NCBI GenBank assembly: GCA_024224155.1 | Contig: JAAENP010000520.1 | Location: 1-56,186, forward strand | Direction of reading: 5' to 3' | DNA length: 56,186 bases | From: a bacterium | GTDB lineage: Bacteria > Acidobacteriota > Thermoanaerobaculia > Multivoradales > JAHEKO01 | Shown: positions 1 through 56,186 of the stretch, piece by piece | Layout: each line of letters opens with the position of its first letter | Position numbering within the stretch: position 1 is the stretch's first letter | Notes under the pieces: generated by a model | Told to the model about the DNA's origin: nothing | The model's database searches: none | Seen by the model: only the letters and a program-made list of their open reading frames with translations | Program-made: the position numbers and the translations under genes

Positions 1-99
1 CATTCGACCGGTGCCACCGCCGACCACCATCACCGCGCGGACCTTGTTGGCGTTCTTGTCCGCGTTTGTCTGCCGCGGTGTCGTGACCGATCTCCTCAA
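1..99 (-). CDS. hdrA: Probable HdrA-like FAD protein, N-terminal fragment (cut by window edge)
   Basis: Only about 33 codons lie inside the window. Read on the minus strand, the frame after hdrB gives KVRAVMVVGGGTGRM, a beta strand plus glycine-rich loop of the kind that opens the FAD-binding domain of heterodisulfide reductase subunit A. The position directly after hdrC and hdrB fits the usual hdr gene cluster. No ATG lies ahead of the motif. A TTG at 99-97 would overlap the hdrB stop by 4 bases, as the hdrC/hdrB junction does; GTG at 33-31 is an alternative start. HdrA carries FAD and Fe-S clusters and is the electron-bifurcating core in methanogens and many bacteria. Identity is inferred from this short stretch and the neighbours. 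Confidence 0.55.
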   Translation of the reverse strand, partial: MRRSVTTPRQTNADKNANKVRAVMVVGGGTGRM

Positions 100-998
100 G
101 CAGGTGCCGGCGCAGGTGCGCTCGCCGGCTGTTTCGGTTGACCTCCGATCAGACTGCCGGGCTCGACCAGGTGTCTGCCGATCCCCAGTTCGGTAGCGGG
201 GATCCCCATTGCCAGCCCCATCAACTGGGTGAAGTAGAAGACCGGCAGTTGGTAGCTCTTCTTCAGCCTCTCCTCGATCTCGGGCTGGCGGGTATCCAGA
301 TTGGCATGGCACATCGGGCAGGCGACCGCGATGGCGTTGGCACCCACGGCCTGGGCCTCGTCGAGGAGGTCCGCGCACAGCTTGTAGACGATGTCCGTTT
401 CGGTCAGCGTAAAGGCCGCGCCGCAGCACATCGTTTTGAAGTCCCAATCGAGAGTTCTGATGCCCGCCGCGCGCAGCACCGCGTCCATGGACATGGGGTA
501 CTCGTAACGATCGAACTGCATGACCTTGGGCGGCCGCGTCAGCAGGCACCCGTAGTAGCAGACAACCTCGAGTCGCGACAGGTCTTCAGTCGCCAGAACA
601 GCGATCTCGGCGAGCATTGCCTCGTCCGCGAAAACCTCGAGAGGATGGCAGACCTTGACAGTGCCCTGGTACGGACGATCCACGACCCGGTTGATTTTCT
701 CGCGCATCTCCGGTCGGGTGGCCGATTCGTGGTGGCCGGCTTTCATGCGCCGAAAGCACGAGGCGCAAGGGACCACCACCTCGCCCATCTCCATTGCCTC
801 GACCAGGCAGAGATTGGCCACCGGCAGCGCCAGCGCCAGGAGCTCCGACACCGCGTGAGCGGAGGTCGATCCGCAGCAGATCCAGTCGTCGACCTCCTCG
901 AGCTCGACTCCCAGCAAGGGCGAGACCGATCTCAGCGAGAGGTCGAACTCGGACCCAGTGGAGTGCAGTGAGCAGCCGGGGTAGTAGGCGTACTTCAT
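96..998 (-). CDS. hdrB: Heterodisulfide reductase subunit B-like protein (two CCG domains)
   Basis: A 300-residue protein with two cysteine-rich CCG domains. The first has Cys9, ICCGS at 40-44 and CASC at 78-81; the second has MCCGA and ACPMC. In HdrB these ligate two non-cubane [4Fe-4S] clusters that carry out disulfide reduction or a related thiol/disulfide reaction. The start MKYAYYPGCS at 998 is chosen because the ATG overlaps the hdrC stop as ATGA and begins exactly at the conserved N-terminus; a longer open frame upstream is only the antisense/overlap of hdrC. The C-terminus ends in an Ala-Pro-rich tail. In a bacterium without coenzyme M the substrate is unknown; candidates are electron transfer coupled to hydrogenase or a sulfur-linked pathway. 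Confidence 0.88.
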   Translation of the reverse strand: MKYAYYPGCSLHSTGSEFDLSLRSVSPLLGVELEEVDDWICCGSTSAHAVSELLALALPVANLCLVEAMEMGEVVVPCASCFRRMKAGHHESATRPEMREKINRVVDRPYQGTVKVCHPLEVFADEAMLAEIAVLATEDLSRLEVVCYYGCLLTRPPKVMQFDRYEYPMSMDAVLRAAGIRTLDWDFKTMCCGAAFTLTETDIVYKLCADLLDEAQAVGANAIAVACPMCHANLDTRQPEIEERLKKSYQLPVFYFTQLMGLAMGIPATELGIGRHLVEPGSLIGGQPKQPASAPAPAPA

Positions 999-1585
999 TC
1001 CGGCCGGTCCGCCTCCCTCTCGACCTTCTTGACCCGCGAGAAGATCCTGCGGGCGCGCCTCGAGCCGGCGAAGGTCGGCAGTAGCTTGAGCTTTCCCTTT
1101 CGTAGCATCCGGCTGCCGAGCTCCATGTCTTTGAAGTAGTTGCCTGTCCGAAGCTTGAGCGACAGGACCATTCCCGCTTCCCACATCCGGCCGAAGCGTC
1201 TGATGCTGGCCAGTGCCGCCTTGTGGAAAGAGCGGACCTCACCGACCGCTGGGTTGATTCCCCTGTCGACGGCAAGGATCTTGGCGGCGTCCATGACCTT
1301 GGCGATGTCGACGTCCTGCGGGCAGCGGGTGGTGCAAGTCTCGCAGGCTGCACACAGCCAGATAGTCCTCGAGCCGAGCACGAGCTCGTCCAGTCCCAAG
1401 CGGGCGGCATGAATGAGCTGCGCCGGCGGATAGTCCATCGCGTAGGCGACCGGGCATCCGGCGGCGCATTTTCCGCACTGGTAACAGAGGTTGACGTCGA
1501 CCCCCGACTCTCCCAGGATCGAATACGCGAAGCCGGAAGTCGGCGTGATGGTTTCGGCTGTCGCAGCTTGAGTCATCGATGACAC
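995..1585 (-). CDS. hdrC: Heterodisulfide reductase subunit C-like protein (2x[4Fe-4S])
   Basis: A 196-residue iron-sulfur protein with two ferredoxin-type motifs: Cys34-X2-Cys37-X2-Cys40-X3-Cys44 (CYQCGKCAAGCP) and Cys78-X2-Cys81-X2-Cys84-X3-Cys88 (CAACETCTTRCP). This is the HdrC layout, which passes electrons between HdrA clusters and the HdrB active site. It has no membrane helix, so the complex should be soluble or peripheral. The gene overlaps hdrB by 4 bases and starts 69 bases after the SRPBCC gene stop, so all are probably one transcript. The C-terminal third is basic (KGKLKLLPTFAGSRRARR), which may mediate subunit docking. Confidence 0.9.
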   Translation of the reverse strand: MSSMTQAATAETITPTSGFAYSILGESGVDVNLCYQCGKCAAGCPVAYAMDYPPAQLIHAARLGLDELVLGSRTIWLCAACETCTTRCPQDVDIAKVMDAAKILAVDRGINPAVGEVRSFHKAALASIRRFGRMWEAGMVLSLKLRTGNYFKDMELGSRMLRKGKLKLLPTFAGSRRARRIFSRVKKVEREADRPE

Positions 1586-1654
1586 CGCCCTGCGCTACCT
1601 CGAAGTGTCGCCGCTGGCGGGACTCCTGAGACCCCGCCGCGGGTCGTTGCCAAC

Positions 1655-2125
1655 CTAGTGCGTGGTCTCGCAGAGGCGTCGCAGGTTGTCGAGCGATTGC
1701 TCGAGGCACTCCGCCTCGATCCGCTCGACCAACTCCCTGTCGGCACCCGCAAGATGCTCTGGCACGGTGAAATCGAGAGCTACAGCTACTTCGGTCTCAC
1801 CGTCTTTCGGCCGGTAGAGCCAGTCCTGCTCGCCGGAGAGCATAAGAAGCCCGCAGACGGGGCCCACCTCGGCGATCTCGGCGTCACCCTCGGTCCTGGT
1901 CTTCCACCGGGCCTCCTTCTTGCTGACGTGATCGTCGAGCACCTTCTGGGTGAGCGGGAAAGGGGTGCCGACCATCAGGTACCTCGACCGGCCTGGACCG
2001 GCCTCCAGTTTTTTCTCGTCGCTGATCCCCACATACCAGTCCGACCAGTGCTTCGGATCGTGGGCCGTCGCGTAGACGGCTTCAAGCGGCGCGTGAATGT
2101 GGGTGACTCGCCTCAGATGGGACAT
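1655..2125 (-). CDS. SRPBCC (START/polyketide-cyclase-like) protein
   Basis: A 156-residue soluble protein that opens VTHIHAPLEAVYATAHDPKHWSDWYVG, the typical first strand and helix of the SRPBCC hydrophobic-pocket fold, and ends in a long amphipathic helix (AGADRELVERIEAECLEQSLDNLRRL). SRPBCC proteins bind lipids, polyketides or other hydrophobic ligands; no catalytic residues are obvious. A GAGGAGG ribosome site sits about 7-13 bases before the ATG at 2125. It is the first gene of the apparent SRPBCC-hdrC-hdrB-hdrA transcript, an unusual companion for hdr genes. The ligand cannot be told from the sequence. Confidence 0.75.
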   Translation of the reverse strand: MSHLRRVTHIHAPLEAVYATAHDPKHWSDWYVGISDEKKLEAGPGRSRYLMVGTPFPLTQKVLDDHVSKKEARWKTRTEGDAEIAEVGPVCGLLMLSGEQDWLYRPKDGETEVAVALDFTVPEHLAGADRELVERIEAECLEQSLDNLRRLCETTH

Positions 2126-2489
2126 GCTCTTGGCCTCCTCTCCTTTCGTTCGTTGCTCGCTGTTCGTTCACCGCCCGACAACCGCTCTGAGTCGCAAGGG
2201 AGATGCCACCTGCCGCCGGGCCCGGAACAATTCGTAAACTCTTGATTTATAGGGCTTTAGGTCGTAATGCTCTGTTGTGCACCAGGCGCCTCACCGTTGA
2301 ATCTTTCAACAGCTTGGCTGAAATGAGGCAGACACCACGAATCCAGGACTCGCACCGGTGCCGAGATCCTCCCCACGTGGTGTCGACTTTTTCCACGGTG
2401 AGGGGCCTCTTAGCCGACCGAAACGCGCTATTCTGGGTCCTGAGGACCGGATTGGATCCGGCCCGGAGGGCGAAGAGAAAGGAGGCCTG
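2126..2489. other. Divergent intergenic region between SRPBCC/hdr and the sensor kinase
   Basis: This 364-base gap separates two divergently transcribed units and must hold promoters for both. It has a local AT-rich patch around 2229-2280 in otherwise GC-rich DNA, and a perfect 6-base inverted repeat GTTGAA-TCT-TTCAAC at 2296-2310. No convincing sigma-54 -24/-12 pair (GG-N10-GC) was found on either strand by eye. No coding sequence is supported. Confidence 0.5.
2296..2310. repeat. Short inverted repeat, possible operator
   Basis: GTTGAA-TCT-TTCAAC, perfect 6-base arms with a 3-base spacer, in the divergent region between the hdr unit and the heme sensor kinase. It could be a dimeric regulator site; no poly-T follows, so a terminator is unlikely. 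Confidence 0.3.
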
Positions 2490-4142
2490 ATGCGTCGGGC
2501 GTTGAGAAGCCGTTTGATGCTTCGCCTGGGAGCGGCCTTCTGTTTGGCCGCCGTCGGCGTGCTGATTGCCGCCGGTGCCTGGAACCTCCGCCTGCAGCGC
2601 TCCCACCTCACACGGTTGGTTTTGGCCAGCGCCACCGAGCGGGCCGACGATATCTGCCGCTCGACGCGCGAGGCGATGATGCGCAACCGGCCGGGAGAGG
2701 TCGGGCGCATCATCGATACGATCGCCGCCAAGCCGACGGTCGAGCGGATCCGACTGTTGGACAAGCGGGGCCGCATTCGCAGCTCGACCGATCGGACCGA
2801 GATCGGGACCGCGGTCGACATGATCGCCGAGGAGTGCGTCTCGTGCCACCGTCCGGGCGAGGTCCTCGAGCGCCCGACGCAGGAGGATCGAGCGCGCATC
2901 TTCGAGACGGAAGACGGCAGGAGACTCCTGGCGGTCATCGCTCCGATCCGCAACGAGCCTTCCTGCGCCAGCGCTTCGTGCCATGCGCACCCGTCCACGC
3001 GCACCATCCTCGGAGTCCTGGATGTCCACCTCTCGCTCTCCGAAACCGAGGAGTTCCTCGCCGCCTCGGAGCGACAGATGCTGCTAGGGCTGTTCGGCAC
3101 GGTGGCCGCCCTTTGCGTCCTGGTCGGGCTGCTGACGTGGCGAATGGTGCTGCAGCCGGTAGGCAGGCTGACCGCCGCCGCCACCAGGGTGGCAGCGGGT
3201 GAGCTCTCGACCCATATCCCGGTGCATTCCGGGGACGAGATCGGCGCCATGACGGAGGCTTGGAACACGATGATCGCCAAGCTCGGCCGCGCTCAGATTG
3301 TCCTCGAGCGCTGGAGCAAGACTCTCGAGCAGAAAGTGCAGGAGAAGACCGTCGAGCTCGAAACCGCCCACCAGCGGTTGTTACGGGTCGAAAAGATGGC
3401 CTCTCTGGGCAAGCTGGCCGCGGTCGTTGCGCACGAGATCAACAACCCACTGACCGGTATCAGCACTTACGCCCGTTTGTTGAAGCGCAGGCACTTCGCT
3501 CCGGATCGGGCCGATCCTCGACCCACGCCGCAGGATGACGAGACCGAGCGAATCCTGGGACTGATCGAAGAGGAAGCGCTCCGCTGCAGCAAGATCGTGC
3601 GCGATCTGTTGCTCTTCAGCAGGTCACCGGCCGTCTCCTTCACCCGGCAAGAGCTCGAGCCTCTGCTCCAGAGGTGTGTCATGTTGCTGCGCCACCAGGT
3701 CAACGCAAAGCGCGTGGAGCTGCAGCTGGAAGTGGAGGAGAAGCTGCCGAGCGTCACCTGCGACGGTTCTCAGATCCAACAGATGATCGTGGCGCTCACG
3801 CTGAACGCCGTCGAGGCGACGCCCGCCGACGGCAATGTGACCCTCAGCGCCCGCCACGACACTTCGACCGGCGAGGTCGTTTTGGAAGTGAGGGACACCG
3901 GCCGGGGCATTCCCGCCGAGCACTTGGACAACATCTACGAGCCGTTCTTCACCACCAAGGAGGAGGGCAGCGGTGTCGGACTCGGACTCGCGGTGGTCTA
4001 CGGCATCGTGGAGCGACACCACGGTACGATCGAGGCGGTCTCGGAGCCGGGTAGAGGTACTCTGTTCACGATCCGGTTGCCGCTCCGCCAGGACCTGGGG
4101 ACGGCCGGTGCGCAGCGCACCGACCCGGAGGTAGACCGATGA
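2490..4142 (+). CDS. Membrane histidine kinase with periplasmic c-heme motifs
   Basis: A 550-residue sensor kinase. Order: N-terminal membrane helix (about 12-32), periplasmic domain (33-195) containing CVSCH at 116-120 and C159-X4-C164-H165, second membrane helix (about 197-218), HAMP (219-272), coiled coil, HisKA with His315 in AVVAHEINNP, and HATPase_c with Asn439, DTGRG at 469-473, EPFFTTK and GVGLGL. The CX2CH, and perhaps the CX4CH, can bind covalent heme, so the protein likely senses redox state, O2, NO or an electron carrier outside the membrane. The start at 2490 follows a GAAAGGAGG site. The stop overlaps the next gene as ATGA, giving a cognate kinase/regulator pair. The pair sits between the hdr and hydrogenase operons. 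Confidence 0.88.
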   Translation: MRRALRSRLMLRLGAAFCLAAVGVLIAAGAWNLRLQRSHLTRLVLASATERADDICRSTREAMMRNRPGEVGRIIDTIAAKPTVERIRLLDKRGRIRSSTDRTEIGTAVDMIAEECVSCHRPGEVLERPTQEDRARIFETEDGRRLLAVIAPIRNEPSCASASCHAHPSTRTILGVLDVHLSLSETEEFLAASERQMLLGLFGTVAALCVLVGLLTWRMVLQPVGRLTAAATRVAAGELSTHIPVHSGDEIGAMTEAWNTMIAKLGRAQIVLERWSKTLEQKVQEKTVELETAHQRLLRVEKMASLGKLAAVVAHEINNPLTGISTYARLLKRRHFAPDRADPRPTPQDDETERILGLIEEEALRCSKIVRDLLLFSRSPAVSFTRQELEPLLQRCVMLLRHQVNAKRVELQLEVEEKLPSVTCDGSQIQQMIVALTLNAVEATPADGNVTLSARHDTSTGEVVLEVRDTGRGIPAEHLDNIYEPFFTTKEEGSGVGLGLAVVYGIVERHHGTIEAVSEPGRGTLFTIRLPLRQDLGTAGAQRTDPEVDR

Positions 4143-5518
4143 GGAAGGATCCGGAGCAGATCCCGAGGGGCTCGATTCTGGTGGTCGACGACGAGCCGAT
4201 TGTGCTCGAGTCGCTGACCGATTGGTTCCGTGAGGACGGTTACGAGGTCGGCGCCGCCAGTAGCGCGAAGGAGGCGCTACGGTTGGCTGGGCTCGCTGAC
4301 TTTGACGTCGCCTTCGTCGACATCAAAATGCCCGGCACCGACGGGCTGACGCTCCAGTCTCGCTTGGCGGCGGCCCGGCCGGATCTGCCGGTAGTTATCA
4401 TGACCGCCCACGCTTCGGTCGAGTCGGCGGTCACGGCGCTCAAGGCGGGCGCCTACGATTACATCACCAAGCCGTTCAACCCCGAGGACCTCTCCCGCCT
4501 GGTGCGTCGAGCCATAGAGCACCGCGCGCTCACGAGCGAGAACGTCCGGCTCAAGGAGCGTCTTGACGCTCTCTTTGCGCCGACCGCCATCGTCGGTGAC
4601 TCGCTGGCGATGCAGCGGATTCTCGATCAGATCAGCTCGATCTCCCAAGCCGACTCCACGGTCTTGATCAAGGGCGAGTCCGGCACCGGCAAAGAGCTCG
4701 TTGCTCGAGCTATTCACGCCGGTTCACCACGCCGCTACGGGCCGCTCGTGGTCGTCAACTGCGGCGCGCTGGCCGAAGGCGTTCTCGAGAGCGAGCTCTT
4801 CGGTCATGAGAAGGGCTCCTTCACCGGCGCCGACGAGCGCCGCAGCGGGAAATTCGAACTGGCGGACGGCGGCACGATCTTCCTCGACGAGATCGGTGCG
4901 GTCAGTCAACGGGTGCAGGTCGAGCTGCTTAGGGTCTTGGAGGACAAGGTGGTGACCCGCGTAGGTGGAGAAAGGCCCGTCGCCGTCGACTTCAGGGTGA
5001 TCACGGCCACCAACCAGGACCTCGAGCAAATGGTGCAGCGCGGCGCCTTTCGCGAGGATCTCTATTGGCGGATCAACGTATTCACCATCGACATCCCGCC
5101 CTTGCGGCAGCGGCCCGAAGACGTTCTCCTGCTCGCTGAGCACTTTCTCGGCCATTTCGCTCGGGCGATGAACCGCCGGCCGCTGAAGCTCTCGCCGGCG
5201 GCGCTCGAGGCGGTGACCGCATACTCCTGGCCGGGCAACGTCCGTGAGCTGCAGAACGCGATCGAGCGGGCGGTCGTCGTCGCCTCGCCTCCCTCGATCG
5301 AGGTTGGAGATCTGCCGGTCAGAGTCACCGGGTCGACCGCCCGCGGAGGCTCTCTTTCCCTGAGCGAAGTCGAGAAGGAGCACATTCGCTCGGTGCTTGA
5401 AAGCTGCGAGTGGAACGTCGCCCGGGCGGCGCGCACACTGGAGGTGGACCGGGGCACGCTTTACAACAAGATCCACAAGTACGGTTTCGGTCGCCCCACC
5501 GACGCGCGGCGTTCCTAG
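4139..5518 (+). CDS. Sigma-54-dependent NtrC-family response regulator
   Basis: A 459-residue activator. The receiver domain (about 13-125) has the acidic pair DDE and the phospho-acceptor Asp61 in VDIKMPGTDG. The AAA+ domain (about 150-375) has Walker A GESGTGKE at 179-186, the sigma-54 contact loop as GSFTGA at 226-231 (more often GAFTGA), and Walker B FLDE at 248-251. A Fis-type helix-turn-helix ends the protein. Such proteins oligomerise on phosphorylation and open sigma-54 promoters. The start overlaps the kinase stop by 4 bases. Targets are likely the flanking hydrogenase and/or hdr operons, by analogy with HoxA/HupR regulators; this is inference from position. Confidence 0.92.
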   Translation: MRKDPEQIPRGSILVVDDEPIVLESLTDWFREDGYEVGAASSAKEALRLAGLADFDVAFVDIKMPGTDGLTLQSRLAAARPDLPVVIMTAHASVESAVTALKAGAYDYITKPFNPEDLSRLVRRAIEHRALTSENVRLKERLDALFAPTAIVGDSLAMQRILDQISSISQADSTVLIKGESGTGKELVARAIHAGSPRRYGPLVVVNCGALAEGVLESELFGHEKGSFTGADERRSGKFELADGGTIFLDEIGAVSQRVQVELLRVLEDKVVTRVGGERPVAVDFRVITATNQDLEQMVQRGAFREDLYWRINVFTIDIPPLRQRPEDVLLLAEHFLGHFARAMNRRPLKLSPAALEAVTAYSWPGNVRELQNAIERAVVVASPPSIEVGDLPVRVTGSTARGGSLSLSEVEKEHIRSVLESCEWNVARAARTLEVDRGTLYNKIHKYGFGRPTDARRS

Positions 5519-5580
5519 CCTGCCCTTCTCACAGGTTCCTTGCTGCGCCGGCTGAATCCATCGCGCAAGCGACAGGTCCG

Positions 5581-5982
5581 TCAGGGCCCGGTCTCGGCGA
5601 CCGAGAGGTCGTGCGCGACGAGATCCCAGGTTTCTTCTTCCTCGAGGGTTTTCCAGCCGGCCATCGCCGTACCCCGTACTCCCTCGCGGATGACAAAGTA
5701 GGCTCGACGAGGGGAGGTCCGCTCGCGCCAGAGCGGGTCGGTGAAGTCGGCGGGACGGCTCGAGAGATTCTGGCGCCGACCCCTGCCGTCTGCCGCCTCG
5801 CCGTGGCAGAGCGCGCAATGCTCGAGAAAGAGCTGCCGCCCGCGAAGGCGGGCATCCTGCGCCACAAGCACGCCCTCAGGTACCGTCACGCGACGATACT
5901 TCGGGGGCAGGTCTCCGTCGGTGCCTCTACAGCCCCCGAGGAACAGCAGCAGGCAAGCGGCCGTGAGCCACCGCGGCCCCAT
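5581..5982 (-). CDS. Lipoprotein class I cytochrome c
   Basis: A 133-residue protein with a short signal sequence ending in a lipobox (LFLGGC), so probably anchored by a lipid to the periplasmic face or outer membrane. One heme motif, CALCH, lies at about 56-60, and a Met in GTAMAGW is the likely second axial ligand. It is the last gene of the hydrogenase operon, and its ATG lies 56 bases inside the protease gene ahead of it; no later start would keep the signal peptide. It could accept electrons from the hydrogenase cytochrome b, giving a route from H2 to a periplasmic respiratory chain. The partner is inferred from position. Confidence 0.8.
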   Translation of the reverse strand: MGPRWLTAACLLLFLGGCRGTDGDLPPKYRRVTVPEGVLVAQDARLRGRQLFLEHCALCHGEAADGRGRRQNLSSRPADFTDPLWRERTSPRRAYFVIREGVRGTAMAGWKTLEEEETWDLVAHDLSVAETGP

Positions 5983-6487
5983 CGGTCTGAACTTTCTTCT
6001 TGACCAGGAACTCGAAGCCGAGTCGAGCCGCCTCGGCGACGACGCCGTCGATCAGATGCGGAAGGTTGGCCGCGACTCGCGGCGACAGGTTGGTGTCGAG
6101 CTCGAGAGATTCCGGGACTATCCCGCACAGAATCACCCGCTCGGGGTAGCTCTCCAGCAGTTCCAGGGCGTCGAGAAGATCGGCCACGCCGATCTGATGG
6201 CAGGAAAGCCGGTTGCGCACGGCCGGAGCCACCTCGTCGCCCTCCAGCCGCACCAGGGTACCGGCGGGGCCGTCGGCGGCGATGGCGTCGATCAGAATGA
6301 CGTCGTCCGCTCCGTCGAAACACGACAGCAGGCTCAGACCCAGGGTGCCGCCGTCCAGCACGCGCGTGGTGTCCGGAATCTCGTAGCGCTCGAGAATCGA
6401 GTGTACGGCATGCACGCCGAGGCCGTCATCGGCGCAGAGCAGGTTGCCGAGCCCGAGAACGAGCAGCGAACGCTCGCTATCCGCCAC
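5927..6487 (-). CDS. hyaD: [NiFe] hydrogenase maturation protease, HyaD/HybD family
   Basis: A 186-residue endopeptidase that removes the C-terminal extension of the large subunit after nickel insertion. The family signature GLGNLLCADDGLGVH is at about 12-26, with Asp and His residues that bind the active-site nickel, and a later SCHQIG supplies the second conserved His region. The start is GTG at 6487-6485. It overlaps the cytochrome b gene upstream by 11 bases and the cytochrome c gene downstream by 56, showing a tightly packed operon. The C-terminus is about 20 residues longer than in typical HyaD. Its substrate should be the large subunit encoded three genes up. Confidence 0.88.
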   Translation of the reverse strand: MADSERSLLVLGLGNLLCADDGLGVHAVHSILERYEIPDTTRVLDGGTLGLSLLSCFDGADDVILIDAIAADGPAGTLVRLEGDEVAPAVRNRLSCHQIGVADLLDALELLESYPERVILCGIVPESLELDTNLSPRVAANLPHLIDGVVAEAARLGFEFLVKKKVQTDGAAVAHGRLPAAVPRGL

Positions 6488-7223
6488 GGTGCGTGTGCCT
6501 GTCGATGAATCGGTACCCGGAGTAGATCAGGTCCTCCCGCGGCACCATCTTGTGGCCGGAGAAGATCGACTCGACCGTCGCATTGGCCTCGACCTGGGAC
6601 ATCATCACCGCGCTGTAGATGTGGTGCACGATGAACATCCAGAGCAGCCACATGACAATGTGATGAATCCAGTGCGCGGTTTGCAGACCGCCGACAAGGG
6701 GCAGGAAGAAAGTGAAGATTCGCATCGGCGAGTCGACGTGAGCGCTGGCCGCATACATGCCCAGACCGGTGGCGATCATGACCAGATAGGCGATGAAGAC
6801 GAAGGTGTAGAAGACACCCGCGAGCGGGTTGTGGCCGACAAAGCCGGGCGGCAGGCGAAGGGCGAAGAGGTAGTAGCGCAACGTCGGCAAGAGACCCTTG
6901 CGCCGGATGCGCGTCGCCGGCACGAACTTGTCCCAGTGCGAATACTTGTTGCCAATGAACATCCACAGGACTCGTGACAGCACCGACAAGGTGAAGACGA
7001 TCGCCGTGTAGAAGTGGATCAGCTTGGCGGTGCCCATGATGAAGTGCTGGCTGGCCTCGCCCGGCGCGGTCAGCATCGGGTTGCCGATGTAGAGCCCGGT
7101 GATCGAGAGCACCCAGATCGAGCCCGCGATCAGCCAGTGACAGACGCGCACCGGCCACTCCCAGACGTAAACGTTGGCCAGGCCCAGATCTTCGGTCGGA
7201 GCGGCCAGGGTATGCTCGGTCAT
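6477..7223 (-). CDS. hyaC: Hydrogenase b-type cytochrome subunit
   Basis: A 248-residue, four-helix membrane cytochrome b of the HyaC/HupC type. Candidate heme-ligating histidines appear in VCHWLIAG (first helix), IHFYTAIVF, and the HWIHHIVMWLLWMFIVHHIYSA helix. It anchors the hydrogenase dimer to the membrane and passes H2-derived electrons to quinone or to cytochrome c. The start MTEHTL at 7223 is chosen because it overlaps the large-subunit stop as ATGA; the longer open frame upstream is only the shadow of the large subunit gene. Confidence 0.9.
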   Translation of the reverse strand: MTEHTLAAPTEDLGLANVYVWEWPVRVCHWLIAGSIWVLSITGLYIGNPMLTAPGEASQHFIMGTAKLIHFYTAIVFTLSVLSRVLWMFIGNKYSHWDKFVPATRIRRKGLLPTLRYYLFALRLPPGFVGHNPLAGVFYTFVFIAYLVMIATGLGMYAASAHVDSPMRIFTFFLPLVGGLQTAHWIHHIVMWLLWMFIVHHIYSAVMMSQVEANATVESIFSGHKMVPREDLIYSGYRFIDRHTHRGG

Positions 7224-8926
7224 TGGACTCTCACTTTCACCAGCTCGTTGCCGTGTGGATCGAGGACATGCACGCCGCAGGCCATGCACGGATCGAAGGA
7301 ATGGACCGTGCGCAGAATCTCGAGCGGCTGCTCGGGATCGGCGACCGGGTTGCCGACGATCGCGGCCTCGTACGGTCCGGGCTGGCCCATCGCGTCCCTG
7401 GGGCCGGCGTTCCAGGTCGAAGGCACGACACACTGGTAGTTGGCGATCTCGCCGTCGACGATGTGAACCCAGTGGCCGAGGGCGCCGCGCGGGGCTTCGT
7501 GGAAGCCGGCGCCCGTGCAGTCCTTGGGCCAGCTCTTGGGGTCCCATTTCGAGTTGTCGTGGATGCGCAGGTCCCCGCGCCCCATGTTGTCGGCGAGCTC
7601 GTCGAGCCAGCCCTCTAGCTTCTCGGCCAGAACCAGGGTTTCGATGCCGCGGGCGGCCACCCGGCCCAGAGTCGAGAACAGGGCTTCAGGTCCCACGCCC
7701 AGTTGCCCCAGTGCATAGCCGACCAGCTCTTGGACCCGAGGATGACCCGAGGCATAGGCGACCAGCATCCGGGACAGGGGACCGACCTCCATCGGCTGGT
7801 CCTCGTAGCGCGGCGACTTGAGCCAGCTGTACTTACCGTTGGTGTCGAGCCGCTCGTAGGGCGGCTCGGGGCCGGTGTAGTTGGGCCGGGTCTCGCCTTG
7901 CGACGGCGGCAGACCTTGATCGTCCCCGCCCGCGTAGTCGAACCAAGAGTGCGTCACGTACTCGGTGATCTTGGCGGGATCGAGCGCTTCGACCGTTCCG
8001 AGATCGCGATTGCGGATGACTCCCGGCGGCAGGTAGAGCGGGGCGTTGTCGCCGTCGGTCTCAGGATACTCACCATAGACGAGGTAGTTGCCGACGCCGG
8101 CGCCGTAGCCGGCCCAGTCCTTGTAGAACGAGGCGACCGCGAGCAGGTCCGGGATATAGACCTGCTCGACGAAGGTCTTCGCCTGCTGGATCAGCTTGCG
8201 CATGGCCGAGATAGACGTCATGTTGAGGGACGCCTGCTTGTCGGGGTCGACCGGGGTCGCCATGCCACCGACCAGGAAGCTTTGGAGATGGGGGTTCTTG
8301 CCCCCCAGGATGGCGTGGATCTTTATGAACTCTCGCTGCCAGTCCAGCGCCTCGAGATAGTGGGCGACGGCGAGCAGGTTGGCCTCCGGCGGCAGACGGT
8401 AGGCCGAATGCCCCCAATAGGCGTTGCCGAATGGGCCGAGCTGACCTCGTTCAACGAACGCGGCGACACGATCCTTGATCGAGGTGAAGTAAGTCTTGCT
8501 CGACAGCGGCCAGGGGGAGATTGACTGAGCGAGGTTGGCGGTGGCCGCCGGGTCGGCCGACAGCGCAGAAACGATGTCGACCCAGTCCAGGGCGTGCAGG
8601 TGGTAGAAGTGGACGACGTGATCCTGGACCATCTGGGAGGCCATGATCAGGTTGCGCAGGATTCGGGCATTCGGTGGCGGCTCGGCCCCGATCGCGTCTT
8701 CGACCGCCCGGATCGAGGTGATCGCATGCACAGTGGTGCAGACCCCGCAGATCCGCTGGGTGAAGGCCCACGCGTCGCGCGGATCGTGGCCCTTGAGGAT
8801 GATCTCGACGCCGCGGAACATGGTCGACGACGACCAGGCATCGCTGACCTTGCCGTCGTCGACCTCCGCTTCGATGCGCAGGTGGCCTTCGATTCGGGTT
8901 ACCGGATCCACAACGACGTGAGTCAT
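7220..8926 (-). CDS. hyaB: [NiFe] hydrogenase large subunit, group 1
   Basis: A 568-residue catalytic subunit. The nickel ligands are in the L1 motif RICGVC (Cys60, Cys63) and the L2 motif DPCMACGVH (Cys547, Cys550). His553 marks the processing site, leaving a 15-residue C-terminal extension (554-568) for the maturation protease to remove. The N-terminal VDPVTRIEGHL is the conserved large-subunit opening. With a Tat-targeted small subunit, a cytochrome b and a protease alongside, this is a membrane-bound uptake hydrogenase facing the periplasm. It overlaps both neighbours by 4 bases. The exact HydDB subgroup cannot be assigned by eye. Confidence 0.95.
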   Translation of the reverse strand: MTHVVVDPVTRIEGHLRIEAEVDDGKVSDAWSSSTMFRGVEIILKGHDPRDAWAFTQRICGVCTTVHAITSIRAVEDAIGAEPPPNARILRNLIMASQMVQDHVVHFYHLHALDWVDIVSALSADPAATANLAQSISPWPLSSKTYFTSIKDRVAAFVERGQLGPFGNAYWGHSAYRLPPEANLLAVAHYLEALDWQREFIKIHAILGGKNPHLQSFLVGGMATPVDPDKQASLNMTSISAMRKLIQQAKTFVEQVYIPDLLAVASFYKDWAGYGAGVGNYLVYGEYPETDGDNAPLYLPPGVIRNRDLGTVEALDPAKITEYVTHSWFDYAGGDDQGLPPSQGETRPNYTGPEPPYERLDTNGKYSWLKSPRYEDQPMEVGPLSRMLVAYASGHPRVQELVGYALGQLGVGPEALFSTLGRVAARGIETLVLAEKLEGWLDELADNMGRGDLRIHDNSKWDPKSWPKDCTGAGFHEAPRGALGHWVHIVDGEIANYQCVVPSTWNAGPRDAMGQPGPYEAAIVGNPVADPEQPLEILRTVHSFDPCMACGVHVLDPHGNELVKVRVQ

Positions 8927-10089
8927 GCCTGGTCTCCTTCCTTGCCCTCTTTAATCGCCTTCTTGACAGGCTCCGCACTGTCGGCCGGTGGCTGGTACAC
9001 CTGCTGGTGCTCGAGCTCCTTGTGCTTCCAGCGTTTGCCGAGCTGGACGAAACCGTGGGCGGCGAAGGCGGCCGCCACGCCGGCGGTGGCCCACATGCCG
9101 ACCTTGTCGACCTTGGAGTGCTTGCCGAAGCCGGGGAAGCCCGCCAGGTGGGTGTAGAAGGGTGTCATCTTGTCCCAGAAGTCGGGCTCGGCGCAGCCGA
9201 TGCAGGGGTGGCCGCAGCCGATCGGCCAGTTAGTGCCCTCGTTCCAGCCGACATTGGGGCAGTTCTGGTAGGTCACCGGGCCCTTGCAGCCCATCTTGTA
9301 GAGGCAGTAACCAGTGCGATGTCCCTCGTCGCCCCAGGCTTCGACGTACTGGCCGCCGTCGTAGTGGGCGCGCCGCTCGCAGTTGTCGTGGATCGATTTG
9401 CCGTAGGCGAACAGCGGCCGACGGTAGCGGTCGAGCGGTGGGAAGCGGTTAAAGGTCAGGTAGTAGACGACGGTTCCAACTAGGTTCTCGGCGTTGGCAG
9501 GGCAGGCGGGCAGATTGATCAGGTTTTTGACGCCCGGTACCGCATCGGCCACCGACAGCGCCCCGGTCGGGTTGGGTGCCGCCGCCGGTAGGCCGCCGAA
9601 CGCGGCGCAGGTGCCGATGGCGATGGTTGCGGCGGCGTTGCCGCAGACCTCGCGCGCGATGTCGATCGCGGCACGGCCTCCGATCGTGCAGTAGGCGCCG
9701 TTGGCTCCGGTCGGAATCGAGCCTTCCACCACAGCGATGTAGCCGCCCGGCTTTTCGGCCACGACCTTGGCCAGAGCCTCCTCGGCTTGGTGCCCGGCGG
9801 CCGCCATGATGGTCTCGTGGTAGTCGACCGAGAGAGTGTCCAGGACAATGTCGGCGACCGTGGGCCGGCCGGCCCGGAGGAACGACTCCGTGTTCCCGGC
9901 GCAGTCCTGGAACTCGAGCCAGACCAAGGTGGGTTTCTCCTTGGTTTCAATGGCCTCGGCGATCTTCGCTCCTGCCACCTTGGGCAGGGCGAGCACGGTT
10001 GTCATGACGCCGCAAAAGCCGAGGAAGTCTCTTCGCGAGACACCTCGCCTCTGCAACTCTTCGAGAAACCAGTCGCGGGCTTCGGGCAT
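8923..10089 (-). CDS. hyaA: [NiFe] hydrogenase small subunit, Tat-exported, altered proximal cluster
   Basis: A 388-residue electron-transfer subunit. A twin-arginine signal (SRRDFLGFCG, 18-27) is followed by the flavodoxin-like domain and the Fe-S domain, then a C-terminal membrane helix (WATAGVAAAFAAHGFVQLG). Distal and medial cluster ligands are present (SIHDNC, GYCLYKMGC, NCPNVGWN, GCGHPCIGC). At the proximal cluster the usual CxGC is C63-A-G-N66: the second cysteine is Asn, while GTCA and PACP keep the other two. It is not the six-Cys O2-tolerant type. Group 1h enzymes have Asp at this position. The start at 10089 follows a GGAGGT site; upstream in-frame codons are non-homologous. It overlaps hyaB by 4 bases. 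Confidence 0.93.
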   Translation of the reverse strand: MPEARDWFLEELQRRGVSRRDFLGFCGVMTTVLALPKVAGAKIAEAIETKEKPTLVWLEFQDCAGNTESFLRAGRPTVADIVLDTLSVDYHETIMAAAGHQAEEALAKVVAEKPGGYIAVVEGSIPTGANGAYCTIGGRAAIDIAREVCGNAAATIAIGTCAAFGGLPAAAPNPTGALSVADAVPGVKNLINLPACPANAENLVGTVVYYLTFNRFPPLDRYRRPLFAYGKSIHDNCERRAHYDGGQYVEAWGDEGHRTGYCLYKMGCKGPVTYQNCPNVGWNEGTNWPIGCGHPCIGCAEPDFWDKMTPFYTHLAGFPGFGKHSKVDKVGMWATAGVAAAFAAHGFVQLGKRWKHKELEHQQVYQPPADSAEPVKKAIKEGKEGDQA

Positions 10090-10177
10090 GCCTGCACCTC
10101 CAGGAGAATCGGGGTTGCGAAAGGACGTCGAAATGCTCCACGAGGCAGGGCGATGGCGCAAGAACTCAACAGGCGGT

Positions 10178-10199
10178 CTGTCCAGACACGCCTGGACAG
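10178..10199. promoter_or_regulatory. Palindrome in the hydrogenase leader
   Basis: CTGTCCAG-ACACGC-CTGGACAG: perfect 8-base arms and a 6-base spacer, in the 136-base gap between the nickel transporter gene and hyaA. A second small stem (ACCCA/TGGGT, 10206-10221) lies beside it. There is no T-run on the minus strand, so this looks more like a regulator site or an mRNA stem at the 5' side of the structural genes than a terminator. Confidence 0.4.
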
Positions 10200-10225
10200 G
10201 CGGGGACCCACCCTTCTGGGTAGGT

Positions 10226-10963
10226 TCAGAGTCCCAGCTGGATCGCCAAGCCGCACAAAGCGATGACGAGCCCGGCGCTGGCGTGGGCCCAGCGTTGCCA
10301 GGAGCCGTCGGGGAGCCGGGCGGCGCCGAGCCGGCCGGCGAGGACCACCGAGGTCATCGTGATCAGCGTCGCGACCGCGAAGGCCGCTGCGACGACGGCG
10401 ATGCCGGTCCAGTCACGAATCGAGGAGGGAATCATCAGCAGTGGAATCAGCGGCTCGCAGGGTCCCAGCACGAAGATCAGGAACAGCGCCCACGGCGTCA
10501 TGCGGCGGATCGGTCCCGGGCGGCCTTCGGAGGTCGACTCGTGGACGTGGGCATGCGCGGCGACGTGGGTGTGCTGGTGAGTGTGGAGGGTGCCGTCGGC
10601 GTGGCTGTGCCAGTGGCTGTGCGGTCGAGCGCGTTGCGCCTGGCGTAGGCCCCAGGCCAGGTAGGCCAAGCCGAATCCGAGCAGCAGCCAGCCGGCGAGC
10701 GCTCCCCTCAGAGCCTCGACTCGTTCGAAGCCACCGAGAGTCCAGCCCAGCGCAATGCCGAGCGAACCCAGCAGAATCGAGCCCGCCACGTGACCCGCGC
10801 CGCAGGCGAGGGTCACGCCCGCGGTTCGCGCAGCGGACCACTGTCGAGCCCGCGCCAGGGTGATGAAGGGAAGGTAGTGATCCGGACCGACCAGGGCGTG
10901 CACGAAGCCGACGGAGGCCGCCGTCGCACCGAGAAAAAGCAGCTCCTCGGACACGGCGATCAC
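10226..10963 (-). CDS. UreH/HupE-like nickel transporter with histidine-rich loop
   Basis: A 245-residue polytopic membrane protein with about six helices. Helix one holds VHALVGPDHYLPF (His22, Asp28, His29), a variant of the H-x-D-H metal motif of nickel/cobalt carriers and UreH-like proteins; CGAGHVAGS follows in helix two. Between helices, residues 115-141 form a histidine-rich segment with about ten His, a likely Ni2+ reservoir. It lies directly after hypB and before hyaA in the same direction, so it probably feeds nickel to hydrogenase assembly. A sulfite-exporter or cytochrome-biogenesis label from remote homology is possible but fits the context less well. Confidence 0.75.
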   Translation of the reverse strand: MIAVSEELLFLGATAASVGFVHALVGPDHYLPFITLARARQWSAARTAGVTLACGAGHVAGSILLGSLGIALGWTLGGFERVEALRGALAGWLLLGFGLAYLAWGLRQAQRARPHSHWHSHADGTLHTHQHTHVAAHAHVHESTSEGRPGPIRRMTPWALFLIFVLGPCEPLIPLLMIPSSIRDWTGIAVVAAAFAVATLITMTSVVLAGRLGAARLPDGSWQRWAHASAGLVIALCGLAIQLGL

Positions 10964-11686
10964 CTATCCGGCCGCCGCCTTGGTGGAGACGCCGGCGCCG
11001 GTGACAGCCTTCCGCTGAGCCTCGAGCCAGGTGAGCCAATCGTCCATGCCTTCACCGGTCTTTGCCGAGACCGGAATCATGGCGGCGGTCGGCATCGTAC
11101 GGGCCAGGCCGTCCTCGATCACCGAGACGTCGACCTCGAGATGGGGCAGGAGGTCGGTCTTGGTGAGCAGGACGAGGTCGGCCTTGCGGAACATCACCGG
11201 GTACTTGAGGGGCTTATCTTCGCCCTCGGTGACTGCCAGGGCGACCACATTGACCGCTTGCCCGAGATCGTAGACCGCGGGGCAAACCAGGTTGCCGACG
11301 TTTTCGATGACCAGGAGATCCAGATCTCGCCAGTCGAGGTCGTGAAGGGACTTGTGCACCAGCTCGGCGTCCAGATGACACGACGATCCGGTCGTGATCG
11401 AGAGGGACGGAATGCCCGCGGCCTTTAGGCGATCGGCGTCACGGCTCGTGGCGAGGTCGCCGCTGATCGCTCCCAGGCGGACCTTTCCAGACCATGCCGC
11501 GGCCGTTGCCTCGAGCAGTGCCGTCTTGCCCGATCCGGGCGAGCCCATGAGGTTGATCGCCAGAACGCCGGCGCCGGCGAAATGCTCCCTGTTGTGTGCG
11601 GCAACGCGATCGTTGCCCGCCAGAATGCTCTCTTGGATCTCGATGGGTACCAGCTCGGGATCACCGCAGCCGCAGGTCTCGCACAT
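10964..11686 (-). CDS. hypB: Hydrogenase nickel-insertion GTPase HypB
   Basis: A 240-residue SIMIBI-class GTPase that delivers nickel to the large subunit with HypA. The N-terminal metal site is MCETCGCGDPE (Cys2, Cys5, Cys7). Walker A is GSPGSGKT at 48-55; the switch region has SGDLATSRDADRL and GSSCHLD, the conserved Cys-His metal pair; LTKTDLLP is the guanine-specificity motif. The start at 11686 is the ATG of TAATG, sharing one base with the hypA stop. The N-terminal Cys motif is present, but there is no long His-stretch; the transporter next to it carries one instead. Confidence 0.95.
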   Translation of the reverse strand: MCETCGCGDPELVPIEIQESILAGNDRVAAHNREHFAGAGVLAINLMGSPGSGKTALLEATAAAWSGKVRLGAISGDLATSRDADRLKAAGIPSLSITTGSSCHLDAELVHKSLHDLDWRDLDLLVIENVGNLVCPAVYDLGQAVNVVALAVTEGEDKPLKYPVMFRKADLVLLTKTDLLPHLEVDVSVIEDGLARTMPTAAMIPVSAKTGEGMDDWLTWLEAQRKAVTGAGVSTKAAAG

Positions 11687-12027
11687 TACGCAGCCTCCAT
11701 TTCGATTCTCTGGAGAACGATCTCGTCGCCGCTCAGAAGTCGAGCGGGTTGCTTGCAGTCGGGGCACTGCAATCGGGCGCCCGCCTCGAGTAACTCGCGA
11801 CAGGTAGGGCAGCTCCATTCCGCGGGCACGACTTCGATCTCGAGCTCGGCGCGAGCACAGATCGACCGATCGCGGAAAACCTCGAAAGCCGTCCGCAGAA
11901 GATCCACTTCAATACCCGAAAGCTCGCCGATCTTGAGCTCGATCCTGTCGACCGAGACCGCGCCGTGCTTGCGGGCTTCAGTCTCGACCTGGGACATGAG
12001 CGCCTGGACGATGGAGTACTCGTGCAT
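11686..12027 (-). CDS. hypA: Hydrogenase nickel chaperone HypA
   Basis: A 113-residue metallochaperone. It opens with MHEYSIVQ, where the N-terminal amine, His2 and Glu3 form the nickel site, and it has the structural zinc pairs CPTC (Cys73, Cys76) and CPDC (Cys88, Cys91). The start is set by MHE at 12027; in-frame codons upstream are not conserved. It is the first gene of the apparent hypA-hypB-transporter-hyaABCD-cytochrome c transcript. HypC-F, needed for the Fe(CN)2CO group, are not in this window. Confidence 0.95.
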   Translation of the reverse strand: MHEYSIVQALMSQVETEARKHGAVSVDRIELKIGELSGIEVDLLRTAFEVFRDRSICARAELEIEVVPAEWSCPTCRELLEAGARLQCPDCKQPARLLSGDEIVLQRIEMEAA

Positions 12028-12130
12028 GGAAACCACCAATTGGCTCAGTCCGATTAGATCAGAACCCAGCCGATTCTGTTGCGCGCCCACAGGCTTCGGC
12101 CAGCACTCTTGAGGTGGCGAAGCGTGCACG

Positions 12131-12157
12131 TGCAGGTGGGACGCTGGGCTACCTGCA
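12131..12157. repeat. Inverted repeat between hypA and the methyltransferase gene
   Basis: TGCAGGT and ACCTGCA arms (7 bases, perfect) separated by 13 bases, inside the 199-base divergent gap. Position is suitable for an operator for either unit; function is unproven. Confidence 0.3.
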
Positions 12158-12226
12158 GGGACGGGCACCGTGGGGACTCTCGGTTGTCCGGGGCCGATTC
12201 GAGAGCGATCGGCTATTCTCGGGAAA

Positions 12227-13192
12227 GTGAGAGATTGGCTGTTGCCGCTGCTCCGGTGCGTGCGCTGCGGAGCTCGCGACCTGGTGCGCCGAAAGGACGA
12301 GTTGGAGTGCCCGGGTTGTGGGGCAGAGTTTCAGGTAGACGAGGACGTCGCCAATTTTCTGGATCGGCCTCATCCGATTGTCCAGCACGAAATCGAGGCC
12401 GTCGCTGCCCTGGACAGCCGGGAGCCGGCGACGCGACGGAGAATCCGAGAGCTGCTCGTGGCATTGGACCAAGGCCGGGTGGACGGGAGCGATCACCGTT
12501 TGACCGAGTTCCCGAGCTTTCGGGAGTTCTTTACGACGCGCCGACGCGCTCAAGAGATGCTCGAGCGATATCCGCCGAGACCCGAATGCCTGGTGGTGGA
12601 GTTGGGTGCCGATCACTGTCTGCTGAGCGGGGCATTCCTCGACGCCGGGTGCCGCGTGATCGCGGTCGACATCACCGACCATCTGCGCCTCGCGCCGCGG
12701 GCGGCCAGCGAGGATCTGTGCCGGATCCGGGCCGACATGAACCGGTTGCCGGTCGCCGACGGCTCCGCCGATCTGGTCTGGGCCACGGCCTGCGTGCACC
12801 ACTCCTGGAGCCTGGAAAGGACTTTTCGCGAGGCTCGCCGGGTGCTCGCACCTGGCGGCCGGCTGGTTCTGCTGAACGAGCCCATGCCGGCCTGGCCGAG
12901 ATTTCTGACATTCGGCCTGGGGCGCGGCTTCGGCCGCGAGCAGAAGGATCTGGGCATCAACGAGAACCTGCATAGACGCGGCGCCTGGTCGCGAACCGCC
13001 AGGAAGGCCGGCTTCGAGCCGCAGCTCTTGTTCCCGGCGCTGAGTGATCGGGAGCTCCGGGCGAGACTCGGCAGGTACCGAATCCCGGCCGGATGGGCGC
13101 CACTGCTGAGCCGCTTGGCTCGTCCGCTCCAGGTCTCGATTCACATGGTGGCGGAGCTGCCACCGCCCGCGAGATCGGGCTCTCCGCAGTAG
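12227..13192 (+). CDS. SAM-dependent methyltransferase with N-terminal zinc ribbon
   Basis: A protein of about 321 residues. The N-terminus has a Trm112-like zinc ribbon (LRCVRCGARDL...LECPGCGAEF, two CxxC pairs), then a class I methyltransferase domain. SAM-binding motif I is degenerate (VVELGADHCLLSGAFLDAGC), followed by an acidic residue after the second strand (AVDIT) and the late strand RVLAPGGRLVLLNEP. GTG at 12227 is preferred over an ATG at 12170 because it puts the CxxC ribbon at the start as in relatives. The 3' end runs 52 bases into the convergent ACP-ligase-PlsC gene. The substrate is unknown; a lipid or sugar intermediate would fit the neighbour. Confidence 0.75.
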   Translation: MRDWLLPLLRCVRCGARDLVRRKDELECPGCGAEFQVDEDVANFLDRPHPIVQHEIEAVAALDSREPATRRRIRELLVALDQGRVDGSDHRLTEFPSFREFFTTRRRAQEMLERYPPRPECLVVELGADHCLLSGAFLDAGCRVIAVDITDHLRLAPRAASEDLCRIRADMNRLPVADGSADLVWATACVHHSWSLERTFREARRVLAPGGRLVLLNEPMPAWPRFLTFGLGRGFGREQKDLGINENLHRRGAWSRTARKAGFEPQLLFPALSDRELRARLGRYRIPAGWAPLLSRLARPLQVSIHMVAELPPPARSGSPQ

Positions 13193-16029
13193 TCGAGGAT
13201 CTCGGCGCGGACGGCGTCGCGCAGCTTGGCGGCCGCGGCCATGTCGGATCCTTGCGCGCGAATCGGCGGCCGGATCGTCAACGAGATCTGACCCTTGCGC
13301 GGGAACCACTTGTTTCCACGCAAGACCGAGCGGGTTCCGCGGATGGCGACCGGGACAACCGGCACGCCGCTCTCGGCCGCCAGCATGAAGGCGCCGAGCC
13401 GAAACGGCCGCAGACCGGGGGCGCGGTCGAAGGTGCCCTCTGGAAACAGGAGCAGAGATTGGCCCTGCCTCAAGGTCTCGGCGGCGCGTCGTATGTCCTG
13501 GACCCCCTTGCTGGGATCGAATCGCTCGACGAAGAGGGTGCCGAGGCGCTCGAGCAGCAGTCGGGCGAGAAAACTGTCCTTGAGCTCGCGCTTGGCCAGA
13601 AAAGAGCCCTGGGTGGGCAGGGTGGCGGTCAGCGCGAAGCCGTCGAGATAGCTCGCGTGGTTGGCGACGACAATCCAGGGGCCGTCGCCCTCGAGATGCT
13701 CGACACCGGCGACCTGGATCGGAGTCGACGTCAGGCGGGCGATCTGGCGCGCCGCGCCACCGGCCAGGCGACGCCGGCGAGCCAGCTTGGGGAGCAGGAT
13801 GAGGGAAGCCGCGACCGGCACCGCGGCAAGGCCGACGACGGCCCAGAACCTCCCCGCGTGCGCCAACTCCCTGGCGGCGCGGCCGGTGCGGACGATTTGG
13901 GGGCGTGCGCCGGACGCGGCGAGCCGTGCGACCTGGAGCCAAGCGGGCCCGCGTCGCTCGAGCTTGCCGCCTTCGTAGAGCTCGCGCCCGGCCGCCCGCC
14001 TCAGTTTACCGCTCGAGGTCTTGGGCACGGCTCGAGGTGGCACCAGCGATACGTCGTCGGCGGGCGTGCCCACGAGGTCGACTGCCGCCTGCTGGATCCG
14101 TTCGCGCAGCTCCTGCCGGACGGTCTCGTCCGTCTCTCGGGTCTCGGCCAGGACAACTAGCCGTTCGGTGCCGGTCTTAGGATCCTTCGATCCGAAGACC
14201 GCCACGCATCCCTTGCGAACACCCGGCAGATTCCCGACGACCTCTTCCAGTTCCTGGGGATAGATATTGCGCCCCGCACGGATGATGAGGTCCTTGGCGC
14301 GTCCGGTGACGAACAACTCGCCGGCGGCGATGTAGCCCAGGTCGCCCGAGTCGAGCCAGTCGCCGTCAAAGAGCTTCCTAGTCGCTTCCGGGTTGCGAAA
14401 GTAGCCGCTGGTCGCCGACGGCCCTCGAAACTGGATCTTGCCCTCGTGGCGTTCTCCGACCTCCGCGCCGGTCGAGTCGACGATGCGGATCTCGTGGTCG
14501 ATCAGGGTGAAGCCGGCGCCAACGAAGCTGAGGGCATCGGCATCGTCGTAATCTTCCCCACCGTCGTGGGACACTGGCTCGGCGCGTCCGGCGACGGCGA
14601 GCTGCTCACGGTCCACTCTGTCCACCACCGGTCCGCGACCGATGGGGGGGAACGCCAGGGCGAGAGAGCACTCCGCCAGTCCGTAGACCGGCATCATCGT
14701 TCCCGGCCGGTAGCCGTAGGGAGCGAAGCGCTCGGTGAACTCCTCGATGGTTCTTGGACTCACCGGCTCGGCGCCGTTGAGTGATCCTCTCCAAGAGGAA
14801 AGATCGAGCCCTTGGATCTCGTCATCCTCGATTTTCTTTAGGCAGAGCTCGTAGGCGAAGTTCGGAGCCGCGGAGAGCGTCGCTCGGTAGCGATGGACCG
14901 CCTGAAGCCAGCGCGCGGGCCGGGCCAGAAAGGCAAGCGGCGACATCAGCGTCAACGGCATCGCGAAATAGAGGCTGCCCATCCATGCACCAATCAAGCC
15001 CATGTCGTGGTAGAGGGGCAGCCAGCTGACCACCCGGTCGTTCGGGGTCAGCTCCGCCGCACGACCTATCGAGCGCAGGTTGGCCAAGAGATTGGCGTGG
15101 GTGAGAATCACGCCCTTTGGGTCGGCCGTCGAGCCCGAGGTGAACTGGAGAAACGCGATGTCGTTGGCACGGACCACGGGCAAGCTCGCCGTCGGTCCGT
15201 CGACGGTGAGCTCGGCTGGAGTCATGACTCGCGTCAAGCTGCCGACATGGGCTCGCACCAGGCGAGCGAGCGGCATGACTTCGGCAACCGTGATCAGGAA
15301 GCGGGCTTGGGCCGTATTCAGGATGCCGGCCTGTCGGCGCAGATGGTCCTCGATCTGGCTGAGGCGCGCCGGCGGGTAGAGCGGCACCGGGACGCCGCCG
15401 GCCATGAGAATTCCGAAAAAGGAGGCAAAGTAGTCGAGGCCGGAGGGCAACATCAAGCCGACGGTCTGCTCGCTTTCGAGCCCAAGCTCGCGAAGCGCGC
15501 GGGCGACTCCCTTACCTCGTTCGAAGAGAGCTCCGTAGGTCAGGTCTTCGATCTGATCCCTTTCCGCCAGAAAGGCGACGTGGCTGCGCTCGGGATGGCG
15601 ATTCGCGTGCCACCCCAGAACCTCGACCAGAGTCTCGGCGCGCTCGGGAGCGGGCTCGGCGTCGCCGAGAACGGCGGTGACCGTGTCCACCGACCGAGCG
15701 GCTGCCGAGCTGGGACGCCCGGTCGCCACCGCAGCGACCGCCGCCCGCAAGAGGTCACGGGGCGTCTCCGCGGTCGCCATCACGCGCTCGGACAGGGCGA
15801 GGTCGAAGGCCCTCTCGATCTGTCCGACGAGCTCAACTCGGCCCAGGCTGTCGATGGCGAGATCCCGCTCGAGCGAGCTGTCCAGGGTCACGCGCCTCCG
15901 GCGCGAGCCCGGGTGGAGCTCGTCGGCGACCTGCACGACCACCTGCAACAGAGCGTCGGCGTCGACCGCGGGGCCGGCGGGTGCCGCCTCGCCGTTTCCG
16001 CCCCTCTTGGGATCGCGCGTCTCGGCCAC
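13141..16029 (-). CDS. Three-domain fusion: acyl carrier protein, acyl-AMP ligase, PlsC acyltransferase
   Basis: A 962-residue protein with three activities in one chain. Residues 25-105 are an acyl carrier domain with DSLGRVEL, Ser61 being the phosphopantetheine site. Residues 135-680 are an ANL adenylating enzyme like FadD/FAAL (TSGSTADPKG at 297-306, GYIAAGELFVTGRAKDLII). A hydrophobic segment at about 720-742 probably anchors it to the membrane, and the PlsC domain follows with NHASYLD (His791, Asp796) and FPEGT (862-866). It should activate a free fatty acid, load it on its own carrier, and esterify it to a lysophospholipid or similar acceptor. E. coli Aas joins PlsC and ligase in the opposite order and lacks a carrier domain. 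Start is GTG. Confidence 0.9.
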   Translation of the reverse strand: MAETRDPKRGGNGEAAPAGPAVDADALLQVVVQVADELHPGSRRRRVTLDSSLERDLAIDSLGRVELVGQIERAFDLALSERVMATAETPRDLLRAAVAAVATGRPSSAAARSVDTVTAVLGDAEPAPERAETLVEVLGWHANRHPERSHVAFLAERDQIEDLTYGALFERGKGVARALRELGLESEQTVGLMLPSGLDYFASFFGILMAGGVPVPLYPPARLSQIEDHLRRQAGILNTAQARFLITVAEVMPLARLVRAHVGSLTRVMTPAELTVDGPTASLPVVRANDIAFLQFTSGSTADPKGVILTHANLLANLRSIGRAAELTPNDRVVSWLPLYHDMGLIGAWMGSLYFAMPLTLMSPLAFLARPARWLQAVHRYRATLSAAPNFAYELCLKKIEDDEIQGLDLSSWRGSLNGAEPVSPRTIEEFTERFAPYGYRPGTMMPVYGLAECSLALAFPPIGRGPVVDRVDREQLAVAGRAEPVSHDGGEDYDDADALSFVGAGFTLIDHEIRIVDSTGAEVGERHEGKIQFRGPSATSGYFRNPEATRKLFDGDWLDSGDLGYIAAGELFVTGRAKDLIIRAGRNIYPQELEEVVGNLPGVRKGCVAVFGSKDPKTGTERLVVLAETRETDETVRQELRERIQQAAVDLVGTPADDVSLVPPRAVPKTSSGKLRRAAGRELYEGGKLERRGPAWLQVARLAASGARPQIVRTGRAARELAHAGRFWAVVGLAAVPVAASLILLPKLARRRRLAGGAARQIARLTSTPIQVAGVEHLEGDGPWIVVANHASYLDGFALTATLPTQGSFLAKRELKDSFLARLLLERLGTLFVERFDPSKGVQDIRRAAETLRQGQSLLLFPEGTFDRAPGLRPFRLGAFMLAAESGVPVVPVAIRGTRSVLRGNKWFPRKGQISLTIRPPIRAQGSDMAAAAKLRDAVRAEILDYCGEPDLAGGGSSATM

Positions 16030-16053
16030 GGACTCAGAATACCCGACTGGACC

Positions 16054-16668
16054 TCACCGGGAACCGTCGGGCCGGAAGAAGCCCCAGGTCTCGATCTCGC
16101 CCGCGAGCTCGTGTCCGACGATCTCGTAGCCGAAGCGCTCGTAGAGCCCGACGTTACTCGGAGTCTCGGTGGTCAAGCTCACTCCCAGGGAGTCAGGGTC
16201 GGAGAAGGACATGTCGTGGAGGGCTTCCAGCAGACGCCGTCCGTGCCCCTTTGCCGCCTGATCGCGGCGAACGCCGATCATGCCCAGATGGAAGTGAGGC
16301 TCCGGCCACTGGAACTTGGCGGTCGCGTTGCCATGTTCTTCGTAGCGGCCGCGAGCGTCTGCGCCGAGGTCCGCCCAGAGCGAGCGCCGCTGCTCATCCA
16401 GTGCCTCGGGCGACCTGCTCGCTACGGGGCGGTTGATGTTGGCCACCGCGAGAACCTCTTCGGCGTCCGTCAGGGCCCAGACGAGGTCTCGGTGGATGAA
16501 CCGAGCCATCGTAAAGAACGAGACCAGCCGCCTCAGCCGGCGGGGGTAGTCCTCGCCGGCCTCCCCGACAACGAACCGCATGACCGGGTAGTCGTAGAAG
16601 GCGTCGCAAAGAACATCCACGGCCTCGTCGAGGCGGTCTCGAGTCAGCTCTTTGATCGTAGGTGCCAC
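16054..16668 (-). CDS. GNAT-family N-acetyltransferase
   Basis: A 204-residue GNAT protein. The acetyl-CoA loop is GVRRDQAAKGHGRRLLEAL, matching the (R/Q)-x-x-G-x-(G/A) pattern, and SLTTETPSNVGLYERFGYEIVGH is the usual motif B with the aromatic GLYERFGY. The start is GTG at 16668-16666. It precedes the ACP-ligase-PlsC gene by 24 bases on the same strand, so the two are probably cotranscribed. Acceptor unknown; many relatives detoxify or modify small amines. Confidence 0.85.
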   Translation of the reverse strand: MAPTIKELTRDRLDEAVDVLCDAFYDYPVMRFVVGEAGEDYPRRLRRLVSFFTMARFIHRDLVWALTDAEEVLAVANINRPVASRSPEALDEQRRSLWADLGADARGRYEEHGNATAKFQWPEPHFHLGMIGVRRDQAAKGHGRRLLEALHDMSFSDPDSLGVSLTTETPSNVGLYERFGYEIVGHELAGEIETWGFFRPDGSR

Positions 16669-16698
16669 GGCCAGGTAGTCCTCTCCTCTCTGGTGCCG

Positions 16699-18387
16699 CT
16701 AGAACCGGGAGCTGGTGAGCCGGTGCCCGTCCTCGGCCCAGGCCCGTTCGAATCGCTCGGCGACCACGGCCGCGTCCTCGGTCTTCTTCTGGGCTTCCAG
16801 TGCCTGGCGCAGGCCGAAGAGCGAGTAGCCGTTCTCGGGGTTCTTGCGCAAGTCGGCTGAATAGACGACCTCGGCTTCGTCCGGCCGATCGAGGTCCAGG
16901 AGCATCGCGCCCAAGAAGTGGCGAACCGGGAAGTACCAGTCCGGCGGCTCGTTGTAGAGAAGGCCGTCTTCGAGGCGCACCGCGCGCTCGAGCCGGGCGA
17001 GGCCCTCGAGGGCGCGCCCCTCCTTGGCGGCGATCTCACCGGCGACAATTTCGTCCGCTATGGTCAGAAGCTTGCGGGCGGTCCCGAAGCCGATGTAGTG
17101 GTCCTCGACGCCGACGGACCGCAGCATTTGTCTCAGCTGCCGGTGCTCCTTGCGCGCCTTTTTCAAGCGTCCCGTGTGCACGTAGGCCAGCCCCCGGCCG
17201 TAGTGCCAAATCCCGGTCATGAACCGGGATTCCACGTCGGGCTTGGGCTCGGCCAGCATCTCGTCCCACATGCCGAAGCGAACCATGGTGAACATGGGTT
17301 GGCTCAGAAAGACCTCGTACAGGCCCCAGGTGTTCTTGTCGCTCGAAAGATGAGGCGGGATCTTGTCCACGATCTTGCGCGACGCCTCGATCGCGGCTTC
17401 TTTGCGGCCCTGGACCATAGCCGACCAGGCCATGAAGTGAATGTTGTGCGGGTAGTAATTGAGCGGGTAGATGCCCTGAGCGCGGCACTGGGTGATGTAA
17501 CCCTCATCCGCGGCCACGGCCTTGACGTTGGCTTCGTAGGAGTCGGCGAAGCGCCCGACTCGCATGTAGATGTGAGACGGCATGTGCACCATGTGGCCGG
17601 CCCCCGGCATCAAGCCGGCCAGCATGTCGGCGTGCTGCTCGCCACGCTCCGGATGTCGCGACTCGACAGTGTGGATGTAGTAGTGCAGGGCTCCCGCGTG
17701 CCGTGGCTCCCGATCCACGACTGACTGGAGCGTGTCGAGGATTTCGGTTGTGTTCTGCTTCGGGCTGCCGTCGAGGTTCCAGTAGTCCCAGGGACTGAGG
17801 TTCATGAGCGACGCGGCGTACAGGGTGGCCGCGTCGAGATCGTCGGGATAGCGTTCCACGATGTCGGCCATTGCGGCGGCATACGCCGCATCCAAACCCA
17901 CGCGGTCGGCCTCCGGGTCGTCGCTATAGCGCTCGGCCATGGCTTCGATGTAGGCGCGCTCCCTGGCCGAGACCTTGTCCTTCAGGGCGACGGCTTGCTG
18001 GATGGCTGCGTAGGCCTGTGGCGCCACTTCGCTGAGCATCGGCAGGTTGAGGTTGGGTCCCAGGACCAGGGCCCAGCCCCAATAGGCCATGGCGTTGTCC
18101 GGGACGAGACGGGCGGCCTCCTTGAACGCGCGAAGAGCCTCGGAATGATTGAAGCCATAGGTCAGGCGCAGTCCCTGGTCGAAGAACTGCTGCGAGCGGG
18201 GTTCGCTCGTGGTGACCTCCATGTGGTGATCTCCCAGCCCCTCGAGCGTCGGCGCGATGGCCTCCGCCGCGCCCGCGGGGTCGGCTCCGAGCGCTCGGGG
18301 ATCGTGGACTTGGGCACTTGCGGTTGCGCAAACGAGAGCGAGAAACAGCGCCACGAGCGCGATCATCGGGCGTCTTTCGACCGTCAT
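16699..18387 (-). CDS. Secreted TPR-repeat protein
   Basis: A 562-residue protein with a Sec signal peptide (MIALVALFLALVCATASAQ). The first conserved block is SQQFFDQGLRLTYGFNHSEALRAFKEA followed by PDNAMAYWGWALVLGPNLN, typical of a widespread family of tetratricopeptide proteins. Further helical pairs fill the chain. The start at 18387 is set by an AAGGAGG site and the signal peptide; the open frame continues upstream without homology. Probable periplasmic scaffold. No catalytic residues seen. It is divergent from the PPK2 gene with a 133-base gap. Confidence 0.8.
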   Translation of the reverse strand: MTVERRPMIALVALFLALVCATASAQVHDPRALGADPAGAAEAIAPTLEGLGDHHMEVTTSEPRSQQFFDQGLRLTYGFNHSEALRAFKEAARLVPDNAMAYWGWALVLGPNLNLPMLSEVAPQAYAAIQQAVALKDKVSARERAYIEAMAERYSDDPEADRVGLDAAYAAAMADIVERYPDDLDAATLYAASLMNLSPWDYWNLDGSPKQNTTEILDTLQSVVDREPRHAGALHYYIHTVESRHPERGEQHADMLAGLMPGAGHMVHMPSHIYMRVGRFADSYEANVKAVAADEGYITQCRAQGIYPLNYYPHNIHFMAWSAMVQGRKEAAIEASRKIVDKIPPHLSSDKNTWGLYEVFLSQPMFTMVRFGMWDEMLAEPKPDVESRFMTGIWHYGRGLAYVHTGRLKKARKEHRQLRQMLRSVGVEDHYIGFGTARKLLTIADEIVAGEIAAKEGRALEGLARLERAVRLEDGLLYNEPPDWYFPVRHFLGAMLLDLDRPDEAEVVYSADLRKNPENGYSLFGLRQALEAQKKTEDAAVVAERFERAWAEDGHRLTSSRF

Positions 18388-18480
18388 CTCATACCTCCTT
18401 GGGTTCTGCGAGGTCAGATCGTACTCCAACTGGGTGGGTCGGCTGCTCGGGGGGGCTGGGGCAGCCACCTTTTTGGGTTG

Positions 18481-18509
18481 TTCAAATGGAGGCGCTCTCG
18501 CCCTATGAT
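18481..18509 (+). promoter_or_regulatory. Possible sigma-70 promoter of the PPK2 pair
   Basis: TTCAAA (4 of 6 to the -35 consensus), a 17-base spacer, then TATGAT (5 of 6 to the -10). Transcription would begin near 18515-18517, only a few bases before the ATG at 18521. No Shine-Dalgarno is visible, so the message may be almost leaderless. Confidence 0.4.
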
Positions 18510-18520
18510 TAGCTGCATAT

Positions 18521-19300
18521 ATGCTGGAAGCCGTCGATCTGTCGCGCAGCCTCGACAAGAGCGCCTACCGGGAGCGCGTCAATCCGCTCCAGGACCGGCT
18601 CTGGGAGCTCCAACGCCTGTGCTGGAAGGCGTCGATTCCGGTGGTGATCGTATTCGAAGGTTGGGACGCGGCGGGCAAGGGGCGGTGCGTCGCCAAGTTG
18701 ACCGGCAAGCTCGAGCCTCGCGGCTTCGAGGTTCATCACACCACGACCGAGCCGCGAACTCACGAGCGGGAAATGCCGTGGATGTGGCCGTTCTGGGTGG
18801 CCGCGCCGAGGCGCGGCAAGATCGCGATCTTCGATCGAAGCTGGAACCGTCGGGCCCTGGTCTATCGGTCGCGAAACCTGGATGATGAGATCGGGTGGAG
18901 AAGGTCACTGCGTGACATCGGTGACTTCGAGCGCTGGCTTGCCGACGACGGCTATGTGCTCGTCAAGTTCTTTCTCCACATCAGTCACGACGAACAGCTC
19001 AGGCGCTACGAGAAGTGGGAGCAGGATCCGGGGCTGAGCTGGAAGGCACTGGAAGGCGCCTGGCAGAAGCCCGAGCATTACGAGGAGCATCTGGCGGCGG
19101 TCGAGGAGCTACTGCAGCACACGGAAGCGGTGTGGAGTCCGTGGACGATCCTTTCGGCCACCGACTCGAGGTGGGCTCGCTTCAGGGTGATCGAAACTCT
19201 TGCCTCCAGGCTCGAAGCGGCCCTCGAAGAGCGCGGGTTGATGTCCGAGGACTTCGCCGACGACGAAGAGAGCCCGGAAGTCAACGGAGAGGTCGGGTAG
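18521..19300 (+). CDS. Polyphosphate kinase 2 family protein (first of a tandem pair)
   Basis: A 259-residue PPK2-fold phosphotransferase. Walker A is EGWDAAGKG at 46-54, and the lid segment FDRSWNRRALVYRS follows the second conserved strand KIAIFDRSW. PPK2 enzymes move phosphate between polyphosphate and nucleotides. Its order and length resemble the N-terminal half of two-domain class II PPK2 (polyphosphate:AMP phosphotransferase), but the P-loop is intact, whereas in those enzymes the N-terminal half lost it. The lid has SWNRR where most have SWYGR or SWYNR. The next gene begins 5 bases after the stop in another frame. Confidence 0.85.
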   Translation: MLEAVDLSRSLDKSAYRERVNPLQDRLWELQRLCWKASIPVVIVFEGWDAAGKGRCVAKLTGKLEPRGFEVHHTTTEPRTHEREMPWMWPFWVAAPRRGKIAIFDRSWNRRALVYRSRNLDDEIGWRRSLRDIGDFERWLADDGYVLVKFFLHISHDEQLRRYEKWEQDPGLSWKALEGAWQKPEHYEEHLAAVEELLQHTEAVWSPWTILSATDSRWARFRVIETLASRLEAALEERGLMSEDFADDEESPEVNGEVG

Positions 19301-19305
19301 CCCGG

Positions 19306-20019
19306 GTGCTCAATCAGGTCGACCTCAGCCTGTCTCTCGAGCCGGAGGAGTATGGCGAGCAGTTGCGCGAGTGCCAGCTCGAGCTTCTCCGGAGGTCTCG
19401 CGAGCTCTATTCGGCGCGCCGGTCCCTAATCATGGTTCTGGAGGGTTGGGATGCGGCCGGAAAGGGTGGCGCGATTCGGCGCTTGACCCAGAGCCTGGAT
19501 CCCCGCAGCTATCAGGTGTTCTCGATCGCCGCTCCGACCGAGGAGGAGCTCGCGCACCAGTACCTCTGGCGCTTCTGGCAACGACTGCTGTCGCCGCGGG
19601 AGAAGCAGATCCTGATCTTCGATCGGAGTTGGTATGGCCGAGTTTTGGTGGAGCGCGTCGAAGGCCTCGCCGAGCCGGCCGAGTGGCAGCGCGCGTACCG
19701 AGAGATCAACGATTTCGAACGTCAGCTCATCGACTCACAGGCCTCGGTAGTAAAGCTCTGGTTCCACATCAGTCCGGAAGAGCAGGTGAAACGGTTCGAG
19801 CTGCGCAAGAAGACCCGCCACAAGAGCTGGAAGCTGACCGACGAAGACTGGCGCAATCGAGCGAAATGGGACCAGTACGAGAGGGCGGTGATCGACATGC
19901 TGCTCAAGACCAGCACGCAGCAGGCGCCCTGGACGGTCGTCGAAGGCAACGATAAGCGCTGGGCCCGGATCAAGACGCTCAGGACCGTCCTCGAAGCGCT
20001 GCCGAGCTCGGAGGACTGA
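19306..20019 (+). CDS. Polyphosphate kinase 2 family protein, similar to the C-terminal half of class II PPK2
   Basis: A 237-residue PPK2 protein with Walker A EGWDAAGKGGAIRRL (P-loop at 46-54, the same position as in its neighbour), lid FDRSWYGRVLVERVEG, and WRNRAKWDQYERAVIDML near the end. These blocks match, from memory, the catalytic second domain of Acinetobacter polyphosphate:AMP phosphotransferase closely. It should form ADP from AMP and polyphosphate. The start is GTG at 19306; the open frame runs back through the previous gene but only from here is it PPK2-like. Likely cotranslated with the gene before. Confidence 0.88.
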   Translation: MLNQVDLSLSLEPEEYGEQLRECQLELLRRSRELYSARRSLIMVLEGWDAAGKGGAIRRLTQSLDPRSYQVFSIAAPTEEELAHQYLWRFWQRLLSPREKQILIFDRSWYGRVLVERVEGLAEPAEWQRAYREINDFERQLIDSQASVVKLWFHISPEEQVKRFELRKKTRHKSWKLTDEDWRNRAKWDQYERAVIDMLLKTSTQQAPWTVVEGNDKRWARIKTLRTVLEALPSSED

Positions 20020-20176
20020 GCCCCAAGGCGATTTCTGGCTCTGCTAGACTCCTGCCCCAGCAAAACGGAAGACGGGGCCGAGGCAGGCCGAGGAAGCCCC
20101 TCGGTGCGCTCACGACACTCGGTCGGAGCGGCCTCGGCGAGATCCGAACAGACAGACCAACTGGTGAGGGCCGGCC

Positions 20177-21769
20177 ATGACCGACGCGACGGAGTCTGAG
20201 AAGAACGAGCCGAAAAGCGCCAAGTCAGCGGAGCCAGCTGGCGTCGAACCCAAGGGGTGGGTATACCGGGCGCTGGCCTGGGTCGAGCGGATTGGCAACA
20301 AGCTGCCCGACCCCGCGATGCTCTTTGTCATCGCCCTGGCTCTGGTATGGCTGGCCTCCTGGCTGCTCGCCGATTATCAGTTCACGGTTCCGGGCAGAGA
20401 TGCCGCGCGAACCCTCGCGGTACAGAACCAGCTCACCGGCTCCTCGATGGCGGCATTTCTAGCGCAGATGGTCACCACCTTTACCGGCTTCGCGCCTCTA
20501 GGCGTGGTCCTGGTGGCCCTCCTCGGAGTCGGCGTCGCCGAGCACTCCGGCTTCATCAACGCCGGCTTGAAGGGGTTGATCGGTTTTACGCCGAAGTCTC
20601 TTCTCTCGCCGATGCTCCTCCTGGTCGCGATCGTCAGCCATACCGCGGCGGACGCCGGCTACGTGCTGGTGATACCTCTCGGCGGCGTGATCTTCTATGC
20701 CGCAGGGCGCCATCCGCTGGCCGGTATCGCGTGCGCTTTCGCCGGAGTCTCCGGCGGCTTCAGTGCGAACTTCATCCCATCGGGCATCGACCCGCTGCTT
20801 CAGGGGTTTACCCAGTCGGCGGCCCAGATCCTCGATCCCGCTCGCGAAGTGAATCCACTCTGTAACTGGGCGTTTACCAGCGCGTCGAGCATTCTGGTGA
20901 TCCTGATCGGGTGGTACATCACCGACAAGATCATCGAACCGCGCCTGAAGGGGACCAAGCTCGATGGCGACGAGGTCGAGTTGACCCAGATGCACGACCT
21001 CGACGCGAAGGAAAAGAAGGGACTCTGGGCCGGCCTTGCGGCTATGGCTCTCGGGTTGGTCCTGCTGGTTTTCTGGGTATGGCCCGCCGACTCCCCGCTT
21101 CGTTCGAGCGATGGCTCGATCACCTCATTCAGCGCGCCGATCATGCAGTCGATCGTGCCGCTGATCTTCTTGCTGTTTCTGATTCCGGGCGCGGTCTACG
21201 GCTATGTCGCCGGAACGGTGAAAGACCATCGGGACCTGATCCAGGGCATGAGCAAGACCATGGCCACCATGGGTTACTACCTGACCATGATTTTCTTCTG
21301 TGCCCAGTTTACGGCCGCCTTCGGGCGTTCCAATCTCGGAGCGCTGCTGGCGGTCAAGGGCGCCGACTTCCTCAAAGCCCTGGGTCTGCCCGGTACGATC
21401 ACCATTATCGGGATCATCCTGTTGAGCACAGTGGTCAACCTCTTGGTCGGCTCGGCTTCGGGCAAGTGGGCTCTGCTGGCACCGATCTTTGTTCCGATCC
21501 TGATGCAGGTCGGCTTGTCGCCCGAGCTCACCCAGGCCGCCTACCGAGTCGGAGACTCGACCACCAACATCATCACCCCATTGATGCCGTATTTTCCTCT
21601 GGTGGTCGCTTTTTGCCAGCGCTGGGTCAAGAAGACCGGCATCGGCACCGTGACATCGTTGATGCTGCCCTACTCGATAACCCTGCTGGTAACCTGGACC
21701 GTTTTTCTGGTCATCTACTGGATGATCGGCTTGCCGCTGGGCTTGCAAGCCAGCTACGTTTATCCCTGA
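20177..21769 (+). CDS. AbgT-family transporter
   Basis: A 530-residue membrane protein of the AbgT (p-aminobenzoyl-glutamate) family with about 11-13 helices. Family-typical stretches include NKLPDPAMLFVIALA, GVGVAEHSGFINAGLKG, AADAGYVLVIPLGG and SANFIPSGIDPLLQG, and the late motif GDSTTNIITPLMPYFPLV. AbgT proteins import aminobenzoyl-glutamate or act as proton-driven drug/folate-analogue exporters. The 157-base upstream region contains short CCGAGG/CCTCGG stems (20078-20140) but nothing I can match to a known riboswitch. Confidence 0.9.
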   Translation: MTDATESEKNEPKSAKSAEPAGVEPKGWVYRALAWVERIGNKLPDPAMLFVIALALVWLASWLLADYQFTVPGRDAARTLAVQNQLTGSSMAAFLAQMVTTFTGFAPLGVVLVALLGVGVAEHSGFINAGLKGLIGFTPKSLLSPMLLLVAIVSHTAADAGYVLVIPLGGVIFYAAGRHPLAGIACAFAGVSGGFSANFIPSGIDPLLQGFTQSAAQILDPAREVNPLCNWAFTSASSILVILIGWYITDKIIEPRLKGTKLDGDEVELTQMHDLDAKEKKGLWAGLAAMALGLVLLVFWVWPADSPLRSSDGSITSFSAPIMQSIVPLIFLLFLIPGAVYGYVAGTVKDHRDLIQGMSKTMATMGYYLTMIFFCAQFTAAFGRSNLGALLAVKGADFLKALGLPGTITIIGIILLSTVVNLLVGSASGKWALLAPIFVPILMQVGLSPELTQAAYRVGDSTTNIITPLMPYFPLVVAFCQRWVKKTGIGTVTSLMLPYSITLLVTWTVFLVIYWMIGLPLGLQASYVYP

Positions 21770-21783
21770 TTCTGGAGGAGCTC

Positions 21784-21933
21784 ATGGACTCGCAGCCGTT
21801 TGTGGAACAGCTCAAGACGACCAAGGAACACTTCGGTGCCATCCAGGACCACACGGCTCATCACCGGGGCGTCTTGACGGTGCACTCGCGACTCTGTGGC
21901 CACACTCCGGCGATGCCCTATATGGACATGTAA
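21784..21933 (+). CDS. Small hypothetical protein after abgT-like gene
   Basis: A 49-codon frame with a strong GGAGGAG ribosome site 3 bases before ATG, 14 bases after the transporter stop. It is rich in His (six) and ends CGHTPAMPYMDM. It has no membrane segment. The good translation signal argues for expression, but it may be the start of a longer gene cut by a frameshift or deletion, since the convergent PPK2 gene ends 22 bases later. I do not recognise a family. Confidence 0.45.
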   Translation: MDSQPFVEQLKTTKEHFGAIQDHTAHHRGVLTVHSRLCGHTPAMPYMDM

Positions 21934-21955
21934 CGGCGGAAAGCTCGTCGAGGGC

Positions 21956-22930
21956 TCAGCCGAGGAAGCGGCCGTGCTTCTTGCGCTGGGCTTTCATGAC
22001 TTTCAGTTCCTGGTCGCCGGAGATGACGACACGCGGGTCGGGCTCGAAACCGAGCTTGCGACTGCGCCCCCGGTAGGAATTGAGCTTCAGGATCAGCTTG
22101 AGCGTCTCACGTCGGGCGAGGTGCTTGTCGTCCGAGCGCACGATCCACCAGGGTGACTCGGGAGTGTGGGTCTTTTGCAGAAGCCGATACTTCTTCTCGG
22201 TGAACTCGTCCCACAGAGCCTGGGCCTGCAGGTCGACCTCGCTCAGCTTCCACTGTCGCAGGGGGTCGTTCCGGCGGCGCTCGAAGCGGCGCTGTTGCTC
22301 GTCTTTCGACACCGAGAAGTAGAGCTTGATCAGGTGAGTCGTTCCGTCGGCCAAGATCCGTTCCTCGTAACCCACCACCCGACGCATGAACTCGCGATAC
22401 TGGCGTGGCGTACAGAAGCCCATCACCGGCTCCACCATGGCTCGGTTGTACCAGCTGCGATCGAACAGCACGAGTTCTCCGGCGTGGGGGAAGTGCTCGA
22501 TATAGCGCTTCATGTGAAGCTCGGTGCGTTGTTCCTCGGTGGGTTTCCCGAGTGCCACCACGCGGTAGTGTTTTTCGTTCAGATAGCGGACCACGCGCCG
22601 TATCGTGCCGCCCTTTCCCGAGGCGTCGCGACCGTCGAAGAGAATGATGATCTTCTTGCCGGTGACCTCCAGGTGCTGAAGTAGCTTGATCAACTCGGCT
22701 TGGTACGGCACCAGCTCTTCTTTGGTGAAGTGCCGCTCGAGCGCGCCCTGGATGACGCGTTTGCTCTCTTTTCTGGTGAGCTGCCGGCGCGCCGCTCGAG
22801 CGGCCTCGAGCGGCGCATCCGGGGGCAGGCTGTCGACGATTCGGGAGACGGCTTCGCGGATCCGGGAGGTGGAAGTGATCACCGGCTGAGTGGGGGCACC
22901 GCCGCCTTTTTCTCTCTTGCTTTCCCCCAT
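21956..22930 (-). CDS. ppk2: Polyphosphate kinase 2 family protein (third copy)
   Basis: A 324-residue PPK2. Walker A is GRDASGKG at 100-107 (FDGRDASGKGGTIRRV), lid FDRSWYNRAMVEPVMGF, and the conserved FSVSKDEQQRRFERR and DDPLR/WKLS-type segments follow. The FxGRDAxGKG and SWYNRA forms are like single-domain class I PPK2, which transfers phosphate to ADP or GDP to make NTP from polyphosphate. An 85-residue N-terminal extension with charged helices precedes the core. The ATG at 22930 shares one base with the UspA stop (TGATG), so it is translationally coupled to usp and probably cotranscribed with the Na/Pi gene ahead. Confidence 0.9.
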   Translation of the reverse strand: MGESKREKGGGAPTQPVITSTSRIREAVSRIVDSLPPDAPLEAARAARRQLTRKESKRVIQGALERHFTKEELVPYQAELIKLLQHLEVTGKKIIILFDGRDASGKGGTIRRVVRYLNEKHYRVVALGKPTEEQRTELHMKRYIEHFPHAGELVLFDRSWYNRAMVEPVMGFCTPRQYREFMRRVVGYEERILADGTTHLIKLYFSVSKDEQQRRFERRRNDPLRQWKLSEVDLQAQALWDEFTEKKYRLLQKTHTPESPWWIVRSDDKHLARRETLKLILKLNSYRGRSRKLGFEPDPRVVISGDQELKVMKAQRKKHGRFLG

Positions 22931-23430
22931 CACTTTTTGCCTTTGTCGCCGCTTGAGTCCTTCACTATGGTAACCGGGATCGGCGAGAGTTGAGTGACCT
23001 TCTCGGCCTTGGAGCCCAGCAGGAGGTGCGGCAGTCCGGTTCGCCCACGGCTCCCCATAACGATCATCCGAGCGTTGGTGCGCTTGGCAATCTCCAGGAT
23101 TCGGGTCACCGGGAGCCCTGACACCAGTCGGCAGTCCAGATCGTCGAGGATTGCGATATCGGGGCTTGTCTTTCGGACCTCGACCAGAAACTCGTTCATC
23201 ATCTCGGCGGCCGCCTCCTTCATTCGCCGAAGGTACTTCTTTTTCTTCTTGTCCGGCTGGTGGTAGTAGCCCGGCGCCGAGCCGGGGTCGTGGACCACGT
23301 GAACCACCACGAGAGGCGCCCGGAAGCACTCCGCCGCGCGAGCGGCCCAGAGAAGCGCTTTGGCCGAATGGGCGGAAAAGTCGACGGCAACCAAGATCGG
23401 CTGGCTGGCTTCGGGTTTCTTCGATCCCAT
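22930..23430 (-). CDS. Universal stress protein UspA family
   Basis: A 166-residue Usp domain. It begins ILVAVDFSAHSAKALLWAA and ends with the ATP-binding pattern G-x2-G-x9-G-S: GSRGRTGLPHLLLGSKAEKV, so it is probably of the ATP-binding class. A lysine run (DKKKKKYLRR) sits in the middle loop. It is sandwiched between a phosphate cotransporter (20-base gap) and a PPK2 (1-base overlap), suggesting a nucleotide/phosphate stress role. Confidence 0.9.
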   Translation of the reverse strand: MGSKKPEASQPILVAVDFSAHSAKALLWAARAAECFRAPLVVVHVVHDPGSAPGYYHQPDKKKKKYLRRMKEAAAEMMNEFLVEVRKTSPDIAILDDLDCRLVSGLPVTRILEIAKRTNARMIVMGSRGRTGLPHLLLGSKAEKVTQLSPIPVTIVKDSSGDKGKK

Positions 23431-23450
23431 GCTTCCTCCGGAGGGTGAAG

Positions 23451-25202
23451 TCAGGAGAGCCGTGATGAGCTCCCGTCGGTCGGGTCGGCGAACAACGGCT
23501 CCTGGCGAGCTTGCCCTTTGCCGCCTCGCGCGTAAGGTGCGGTTTCCTCGACGACCAGCCGAGCGATCCTCTTGGCGAAGTAGTAGATTCGTCTCAGGGC
23601 CTCGACGAGCTCGGATTCGATCCTGAAAACCGCCAGACGGTCACCCTCGGTGGCCGTCAGGCGCGCGGCGAGATGGCCCTCGGCTTCGACGGCCATCCGG
23701 TTGATCTCGGCCTTGGCCTTGATCACCTGAAGCGCCACATCCTTGTCGTCCGCCGCGATCGCTTCGGTCGCGCGCTCTCCGGTCCAGGTCACCTTGAGAT
23801 GGAGCTCACGCAAGATCTCGCGGGTCGATGGGCTCACACTGAGCCCTTGTTCTATGCGGCTCCGCCCGGCTTCGACGAGATTGGTCTCGATCATGTCGCC
23901 GATGTTCTCGAAGTAGTTGGAGCCCGACAAATACTCTGAGAGGCGGTGCGACTGGGTCTCGGTCAGGTTCTCGAGCGACAGTCTTCCCAGGTAGGTGACC
24001 AGCGCGCCGTGAAGCCGGTCGACGTCCTCGTCCATGTGCTCGAGGTCGCTCAGGTCTTCCTGAGTTCCGCTGAGCACCGGATCCATGGCGTCTCGGACCA
24101 TGTTCCTGGCGGCCGCTCCCAGCCGGGCTATCTCCATCCGCACAACGTCGAGCGCCAGGGACGGGGCGTGGAGAAGGATGTCGTCCAGGTAACGGCGGTC
24201 GGGGGCCTCGTCAGCGTCGAGCCTTCTATCCGGGACGATCCACTCCATGAACCGCACGATCAAAGGCGTGAAGCCGATGAAGATCACGGTATTGGCGACA
24301 TTGAACGCGGTATGAGAATTGGCGATCTGACGAGGGGTCTCCGCTCTGAGCTTGGCTAGTTCTTCCAAACCCTCTGTGGCCGGTGAGATCCAGCGAACGA
24401 ACTCGGCGAGCTGATCGATCAGCCCGATCCAGATCAGCACTCCCACCGTCGCGAGGAGGACATGGACCAACGCCGCCCGAACTGCCTCCCGCGGCTTGCC
24501 GATTGCGGCCAGGGAGGCGGTGACGCAGGTGCCGATGTTGGCGCCGAGAACCAAAGCGATACCGGATTCGAGCGTGAGAAAGCCCTGGCTGGCGAGCACG
24601 ATGATCACGCCGGTAGTGGCCGACGAGCTTTGAACCAGGGCCGTGAACCCGGCACCGAACAGCACGCCGATCACCGGGCTTTCGAGGTTGCGCATGAACT
24701 CGATGAAGGGCTCATAGGTTCGCAGTGGGTCCGTGGCGTTCTTCATCAGCTCCATGCCGAAGAAGATCAATCCCAGTCCCATGATCGTGCGGCCGTAGTG
24801 CTGCAGCTTCGTCTGTCTCGAGGCGAAGCTCATCAAGAAGCCGGCTGCCACGGGGACCAACGCGTAGTGGGTGATCTTGAAGGCAACGATCTGCGCGGTG
24901 ACGGTGGTGCCGATCGCGGCGCCCAGGATGATGCCTATCGATTGCGACAGCGAGAGCAGGCCGGCCGAGATGAAGCCCACGACCAACACGGTCGTCACCG
25001 AAGACGATTGAATCGTCGCGGTGACGATCGCCCCGGTGAGAACGCTCTTGAGACGGTTGGTCGTCATGCGGGCGAGGAAAGACTTCATCCTGTCGCCCGC
25101 CAGCAGCTTGAGCGCGCTGGTCATCTTCTCCATGCCGTAGAGAAACAGCGCGAGTCCCCCGGCAAGCCCCATCAGGATGGCGCCGATTCCTAGATCACCC
25201 AT
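23451..25202 (-). CDS. Na+/phosphate cotransporter with PhoU-like C-terminus
   Basis: A 583-residue protein. The N-terminal part (about 1-340) is an NptA/PF02690 transporter with the inverted QSSS motifs ATIQSSSVTT (QSSS at 65-68) and ALVQSSSATTG (near 200). The C-terminal part (about 360-560) is a helical PhoU-like domain. It imports phosphate with sodium, and the PhoU-like domain probably sets activity. MGDLGIG at 25202 is chosen as the start because it begins the first helix; a longer frame adds 20 non-conserved residues. First gene of the transporter-usp-ppk2 unit. Confidence 0.92.
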   Translation of the reverse strand: MGDLGIGAILMGLAGGLALFLYGMEKMTSALKLLAGDRMKSFLARMTTNRLKSVLTGAIVTATIQSSSVTTVLVVGFISAGLLSLSQSIGIILGAAIGTTVTAQIVAFKITHYALVPVAAGFLMSFASRQTKLQHYGRTIMGLGLIFFGMELMKNATDPLRTYEPFIEFMRNLESPVIGVLFGAGFTALVQSSSATTGVIIVLASQGFLTLESGIALVLGANIGTCVTASLAAIGKPREAVRAALVHVLLATVGVLIWIGLIDQLAEFVRWISPATEGLEELAKLRAETPRQIANSHTAFNVANTVIFIGFTPLIVRFMEWIVPDRRLDADEAPDRRYLDDILLHAPSLALDVVRMEIARLGAAARNMVRDAMDPVLSGTQEDLSDLEHMDEDVDRLHGALVTYLGRLSLENLTETQSHRLSEYLSGSNYFENIGDMIETNLVEAGRSRIEQGLSVSPSTREILRELHLKVTWTGERATEAIAADDKDVALQVIKAKAEINRMAVEAEGHLAARLTATEGDRLAVFRIESELVEALRRIYYFAKRIARLVVEETAPYARGGKGQARQEPLFADPTDGSSSRLS

Positions 25203-25303
25203 GGTCGGCCCGATTGTATCGGGCGAACCAGTGATCCACCTGGTGGAACCGCCGCGTATCAAGTCTGAGACCTCGAGCCGGATCGTCGCCTCGGAAAGCT
25301 CTC

Positions 25304-25591
25304 ATGACCCTGCGCCAGATCTGTTCGAACTTCGCCTACCTTCCGACCATCAGCAGGCCCGGGGCCGAGGCCGTGTCGTGGACCGGGGAGTCGGGCTATT
25401 TCCAGGAGCTCTGGCAGCGGCGGCCGCTGGCCGAAAGTTGGGGCTTCGAGCCGGATCCGGATTCAGCCCACATCTTCGTCTGCGGCAACCCCTTGATGAT
25501 CGATCAAATGGTCGAGATCCTGGAGAGGGAGGGCTATGTCGAGCGCACGCGCAAGACACCGGGCCAGATTCTGGTCGAGAGATACTGGTAG
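25304..25591 (+). pseudogene. C-terminal fragment of ferredoxin-NADP+ reductase (Fpr-like)
   Basis: A 95-codon open frame that matches only the end of ferredoxin/flavodoxin-NADP+ reductase. IFVCGNPLMIDQMVEIL is the NADP-binding CGNPxM motif, and the protein keeps the native end, GQILVERYW, like the AEHYW end of E. coli Fpr as I recall it. The FAD-binding half and the start of the NADP domain (about 165 residues) are missing, and the 101 bases upstream to the divergent Na/Pi gene do not encode them. Probably a decayed remnant, though a short expressed domain is not excluded. Confidence 0.7.
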
Positions 25592-25600
25592 GAGGCCGGC

Positions 25601-26359
25601 CTATTGGACCCCGAGGGCTTCCTTGAGCCCGCGCAAGTGTCGACGGCTGACGGTCGCGCGCTGGCCGTCGGCGAGCTCGACCACGGTCGCGTCATCAACA
25701 CGGCGGAGAGCCTTGACGTGGTGGAGGTTGACCATCTCGGCGCGGTGGATCCGAACGAAGCCCCAGGGTTTGAGGCGTCTCGCGAGCGACACGATGCTTT
25801 CGTCGAGAAGGTAGTTGCGGCCGTCGTGCCGGAAGACCGTGTAGCCGTCCTCTGAATGAAAGCGCGCGATTCGGCGCGGGTCGAAGAGCTGGATCATGTC
25901 GCCGCGGCGGGCCGCGACCCGGGGCGGCTGCTCGCGGCCGGTGACCTCGCGCAGGATCCTCTTCAACTCCTGCCGCTCCGGAGGCGTGTCCAGCCTTCGG
26001 ACCCGCTCGAGCGCTTGCTCGAGTCGATCGTGCTCGATCGGTTTCAGCAGGTAGTCGACCGCCGCGGCCTCGAAGGCTCGGACGGCGTACTCCTCGTAGG
26101 CCGTGGTGAAGATGACGTGGGTCTGGTCGGGCAGCCGTTCGGCGACCTCGAGCCCGTCCAGCTCCGGCATGCGAATGTCGAGCAGCACCACCTCGGGCGT
26201 CAGTTCGTCAATGCGCGCGAGCGCCGCTTCGCCATCGGCCGCCTCTCCGCAAACCGCGACTCCGGGCATGCGTTCGAGCATTCTGCGTAGACGCCGTCGA
26301 GCGATGGCCTCATCGTCGACGATGACTACGGACAGCTCCGGTTTCGTCTCGGACGTCAT
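25601..26359 (-). CDS. LytTR-type response regulator
   Basis: A 252-residue regulator: receiver domain (about 9-125) with Asp61 in LLDIRMPELDG and the Lys in LLKPIE, then a LytTR DNA-binding domain (about 150-250) with FHSEDGYTVFRH and FVRIHRAEMVNLHHV. It overlaps the LytS-type kinase stop by 4 bases and is its cognate partner. The target genes are unknown; the cotranscribed secreted protein upstream is a candidate. Confidence 0.93.
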   Translation of the reverse strand: MTSETKPELSVVIVDDEAIARRRLRRMLERMPGVAVCGEAADGEAALARIDELTPEVVLLDIRMPELDGLEVAERLPDQTHVIFTTAYEEYAVRAFEAAAVDYLLKPIEHDRLEQALERVRRLDTPPERQELKRILREVTGREQPPRVAARRGDMIQLFDPRRIARFHSEDGYTVFRHDGRNYLLDESIVSLARRLKPWGFVRIHRAEMVNLHHVKALRRVDDATVVELADGQRATVSRRHLRGLKEALGVQ

Positions 26360-27498
26360 GGTTTGCCCTGCATCGGAAGAGTAAGCCGCACTTCGAACCC
26401 TCCTTCCGGATTCGCTCCGGTCCAGAAGTCGGAGGTTCCGCCATAGACGAGGTCGAGCCGCTCCTCGAGCTCGCTCAGCGAGGTGCCGCTGCCGCGATGA
26501 GGGGAAGTGCCGGGCCCGTCGCCGTCGTCACTGACCGAGAGGACCAGATTCGAGTCTCGGATCACCGCCCCCACCCGCACGGAGCCCCCTCTCTTGCGCG
26601 GAGCTACGGCGTGAAGCACCGCGTTTTCCACGAGCGGCTGGAGAACGAGCGGAGGAACCAAGACGTCGCGCGCCTGGGGCGGCACTTGAAACTCGCATTG
26701 CAGGCGGTCACCGAGCCGAATCGTCTCGACCTCGAGATAGCTCGAGACGTTATCGAGCTCTTCCGCGAGTCGGACCCAGCCGACCTCGGTACCCTTAAGC
26801 GTGTAGCGAAACAGCCCCGCCAGTTTCTCGAGCACGCGCTCGGCACCCGCGGGATTTTCTTCGATCAAGCCGGCCACCGTATTCAAGCTGTTGAACAGGA
26901 AATGCGGGTTGGTGCGCGCCTGGAGGGCCTTGAGCTCGGCGTGGAGGGCCTGTTTCCTGGCCTGCTGTGCGCGCAGCTCGTCGCGCCGGGCTTTTTGCCG
27001 GAGCCGAGTGTAGGCCAGCTCGGCCGTGAGAATGATCGCTACCACCACGAAAGCGATTCGCAGAACGTCGGCCCGGAAGCTGGCGGCCTTGATGCCTCCG
27101 AGCGCGTCAATCACCCGCACGGCGGCCTCGGCTCCGAGCGCGGTGCCGGTGACCGCGACGAAGGCGTAGAGCACGATGCCCGAAGCCGCGCCTGGGAAGA
27201 GGCGCCGCAGCGCCGGCAGGCCGAACCGGAACGCGTTCGAGACCGCGAGGCCGATGCACAGCGAGATGATGCTGTTGAAAACGAAGCTCTGGATCCAGAC
27301 ACCGGGCCCACCGCCGATGAAAGGCGTGAGGATCAGGGTGAGGATGAGCCCGATGACCAGGCACCAGAGCAGGTCGCGCGGCAGATCGCGGAAGAGGAAC
27401 CGACGTCCGTTCCAGCATTCCTCGGTCGATGCGAGCAGGCTGCCGATGTCATCGGCAACCTGCTCGCTTTCCGAAGCGATGGAGGTTCTGTCGGGCAC
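26356..27498 (-). CDS. LytS-type histidine kinase (His_kinase family)
   Basis: A 380-residue kinase with about four N-terminal membrane helices (45-160), a coiled linker, and the His_kinase motif TNPHFLFNSLN with His199. The HATPase region has PLVENAVLHAV and SDDGDGPG. The start is GTG at 27498, 8 bases after the stop of the TPR-protein gene, so the three genes form an operon. The few external loops are short, suggesting it senses a membrane or lipid signal rather than a folded periplasmic ligand. Confidence 0.92.
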   Translation of the reverse strand: MPDRTSIASESEQVADDIGSLLASTEECWNGRRFLFRDLPRDLLWCLVIGLILTLILTPFIGGGPGVWIQSFVFNSIISLCIGLAVSNAFRFGLPALRRLFPGAASGIVLYAFVAVTGTALGAEAAVRVIDALGGIKAASFRADVLRIAFVVVAIILTAELAYTRLRQKARRDELRAQQARKQALHAELKALQARTNPHFLFNSLNTVAGLIEENPAGAERVLEKLAGLFRYTLKGTEVGWVRLAEELDNVSSYLEVETIRLGDRLQCEFQVPPQARDVLVPPLVLQPLVENAVLHAVAPRKRGGSVRVGAVIRDSNLVLSVSDDGDGPGTSPHRGSGTSLSELEERLDLVYGGTSDFWTGANPEGGFEVRLTLPMQGKP

Positions 27499-27506
27499 GG
27501 TGGATT

Positions 27507-28559
27507 CTACCGAGAGCCCCCGCTTGGAGCATGCTTCTGGCGGTGGGCCACGACCTGCTCGAGTAGCTTTTCGCCCCCTTGAGGATCGAGCTCCGACAAG
27601 GCGCGGGCGGCTTCCTCGGCCTTGTCGACTGAACCGCCGGCGATCGGAGGCGCGGTCAGGTAGTAGCCCACAAGATAATGATAGGCCTCGGCGAGGCCGG
27701 GATCCAAGGCCACGGCCGCCTGGAGCGAGGACAGCATCTCGAAAGCGTAGCGGGGTCCGTCGGCCGGGTTCTCCCGAATGGCCTGACCGAGTGCCCGGCC
27801 AAGGGCCAGGCGGGCGTTTGCCTCTTGCGGTGATTCGGCGACGGCCAGGCGAGCCAGCTCGATGGGGTCGTCTGCCGATTCGAAGGGAGTCTCCTCAGCG
27901 GACGCTGTGGCGAGGTGCGGCGGTGGGCTCGATACCACTTCGGCGATCGAATCCCCTTCCGTGGGTGAGAGCTCGGCCCGAGCCAGTATCCGCCGCTTGA
28001 TCTCGGCCCAGGCTTCACGAGGCTGTTTGTCGAGCCGAAACGCGACGTGGGGCTTCCCGCGGAGCACGACGTCGAGGCTCATAGTCTTGCCGGACAGCCC
28101 GACGTCGATAGTCAAGAAGTCCGGGTCCTGTTCCCAGATCCAGCGTCTCGATTCACTGTCGCCATTGACCGGGGCGGGGACCAGGCTGTAACGCTGAACT
28201 CCCAGCTCCTCCATGGCGGCCTCCTCGTGGAGAAGCCAGCGGCCGTTGTCGTCCTTTTCGAACCGCAGGTCGATGTAGGTGTCACGGTTGAGAGAGCTGC
28301 GACTGTGCAGACGGCCGTCCTCGGTCCATTCGAACAAGACCGCGAACGGCATCTTTCCAAAGGGCGTGTCGTTGTCGTCGCCGACCCAGCCACCCTCCAG
28401 CGAGGCGATGAAGCCGTCGACGGCCGTTTCCGGTGCCGGGGCGGGCGGCGAAGCCGCCATCAGAGTGGCTCCCGGGAGTGCGTAGGGCGCGGTCAGTGCG
28501 ACGGCCGCCAGAAGCAGGCGGCCGATCCAGGTTCTTGTGCTCGATTGGTGGTTGATCAT
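27507..28559 (-). CDS. Secreted protein with beta domain and TPR-like tail
   Basis: A 350-residue protein with a signal peptide (LLLAAVALTAPYALPGATLMA). The first half (SLEGGWVGDDND...FEWTEDGRLHSRSS...) resembles lipocalin-like DUF domains that weigh small ligands; the second half (PIELARLAVAESPQEANARLALGRALG... LDPGLAEAYHYL) is TPR-like. It starts after an AAAGGAG site and sits 8 bases before the LytS-type kinase, so it may supply or sense the kinase signal. Function not recognised. Confidence 0.65.
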   Translation of the reverse strand: MINHQSSTRTWIGRLLLAAVALTAPYALPGATLMAASPPAPAPETAVDGFIASLEGGWVGDDNDTPFGKMPFAVLFEWTEDGRLHSRSSLNRDTYIDLRFEKDDNGRWLLHEEAAMEELGVQRYSLVPAPVNGDSESRRWIWEQDPDFLTIDVGLSGKTMSLDVVLRGKPHVAFRLDKQPREAWAEIKRRILARAELSPTEGDSIAEVVSSPPPHLATASAEETPFESADDPIELARLAVAESPQEANARLALGRALGQAIRENPADGPRYAFEMLSSLQAAVALDPGLAEAYHYLVGYYLTAPPIAGGSVDKAEEAARALSELDPQGGEKLLEQVVAHRQKHAPSGGSR

Positions 28560-28854
28560 CTCGATCTCCTTTCGAGGCTGATGCTAGGGCGCTGTGCGAG
28601 GATGAGAAGGGGGCGCCCGACGAGCGGTCGAGCGGAGGCCGCGAGCGGTCGCTGGCCGACGGTGACGGTGGTTGTCGAAGCCACCGGGGCCGGCATTGGT
28701 CGCAATCAGCAGGCGCGGCGGTCGCGGCGGTTTCTCTCGTCGAGCGGTCGAAGCAGCGTCATGGCCTTGGCAAGCCTTGCGTTCGAGCCGCTGAAAAAGA
28801 AAAGGGCGCCTGCTTTTCAGGCGCCCTTCAGGTGAGGGGGTTGTCGACCGGTGA
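28560..28854. other. Intergenic region with terminator
   Basis: 295 bases between two minus-strand genes. It holds the terminator at 28802-28828 and, towards 28560, the promoter zone expected for the TPR/LytS/LytTR operon. No coding potential is evident. Confidence 0.5.
28802..28828 (-). terminator. Rho-independent terminator of the secreted protein gene
   Basis: Perfect 11-base stem (AAGGGCGCCTG / CAGGCGCCCTT) with a 5-base loop. Read on the minus strand it is followed by TTTTCTTTTT, giving the U-rich tail, 26 bases past the stop of the 28855-29562 gene. Confidence 0.9.
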
Positions 28855-29562
28855 CTACTCGATTCCGAACTCGGTCTCTGAGATGGTCTGGTTACCGCTT
28901 TCCTCGATCGCCAGGACCTCCCATTTGCACTCGTCGGCATCTTCCTGGTTCAGCACTTGCGGGGGAACCGTAATGCTGGTGACAGCGGCACCGACATTCG
29001 CGGTCGTCTTGGTGAACTGGGGCTCTTCGCACTCGATGACGACTTCATAGCCAACGATCTCGCTGCCCGGAGGATCTGCTACCGCCTCCCACATGAAGAC
29101 GGCATTGTCCGGGTCGACGTCCTCGCCGTCGACCGGCGTGATCTGAACCGGGGCGGCGGGAAGAGCGTGCGTCAAAGTCGCCTTTCCTCTGAGCTTCTTG
29201 CCCTCGGTTGTTGTACCGCGGAACTTGTATTTGCCTTCCGGAAACAGCGCCAGGAGCTCTTCGAGCGACTGTTCCTCGAAAGACGGCTCGGCGCTCTCGA
29301 AAAAGAACTCGGTGATGCCTTGCAATCCGACGCTGTTCTCGGCCAATACGCTGAACTCGATGCCGTTGGGACCTGTCATCTGCATGGAGTCCCATCCCTC
29401 CCCGTCGAGGAAGACTTGAATGCCGGCATCGCCATCCGTGTCGTTGATCTCGATGCGGATCTCTGTGTCGTCGAGCTTCTTGGCCCAGGCTTCTGGGGCG
29501 GCCATGCCTGCGATCAGGGCAACCGCCGCGAATCCCGCCAGCCAGGTTCTTGCTTGTCTCAT
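28855..29562 (-). CDS. Secreted hypothetical protein, Fn3-like C-terminus
   Basis: A 235-residue protein with a signal peptide (WLAGFAAVALIAGMAAPEAWA). The middle has FPEGKYKFRGTTTEGKKLRGKATLTHALPAAP, after which ITPVDGEDVDPDNAVFMWEAV...GYEVVIECEE...FTKT looks like a fibronectin type III-like domain, as in many acidobacterial exported proteins. A GGAGGAG site precedes the ATG. It is divergent from the ECF sigma gene. No function recognised. Confidence 0.65.
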   Translation of the reverse strand: MRQARTWLAGFAAVALIAGMAAPEAWAKKLDDTEIRIEINDTDGDAGIQVFLDGEGWDSMQMTGPNGIEFSVLAENSVGLQGITEFFFESAEPSFEEQSLEELLALFPEGKYKFRGTTTEGKKLRGKATLTHALPAAPVQITPVDGEDVDPDNAVFMWEAVADPPGSEIVGYEVVIECEEPQFTKTTANVGAAVTSITVPPQVLNQEDADECKWEVLAIEESGNQTISETEFGIE

Positions 29563-29786
29563 CGCGTCTCCTCCAATGGAATTCTGCGGGGTTTATCGGG
29601 TGTCTCGGCCAGTTCCCGCTACTGGCTACTCAGTTGAGATGCGAAAGCTCGAGGAATCCTTCGAAAGAAATGGGTCGCCCGCCAGGCCGAATGTTCCGAA
29701 ATCCACGAAGGATTCGCGCTAGCCTTGTATCTAAACAGGAGAGCGGGCGCACGAGCAGCCAGCCAGGGCACAAGAGAAAAAAGCGA

Positions 29787-30428
29787 ATGAAAGCCGGCAA
29801 AGAAGAGAAGCTGATGGTCAGGCAAATGATCGCCGGAGATGAAGCGGCGTTCGAGAGGTTCTCGGACGACTACATCCCGGCTCTGTATCGCTTTGCCACC
29901 AAGCGTCTTCAGGGAGACCGGGAGCTGGCCCGGGACGTTGTCCAGTCGACGCTATGCAAGGTGATCGAGAAACTGGCTTCATTCAGGGGCGAGGCGGCTT
30001 TAATGACCTGGCTCTGCGCCGTGTGCCGAAACGAGATCGCCGGTCACTTCCGGCGTGGCAAGAAGCGAGCGGGAGAGGTCGAGTTCCAGGAACAGGAAGA
30101 CCTCTTTGGAGCGTCGCTAGGCTTGGGCGATGGTGGTTTCGACGGGCCAGAGCGGGCAGCCTTGCGCAATGAAGTGCACGAGCTCGTACACGATGCTCTC
30201 GACGCCCTGCCACCCCACTATGGCAAGGCCCTGGAGTGGAAGTACATCGACAATGTATCGGTCAAGGAAATCGCCCAGCGATTGGGCATGGGCCCGAAAG
30301 CGGCGGAGTCGCTGCTGACACGAGCCAGGGACGCCTTCAGGAAGGGCTACGCGAACCTGGTGAACAATATCGGACCCGCGCTGGACGGAGCGCGGACGAC
30401 CAGCCAGAGAATGGAAACAGCATCATGA
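29787..30428 (+). CDS. ECF-family RNA polymerase sigma factor
   Basis: A 213-residue sigma factor with region 2 (FSDDYIPALYRFATKRLQGDRELARDVVQSTLCKVIEKLASFRGEAALMTWLCAVCRNEIAGHFRR) and region 4 (LDALPPHYGKALEWKYIDNVSVKEIAQRLGMGPKAAESLLTRARDAFRKGY). The start at 29787 is preferred since upstream codons of the open frame are not sigma-like; an internal ATG at 29814 is possible. It overlaps the FecR-like gene by 4 bases, so sigma and membrane regulator are made together. Confidence 0.92.
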   Translation: MKAGKEEKLMVRQMIAGDEAAFERFSDDYIPALYRFATKRLQGDRELARDVVQSTLCKVIEKLASFRGEAALMTWLCAVCRNEIAGHFRRGKKRAGEVEFQEQEDLFGASLGLGDGGFDGPERAALRNEVHELVHDALDALPPHYGKALEWKYIDNVSVKEIAQRLGMGPKAAESLLTRARDAFRKGYANLVNNIGPALDGARTTSQRMETAS

Positions 30429-31441
30429 GCAAGAATCGAGGACAGGCTTTCTCTGTAGTTCAGACCGGGGAGAGCGAGGTCCGGGATCTGCTTCGGAGCG
30501 CCGGTCCCAGACCGGTTGTACCTCCCGAGGACCTGGTGGAGATTCGGGCCGCTGCCAAGGCGCATTGGCGCGAGATGGTGAGAATGGAGCGCGAACGCTC
30601 CCGCTTCGGTAGGAGAAACACCGTGTTGGCCCTCGCGGCCAGCGTTCTGCTGGCCGTGGCGCTCGGATGGTGGCTGATGCTGGAGTGGGGCGGCGTGACC
30701 CCCGATTTGGTCGCTAGCGTCGAGCTACTGCGCGGTGAGGCCCTCGTCGACGAATCGAAGGCGACGGTCGGCGACGCGCTGCGAGCGGGAGCCGTGCTCG
30801 AGACCGGTCTGGGATCCCAGACCTCCGGGATGGCATTCCGACTGACAGGCGGCCAGTCCGTGCGCCTGGATGAAGGCACCAGGGTGCATCTCACCTCGGG
30901 GTCGAGCTTCGACCTCGAGCGCGGGGCCGTCTACATCGACACCTTCTCTGCGGCTCCGGGCACCGCCGTCGAGGTCTCGACGCCCTACGGGACGGTATGG
31001 GACGTCGGGACCCAGTTCGAGGTCCGGATCGGCAGCCGCGAGGCCGCGGAGTTGACGGTTCGGGTGCGAGAGGGAGAGGTCACGCTCGAGCGGGAAGGCG
31101 ACACCGATTCGGCCCAGGCCGGAGAGGAGCTGACGTTGCAGGATGGCAGACTCGGACGCGGCGCGGTTCAAGCGCATGACGAGGCCTGGGCCTGGGTCGA
31201 TCGGGTGACGCCAATGATGGACATCGAGGGGGCTCCGATCGCTTCGTATCTCGAGTGGGTGGCGCGGGAGACCGGCCGAGAATTGCACTACTCCGACGCA
31301 GCCCTGGCCGAGACCGCGGCAATCGAGACCCTGAGCGGGAGCATTGAAGAGCACACGCCCGAGGAATCGCTCAGCATTTTGCCGAGCAGTGGTTTCGGTT
31401 ATCGGATCGAAAACGGATCGCTGCTGATCGAGAGACCGTAG
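30425..31441 (+). CDS. FecR-like membrane anti-sigma/regulator with STN-like tail
   Basis: A 338-residue protein: cytoplasmic N-terminal 65 residues, membrane helix (about 66-86), periplasmic FecR domain (GVTPDLVASVELLRGEALVDES... SVRLDEGTRVHL... STPYGTVWDVGTQFEVRI), then a C-terminal STN-like domain (about 268-338, IASYLEWVARETGRELHYSDA). It should hold or activate the ECF sigma in response to a periplasmic signal. The ATG overlaps the sigma stop. A TonB receptor with its own STN domain lies 1.5 kb away. Confidence 0.88.
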   Translation: MSKNRGQAFSVVQTGESEVRDLLRSAGPRPVVPPEDLVEIRAAAKAHWREMVRMERERSRFGRRNTVLALAASVLLAVALGWWLMLEWGGVTPDLVASVELLRGEALVDESKATVGDALRAGAVLETGLGSQTSGMAFRLTGGQSVRLDEGTRVHLTSGSSFDLERGAVYIDTFSAAPGTAVEVSTPYGTVWDVGTQFEVRIGSREAAELTVRVREGEVTLEREGDTDSAQAGEELTLQDGRLGRGAVQAHDEAWAWVDRVTPMMDIEGAPIASYLEWVARETGRELHYSDAALAETAAIETLSGSIEEHTPEESLSILPSSGFGYRIENGSLLIERP

Positions 31442-31554
31442 CTGGAGCCGGTTCCGACCTCGCTGGCGCTTGAGCCTTTCGGCTCGTGCGATCCGGCGGA
31501 CTCGTTGCGGGATCGTCTCTCGTCGCCGAGGATACCTCGATTTACACTACCGGC

Positions 31555-31598
31555 AGAGGCCGCCGGTGCGGCCTCTCCGCGAGCGAAGAGAGGCTCGC
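31555..31598. repeat. Two adjacent hairpins
   Basis: AGAGGCCGC-CGGT-GCGGCCTCT (9-base perfect arms, 31555-31576), followed by GCGAGC-N8-GCTCGC (31579-31598). They lie about 110 bases past the FecR stop and could end or protect the sigma/fecR message; no T-run follows. Confidence 0.4.
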
Positions 31599-31660
31599 TC
31601 CGAGGCCCACACGGCCGGCCGACAGCCGCGGGCCGCCGGAGTCATTGTAGCGGGCGCACA

Positions 31661-31686
31661 CCGCTTGCCCTCGAGCGCAGCGAAGG
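31661..31686 (+). repeat. Dispersed repeat, copy 1 (26 bases identical to 32700-32725)
   Basis: The block opens CCGCTTGCCCTCGAGC and ends AGCGAAGG; the second copy at 32700-32725 is identical over 26 bases. A further, imperfectly shared block (GGCGATTCG-CCAGGGG-GCTCG) follows at 31729-31752 and at about 32850-32871. The pair is non-coding and probably a small mobile or REP-like family. Confidence 0.6.
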
Positions 31687-32000
31687 CTGTCGACCGTCTT
31701 CTCTGACGCGCGTCGACGGTGGTCGCCGGGCGATTCGCCAGGGGCCGGCTCGAGCTGGAAGGCCTTCGAAAGCACGGGCTCTCGCCTGCGCGCCGCGGAG
31801 CGCAGCCGAGGGCCTGACCTGCGCAGTCTGAGAAGCCCGAGGCGTCCCTTGGGCGGGTGCTTCGCCGGGTCGGTGGCGAAGCGCGCTAGAAGGCCTCGAA
31901 GGATTCTCCGGTCCCCAGCGTCTCACTTCACTGAGGCCGTTTCTTGACCGGTTAGGCAACATGAACAACTCCCAAACAGCGACCAGGAAGTCAACTCATC

Positions 32001-32074
32001 GGGGTCAGGTCTCAGGCGACTCGTTCGCCGTTCGCCGCCAAGGCCGCCGTCTAGCGGTAGAGAGGCCTGACCCC
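32001..32074. repeat. Short palindrome-ended element, REP/MITE-like
   Basis: The ends are GGGGTCAGG (32001-32009) and CCTGACCCC (32066-32074), 9-base perfect inverted arms about 56 bases apart. GGGGTCAGG(T)-type ends recall repeats mobilised by REP-associated (RAYT, IS200-like) transposases, a recollection I cannot verify here. No transposase gene is in the window. Confidence 0.45.
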
Positions 32075-32188
32075 GGCCTTTGTGTGTTTTCCTTTCACTC
32101 GGCATTCTAATTGCACATAATCAGGTTCAAACCAATAGTGCGGAGTTCGGCGGGTCCGCGACGTGTAACCAACGTTAGGGGGCAAAGC

Positions 32189-32617
32189 ATGAACGCATCA
32201 CGAAGCAAGAGGTTCTTCACTCTGGCACTGGCGGCAGCCTTTGTGCTGTCGGCCGTTCCAGCCGCGGCGGCTGGGAGCTCGGCATCCGCACAGCAGTTCG
32301 ATCTTCAGCTCGACAAGGCACTGTCCGGGCTGGATGACGACCTGTCCATCCTGGATCTCGATTACGAGGCGCTCGCGGCAGCCCACAAGGCGCAAGAGCC
32401 GGTGCAGGTGGCGATGCTCTCGACGACGGCGGTCAATGAGCTGCTGACGTCGAGCCAGGCGGTCGCCGCCCAGAGCTCGGGAGGCGGTTCTTCCTCCGGC
32501 AAGAAGGGGAGCTGGCTGAAGAGGAAGTGGTGGATCCCCGTCCTGGCGGCGGTCGCGGTGGGGGTTGCGGTGGGCGGCGGTGACGGCGACGACAACATCG
32601 ACGACGAAGAAGACTAG
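32189..32617 (+). CDS. Small exported membrane-anchored protein
   Basis: A 142-residue protein with a signal peptide (FFTLALAAAFVLSAVPAAAAG), a central helical stretch (LDLDYEALAAAHKAQEPVQVAML), a Ser/Gly linker, a basic patch GKKGSWLKRKWW, a membrane helix (IPVLAAVAVGVAVGG) and an acidic tail (DGDDNIDDEED). It lies between the FecR-like gene and the TonB receptor and may be part of that regulon. No family recognised. Confidence 0.65.
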   Translation: MNASRSKRFFTLALAAAFVLSAVPAAAAGSSASAQQFDLQLDKALSGLDDDLSILDLDYEALAAAHKAQEPVQVAMLSTTAVNELLTSSQAVAAQSSGGGSSSGKKGSWLKRKWWIPVLAAVAVGVAVGGGDGDDNIDDEED

Positions 32618-32699
32618 GCGAGCAGGGGAGCGGATCGAGAACGGCCCGCCCCCTCTTTCCGCCAAGCGATTCGGGCTCACGGGTCGCGGCGGCCTACCT

Positions 32700-32725
32700 C
32701 CGCTTGCCCTCGAGCGCAGCGAAGG
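32700..32725 (+). repeat. Dispersed repeat, copy 2
   Basis: Identical over 26 bases to 31661-31686, on the same strand, about 1.04 kb away and separated by the small exported protein gene. Confidence 0.6.
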
Positions 32726-32905
32726 GTCTCCACCCGCGTCGAAGCCTTAGAGAGCAGGGTCGATCCAACATGCTCGACCGTTCCAACTCTCCGAGGGCCC
32801 ATCGGGAGGAGACACCAGGAGCGGTATCTCCGAGAGAGGCGGTTCGTCAGGCGATTCGGCCAGGGGGCTCGCCGCAAGCGCTCGGTACGTCGTGACGAGT
32901 CGGGA

Positions 32906-32930
32906 GGGGACACCATTCCATGGTGTCCCC
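32906..32930 (-). terminator. Perfect 10-base-arm hairpin after the TonB receptor gene
   Basis: GGGGACACCA-TTCCA-TGGTGTCCCC, 4 bases past the receptor stop. It is symmetrical and lacks a T-run, so it may be a REP-like insertion serving as a 3' stem rather than a classical terminator. Confidence 0.45.
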
Positions 32931-32934
32931 GAGG

Positions 32935-35634
32935 TCAGAACTCCCAGCGGACTCCCAGTGAGGGAAAGAACCCCGTCCAGAACTCCACGTTGGGAGTGAT
33001 GGTTCCTTCCTCGCCGTCGATCTCGTAGTCGAATCCGGCGGGGTTCTTGCGATTGTAGACATTCTGAATGTCGACGAAGAAGGTCAGGAGCCCGGAACCG
33101 AGGCTCCAACGACGGCTGGCACGCAGGTCCAGGCGGTGGTAGTCGGAGAGTCGGTCGCCGAAGGGCTCGCCCAGGACCGGTACGAAGAAGATGTCAGGCT
33201 CATCCCCTTCTTCGTCATCCTCGCCCTCGTCGTCCGGATTCGGGAAGCGGATGACCTCCTGGAGCGTCAGCGGCGTCGTCGGCCAGCCGGTGTGGTACCG
33301 CCAAGCGAGGTTCAGGGTCCAGCGGTCGGTGACTCGGTAGTCGATGTCGAAGTTGAGGCTGTGGGTCTGGTCCAACTGTCGAGGCTGGCGTCGGCCGTCG
33401 ATCTCGTCCTCGCTCGAGGCCACGGTGTAATTGACGAACCAGTCCGCCTTGGCCCCGGCACGACCTCTCAGAAAGATCTCGAGGCCTTCGGCATGGCTGC
33501 GATCCGGGACGATCCGCACCCGATCCGGCTCGACCTCTTGAAACTCGTTGAGCGGTTCGTAGAGGTTTACCCATCGTGGCTGCGGGTTCTTGATCTCGCG
33601 CTGGTAGAGCTCGACGCGCAGCGCGAGGCCGGTTGTCCGGCTGTTCTTGAAAAGGTGCTCGAAACCGATCAAACGATGTTCGGACCGCTCTACCTTGCGA
33701 AAGGCGGTGTCGCCGTCCTCAACCGCGAGCTCATAGGGTCGCTGGCTCTGGTTGAACCGGCCCCAGGCGCCGCGCACAACCGAGTTCCCGCCCAATGAGT
33801 AGGCCAGGTTGAGCCTTGGTGTGAGATGACTCTCGTCTGTTTGCGTGTGATCGTCGAAGCGAAAACCGAGCTCGACCGTCGCGGCCCCACCAAGCTGGAA
33901 GCGGTCGGTGACGTAGGCGCTGTTGTGTGATTCCTCGAGCCGGCCCCTGAATGTGAGCGCGTCGAGGTTCGCGTTGGTACGGATCAGGGCCAGGGGACTC
34001 TCGAAGTTGAAGGCGCTCGCGTAGTCGTAGCGGGTGTCGAAGTCGCGCAGCTCGAAACCCCACCTCAGGTAGTTGGCAGGCGTCAGCTGGTGATTCCAGG
34101 ATTGACGCAGGGCGAGAACCTCGAGGTCTCGCCGGTCGGCCACGGTCCACTGGACGTCCTCGTCCAATTCCAGGCCGTTACGATCGCGCTCGACCCGGCT
34201 GCTCGAGACCGCGGTCTCGAAGAACAGATTCGGGCCGAGAATCGCCTGATCCGTCAGCCATAAGTACGAGCTCAGATAGTCGGTGGCGAGCCGTTTTTCG
34301 CCGTCGACGGTGATCTCGGTGAAATCGTATTGGTCGTCGGAGCGGAGAAAGTTGGCGCGCAGCACGTGGCGCGGGTTCAATTGATAGTCGAGCTTGCCGA
34401 ACGCGTCCCAATACACGGGTCTCTCGGGTCCGAGGAGCTTGCCGGCGAAATCGTTCGAGCCGCGCCGAGCCTGCGCGATCCAGCTGCCACGCTGGTCGCT
34501 GAACGATCCCGCACTGCCGGCCTCGGCGCTCAGCAGACCGATTCCGACACGCGTTTGAGGCGGCCCCGTCGGTGTCCGGGTCGTCATGTCGAGCACACCG
34601 CCCATCCGGTCGCCGTGCTCGGCGGAGAAGCTGCCGGTCGAAAGGTCGACGCTATCCAGGGTCGTGGGGGCGATGATCGACTGCGCGTTATCGAACTCCT
34701 TCAGGTGGAATGTCTCGTAGAGCTCTTGGCCATCGAGGACGATCCGGGTCTCATCACGGCGGCTGCCGCGGATATTGAACTGCGCCGAAGCATCGTTTGC
34801 CGCGATGCCCGGCAGAAGACTGAGAGCGCGGAAGAAATCGTCTCCCAGATGAGGTAACCCGAGAAGGTCGTCTCGGCTCAGCGCCACCGGCGCCGCCGGC
34901 TCCGGTCTCAGGAGCGAGACCCGACTCGGCGTGACGATGACCTCTTCTTCGGTAACCGGCGCCGGATTCAGCAGGATATCGAGTTGGCTGTTTTGCCCCG
35001 CGGTGAGGGATTGCTCGACGGTCTCGACGACGAAGCCTCGTCTGCGGACTTCGACGGTCGCCGGTCCCTCGGCGAGATCCGGAATCAGGAAACTGCCGTC
35101 GCTACCGCTGGTGACCTCGGCGTCGGTTCCAACAAGTCGCAGGCGCACGCCCTCGATCGGCCGGGTATCCCGTCTGGATCGAACGACCCCCGAGAGCGAA
35201 GCGGTCGAGGAGGGGGCTTCGATGTGCGGAATTCCTTTCGGAACGACGACGAGGGTTCGGTTGGGTGCGTCTCGCGACTCGAGATCGTGCGGAGCCAGAA
35301 GCTCATCGAGGACTGCGCGCAGATCCGAGGCTTCCGATTCCGGGTCGGTCGCGATCTTCATGCCGGGGCGGACGACGTTGGTCGTGAAGACGATCTTGAG
35401 TCCCCTCTTCTGCAGGCTCCTCAGCCCTTCGGCGAGAGTCACCCCGGCGAAAAGGGACGAAGGGTCGGCCGCTTGCGCGACCGGAGCTTCCTGGGCCGGT
35501 GCCGCGGGCGAAAACGACCAAACCGTAACGCCGAACCAGGTAATAGCGGTCGACAGCACAGCGACGAGGGGCCTCGGAGTACGCCGCATGGGCAAAAGAA
35601 TAGCAGGCGGTCGGCCGAGATTTTTTCGGAGCAA
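32935..35634 (-). CDS. TonB-dependent receptor with N-terminal STN and carboxypeptidase-like domains
   Basis: An 899-residue outer-membrane receptor. After the signal (about 1-48) come an STN domain (about 60-133, LFAGVTLAEGLRSLQKRGLKIV), a CarboxypepD_reg beta domain (145-222, ASLSGVVRSRRDTRPIEGVRLRL), a plug (about 240-360, QFNIRGSRRDETRIVLDG) and a 22-strand-type barrel ending FFPSLGVRWEF, the aromatic C-terminus needed for insertion. ATG at 35589 may be the true start. The STN domain is typical of receptors that signal to FecR, making the sigma/FecR pair nearby its probable regulator. The ligand is not told by sequence; Fe-siderophore is only one option. Confidence 0.93.
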   Translation of the reverse strand: MLRKNLGRPPAILLPMRRTPRPLVAVLSTAITWFGVTVWSFSPAAPAQEAPVAQAADPSSLFAGVTLAEGLRSLQKRGLKIVFTTNVVRPGMKIATDPESEASDLRAVLDELLAPHDLESRDAPNRTLVVVPKGIPHIEAPSSTASLSGVVRSRRDTRPIEGVRLRLVGTDAEVTSGSDGSFLIPDLAEGPATVEVRRRGFVVETVEQSLTAGQNSQLDILLNPAPVTEEEVIVTPSRVSLLRPEPAAPVALSRDDLLGLPHLGDDFFRALSLLPGIAANDASAQFNIRGSRRDETRIVLDGQELYETFHLKEFDNAQSIIAPTTLDSVDLSTGSFSAEHGDRMGGVLDMTTRTPTGPPQTRVGIGLLSAEAGSAGSFSDQRGSWIAQARRGSNDFAGKLLGPERPVYWDAFGKLDYQLNPRHVLRANFLRSDDQYDFTEITVDGEKRLATDYLSSYLWLTDQAILGPNLFFETAVSSSRVERDRNGLELDEDVQWTVADRRDLEVLALRQSWNHQLTPANYLRWGFELRDFDTRYDYASAFNFESPLALIRTNANLDALTFRGRLEESHNSAYVTDRFQLGGAATVELGFRFDDHTQTDESHLTPRLNLAYSLGGNSVVRGAWGRFNQSQRPYELAVEDGDTAFRKVERSEHRLIGFEHLFKNSRTTGLALRVELYQREIKNPQPRWVNLYEPLNEFQEVEPDRVRIVPDRSHAEGLEIFLRGRAGAKADWFVNYTVASSEDEIDGRRQPRQLDQTHSLNFDIDYRVTDRWTLNLAWRYHTGWPTTPLTLQEVIRFPNPDDEGEDDEEGDEPDIFFVPVLGEPFGDRLSDYHRLDLRASRRWSLGSGLLTFFVDIQNVYNRKNPAGFDYEIDGEEGTITPNVEFWTGFFPSLGVRWEF

Positions 35635-35758
35635 GCGCGAAGGATTCTCAGCCGAGGGTGATCTAACTCGCTATGGACCGGAGGACTCGTCGGGCGGGCA
35701 TTGGCCTGCTCGTTAAGGTCGGCGGAATAGACCGCCGACAAGTTGGAAGGAGCAAACC

Positions 35759-36508
35759 ATGAGGAAGGGCGACAGGGACCTCGTAGGCTGGAAGTGCATG
35801 CTGCTCGCTACGGCGGCCGTGGCATTGCTGCCGTTGCAGGTAGGGGCACAAGACTTCACCGAGGACTTCCGGGTCGAAGACTGCACTTGGAAGCACCGGG
35901 GAGGACAGAATGTCTTCTTCCCGCTGAAGCCGGGAAGCCAATCGGTGCTCGAGGGCGAAGTGGATGACGAGGGCGAGATGGTCGTGATTCGCGTCGAGAT
36001 CAACACCTTGCGTGAGAAGCAGCGTATTAACTTCGAAGCGCCCAGCGGCGATCGAGTCGCGCTACGGGCCCGAGTCTGGGAGGAGCGCGAATTCGAGGAC
36101 GGCGAGCTGGTCGAGGTGTCGCGCAACTTCCTGGCGATCTGCAGGGAAACCGGCGACATCTTCTACTTCGGCGAAGACGTCGAGGTCTACGAGGATGGCG
36201 AGCTGGCGGGCAACCCGGGCCAATGGCGGGCCGGTGCAGACGGGGCGCAACCCGGCATCTTGTTTCCGGGGAGGTTCCTGCTCGGCTCGAGATACATGCA
36301 GGAGATCGTGCCCGGAGTCGCGCTCGATCGCGCCGAGAATGTCGAAATGGGACTCGACGTTCCGACCCCCGCGGGCAGCTTCAGCGGTTGTGTCGCAGTC
36401 CTCGATACCAACGGACTCGAGCCCAACGAGCCGGGTGACCCCAAGGTCTACTGCCCCAGGGCCGGACTGGTCATGGACGAGGAGATCGTTCTGATTGAAC
36501 GGAACTGA
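35759..36508 (+). CDS. Secreted beta-rich hypothetical protein
   Basis: A 249-residue exported protein (signal MLLATAAVALLPLQVGAQ). Blocks such as FFPLKPGSQSVLEGEVDDEGEMVVIRVEI, ICRETGDIFYFGEDVEVYEDGELAGNPGQWRAGADGAQPGILFPG recall a family of secreted proteins of unknown function that carry YFGE(D)-type and W-A-G-D-G-A-x-PGI motifs. It starts with an AAGGAGC-like site 45 bases from the receptor promoter zone and is followed by two strong hairpins. Function unknown. Confidence 0.65.
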   Translation: MRKGDRDLVGWKCMLLATAAVALLPLQVGAQDFTEDFRVEDCTWKHRGGQNVFFPLKPGSQSVLEGEVDDEGEMVVIRVEINTLREKQRINFEAPSGDRVALRARVWEEREFEDGELVEVSRNFLAICRETGDIFYFGEDVEVYEDGELAGNPGQWRAGADGAQPGILFPGRFLLGSRYMQEIVPGVALDRAENVEMGLDVPTPAGSFSGCVAVLDTNGLEPNEPGDPKVYCPRAGLVMDEEIVLIERN

Positions 36509-36514
36509 TGTGAG

Positions 36515-36569
36515 CTCGCGCCTCGGCGCGAGTCGGAATCCCCGCCCAGGGCCTCCGGGCGGGGATTCC
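36515..36569. terminator. Two consecutive strong hairpins after the secreted protein gene
   Basis: CTCGCGC-CTCG-GCGCGAG (36515-36532) then GGAATCCCCGCCC-N9-GGGCGGGGATTCC (13-base perfect arms, 36535-36569), directly after the stop at 36508. No T-run follows, so it may work with Rho or as a REP-like block; it separates the gene from the next, which begins 29 bases later. Confidence 0.55.
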
Positions 36570-36597
36570 GATCTTCGAGCGGGTAGAGTGAAGGCCC

Positions 36598-37770
36598 ATG
36601 GCAGCAAGCTCGGGCCACGTGGCTCTGACCGAGGAGCGGGTGCACTATTCTCGAGATCGGCGATCCCATCTCATCGGCCCCGGAGCCTCGAGTGCGGCCG
36701 CGGCCGCGCGGTCGATTCTGGGTGCCCAGGCCCAGCAGGAGGGGCCGGCTCTCTTCGCTCTCAGCCGGCGCACGAGAGGCCGGCCGCCGGCTTCCGAGCT
36801 GCGGGAACAGCTTCTCGATGCGCGATCTCGCCGGCTGATTCGAACGTGGGGCCAGCGCGACACGCTTCACGTTTTCGATCCGCCGGATTGGCCGGTTGTC
36901 GTGGCTGCTCGTCGGGAGTGGCCGCAGAGCGGCCGGCGGGGAGCCCTGCCCAGCGAGCCGGATCTGGACGCGATCCGGTCTCTGTTTGAACGGGCCTCGG
37001 GTCCGTTGTTTCGGAGTGAGCTGTTCGAGGCCATTCCGAAGCGATTCGTCGATGAAGTGGCTCGACACCCGGGCGTGGCTGCCAGCGGTGGCTCCGCGGT
37101 TCGCTTCGCCGCAGCCCGGTTGGTCTGGCGCTTGGCGCTGGCCGGGGACATCTGTTTTGCGGAGAAGAGGGGCGCGGAGCAAAGCTATGTCCACCGGCGA
37201 TTGTGGTTTCCGGATCTGGCGTGGCACGAAGATGATCCCACGGTCGCGGCGACCGGCCTGGCGCGCCGCTATCTGGGAGTCCACGGTCCCGCCAGCGCCG
37301 CGGATCTGGCGCATTTTTTCGGATCCGGGGTGAACGCCGCCCGGTCCTGGCTCGACCGTCTCAGCCCGGAACTTGTCGAGGTCGAGTGCGGTGAGCGCCG
37401 GGGTCTGTTCGCCTTGCGAGACGACCTGAAGGCCCTCACCGAGAGGCCCCCGAAGGGGCTCACCGGATGGCCGGTTACGCTGCTTCCGAAATGGGACACC
37501 CATCTCATGAGGCATCGGGACAAGAGCTGGCTCATGCCCGACGAGAGCGAGCGCAAACTGGTGTGGCGCAAGGCCGGGGACATCTCGGCGACCGCCGTGG
37601 CGCGAGGCCGGATCGTGGCGACCTGGACCCACCGGGTAACCAAGAGGCGAGTGAAGGTGACGGTTACGCCGCTGAGTGCGTGGCGCAAGCAGCACCTCGG
37701 CGGCATCAAGCGCGAGGCGGCCGCCTTTGCGGCCTTTCTCGAGGTGCCGGAGCTCGAGCTCAGTATCTGA
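36598..37770 (+). CDS. Winged-helix DNA-binding protein (HTH_42 / YcaQ-AlkX-like)
   Basis: A 390-residue protein with the layout of the HTH_42 family: N-terminal GPALFALSRRTRGRPPASEL, central LVWRLALAGDICFAEKRG, then TGLARRYLGVHGPASAADLAHFFG, and C-terminal TLLPKWDTHLMRHRDKSWL plus GDISATAVARGRIVATW. E. coli YcaQ of this family unhooks interstrand DNA cross-links. The middle RRYLGVHGPAS segment is typical. The start has only a weak ribosome site. A DNA-repair role is likely by family; the substrate is unproven. Confidence 0.75.
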   Translation: MAASSGHVALTEERVHYSRDRRSHLIGPGASSAAAAARSILGAQAQQEGPALFALSRRTRGRPPASELREQLLDARSRRLIRTWGQRDTLHVFDPPDWPVVVAARREWPQSGRRGALPSEPDLDAIRSLFERASGPLFRSELFEAIPKRFVDEVARHPGVAASGGSAVRFAAARLVWRLALAGDICFAEKRGAEQSYVHRRLWFPDLAWHEDDPTVAATGLARRYLGVHGPASAADLAHFFGSGVNAARSWLDRLSPELVEVECGERRGLFALRDDLKALTERPPKGLTGWPVTLLPKWDTHLMRHRDKSWLMPDESERKLVWRKAGDISATAVARGRIVATWTHRVTKRRVKVTVTPLSAWRKQHLGGIKREAAAFAAFLEVPELELSI

Positions 37771-37816
37771 CGGCGACTTCGGCTGGTCCGACATCCGCCG
37801 GGCACCGAATGTCCTG

Positions 37817-40162
37817 CTACGCCCGCTTGTCGGGGAGAAGAAAGGACGCCAGGGCCGGCAGCAGGAGAATCGCGCCCAGCATGTTGACCAGAAACATGAA
37901 CGTCAGCAGGATGCCCATGTCGGCCTGGAACTTGAGCGGCGAGAAAATCCAGGTGGCGACGCCGACCGCGAGCGTGATGCCCGTAAACAGGACGCCGTTT
38001 CCGGCGACGTGCAAGGTCTGGTGGTAGGCCTCCGATAGCGATTTGCCCTCTGCCCGGATGGTCTGCAGCCGGCTGTAGATGTAGATGCCGTAGTCGACTC
38101 CGATCCCGACTCCAAGCGCCACGACCGGCAGGGTCGACACCTTGAGCCCGATCTCGAGCAGGGTCATCAGGGCGTAGGCCAGCAGCGAAACCAGCCCGAG
38201 TGGAAGGACGACGCACAGCGTGCCTCGGACCGAGCGGAAGCCGAGCAGGCACAGCACGATGATCGCAGAGAAGACGTAGAGCAGCATCGGGAACTGTGCC
38301 GCCGAAACCGCCTCGTTGGTCGCCGCCATGACGCCGACATTGCCGGTAGCGAGCTTGAACTGCAGGTCCTCCGAGCCGAACTCGTCGTTGAAGGCCTTGA
38401 CCTCGGCGACGATGCCTTCGATGGTCTCGGCCTTGTGATCGGTGGTGAACATCATCACCGGCATGACGCTGCAGTCCTCGTTCAGTAGGCCGGTGCTGGT
38501 CGGAATGTAGGCGATCGACTGCACCAGAACCGATTGATTGCGAGAGAGCACGCGCCACTTGAGCCCGCCCTCGTTCCAGCCGGCGTTGATCACCCGAGCG
38601 ATGCCGGGAAGCGCGATCACCGACTGGACACCGGGCACATTGCGCATATGCCACTCGAAACGGTCGATGGTGTTCATGATCTCGTACTCGACGCAGCCCT
38701 CTTCCTTGGTCTCGACGATCACCGAGAGGATGTCGACGCCGATCGAGAAACGATCGCTGATGATCTCGCTGTCGATGTTGTAGCGTGAGTCCGAGCGAAG
38801 CTCGGGAACCCCACGGTGAAGATCACCGATTTTGATCTCCCGTGCTTTCCAGGCGCCGAACGCCAGAAACACGGCCGCGATCGTGACCACGATCGTCGCC
38901 GGCTTACGCTCGGACACCTGCGCTATCCGATCCCACAGGCCGGTGGTGTGCTGGATGCGCCGGTGCAGCCGTTTTCGGTAGGCATCGTCGATGCTCAGAT
39001 AGGACGCGATCACCGGCAGCAATACGAGATTGGTCAGGATGATGGTGGCGACGCCGAGACTTGCGGTGATCGCCATCTCGCGAATCACCTGGATCTTGAT
39101 CAGCAGGATGGTGATGAAGCCGACCGTGTCGCTGGCCAGAGCCACGCCGCCGGGGATGATCAGTCTTCGGCAGCCTTGGCGTGTCGCGATCAGGGCGTCG
39201 TCGACACCCGCCACGATCTCGGCCCGGATAGCGGTGATCATCTGGACGCCGTGGCTGACACCGATGGCGAACACCAGAAACGGCACCAGAATGCCCATCG
39301 GGTCGATGCCGAAGCCGAGGAGGGTCAGCAGGCCCAATTGCCAGACGACTGCGATGAGCGAGCAGACCAGAACGACGAGCGTGAGCCGGAAGGAGCTCGA
39401 GTAGAGGTACAGGAAGAAGGCTGTAATCAAGAAAGCCACGGCGAAGAAGACTAGGACGCGGCCCGCGCCGTGCGCGATGTCGCCGATGACCTTGGCAAAG
39501 CCGATCATGTGGACGTCGACCGGTGTCGCTTCGACGACCACGTCGACTTGCTCTTGGAAGCGTTGACGGATCTTCTCCTCGAGCTCATTGGCCACGCCGA
39601 TGTAGTCGAGCGGCGCGCCGGTGTTGGGATTCACGTCCTGCAGCTGGGCGCTGATGATGGCGCCCGAGAAGTCGTTGGCGACCAGGCGGCCGACGATGCC
39701 GGCCTTGAGGATGTTCTCGCGGACCTGGGCGAGGTCCTCGGGGGTACCGGCAAACTCCGCCGGCACGACATTGCCGCCGGAGATCCCGTCCTCGACTACC
39801 TCGGTGAAGCGGGTATTGGGCGTGAACAGAGAGCTCACTCGGCCGCGGTCGACACCGGGGATGAAGAAGACCTCGTCCGTGGCCGCCTTGAGCGCCTCCA
39901 TGAACTCGGGAGTGAAGATGTCGCCTTCTTTTGCCATCAACGCGATCAGAAGCCGGTTCGCGCCGCCGAAACCCTGGCGGTGCTTGAGGTAGGTCTGCAT
40001 GTACTCATGCTGGAGGGGGAGCAGCTTGGCGAAGCCGGCGTCGATGTGAATCCGGCTTGCCCAGAAGCCCATGAACAGCGTCACGAGAACAAACAGGCTG
40101 ATGACCAGTCGCCGGTTGCCAAAGACGGCGTCTTCGAGTTTGGTTTGCAGCGTGGATAGCAT
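37817..40162 (-). CDS. MMPL/RND-superfamily exporter
   Basis: A 781-residue transporter of the MMPL/HpnN type with two repeats of six membrane helices, each after a large periplasmic domain (about 40-220 and 430-590). Characteristic stretches are FLVFAIGVSHGVQMITAIRAE and ALGVGIGVDYGIYIYSRLQT. Family members move lipids or hopanoids between membranes or export hydrophobic molecules. The start MLSTLQTK at 40162 is chosen because upstream codons are the overlap with the YCF48 gene. It is the last gene of the five-gene envelope operon. Confidence 0.88.
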   Translation of the reverse strand: MLSTLQTKLEDAVFGNRRLVISLFVLVTLFMGFWASRIHIDAGFAKLLPLQHEYMQTYLKHRQGFGGANRLLIALMAKEGDIFTPEFMEALKAATDEVFFIPGVDRGRVSSLFTPNTRFTEVVEDGISGGNVVPAEFAGTPEDLAQVRENILKAGIVGRLVANDFSGAIISAQLQDVNPNTGAPLDYIGVANELEEKIRQRFQEQVDVVVEATPVDVHMIGFAKVIGDIAHGAGRVLVFFAVAFLITAFFLYLYSSSFRLTLVVLVCSLIAVVWQLGLLTLLGFGIDPMGILVPFLVFAIGVSHGVQMITAIRAEIVAGVDDALIATRQGCRRLIIPGGVALASDTVGFITILLIKIQVIREMAITASLGVATIILTNLVLLPVIASYLSIDDAYRKRLHRRIQHTTGLWDRIAQVSERKPATIVVTIAAVFLAFGAWKAREIKIGDLHRGVPELRSDSRYNIDSEIISDRFSIGVDILSVIVETKEEGCVEYEIMNTIDRFEWHMRNVPGVQSVIALPGIARVINAGWNEGGLKWRVLSRNQSVLVQSIAYIPTSTGLLNEDCSVMPVMMFTTDHKAETIEGIVAEVKAFNDEFGSEDLQFKLATGNVGVMAATNEAVSAAQFPMLLYVFSAIIVLCLLGFRSVRGTLCVVLPLGLVSLLAYALMTLLEIGLKVSTLPVVALGVGIGVDYGIYIYSRLQTIRAEGKSLSEAYHQTLHVAGNGVLFTGITLAVGVATWIFSPLKFQADMGILLTFMFLVNMLGAILLLPALASFLLPDKRA

Positions 40163-40181
40163 GGCGGGAGTCCCCCTTGGA

Positions 40182-41240
40182 TCAGCCGTCTCCGAGCGTT
40201 GCTGCCGGGAGGATCGTGGCTCCGAACTCCCCGAACAGGATGAGACCGCCATCTGGCATTGGCAGCACGGAGGAATAGCCCTGGCGGTCGGGCTGTGCTT
40301 TGAGCGAGAAGGAGCTGCCTCCGTCCCGGCTCACCAGAATCGTGCCCTCGAGTCCGATGAGCACCACGGTGCCGTCATCCAGGCGGACTCCGTCGGTGAG
40401 CATGGCCTGGGTCCCAGAGTCCATCTCCTCCCAGGTGTCGCCGGCATCGTCTGACCGGAACAGGTGGCCGCGGAGGCCGAAGATCAGCAGCGAGTCGTCG
40501 TCGAGCGGCAGGGAGGAGAAAAACGAGCCCTCGTAAGGCGACGGCAGCGTTGTCCAGCTTTGGCCTTCGTCGTCCGAGCGATAGACCGTGCCCGCTTCGG
40601 CGGCAATGTAGAGGCGCCCGGACTCCGATCTCGCGAGGTGATTCAGATGGTAGTCGCCACCCTCGTCGTACGCGAACGGATCGACCTCGAGATTCTCCTC
40701 GGCGGTTGCGGCCGCCATCTCGACGAAAGTCCAACTGTCTCCGCCGTCGGAAGTGGTCAGAAAGTAGCCGTAGGCGCCGATCGCGACGCCGTTGTCGGCA
40801 TCGTCGAACCGGACGTCCAGGAGCGGTAGCTGTTCCTCGGGAGCGGAGTAGACAAGCTCCCAGTTCGCGCCGCCATCGCGAGTTCGCAGGATTGTCGCGT
40901 CGTGGCCGACAGCCCAGCCGAGCTGGTCGTCGTGGAGGAAGACGGCGGTCAGCATCGCCCGAGTCGGCACCGAGTCGGCCTGTTGCCAAGTCGAGCCCTG
41001 ATCGTGGCTGTACAGGATGTGACCCCGTTCGCCGACCGCGACGATCAGATCGCCGCCGGCAGCCGCGTCGAGAAGCAGAGACTCTTCGGCCAGCGACTTC
41101 TTCAGAGCGTATTCGACCTCGACTGTGGACTCGTCCTGAGCGTGGGCCCCGCCAAGGGCCATCAGGACAAGAGCGAGCGCGGCTGTCGCAGCCGGATGAA
41201 GGGATGGCCCGCCGGCGGGCCGCGGTGCACGATGCGTCAT
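40182..41240 (-). CDS. YCF48/BNR-like beta-propeller, secreted
   Basis: A 352-residue exported protein (signal LALVLMALGGAHAQ) with six or so repeats of the photosynthesis-assembly/sialidase pattern SxDxGxxW, e.g. SHDQGSTWQQ, TRDGGANWEL, TSDGGDSWTF, SDDEGQSWTT, SDDAGDTWEE, SRDGGSSF. These are beta-propeller Asp-box blades. It precedes the MMPL gene by 19 bases. In plants and cyanobacteria Ycf48 aids photosystem assembly; in this cluster type it is more likely an envelope partner of the exporter. Confidence 0.9.
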   Translation of the reverse strand: MTHRAPRPAGGPSLHPAATAALALVLMALGGAHAQDESTVEVEYALKKSLAEESLLLDAAAGGDLIVAVGERGHILYSHDQGSTWQQADSVPTRAMLTAVFLHDDQLGWAVGHDATILRTRDGGANWELVYSAPEEQLPLLDVRFDDADNGVAIGAYGYFLTTSDGGDSWTFVEMAAATAEENLEVDPFAYDEGGDYHLNHLARSESGRLYIAAEAGTVYRSDDEGQSWTTLPSPYEGSFFSSLPLDDDSLLIFGLRGHLFRSDDAGDTWEEMDSGTQAMLTDGVRLDDGTVVLIGLEGTILVSRDGGSSFSLKAQPDRQGYSSVLPMPDGGLILFGEFGATILPAATLGDG

Positions 41241-41275
41241 TCGAATACCTGCCTGCGCCAGGGCGCGAAAATGTG

Positions 41276-41305
41276 AACGGCCGGGTCGGATTCGACCCGG
41301 CCGTT
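41276..41305. promoter_or_regulatory. Strong hairpin inside the envelope operon
   Basis: AACGGCCGGGTCG-GATT-CGACCCGGCCGTT, 13-base perfect arms, in the 81-base gap between the DUF1329 gene and the YCF48-like gene. On the minus strand it is followed by CACATTTTC, too weak for a clean terminator. It may attenuate the two downstream genes or protect the 3' end of the DUF1302/1329 message. Confidence 0.55.
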
Positions 41306-41321
41306 GATGGGATTCACCACT

Positions 41322-42686
41322 CTAGCGGACGCCCGCTCTCCTGAGGGCGGCCGGGGTGTAGTCTTCGAGTTTTCTCACGACGTCGAAATCATACATGTCG
41401 TACTCGTTATCGAGACCGATGGCGAGGTAGCGACCCGCCTGAAGGTCGGTGTGGACCTCGAGTGTTGTCCACAACATCGGGACGTCGTAGTAGTTGATGA
41501 CGAAGCCTTCCGAGACCCGCCAGAGCTGGTCGCGGTTGTCGTATTGGTCTACGGCGAGGATCTGCCAGCTGTCCTCGTCGAAGTAGAGCGTTCGTCGCTT
41601 GTACAGATGGCTGGTGCCCGGTTTGATGGTCGCGTCCACGACCCACACGCGGTGCAGCTCATAGCGCAGGTGCTCGGGGTTGACGTGCAGCGGCGCCAGG
41701 ATGTCCTTGTACTTGAGCTGATCGCTGTGGAGCGCGTAGTTGTTGTAGGGAACGTAGAGCTCCTTCTTGCCCACCAGCTTCCACTCGTAGCGATCGGGTG
41801 CGCCGTTGAACATGTCGAACTGGTCGGAGGTCCGCATACCGTCGGCGGCGGTGCCGGGATTGTCATAGGCGACGTTCGGGGCCCGTCGGACGCGACGTTG
41901 TCCGGGGTTGTAGAGCCAGGCCGAGCGCGGCTCCTTGACCTGGTCGAGGGTCTCGTGGACCAGCAGGATGCCGCCCGCCAGCCGGGCCGGTGCGACGACC
42001 TTCTGCTTGAAGTAGAGGATCTTGTTGTCGAGGTCTTCCTCGGTCATCCCCTCCTGGCTGTAAACGACGTTGAACTCGTCTTCGAAGACCACCAAAGTGA
42101 ACTTGCCGCTTCGAGTCGGAGCCGCCTGCGCCACCTTGCGGGCGGCGACGTTGCTGCGGAAGCGGGTGAGGTGGTTCCAGATCACCTCGGCTCCGACCTT
42201 CGGAATCGGAAAGGGAATGCCCATGACCGCGCCTGTGATGCCGTCGCCGCCCTGCACGAGCTTGGCCGTCTGGGAGACCTTCTTGGTGGCGTCGTAGATC
42301 CTCTGCGGATAGGAGGCGCTCCGATGCGACGGATACACCTTCATCTTGTAGGTGTCGTAGGTCTTGAGCAGCGCCTGGTGCCCGGGGGTCAGCTTGTCGG
42401 CGTACTGGTCGACGTTGGCGGCCGTGATCTCGAACAGCACGTCATCATCGGCGAAGGGATCGGGGTGATGGTCGCCCGGGGAGTAGCCGGCCGGCGGCGA
42501 GGTGATGCCGCCGGTCCAGGCGGGAATCGAACCGTCGGCGTTGGCGGCCTTCTCGGCGCCCAGCGGCGTCAGCTCGTCGCCGAGCTTGGCGGCCTCGGCG
42601 GCAGAGATCTCGGCCGTCGCCGGTGCGCAGACCACGAGGAGGAGCGCAAGCGCCGCTGGAATAAGAAACAGTGTTTTTCTTGACAT
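41322..42686 (-). CDS. DUF1329 protein, LolA-like fold
   Basis: A 454-residue exported protein (signal LFLIPAALALLLVVCAPATA) of the DUF1329 family. Typical blocks are LTPLGAEKAANADGSIPAWTGG near the start, FPIPKVGAEVIWNHLTRFR, and later RYEWKLVGKKELYVPYNN and KRRTLYFDEDSWQILAVDQYDNRDQLWRV. DUF1329 is said to adopt a LolA-like fold able to hold a lipid. The ATG at 42686 is 22 bases after the DUF1302 stop. Almost always found with DUF1302 and an MMPL/RND gene, as here. Confidence 0.93.
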   Translation of the reverse strand: MSRKTLFLIPAALALLLVVCAPATAEISAAEAAKLGDELTPLGAEKAANADGSIPAWTGGITSPPAGYSPGDHHPDPFADDDVLFEITAANVDQYADKLTPGHQALLKTYDTYKMKVYPSHRSASYPQRIYDATKKVSQTAKLVQGGDGITGAVMGIPFPIPKVGAEVIWNHLTRFRSNVAARKVAQAAPTRSGKFTLVVFEDEFNVVYSQEGMTEEDLDNKILYFKQKVVAPARLAGGILLVHETLDQVKEPRSAWLYNPGQRRVRRAPNVAYDNPGTAADGMRTSDQFDMFNGAPDRYEWKLVGKKELYVPYNNYALHSDQLKYKDILAPLHVNPEHLRYELHRVWVVDATIKPGTSHLYKRRTLYFDEDSWQILAVDQYDNRDQLWRVSEGFVINYYDVPMLWTTLEVHTDLQAGRYLAIGLDNEYDMYDFDVVRKLEDYTPAALRRAGVR

Positions 42687-42708
42687 AACGTTGATCTCCT
42701 GACTCTTC

Positions 42709-44661
42709 CTAGAAGGAGTATTTGACGTTGACGCCGGCAAAATCGCGGTCGTTGACCAGATTGTAGCGGCTGGCGCCCGAGAAGACGGTGTAGCTCAGGT
42801 CGAACTGCCAGGTGCTCTGGCGGTTGAAGCCGAGGCCCAAAGTCAGTGCGGTCCGGTCTTCGATGAAGTTGCCACCGGGCCCGGGAGAGACGCCCTCGAC
42901 GTCGTGCTGCCAGGAGAACCGTGGCGACACGTTCCAGCCGCCGAACGCGTTGTTGTAGTCGAGCCGGCTGACCAGGCGGTAGCCCCAGGAGGAATCGTCG
43001 GCAAAATGGGAGGGATCCTCGATCGGCTTGCCCGCGTGTGAGCTGGGACCCAGGATCGCGTTGCCGCTGACGTAGGTGCCGGGCCCCTCGAAGCGGAGCT
43101 CGTCCTTACTGGGCAGATCGGGGACCTGGGTTATAGCGCCCTCCCAGAGCAGCACGCCCTGGTCGGCGCCCATGACCCGGCCCAGGATCTTGGTGATGGT
43201 CATCTGGAACTGGTTGACGTCGAGGCGACGAATGCCCGGGACGAAGGTCTCGAACTGGCCGGTGAAGTTGCCGACCTGGTTGAACTGGGCGAGCCCGGAG
43301 TTGAAGGGGCCCAGGGCCGAGAACAGGAGCTCGACGTCGTCAACCTGAAGTGGCGCGTCCTGCCGCTGCGAGAGCTCGCCCTGGACCGCATAGGAGCCGA
43401 TCGCGGTGTTGAAGCTGATGCCGACGAGCTTGATGTCCTCGGGATAGGCGAGGAAGTAGTTGGCGGTCTGGGCGTAGGCGTCGGTGGCGAAGGCGGTGAT
43501 GGTCGCGGCCGGGTTGCCGCCGGCCAGGGCCGTGTCGACGGCGGCGGTCGAAACCACGAAAGCCTCGGTAGCCGAAAGGCCTGCCAGGATTCCAACCTGG
43601 GCTCCGGTCGCGATGGCCTGGTCACGACCCGCGCCTCCGGTCAGGGCGGTCAATGCCGCAGTGCCGGCGTTGGCCATGCCCGAACCAGCGAGCGCGCCGG
43701 CGAGGGTGCCGGTGGTGCCGTTGATGGTCGGCAGCCGGCTGTGGAAGTTGAGGTAATAGAAACCGAACTCGGTTCCGTTCAGATTGGGAGCGAAGACTCG
43801 GAACGCCGCCCCGTACTGGCCGCTGTCGTCGGCGAATACGCTGGGCGCGCGCGGCACCCCGAGGAACGGGCGGTCGCTGAACGGAAAGGTAAAGTCGTCG
43901 GGCGAATCGCCGAAGCCGAGAAACACGTGGCCACCACCGTTGCCGGCGAAGTCGCTGGTGCTCCAGTAGCTTCCCGGCGGATCGATCTTGGTCCGGCCCC
44001 AGTCGTAGAGCCAGAGCAGCTCGAGCGAAGTGTTCTCGGAAGTTCCGACCGAGAAGGTGACCATGCCTTCGGGTGTGAGCGCCTCGCGCAGCTCCGCTCC
44101 CGGCACCCGGATGGCGCTGACGTCCACCGGATTGATCGTGTTGATGCCACCCTGGATGAACGTGCTCTCACCCCAGCTCAGGACTTGCTCGCCCAGGCGA
44201 ATCTCAGCGGGTCGGCCGCCGAGGTCGAATTTGCCCCAGACGAAGGCGTCGAGAAGGTCGGCCCGGCTGCCGATCCGGTCCTTGGCCGGCTGGCTCAAAG
44301 GCGTACGCTCACGATCGCCGTCTTCGTTTTCTTCGTCATAGAAGCCGCGGAACCGGACGAACGTGCCGACGTTCTTGTAGCCGAGCTCGAGCTCGGTGGT
44401 GAGCTTGAGCACATTGCTGACTATGCCCTTGTCGTAGTTGAGGTTGCCGCTGTCGCCGTTGACCGAAAAGGCCGTGCCGCCCTCGGGCAGACCGACGATC
44501 GCGAGGTCAGGATCATCGAGCCGGTACTGGGCGCCCCAGGAGATCGTCGTGTCCCAGCTCCCGCTGAGATCACCCTTCTGAAAGTCCTTGGCCGACGCCG
44601 GGCCGATTGCAAGCAGCGCGATCGCTGCCAGCGTCGCCAAGAGGCAAGTGTGTTTCGTCAT
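42709..44661 (-). CDS. DUF1302 outer-membrane protein
   Basis: A 650-residue outer-membrane porin-like protein of the DUF1302 family, with a signal peptide (LLATLAAIALLAIGPASA) and beta-rich repeats ending GVNVKYSF, an aromatic C-terminus for barrel insertion. Family blocks include WDTTISWGAQYRLDD, LRLGEQVLSWGES and GGINTINPVDVSAIRVPGAELREALTPEGMV. A region around 43500-43720 (residues 310-390) is Ala/Thr-rich with repeated TAAL/AGAL units, which may be an external or low-complexity loop. Start at 44661 follows a GGAGGAT site. Confidence 0.92.
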   Translation of the reverse strand: MTKHTCLLATLAAIALLAIGPASAKDFQKGDLSGSWDTTISWGAQYRLDDPDLAIVGLPEGGTAFSVNGDSGNLNYDKGIVSNVLKLTTELELGYKNVGTFVRFRGFYDEENEDGDRERTPLSQPAKDRIGSRADLLDAFVWGKFDLGGRPAEIRLGEQVLSWGESTFIQGGINTINPVDVSAIRVPGAELREALTPEGMVTFSVGTSENTSLELLWLYDWGRTKIDPPGSYWSTSDFAGNGGGHVFLGFGDSPDDFTFPFSDRPFLGVPRAPSVFADDSGQYGAAFRVFAPNLNGTEFGFYYLNFHSRLPTINGTTGTLAGALAGSGMANAGTAALTALTGGAGRDQAIATGAQVGILAGLSATEAFVVSTAAVDTALAGGNPAATITAFATDAYAQTANYFLAYPEDIKLVGISFNTAIGSYAVQGELSQRQDAPLQVDDVELLFSALGPFNSGLAQFNQVGNFTGQFETFVPGIRRLDVNQFQMTITKILGRVMGADQGVLLWEGAITQVPDLPSKDELRFEGPGTYVSGNAILGPSSHAGKPIEDPSHFADDSSWGYRLVSRLDYNNAFGGWNVSPRFSWQHDVEGVSPGPGGNFIEDRTALTLGLGFNRQSTWQFDLSYTVFSGASRYNLVNDRDFAGVNVKYSF

Positions 44662-44690
44662 TACTATCCTCCGTTGGATTTCAGACACGG

Positions 44691-47141
44691 CTACTTGTCG
44701 TCCTTCTTGGATTTCTTCTTGCTGTTACTTGCGGTCCTGATCACCGTTCTAGACTCTCTGTGCCCCTTGAGCGCGCTCTTGTTCAGGTACATATCCTTGT
44801 ACTGCCAGGTCGCGTAGAGGCCGAGCTGGTCGGCGAAGTGCGGGTTGAGTGTGCCGTCCGGGGCGAGGGGATTGCCGCTCTGCCCGGGAGCGATGACGTT
44901 CTCAGCGAAGATGTCGCCCTTCTTCAAGCGCGTGATCTGGTTGTAGGTGCCCCGGTTCATATGGGGCGTGTCGGGGACCGGTGCGGCACCGATCTGGCTC
45001 CAGCTCTGCATGGTTGCCTCGGCCAGCCAGGTGGACGTATCGGCCGAGCCGTACTCGGCCGTCAAGGCGTCCATGGCTGCCACCAAAGCGCCGGTGACAG
45101 CGCCGCTCGGCGTCTCACCGCCGAGGTAGCCGGGGTAGTTGAGCGGCTCGAGACCGGGGATCAGGAGCCGCGCCGCCATATTCGCCGCCACGTTTCTGTC
45201 CAGCGCTCCGCCGAGCTCATCGGCGAACACGCTGTTGATGAACGTCTCCCACCAGTTGTTGAAGATCGCCACCGCCGGGCTGTCGTAGAAGCCGTCGCGC
45301 GGGGCGAGATCGAGCTTCAACCTGTCCCAGGAGCCCAGAATGCCGAGGACTTCAGTCAGCCGGTCGTCGGCCGAAGCGTCGACCAAGCCGAGCACAACCG
45401 GCAGCATGGTCGAGACCGGTACGGTGGGCCGGCTCGACCCCAATCCCAACGGCGTATCCAGCGTCCAGCCGCCGATCAGGTTGGCGTCCTCGAGCAGGCC
45501 GACCGTCGCGGCGCCCGCGGGAACCGTCTCCATTACGTTGATCAGCGTTTGTACCCGGGCCACCGGACCCCACTGCCAGAACCCGCCGGTGGAGTTGAAC
45601 CAGGCAACCGTCGGCTTGTTGTTCCAGTTGACGAAGTAGCCCTGCGCCGGGTTCGTCGCCTGCGGCAACGCCGCAAACGGAATGAAGCCCTGCCAGTCGG
45701 CCTGACCGTCGCCAATGTGCGGAAAGAACGGGCTGTCGCCCGGAGCGCGAATCGGGATCTTGCCGAGGTGGTAGTAGCCGATGTTGCCTTTGGTGTCGGC
45801 GGCGAGGAAGTTGAAATTGTGGCCTGCCATTGCGAGGTATTTTTCGGCCTTCTTGATGTTGCGCGACCGGTTCACTCCCAGGAGCGTTTCGATGCTGTCC
45901 ATCTCGAAGCCACGGCTGGCGCTCTTGAGCGTGAACGCGAATCGGCCCTCCAGCACCTGTAGGACAGGGCCGTTCACGGTGCGGCAGAGCACCTGTGGCA
46001 CGGGGCTGCCACCAGCGACGTTGAAGGTCTCCGAGCGGCAGTCGAGCGGCCGGATGGTCCCCTGGTACAGATACTGGGTCGGATCGGCCGGATTGAGCGT
46101 TTCGAGAACGACGTCGTTGTTGTCGGTGCCGCCGGTGGTCAGTGTCCAGGCGAGGCCCCGATTGACGCCGATGGTGACTCCGGGCAGGCCGGCTACCGAG
46201 GCGCCGTTGGCGTTGTAGCCGCCACCATGGATGCCGATTTCATGGTTGATCTGCGGAACCGAGTAGCCCTGCTGTGGTCCGCCCAGAAGCAATGGATAGC
46301 CGGTCGCCGACAGCTTCGAGCCGATGGCGATGGCGTTCGAGGCCGGGCCTCTCCGAAGCCCGATCTTCTCAAGATTGCGTTCCCAGCCACTCCAAGATCG
46401 TTTCCAGGCTCGTGCCGCTCGCTGGACATCGAAGTCCGGAAGGGCCGGCAAGGGTGCCCCCGCCGACGATGAGGAGACCTTGGCGATCGCCGCGGCGCCC
46501 GGAATCGTCGTCGGAGAGGTCGGGTCGAAGACCCAATGCGAATCGAAGAAGATCGCCGGACCGGCGGAGGTGCCGTTGATCGCCAAGAGCTCGGCGAGAT
46601 TGGCCAGAAAGTTGGGCTCATTCTCGCCGGCGACGCCAAAGTTGAACAGCAGTGCCATGCCCCAGGCCACCGAGTCGTCGGTCGTCCAGGGACGCGGCAC
46701 GAGGCCGGTCGCCTGGAACTCCGGCGGAAGCTGGCCGGTGGCGCTCGCCTCCGCGATCCATTGGTTAACCCCAGCGGCATAGGCGCGCAGGATCTTCTTG
46801 GTCCCCTTCGAAGCCGCGAGAAACTCGGCCCGTCGGAACTCCCTGGGACCGAAGAGAGCGCGCGCCTGGACGTCGCCGGCGAGGGCTGCCGGCCCTTGGA
46901 TCTCGGCCAGGGTGCCGGTGGCCGTTCTGCGATGAAGCTCCATCTGCCAGAGCCGATCCTGGGCGGTGGCATAGCCGACCGCGCGCCAGGTCGCCTTGAG
47001 GGTGTTGCCGAAGACGTGCGGCACTCCGAAGTCGTCGCGGATTATGGTGGCCTTGCCCGCCCATGCGGGCCCGGCGGCCGTGATCGCGACCACGACAACG
47101 AGCAGCACCGGCAAGAGGCATCTGCGGAAAACGTGATTCAT
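44691..47141 (-). CDS. Penicillin-acylase-like Ntn hydrolase
   Basis: An 816-residue exported (signal CLLPVLLVVVVAITAAGPAWA) member of the penicillin amidase/acyl-homoserine-lactone acylase family. It opens ATIIRDDFGVPHVFGNTLKATWRAVGYATAQDRLWQMELHRR; RRGPASNAIAIGS gives the candidate catalytic Ser268-Asn269 after a linker, where autocleavage would make the alpha and beta chains, and PLLLGGPQQGYSVPQINHEIGIHGGGY follows. A lysine-rich tail (SKKKSKKDDK) ends it. First gene of the five-gene operon, 29 bases before DUF1302. It may release or trim an acylated substrate; penicillin hydrolysis is not implied. Confidence 0.9.
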   Translation of the reverse strand: MNHVFRRCLLPVLLVVVVAITAAGPAWAGKATIIRDDFGVPHVFGNTLKATWRAVGYATAQDRLWQMELHRRTATGTLAEIQGPAALAGDVQARALFGPREFRRAEFLAASKGTKKILRAYAAGVNQWIAEASATGQLPPEFQATGLVPRPWTTDDSVAWGMALLFNFGVAGENEPNFLANLAELLAINGTSAGPAIFFDSHWVFDPTSPTTIPGAAAIAKVSSSSAGAPLPALPDFDVQRAARAWKRSWSGWERNLEKIGLRRGPASNAIAIGSKLSATGYPLLLGGPQQGYSVPQINHEIGIHGGGYNANGASVAGLPGVTIGVNRGLAWTLTTGGTDNNDVVLETLNPADPTQYLYQGTIRPLDCRSETFNVAGGSPVPQVLCRTVNGPVLQVLEGRFAFTLKSASRGFEMDSIETLLGVNRSRNIKKAEKYLAMAGHNFNFLAADTKGNIGYYHLGKIPIRAPGDSPFFPHIGDGQADWQGFIPFAALPQATNPAQGYFVNWNNKPTVAWFNSTGGFWQWGPVARVQTLINVMETVPAGAATVGLLEDANLIGGWTLDTPLGLGSSRPTVPVSTMLPVVLGLVDASADDRLTEVLGILGSWDRLKLDLAPRDGFYDSPAVAIFNNWWETFINSVFADELGGALDRNVAANMAARLLIPGLEPLNYPGYLGGETPSGAVTGALVAAMDALTAEYGSADTSTWLAEATMQSWSQIGAAPVPDTPHMNRGTYNQITRLKKGDIFAENVIAPGQSGNPLAPDGTLNPHFADQLGLYATWQYKDMYLNKSALKGHRESRTVIRTASNSKKKSKKDDK

Positions 47142-47376
47142 GAATGATCCTCCCGTTCTGATCGGGCAGGTCTGGCCCGCTGGCAGCTCCATCCCTGCGT
47201 CTGGCGGGCGGGGCCATGAGCCTCGCCCGGGTCTCCTTCTGTGCAGTCCCCAATTGTAGGGACAGCTAGTTTACTCTGCCCCGCGCCCGGGGGCGGCTGA
47301 TTCTGCTACCCGTGAAGGTAGTAGAGGAGATACCCTTGCCGGTGCATCCTTTCCCCCCGTTCCCCGTATCAAGGCC

Positions 47377-48768
47377 ATGGCTGGACGACAGACCCTCATC
47401 TGGACCCTGCTGGCGCTGGCGCTCGGCGCCCGGCTGGAGGCCGCACCGGGATCCGAAACCCCGGCAGCAGCGCCGCAGCCGGCCGCCACGATCGTCTTCG
47501 AGAAAGTCAACGTTGTGGGGACACGCCCGGGTCAGAAAAAGCTCCGGCGCAAGCAGACCGTCGTTGTCGAGGACGGCCGGATCGTCACGGTCGGAAAGTC
47601 CAAGAAGGTGGAGATACCCGAGGGGGCCACGGTTATCGACGGTCGCAAGAAGTACCTTCTGCCCGGGCTCGCGGACATGCACGTCCATTTGAGTTTTCTG
47701 GAGACCCTGCCCGAGAACATGACCGTCGAAGACGCTTACACGCTGCTGCTGGCCAACGGCGTGACTTCGATTTACGAGATGTGGGGCTTCGACTCGTTGT
47801 TTGCATGGCGGCGCCAGCTCGAGCGTGGAGCAGTGCTGGGGCCGCGCCTGTTCTTCGCAAGTCCAGCGATCCGGGACGATCGGGTCTCTGGAACGGCGGG
47901 CGCCGAGAGCGCTGTACGCAGTTACGTCGACACCGGCTACGAAGCCATCAAGGTCCACACACCGATCGATCGGGCCACCTATCGGAGGGTTCACGAGGTC
48001 GCTCGCGAGTTGGGTGTGCCCGTCGTCGGCCACGCGGCACGCCCCGGGATCGAGTTCTCGGAGACTCTCGATCAAGGCACGCGAATGCTCGCCCACGTCG
48101 AAGAGCTGCTCTGGGTCGAGGACCCGCAATCGATCGCAGAGATCGACGTGGCGATCGCGGCAGTCGCGGACAACGTCGCGGCGCTGGCGGAGAGCGAGAC
48201 CTGGCTTGCCACCACGGTGGTGGTCCAGGACGTGTTCACCAAGACGGCCAATGATGAGACGTTCGCCCAGCAGCTCGCATCGCCGCTGCTGAGCTACTTC
48301 CCGGCCTCACTGAGGAGCGCCTGGGAGAACGACAATCCGAACCGAGGCACCGGTGCCCCTCTTTCGGTTTTTCAGAAGGTTCTGGATTCTCATGTCGCGG
48401 CCGTGGGCGAGATGAAGCGGCTGGCGGCGACGGATCGCCTTCTGGTGGGTACCGACGGCGGCGGCCCCGACCTGGTTCTGCTGGGCTTTTCGATTCACGA
48501 CGAGATGGCGCTGTTGGTGCGGGCCGGACTGTCACCGCGGGAAGTGATTCGCGCCGCGACCTACAGCCCGGCGGTCTTCCTGGGTCTCGAGGATGTCTCG
48601 GGTTCGGTCGAGACCGGTAAGCAGGCCGATCTGCTGCTGATCGACGCGAACCCGCTCAAGAAGATCTCCAGGCTCAAGCGGAGTGCCGGAACGATGGTGC
48701 GCGGCACCTGGCTCGGCGCCGCCGAGCTCCAGGCTCGCCTGGACGAGCTTGCCGAGAGGTTCCGCTAG
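47377..48768 (+). CDS. Exported metal-dependent amidohydrolase
   Basis: A 463-residue amidohydrolase with a signal peptide (LIWTLLALALGARLEA). Metal motifs: DMHVHL, the candidate bridging Lys in YEAIKVH, VVGHA, LAHVEE and a late catalytic Asp in VGTDGGG. Typical end DLLLIDANPLKKISRLKRSAGTMVRG. Family members are imidazolonepropionase/prolidase-like hydrolases. The periplasmic location and a 235-base divergent gap from the acylase gene suggest it may act in the same pathway, without proof. Confidence 0.88.
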   Translation: MAGRQTLIWTLLALALGARLEAAPGSETPAAAPQPAATIVFEKVNVVGTRPGQKKLRRKQTVVVEDGRIVTVGKSKKVEIPEGATVIDGRKKYLLPGLADMHVHLSFLETLPENMTVEDAYTLLLANGVTSIYEMWGFDSLFAWRRQLERGAVLGPRLFFASPAIRDDRVSGTAGAESAVRSYVDTGYEAIKVHTPIDRATYRRVHEVARELGVPVVGHAARPGIEFSETLDQGTRMLAHVEELLWVEDPQSIAEIDVAIAAVADNVAALAESETWLATTVVVQDVFTKTANDETFAQQLASPLLSYFPASLRSAWENDNPNRGTGAPLSVFQKVLDSHVAAVGEMKRLAATDRLLVGTDGGGPDLVLLGFSIHDEMALLVRAGLSPREVIRAATYSPAVFLGLEDVSGSVETGKQADLLLIDANPLKKISRLKRSAGTMVRGTWLGAAELQARLDELAERFR

Positions 48769-48793
48769 GCGCCGTTCGAGAGCCTGGGTCCCC

Positions 48794-51019
48794 TCAGGAA
48801 TGCGAGGGAGCGCGGTCGAGAATCTGCCGGGCTCGCAGCGCCAGCACCTTCGGGGCAAACGGCTTGATCAGGTAGAAATCACACACCGAGTCGAGGACGG
48901 TCTCGCTCTGGGAATAGCCGGTGAGAAGCCCGATGCGGACGTGCGGCAGTTCCTTGCGCAACGTACGGGCCAGGTCGATTCCGTTGAGCTTGGGCATGAC
49001 GATGTCCGAGATCAGGAGGTCAATGGTGCCGTCGAAGGACCGGGCTATCTCGAGCGCCTCCTCGCCGTTCTCGGCCGCAAGCACGTGATAACCCTGTTGA
49101 AGCAGCAGGTTGGTGAGCAGCGAACGAACCGCCGGTTCGTCCTCGGCAACGAGCACGGTTTCCGAGCCGTGCAGGTCGGCCATCGGAGTGGTCTCGTCAT
49201 CGATGACTTCGGGCCGGTCATCGACGGTGGGCAAGAAGATCTCGAAGGTCGTGCCCAACCCGGGCTGGCTCGAGAAGTAGACCGAGCCGCCGTTCTGTTG
49301 AACTGCTCCGTAGACGGTGGACAGTCCGAGTCCGGTGCCCTTGGAGTCGTCCTTGGTGCTGAAAAACGGCTCGAAAATCTGATCTTGGATCTCCTCAGGT
49401 ATTCCAGTTCCGGTGTCGCTGACCGCAAGCCGGATCCAGGGTCCCTTTCCCGACAGCGCGTGGCGGGTGTTGAGGACCCTTTCCGAGTCGAGGCTGCGTG
49501 TGCTGATGCGAAGGATGCCGCCCTCGGGCATCGCGTCGCGAGCGTTGATCACCAGATTGATGATGATCTGCTCGAGCTGAGTCGGATCGGCGCGGATGAA
49601 GTCGTCTTCCGCCTCGAGCTCCGTGACAAGCTCCACGTCTGTGGCTATGAGCCGGCTGAGCAGCTCGTTCATGTCGGCGACGCTTTGGTTCACGGACACG
49701 ATCGTTGGCGCTAAGGCTCTTCTCCGGCTGAAGGAGAGGAGTTGGTTGGTGAGAGCCGCGCCGCGCTTCGAGACGGCCTTGATCTCCTCGGCATGACGGG
49801 TCAGCGAAGAGCTCGCCGGCAGGGTCATGCTGATCAGGTCGGCGTACCCGATGACCGCGGTAAGCAGATTGTTGAAATCGTGCGCGACCCCGCCCGCCAA
49901 CCGGCCGATCGCTTCCATTTTCTGGCTCTGCCTCAGCTCGCGCTCGAGCTGCTTGGTTGCGGTGATGTCGTGCAAGATGCCGCGAAAGGCGGTAGCGTCA
50001 CCCTTGGCATCCCGCACGGTGTTGATCGATGCCAGGACGGTGAGCGGCCTGTCGTCCTGGGCCTTCAGGTGCAGCTCGACGGCATGAACCGACCCCTCTT
50101 CCATCAACCGTCGCACCAGTTGTCTGCGTTCCTCTGGATCGACGTAGAGATCGCGGCCGAGGTCGGCGTTGAGTAGGTGTTCTCTCGACTTGAAGCCGAA
50201 CAGCTCGACGCCCGCCGGATTGATGTCGATGAATCGTCCGTCAACCGTGCTGATGTAGATGACGTCGTGAGATTGCTCGAAGAGAGTTCGGTACTTCTCT
50301 TCGGACTCGCGGATGATCTCCTCGGACTCCTTCTGCGATGTGATGTCGTAGATCGATCCGACGTAACCGAGAATCTCACCGGTATCGTTGAGCAATGGCG
50401 CAGCGAAACCTTCGACCCAGACAATGCTGCCGTCGGGTCTGAGCACGCGGTACCCGCGCCCCCTGAGCGGGCGCTGCCTCTTTATGGCGTCGTTCCACTC
50501 CGCGACCTTGAAGTCCCGATCCGCGGGATGAATCGCGTCGCGCCAGCCGTCCTCCAGGGCTTGTTCCAGAGACAGCCCGGTGATGTCGCTCCAGGCCTTG
50601 TTGACGTAGAGGGTTTTGCCCTGGGGGTCGGAGTGGAAAATGCCCGTCGGCGAGTGCTCTGCGAGCGCCCGGTAGCGCTGATCGCTCTCCCGCAGCGCCT
50701 GTTCGATGGCGGCTCTCTCTGCGACTTCAACTCGCAGTTCGGTGCTGGCGTCGGCGAGCTCGGCCGTGCGGCTGTGTACCTCGGCCTCGAGCGCGGCGTG
50801 CCGGGCTCGGAGCTCGTCGTTGGCGACAAGCAGTTCCTCCGAAGTCATCTCGAGCGCTCTTTCGAGAAGCTCATGGTCGAGATCGGCCTGCTCGTAGGTT
50901 TGGCTGACGGCTTCCAGGAGGGCTTCGAGCTCGGGGGAGAGCTCATCGAGTGTCCCGAGCGACTTTTTGAGCTGTCGTTTCAGCAGGGGATGCACGCTAG
51001 GCCTCGGAGGAGGTCGCAC
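48794..51019 (-). CDS. PAS-containing hybrid histidine kinase with C-terminal receiver
   Basis: A 741-residue soluble kinase: coiled N-terminal region (1-110, HPLLKRQLKKSLG), PAS at about 118-225, PAS at 245-355, HisKA with His380 in GVAHDFNNLL, HATPase (NARDAMPEGG, DTGTGIPEE, GTGLGLSTV), and a receiver domain with Asp672 in ISDIVMPKLNG. No membrane segment. Start is GTG at 51019; a second GTG at 50995 after GAGG is also possible. Its output would be phosphotransfer to an unlinked partner. It follows the KAS III gene by 30 bases. Confidence 0.92.
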   Translation of the reverse strand: MRPPPRPSVHPLLKRQLKKSLGTLDELSPELEALLEAVSQTYEQADLDHELLERALEMTSEELLVANDELRARHAALEAEVHSRTAELADASTELRVEVAERAAIEQALRESDQRYRALAEHSPTGIFHSDPQGKTLYVNKAWSDITGLSLEQALEDGWRDAIHPADRDFKVAEWNDAIKRQRPLRGRGYRVLRPDGSIVWVEGFAAPLLNDTGEILGYVGSIYDITSQKESEEIIRESEEKYRTLFEQSHDVIYISTVDGRFIDINPAGVELFGFKSREHLLNADLGRDLYVDPEERRQLVRRLMEEGSVHAVELHLKAQDDRPLTVLASINTVRDAKGDATAFRGILHDITATKQLERELRQSQKMEAIGRLAGGVAHDFNNLLTAVIGYADLISMTLPASSSLTRHAEEIKAVSKRGAALTNQLLSFSRRRALAPTIVSVNQSVADMNELLSRLIATDVELVTELEAEDDFIRADPTQLEQIIINLVINARDAMPEGGILRISTRSLDSERVLNTRHALSGKGPWIRLAVSDTGTGIPEEIQDQIFEPFFSTKDDSKGTGLGLSTVYGAVQQNGGSVYFSSQPGLGTTFEIFLPTVDDRPEVIDDETTPMADLHGSETVLVAEDEPAVRSLLTNLLLQQGYHVLAAENGEEALEIARSFDGTIDLLISDIVMPKLNGIDLARTLRKELPHVRIGLLTGYSQSETVLDSVCDFYLIKPFAPKVLALRARQILDRAPSHS

Positions 51020-51049
51020 GGGGGACAGTGTTTGATCCCGCTTCGGTGG

Positions 51050-52033
51050 TCAGAATCGAATCAGGGCGGAGGCCCAATGAAATCCTGCTCCGAAAGCTGT
51101 CATGAGCACGAGATCGCCGCTGTGGAGGCTTCCGCACTCTCGTGCTTCCACCAGCGCGAGCGGGACGGACGCTGAGCCGGTGTTTCCGAACCTCTCGACA
51201 TTGGAGAACACCTTGCCGGCCTCTAGCTTGAGGGCCTTGCCGACTGCCTGGATGATTCGCTGATTGGCCTGGTGTGGGATGACCAGGTCTACGTCGGAGA
51301 GCTCCCGACCGGCCTTTTCCAGGACCCTTCGCGCGGAGGTGGACATGCGACGCACCGCTTCCTTGAACACTTCGCGACCGTTGAAATCGACCTTGAGAAA
51401 CTCGCCGGACTCGGCCAACTCCCTGGAGAAAGGTTTCTTGGTGCCCCCGGCCTCCCGTTGCAGGATATCGGTCCGGGAGCCGTCGGTTCCTGCGACACAG
51501 GCGAGGATCTCCGCGGCCCCTTCGCGAGCGCCGACCACCGCCGCGCCGGCGCCGTCTCCGAACAGCACGCAGGTACTGCGGTCGCTCCAGTCCATCAACT
51601 TGCTGATCAGCTCGACACCGATGACCAGGACGGTACCGTTCTCGGTCGTGATCCGGCTCCGTGCCAGGTCGAGGGCGAGGACGAAACCAGCACAACCACT
51701 GCCTCCGAGATCGTAGGCCGGGATCTCCTCGAGGCCCAGGCGGTGCTGCAGAAAGGCCGCGGTATCGGGCGTGTAGACCTCGGGCGTGTCGGTGGCGACG
51801 ATGAGCTCATCGATCTCGGCGGGTGCGACGCCCGCATCGGCGAGAGCGGCCAGTGCCGCCTGCTCGGCCATGTCGGCGGTGGTCTCCTCGGGCGCGGCGA
51901 TTCTCCGGGTCTTGATGCCGGTGCGCGAGGTGATCCACTCGTCGGAGGTGTCGACATAGGCTGACCAGTCTTCATTGGTCATCACGCGGCTCGGCGCGTA
52001 GGCGCCGAAGCCCAGAATGCCGATGGGCCTCAT
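51050..52033 (-). CDS. 3-oxoacyl-ACP synthase III (FabH-like)
   Basis: A 327-residue KAS III. Active-site Cys114 lies in GGSGCAGFVLALDLA, His in DLVIPHQANQRII (near 246) and Asn in VERFGNTGSASVPLAL. FabH condenses an acyl-CoA with malonyl-ACP to start fatty acid synthesis, or builds a secondary metabolite. It stands alone here, with no acpP, fabD or fabG nearby, so the primary role is uncertain. The unlinked ACP-ligase fusion is a possible functional relation only by class. Confidence 0.9.
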   Translation of the reverse strand: MRPIGILGFGAYAPSRVMTNEDWSAYVDTSDEWITSRTGIKTRRIAAPEETTADMAEQAALAALADAGVAPAEIDELIVATDTPEVYTPDTAAFLQHRLGLEEIPAYDLGGSGCAGFVLALDLARSRITTENGTVLVIGVELISKLMDWSDRSTCVLFGDGAGAAVVGAREGAAEILACVAGTDGSRTDILQREAGGTKKPFSRELAESGEFLKVDFNGREVFKEAVRRMSTSARRVLEKAGRELSDVDLVIPHQANQRIIQAVGKALKLEAGKVFSNVERFGNTGSASVPLALVEARECGSLHSGDLVLMTAFGAGFHWASALIRF

Positions 52034-52113
52034 GCTGTCGCCACTCTATTCCACAAGGGCTTTGCGAAAAACCCCCGCGCGCGGTCACACCTCCGCGCGG
52101 AATCGACCGCGGC

Positions 52114-53820
52114 TCACACCCAGAGCGGCACGAGCTTGAACTCGTCGACGTCGACCAGGCCTTGATCGGTCAACTTCAGGTGCGGAATCACCTCGAGCGC
52201 CGAGAAACTCATGGCCATGAATGGATCGTGCAATTCGGATCCCAGGTCGTGTGCCGCTCCGATCGCCTCGTCGAGTTGGCTTCTCACCTCTCTGATCGGT
52301 CGGTCGCTCATCAGTCCGGCGTAGGGCAGAGGCACTTCTGCGAGGATGTTTTGTCCGTTGGCGACGACCATCCCGCCTCCGAGCTCCGCCACTCGCCGGG
52401 CCGCGGACCACATCGAGCCGTCGTCCGCGCCGACGACCACGATGTTGTGATGGTCGTGTGCCACCGAAGACGCCAGCGCGCCTTCGCGAAGCCCCATTCC
52501 CTTCACAAAGCCCTTGCCAACCGAGCCCGTGGATCGGTGCCTCTCGATGACCGCGATCTTGAGCAGGTCGCGGCCGGGGTCTGAGAGCGCGAAACCTCCG
52601 TGAATCGAGAGTTTCTCGGCCAGCGACTCGGTGACCAGTTGGTTCGGGACGATGCCGATTACCCGGGCGGTCTCGCCCTGGGCCCGCACGGCGAACTCCA
52701 CCCTGTCCCAATTGACGTTCATCGTGCTGCGCAGCGGGTATTCGGGGTCGGAGGAGACCGGCTCGACCATTTCGCCGTTTCGCGCCACGAGTCTTCCGCC
52801 TCGATACACCGCCATTGCACGGGGGGCCTGGAGATCATCGAAAATGATGAAGTCCGCGCGCCGGCCGGGGGTGATTGCTCCGCGGTCGTGGAGCCGAAAG
52901 TACTCGGCCGTGTTCCAGGTTGCCATTCGGAGCGCGGCGATCGGGTCGATCCCCTCTTCGACCGCCGTGCGCACCATGAAGTCGATGTGACCCTGATCGA
53001 GCAGATCGGCGGGCTGGCGGTCGTCGGTGCAGAAGCAGATCCGATGGTGGTTGGCCTCGGTAACCAAGGGCAGCAGAGTCTTCAGGTTTTGGGCGTTCGT
53101 GGCCTCTCGGATGAAGATCGTCAAGCCCAATCGAAGTTTCTCCCGAGCCTCCTCGACCGTGGTGCACTCGTGGTCGGACTGACATCCCGCGGCGACATAG
53201 GCAGCGAGCTCTTTGCCCGTCAAGCCCGGACAGTGGCCGTCAATCACCATCTCGGAGAAGCCGGCGAGCTTGTCCATCACTTCGGGATCGCCCATGACGA
53301 CGCCGGGGAAGTTCATCACCTCGGCCAGGCCCAGGACCCAGGGGTCGGCCTTGAACGAAGCCAGGTCGTAGCTGCGCAGGTTGGCACCGTTGGTCTCCAT
53401 GTCGGTGGCCGGAACGCACGAGGAGGCCATCACGTACATGCTGAGTGGGCCGCGCTTGGCGTTTTCGAACATGAAACGGATTCCGTCTAGGCCGAGCACG
53501 TTTGCGATTTCATGGGGGTCGGTAACGACCGTGGTGGTTCCGGTCGGCACGACCGCGCCCGCGTACTCGGCCGGAGGCACCAAGCTGCTTTCGATGTGGA
53601 CGTGGGCATCGATCAGGCCCGGCGCGAGATACGCGCCGCCGAGGTCCACTACGTCCTTGGCCTCGTAGTCGTCGCCGATCCCGACGATCCGTGATCGCGC
53701 CGTGGCGACGCTGGTTTCGAGAATCTCGCCGCTCAATACGTTGACGAGGCGAGCGTTGCGGAAGAGAAGGTCAGCCGGTTCCTCGCCGCGTGCGTAACGA
53801 ATGATCTCTGAGATTCGCAC
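52114..53820 (-). CDS. ade: Adenine deaminase
   Basis: A 568-residue Ade-family amidohydrolase. It has GLIDAHVHIESSLVPPAEYAGAVVPTGTTTVVTDPHEIANVLG, the metal HxH plus a carboxylate-bearing H, CFCTDDRQPADLLDQGHIDFMVR, and the C-terminal domain with SVAHDHHNIVVVGADD and GGMVVANG. The enzyme converts adenine to hypoxanthine and ammonia in purine salvage. The start is GTG at 53820. Length matches typical bacterial Ade. Confidence 0.93.
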   Translation of the reverse strand: MRISEIIRYARGEEPADLLFRNARLVNVLSGEILETSVATARSRIVGIGDDYEAKDVVDLGGAYLAPGLIDAHVHIESSLVPPAEYAGAVVPTGTTTVVTDPHEIANVLGLDGIRFMFENAKRGPLSMYVMASSCVPATDMETNGANLRSYDLASFKADPWVLGLAEVMNFPGVVMGDPEVMDKLAGFSEMVIDGHCPGLTGKELAAYVAAGCQSDHECTTVEEAREKLRLGLTIFIREATNAQNLKTLLPLVTEANHHRICFCTDDRQPADLLDQGHIDFMVRTAVEEGIDPIAALRMATWNTAEYFRLHDRGAITPGRRADFIIFDDLQAPRAMAVYRGGRLVARNGEMVEPVSSDPEYPLRSTMNVNWDRVEFAVRAQGETARVIGIVPNQLVTESLAEKLSIHGGFALSDPGRDLLKIAVIERHRSTGSVGKGFVKGMGLREGALASSVAHDHHNIVVVGADDGSMWSAARRVAELGGGMVVANGQNILAEVPLPYAGLMSDRPIREVRSQLDEAIGAAHDLGSELHDPFMAMSFSALEVIPHLKLTDQGLVDVDEFKLVPLWV

Positions 53821-53934
53821 CGATAGGGCCTCGTGTGGGCGGGCATTCTACACCCGGCTCGGGTGCCTTGCCGTCGCTCGGCGAGGGGCCGGGGATCGAG
53901 ATCGAGCCCGACAGGCTTCCCGAACCGGGACCAC

Positions 53935-53964
53935 CGGACATCCGAGTTGACAGGACCGTATAAT
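53935..53964 (+). promoter_or_regulatory. Probable sigma-70 promoter of the PilZ-AMIN gene
   Basis: CGGACA (4 of 6 to TTGACA), an 18-base spacer, then a perfect TATAAT at 53959-53964. It would start transcription near 53971, leaving a leader of about 48 bases with a GAGGT site 9 bases before the ATG. A perfect TTGACA at 53947-53952 is too close to the TATAAT to be its -35. Confidence 0.5.
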
Positions 53965-54018
53965 GCCCGAGGATCAGGTCGGCGTCTGCCGGCCGAAGAC
54001 TCACGAGGTTGTAGCCAA

Positions 54019-55893
54019 ATGGACGAAGGAAATCAAGTGTTCCCGCCGGGTAGCTCTGCGGCCCTGCTGGTAATTGAGTTCCCGAGCTTTCGGGACTTTA
54101 TCGATGCCTACTCGCCGATGATTTCGGAGGAAGGCATCTTCATCCGCAATGCGGATGTCTCCGAGAGCAATGCGTTCTCGGTCGGTGATCGGGTCGATTT
54201 CGAGGTGCGCCTCAAGGACGACTTCCGCCTGATACAGGGTTCGGGTGAAGTCGCCTGGTTGGGCTCCGCGGAGGCAGCCGACGGCGCCGCCGGAACCGCT
54301 ATCCGCTTTCACGACGTCGACGCGCCGAGCCAGCGGCTGATTTCCCGGCTGGTGGGCAACTACGTCCGCGATGGTGGCAAGCTATTCGAAGTCGGAGGGC
54401 CGGCTGCAGACCTCGAGGCCATGCCCGCGCCCGACGCGGGGGGAGACGCGGAAGCGTTGGAGTCGGCGGCTCAGGATGAGCTGTCGGCGGGTCCGCGGCT
54501 CACCGCCGAGACGCTGCAAGCAAGCGAGGCCGACGCCCTGTTCGCGACCCAAGTCGAGGATCTACCTGAAGCGCCGCTCGAATTCGAGAGCGTTTCACCC
54601 GACGAAGTCGAGCCGAGCGATCTCGGACCAGAGGCGCTCGACGACACGGATGACGGCCCGCCCGAGATCGGGTTCGGTCTCGAGGAGCCGATCGGCCTGG
54701 AGACCATCGCGATTCCGTCCGGGCTGGTAGCGGATCTGGCCGACGAGGCCCAGGCCGGCGCGGACGAACCGGGTGCAGCCGAACCCGAGCGACCGGAGAG
54801 TCCGCCGGCAGACCTCGAAGGCTTCGTGCTCGGAGAACCGGCCGAGCAGGAGGTAGGGGAACCGGGGCCACTGCAGGAACAGGTCGAGTTGCCGTCGATC
54901 GCCGAAGGCATTGCGGAAGGCGAGGCGGCACTCGAGGCCGTCGAGGATCTCGACGGTGCCGATTCGACCGCGCCGATCGAAGCTCCGCTCGAGGAAGATC
55001 TAGCCGAGGTCTCCCGGGAGGGGACCGCCGAACCGCTGCAGACGGACCTCGACGGCTCGGGAGGATTTCCCAGCGAGATCGCGCAGGTTGCGGAGGAGCT
55101 GTCGGGCGTTCATCAGTACGATCCGCCGGCAGACGAAGAGGCCAGCTCGGTGACCTATGCCGGATCGGCCAGCGTCAGGTCCGAGAGGAACACGGGCGGG
55201 CGGATAGCGGCTATTGTGGTCACGTTTCTACTGCTTGGCGCGGGAGCATTCTATTTCGGCGACACGATTCGCGGTTTCCTGGGCATGGGCGGAGGCGCCG
55301 ACGACCCAGAAATGTCGGAGATGGTGCGCGCGGGCGAGGCCATGCCGGTGCCGGCGGTCGCTCCGTCTGCCGACGACTCCGGCGAGGCCAAGTCGAGCGC
55401 TTCCGAGGGGAGCGCTGCGGTCGACTCCGTTGAAGGTGCCGTTGAGCTGCCGACGTCCGAGGCTGTTGTTGAGGGTGTTCCCGCGGCCGGTGATCGGCCG
55501 GCCACTTCCAGGCCCGAGCCACGACCGGCGGCACTCGATCCACTGCAGGACGAAGGCGGGGTGCGCCGTGTCGAGCGAATCACCTGGCGCGAAGTGGGCG
55601 AGTCGACGGTCATAACCGTGCGTTCGGACACCGAGTTTTCGAAGGCCAGCGTCGAGACCGTGCGCATCCGCGGAGGCGCTCCGCGTGTGGTGATCAAGAT
55701 CCAGGGAGTCGAGACTGCGTATTCACCGAACGCGATCGCGATCGGCAACCGTCACGTTCTCAGGCTGAGGACGGGCTTGCATCGGGTGGATGGCGGCAGC
55801 TCGCTGCACGTGGTCGCGGACCTGGCGAGTGCGGATGTGTCGATTCTTTCGGTCGAGCCGAAAGGGCGCAACCTCGAGATCACTTTGTCCTAG
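54019..55893 (+). CDS. PilZ-like domain, long acidic linker, membrane helix, AMIN domain
   Basis: A 624-residue single-pass protein. Residues about 12-115 are PilZ-like ([32 protein letters not shown], then [18 protein letters not shown]), but the RxxxR c-di-GMP motif is missing, so ligand binding is uncertain. Residues 125-390 are a Glu/Ala/Pro-rich, strongly acidic linker. A membrane helix spans about 395-418 ([19 protein letters not shown]). The periplasmic end (about 514-624) is an AMIN-like domain ([44 protein letters not shown]), a cell-wall-targeting fold in PilQ and amidases. ATG at 54019 is set by the ribosome site. Confidence 0.8.
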
Positions 55894-56186
55894 GAGTAGG
55901 CTTCGAAGGCGGCGGCCAGCCCGCGACCGACTTCACGCGAGGAGTCGCTCCGGTGCAGGATCTCCTCGAGGCTCGAAAGCAGCGACAGGACCGAAGTGCG
56001 GCGGCATGACTCGCCCATGAGGCCGATCCGCCAGATCCGCCCGGCCAGCTCTCCGAGTCCGCCGCCGATCTCGATGTTGTAGCCGTTCAGCAACTCCCGA
56101 CGAACCGCGGCATCGTCGACGCCCGCTGGGACATGGACCGCATTGAGCATCGGTAGCCGGTGCTTCCGGGCTACAAACGGGGAGCA
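55890..56186 (-). CDS. Alanine-glyoxylate/serine-pyruvate aminotransferase, C-terminal part (cut by window edge)
   Basis: Read in from the window edge the frame gives about 98 residues: [54 protein letters not shown]... ending in AFEAYS. The [25 protein letters not shown] block is the conserved C-terminal domain of PLP-dependent alanine-glyoxylate aminotransferases (PucG/AGXT class V). The N-terminal PLP-lysine part is beyond the window. The stop overlaps the convergent PilZ-AMIN stop. Confidence 0.85.

Follow-up and report, generated by a model that had tools for sequence, protein, structure and literature searches.

The window analysed here is the whole 56,186-nucleotide stretch of contig JAAENP010000520.1 (assembly GCA_024224155.1), from a bacterium of the Thermoanaerobaculia. 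Its minus strand carries, from 12027 down to 5581, hypA, hypB, a possible nickel permease gene, hyaA, hyaB, hyaC, hyaD and a cytochrome c gene, as follows.

11686-12027, minus strand: hypA, nickel metallochaperone, start inferred (PF01155, 103 bits).
10964-11686, minus strand: hypB, nickel-insertion GTPase, start inferred (TIGR00073, 268.9 bits).
10226-10963, minus strand: possible nickel permease, with a His-rich stretch seen by eye and no match in Pfam and NCBIfam.
8923-10089, minus strand: hyaA, [NiFe] hydrogenase small subunit of 388 amino acids (TIGR00391, 426 bits).
7220-8926, minus strand: hyaB, large catalytic subunit, with RICGVC and DPCMACGVH motifs seen by eye.
6477-7223, minus strand: hyaC, b-type cytochrome subunit, start inferred (TIGR02125, 141.5 bits, above cut-off; PF01292).
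5927-6487, minus strand: hyaD, maturation protease (PF01750; TIGR00072 above cut-off).
5581-5982, minus strand: monohaem cytochrome c (CALCH), with a lipobox-like LGGC near the N-terminus seen by eye (PF13442, PF00034).

The ATG start codon of hyaA occupies 10087-10089 on the minus strand with CTGGAGGTGC immediately upstream, and the encoded protein displays, by eye, a twin-arginine motif (SRRDFLGFC) and a hydrophobic C-terminal stretch. TIGR00391 has one match in the source genome, that is, one small subunit was found, and hypD lies on another contig of that genome. Adjoining the operon on the plus strand (2493-5518) are genes for a histidine kinase and a sigma-54-activating response regulator, matches to which, some of them weak, occur near 7 of 80 related loci for the kinase and near 5 for the regulator. 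Further out, a heterodisulfide-reductase-like gene pair on the minus strand (96-1585) encodes a cysteine-rich CCG domain and a 4Fe-4S dicluster domain; it has a counterpart near one of the 80 related loci, as a single gene of the pair only. On the other side of the operon, a 962-residue open frame (13141-16029, minus strand) resembles by eye a fusion of carrier, AMP-ligase and acyltransferase domains.

HyaA matches 43 solved hydrogenase small-subunit sequences. Roles were given to its cluster positions by alignment to solved hydrogenases together with established ligand numbering. The proximal-cluster positions are as follows.

9901-9903, minus strand: Cys63, first proximal ligand, codon TGC (alignment).
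9892-9894, minus strand: Asn66, codon AAC, in place of the second proximal-cluster cysteine (sequence and alignment).
9607-9609, minus strand: Cys161, proximal ligand (alignment).
9502-9504, minus strand: Cys196, proximal ligand (alignment).

The initial annotation had read C63-A-G-N66 with an AAC codon within 9886-9905 and had described every other cluster ligand as intact. Both statements hold: alignment to the solved proteins finds C161 and C196, the medial ligands C277, C296 and C299 with P289 at the medial proline position, and the distal ligands H234, C237, C262 and C268 all present. The altered proximal cluster that was proposed on this basis is plausible. The best solved matches, Desulfovibrio vulgaris Miyazaki hydrogenase (1H2A, 337.5 bits) and the C. 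necator MBH (3RGW, 311.5 bits), belong to the same fold family but have Cys at the second proximal position, and MBH additionally possesses two extra cysteines.

The nearest set of relatives consists of the best 80 of 516 found in genome contigs. At the site equivalent to residue 66 these 80 loci carry Asn in 77 cases, Asp in three (Geomonas L073 and L077, Geotalea L080) and Cys in none, which bears out in substance the first part of what the initial annotation named as a refutation of its reading, that all the closest relatives have Asn. The corresponding codons are AAC (71 loci), AAT (six) and GAC (three); the residue is thus kept while its codon changes. The closest named locus among the same 80 is L001, a Thermoanaerobaculia MAG with 95% identity. 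Beyond them, 142 further readable rows (two more are gapped) comprise 86 with Cys, 37 with Asn, 17 with Asp and two with Glu; these are best-scoring matches from searches with the family model against relatives and three phyla, hence a non-random set, and share a few genes with the nearest set. The family-model searches gave matches above cut-off in 39 of 199 genomes drawn from the organism's own phylum, 77 of 148 from the phylum of Geomonas and 23 of 151 from the phylum to which a Caldilineales MAG belongs. With Cys missing from the site in 56 of the 142 rows, the CxGC motif is not universal as had been supposed. All remaining ligands are invariant across the 110 rows classed as "1f-like Asn" by a motif rule, a rough one that put L223, a distant row on the 1h side, under 1f-like Asp and L061, which is truncated, under "other Asn"; the tree-based counts below are independent of it.

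A quick maximum-likelihood tree was built from 200 rows (96 Asn, 83 Cys, 19 Asp and two Glu), leaving out duplicates, rows shorter than 280 residues and rows gapped at the site. The ligand residue requires nine changes on this tree as against a mean of 79.5 when shuffled. HyaA is placed among 69 Asn rows (support 100), inside a wider clade of 98 rows (SH-aLRT 95) in which only Asn and Asp occur and which includes the Geobacteraceae rows L073, L075, L077, L078 and L080. Asp is found in nine rows of this clade (L073, L077, L080, L176, L181, L183, L190, L196 and L212). The 1h-like and 2a-like rows, whether they have Asp, Glu or Asn, lie far from it. Because the tree program flagged long branches meeting, the deep nodes are unsure. 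Four Asn rows (L127, L128, L129 and L132) are not part of the main clade but sit on a long branch behind a weak node (58), and may represent a separate second origin of Asn. Judged from these alignments, Asn66 is a common trait of its enzyme group and no peculiarity of the source genome.

The HyaA/HyaB enzyme is most likely a member of HydDB group 1f, a label that rests on tree grouping and ligand motif. It shares the 98-row clade with the Geobacteraceae enzymes, which would be the group 1f enzymes of the literature, and it has Asn at one proximal ligand, where group 1f has Asn or Asp, together with none of the extra group 1d cysteines. The gene order of small subunit, large subunit, cytochrome b and protease is likewise that of group 1f. 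PMC5364354 reports that one proximal cysteine is replaced by Asn or Asp in the group 1f enzymes of Geobacter, Roseiflexus and Frankia, without numbering the position. Group 1f is described as polyphyletic and poorly studied (PMC6896113), and several Acidobacteria are reported to possess it (PMC5900883). Oxidation of H2 to sub-atmospheric levels is attributed to organisms bearing group 1f (PMC6776052; PMC7174314), with A. ailaaui cited for it in the former. Where HyaA departs from the group is in its subclade, which has an additional cysteine (C292) and, at the majority of its loci, a cytochrome c gene.

Three other classes were considered and rejected. Group 1d, the O2-tolerant MBH type, is rejected on the Gly residues that HyaA has at both extra-cysteine sites (positions 19 and 120). 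Group 1h is rejected since HyaA has CAGN and P289 rather than CDGD and a Cys at the medial proline position, the latter seen in 1h-like rows and in eight of the nine rows classed "other D". The solved group 1h-type enzyme, actinobacterial HofK (5AA5), resembles HyaA in having a non-Cys residue at the second proximal position and, with its CDGD motif, supports the initial annotation's statement that group 1h has Asp there; its match to HyaA is weak (104.5 bits). Two 1h-like small subunits (L156 and L159) have Glu at this ligand position (CDGE), and five rows belonging to the same phylum as a Caldilineales MAG (L224, L225, L226, L227 and L229), sister to the 1h-like rows, have Cys (CDGC). Group 2a is rejected as well. 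Huc of Mycobacterium smegmatis (7UUR, 7UTD) does carry Asn at the same proximal position (CSGN in HucS), but in the three group 2a rows Gln replaces the distal His and Lys the medial Pro, residues that HyaA retains, and the match between Huc and HyaA reaches only 115.9 bits.

The substitution itself had been described by the initial annotation as not well documented, which the literature contradicts: it is already published and is therefore not new. In addition to the solved HucS, PMC5364354 reports that mesophilic Methylacidimicrobium has Asn for one of its four proximal cysteines (position not numbered) and that Asn occurs in group 2a as well, and PMC4070099 tabulates Nostoc punctiforme HupS as "proximal, 2, Cys to Asn" and G. 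metalloreducens as "proximal, 2, Cys to Asp". The Methylacidimicrobium HupS is likened to HyaA by description only; it differs in being assigned to group 1d (PMC5364354) or 1b (PMC6813726) and in its O2-sensitive H2 uptake.

Because the residue needs few changes on the tree, and because the nearest loci keep Asn or Asp while the codon varies, we consider it probable that Asn66 is an inherited group trait within a working uptake hydrogenase. In favor of this reading are also the invariant remaining ligands, the adjoining cytochrome b, protease and hypA/hypB genes, and an engineered Alteromonas enzyme whose C81N variant still evolves H2 (PMC4070099). Most likely Asn66 is a weak ligand or none, so that the proximal cluster has a high potential while the enzyme is otherwise ordinary, membrane-bound and devoted to uptake. 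HyaA would then serve for electron relay in a [NiFe] uptake hydrogenase that is exported and bound to the membrane, and its second proximal cysteine would have been replaced by Asn66 through descent. Electrons from H2 split at HyaB would enter a proximal cluster whose fourth iron is either missing, as reported for Huc, or weakly held by Asn66, so that the cluster would be a high-potential [3Fe-4S] or a [4Fe-4S] with one non-thiolate ligand. From there they would travel by way of the medial cluster and the distal one to cytochrome b (HyaC) and on to the quinone pool, with the operon's cytochrome c perhaps an additional acceptor. In either form the cluster potential would lie above that of a Cys4-ligated cluster and would bias the enzyme to H2 uptake, possibly at low H2.

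As to which of the two forms HyaA contains, we rate the chances of [3Fe-4S] as roughly even, and the evidence on cluster type points both ways. In the Huc paper three clusters are assigned as [3Fe-4S], the grounds being density, EPR and the fourth coordinating residue. Since Huc also differs from HyaA at the medial and distal sites, its redox behavior is not attributable to Asn alone. Counting against [3Fe-4S], PMC5364354 mentions that in group 2a an asparagine coordinates 4Fe4S, and PMC4070099 that the 4Fe4S clusters of one small subunit having unusual ligands were intact.

The same two remarks favor the best-surviving rival, in which the side chain of Asn66 truly ligates a [4Fe-4S] cluster, as is thought for the Asp of group 1h HofK, and the enzyme is redox-ordinary. 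This we regard as a serious but less probable reading. An amide ligates less strongly than a thiolate or a carboxylate does, which counts against it. Its case is strengthened by the Asp found at this position in nine rows of HyaA's own tree clade and in HofK, and by an engineered Alteromonas enzyme in which both C81N and C81D retain H2-evolution activity (PMC4070099); the Asn-bearing Huc, reported to be [3Fe-4S] throughout, speaks against it. Structure prediction from a 24-row alignment gave a mean pLDDT of 57.4, with values below 50 at residues 62-75 and 230-342, and at such low confidence neither N66 nor C292 can be placed in the model.

The suggestion of the initial annotation that Asn66 confers O2 tolerance, in parallel to the Asp of group 1h, appears doubtful. 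Huc is reported to be O2-insensitive with Asn at this position, but its authors credit the insensitivity largely to narrow gas channels. HydDB names group 1f "Oxygen-protecting" while giving its role as unresolved (PMC5037454), and PMC6896113 cites oxidative-stress defence in Geobacter sulfurreducens. Against these stand the Gly residues that HyaA has in place of the two group 1d cysteines and the behavior of Methylacidimicrobium tartarophylax 4AC, a member of the genus whose mesophilic strains carry Asn, which consumes H2 only below 40 uM O2, uptake ceasing above that level, although the authors allow that this reflects expression and not inactivation (PMC6813726). Given this O2 limit and the gas channels of Huc, O2 tolerance is no safe inference from Asn; it is possible for the HyaA enzyme but not implied.

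One further cysteine sets HyaA and its closest relatives apart.

9214-9216, minus strand: Cys292, extra cysteine four residues ahead of the medial ligand Cys296 (alignment).

The equivalent residue in D. vulgaris is Ala. Cys occupies the position in 69 of the 96 Asn rows and in none of the 83 Cys, 19 Asp or two Glu rows. A careful tree of 109 rows was built with the trait residues masked, from the Asn and Asp rows outside 1h and 2a plus seven of the 83 Cys rows; here all 69 C292 rows lie on one side of a single branch with support of 100/100. C292 thus arose once on this tree, and traits of its clade could be inherited passengers. Of the 57 C292-clade loci with room for a further gene after the protease, 46 have a cytochrome c gene there (four further loci lack room), as has one of ten loci without C292, by a rough count that accepts any forward-frame open stretch of at least 70 codons with CxxCH just past the protease. 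By tblastn, 47 of the best 80 of 516 loci have a relative of the operon's cytochrome c. A different cysteine, directly after the first proximal ligand (CCGN), is present in the Asn rows L033, L035, L036, L037, L055, L068 and L135, and on the tree its six rows amount to six changes, none shared.

It is quite improbable that such a cysteine, C292 in HyaA's clade or Cys18 in a few relatives, replaces the missing ligand and restores a Cys4 cluster. The restriction of C292 to Asn rows, with every clade row and no Cys-bearing row having it, would fit such a role, as would a cysteine after the first ligand that arose about six times and only in Asn rows. By sequence, though, C292 sits in the medial-cluster loop, 27 of the 96 Asn rows do without it, and the predicted structure is too poor to put it near the proximal site. 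In titles and abstract openings of literature on group 1f with medial-cluster or supernumerary cysteines C292 is absent, which is weak evidence of absence. The pairing of C292 with cytochrome c is put forward as a clade-level hypothesis rather than a demonstrated mechanism. More speculatively, and in our estimate unlikely, HyaA might represent an undescribed group 1f subclade in which Asn and C292 together with a dedicated cytochrome c lipoprotein, serving as electron outlet, make up an oxidation-biased relay of high potential for scavenging trace H2, reached independently of Huc.

A sequencing or assembly error at codon 66 is rejected as having a negligible chance, since independent assemblies agree, Cys is absent from all of the best 80 of 516 loci, and AAC is at least two bases from TGC and TGT, so that a single base error cannot account for Asn66.

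Asn66 is most likely an inherited substitution that would raise the potential of the proximal cluster. The single residue is not new in either case, and the question that matters is the cluster chemistry of group 1f. If the proximal cluster of this group is not [3Fe-4S], Asn would be a tolerated substitution of little consequence. If it is [3Fe-4S], Asn at this position would be usable as a sequence mark of high-potential uptake hydrogenases beyond Huc, and would help to predict which soil bacteria are able to use trace H2.
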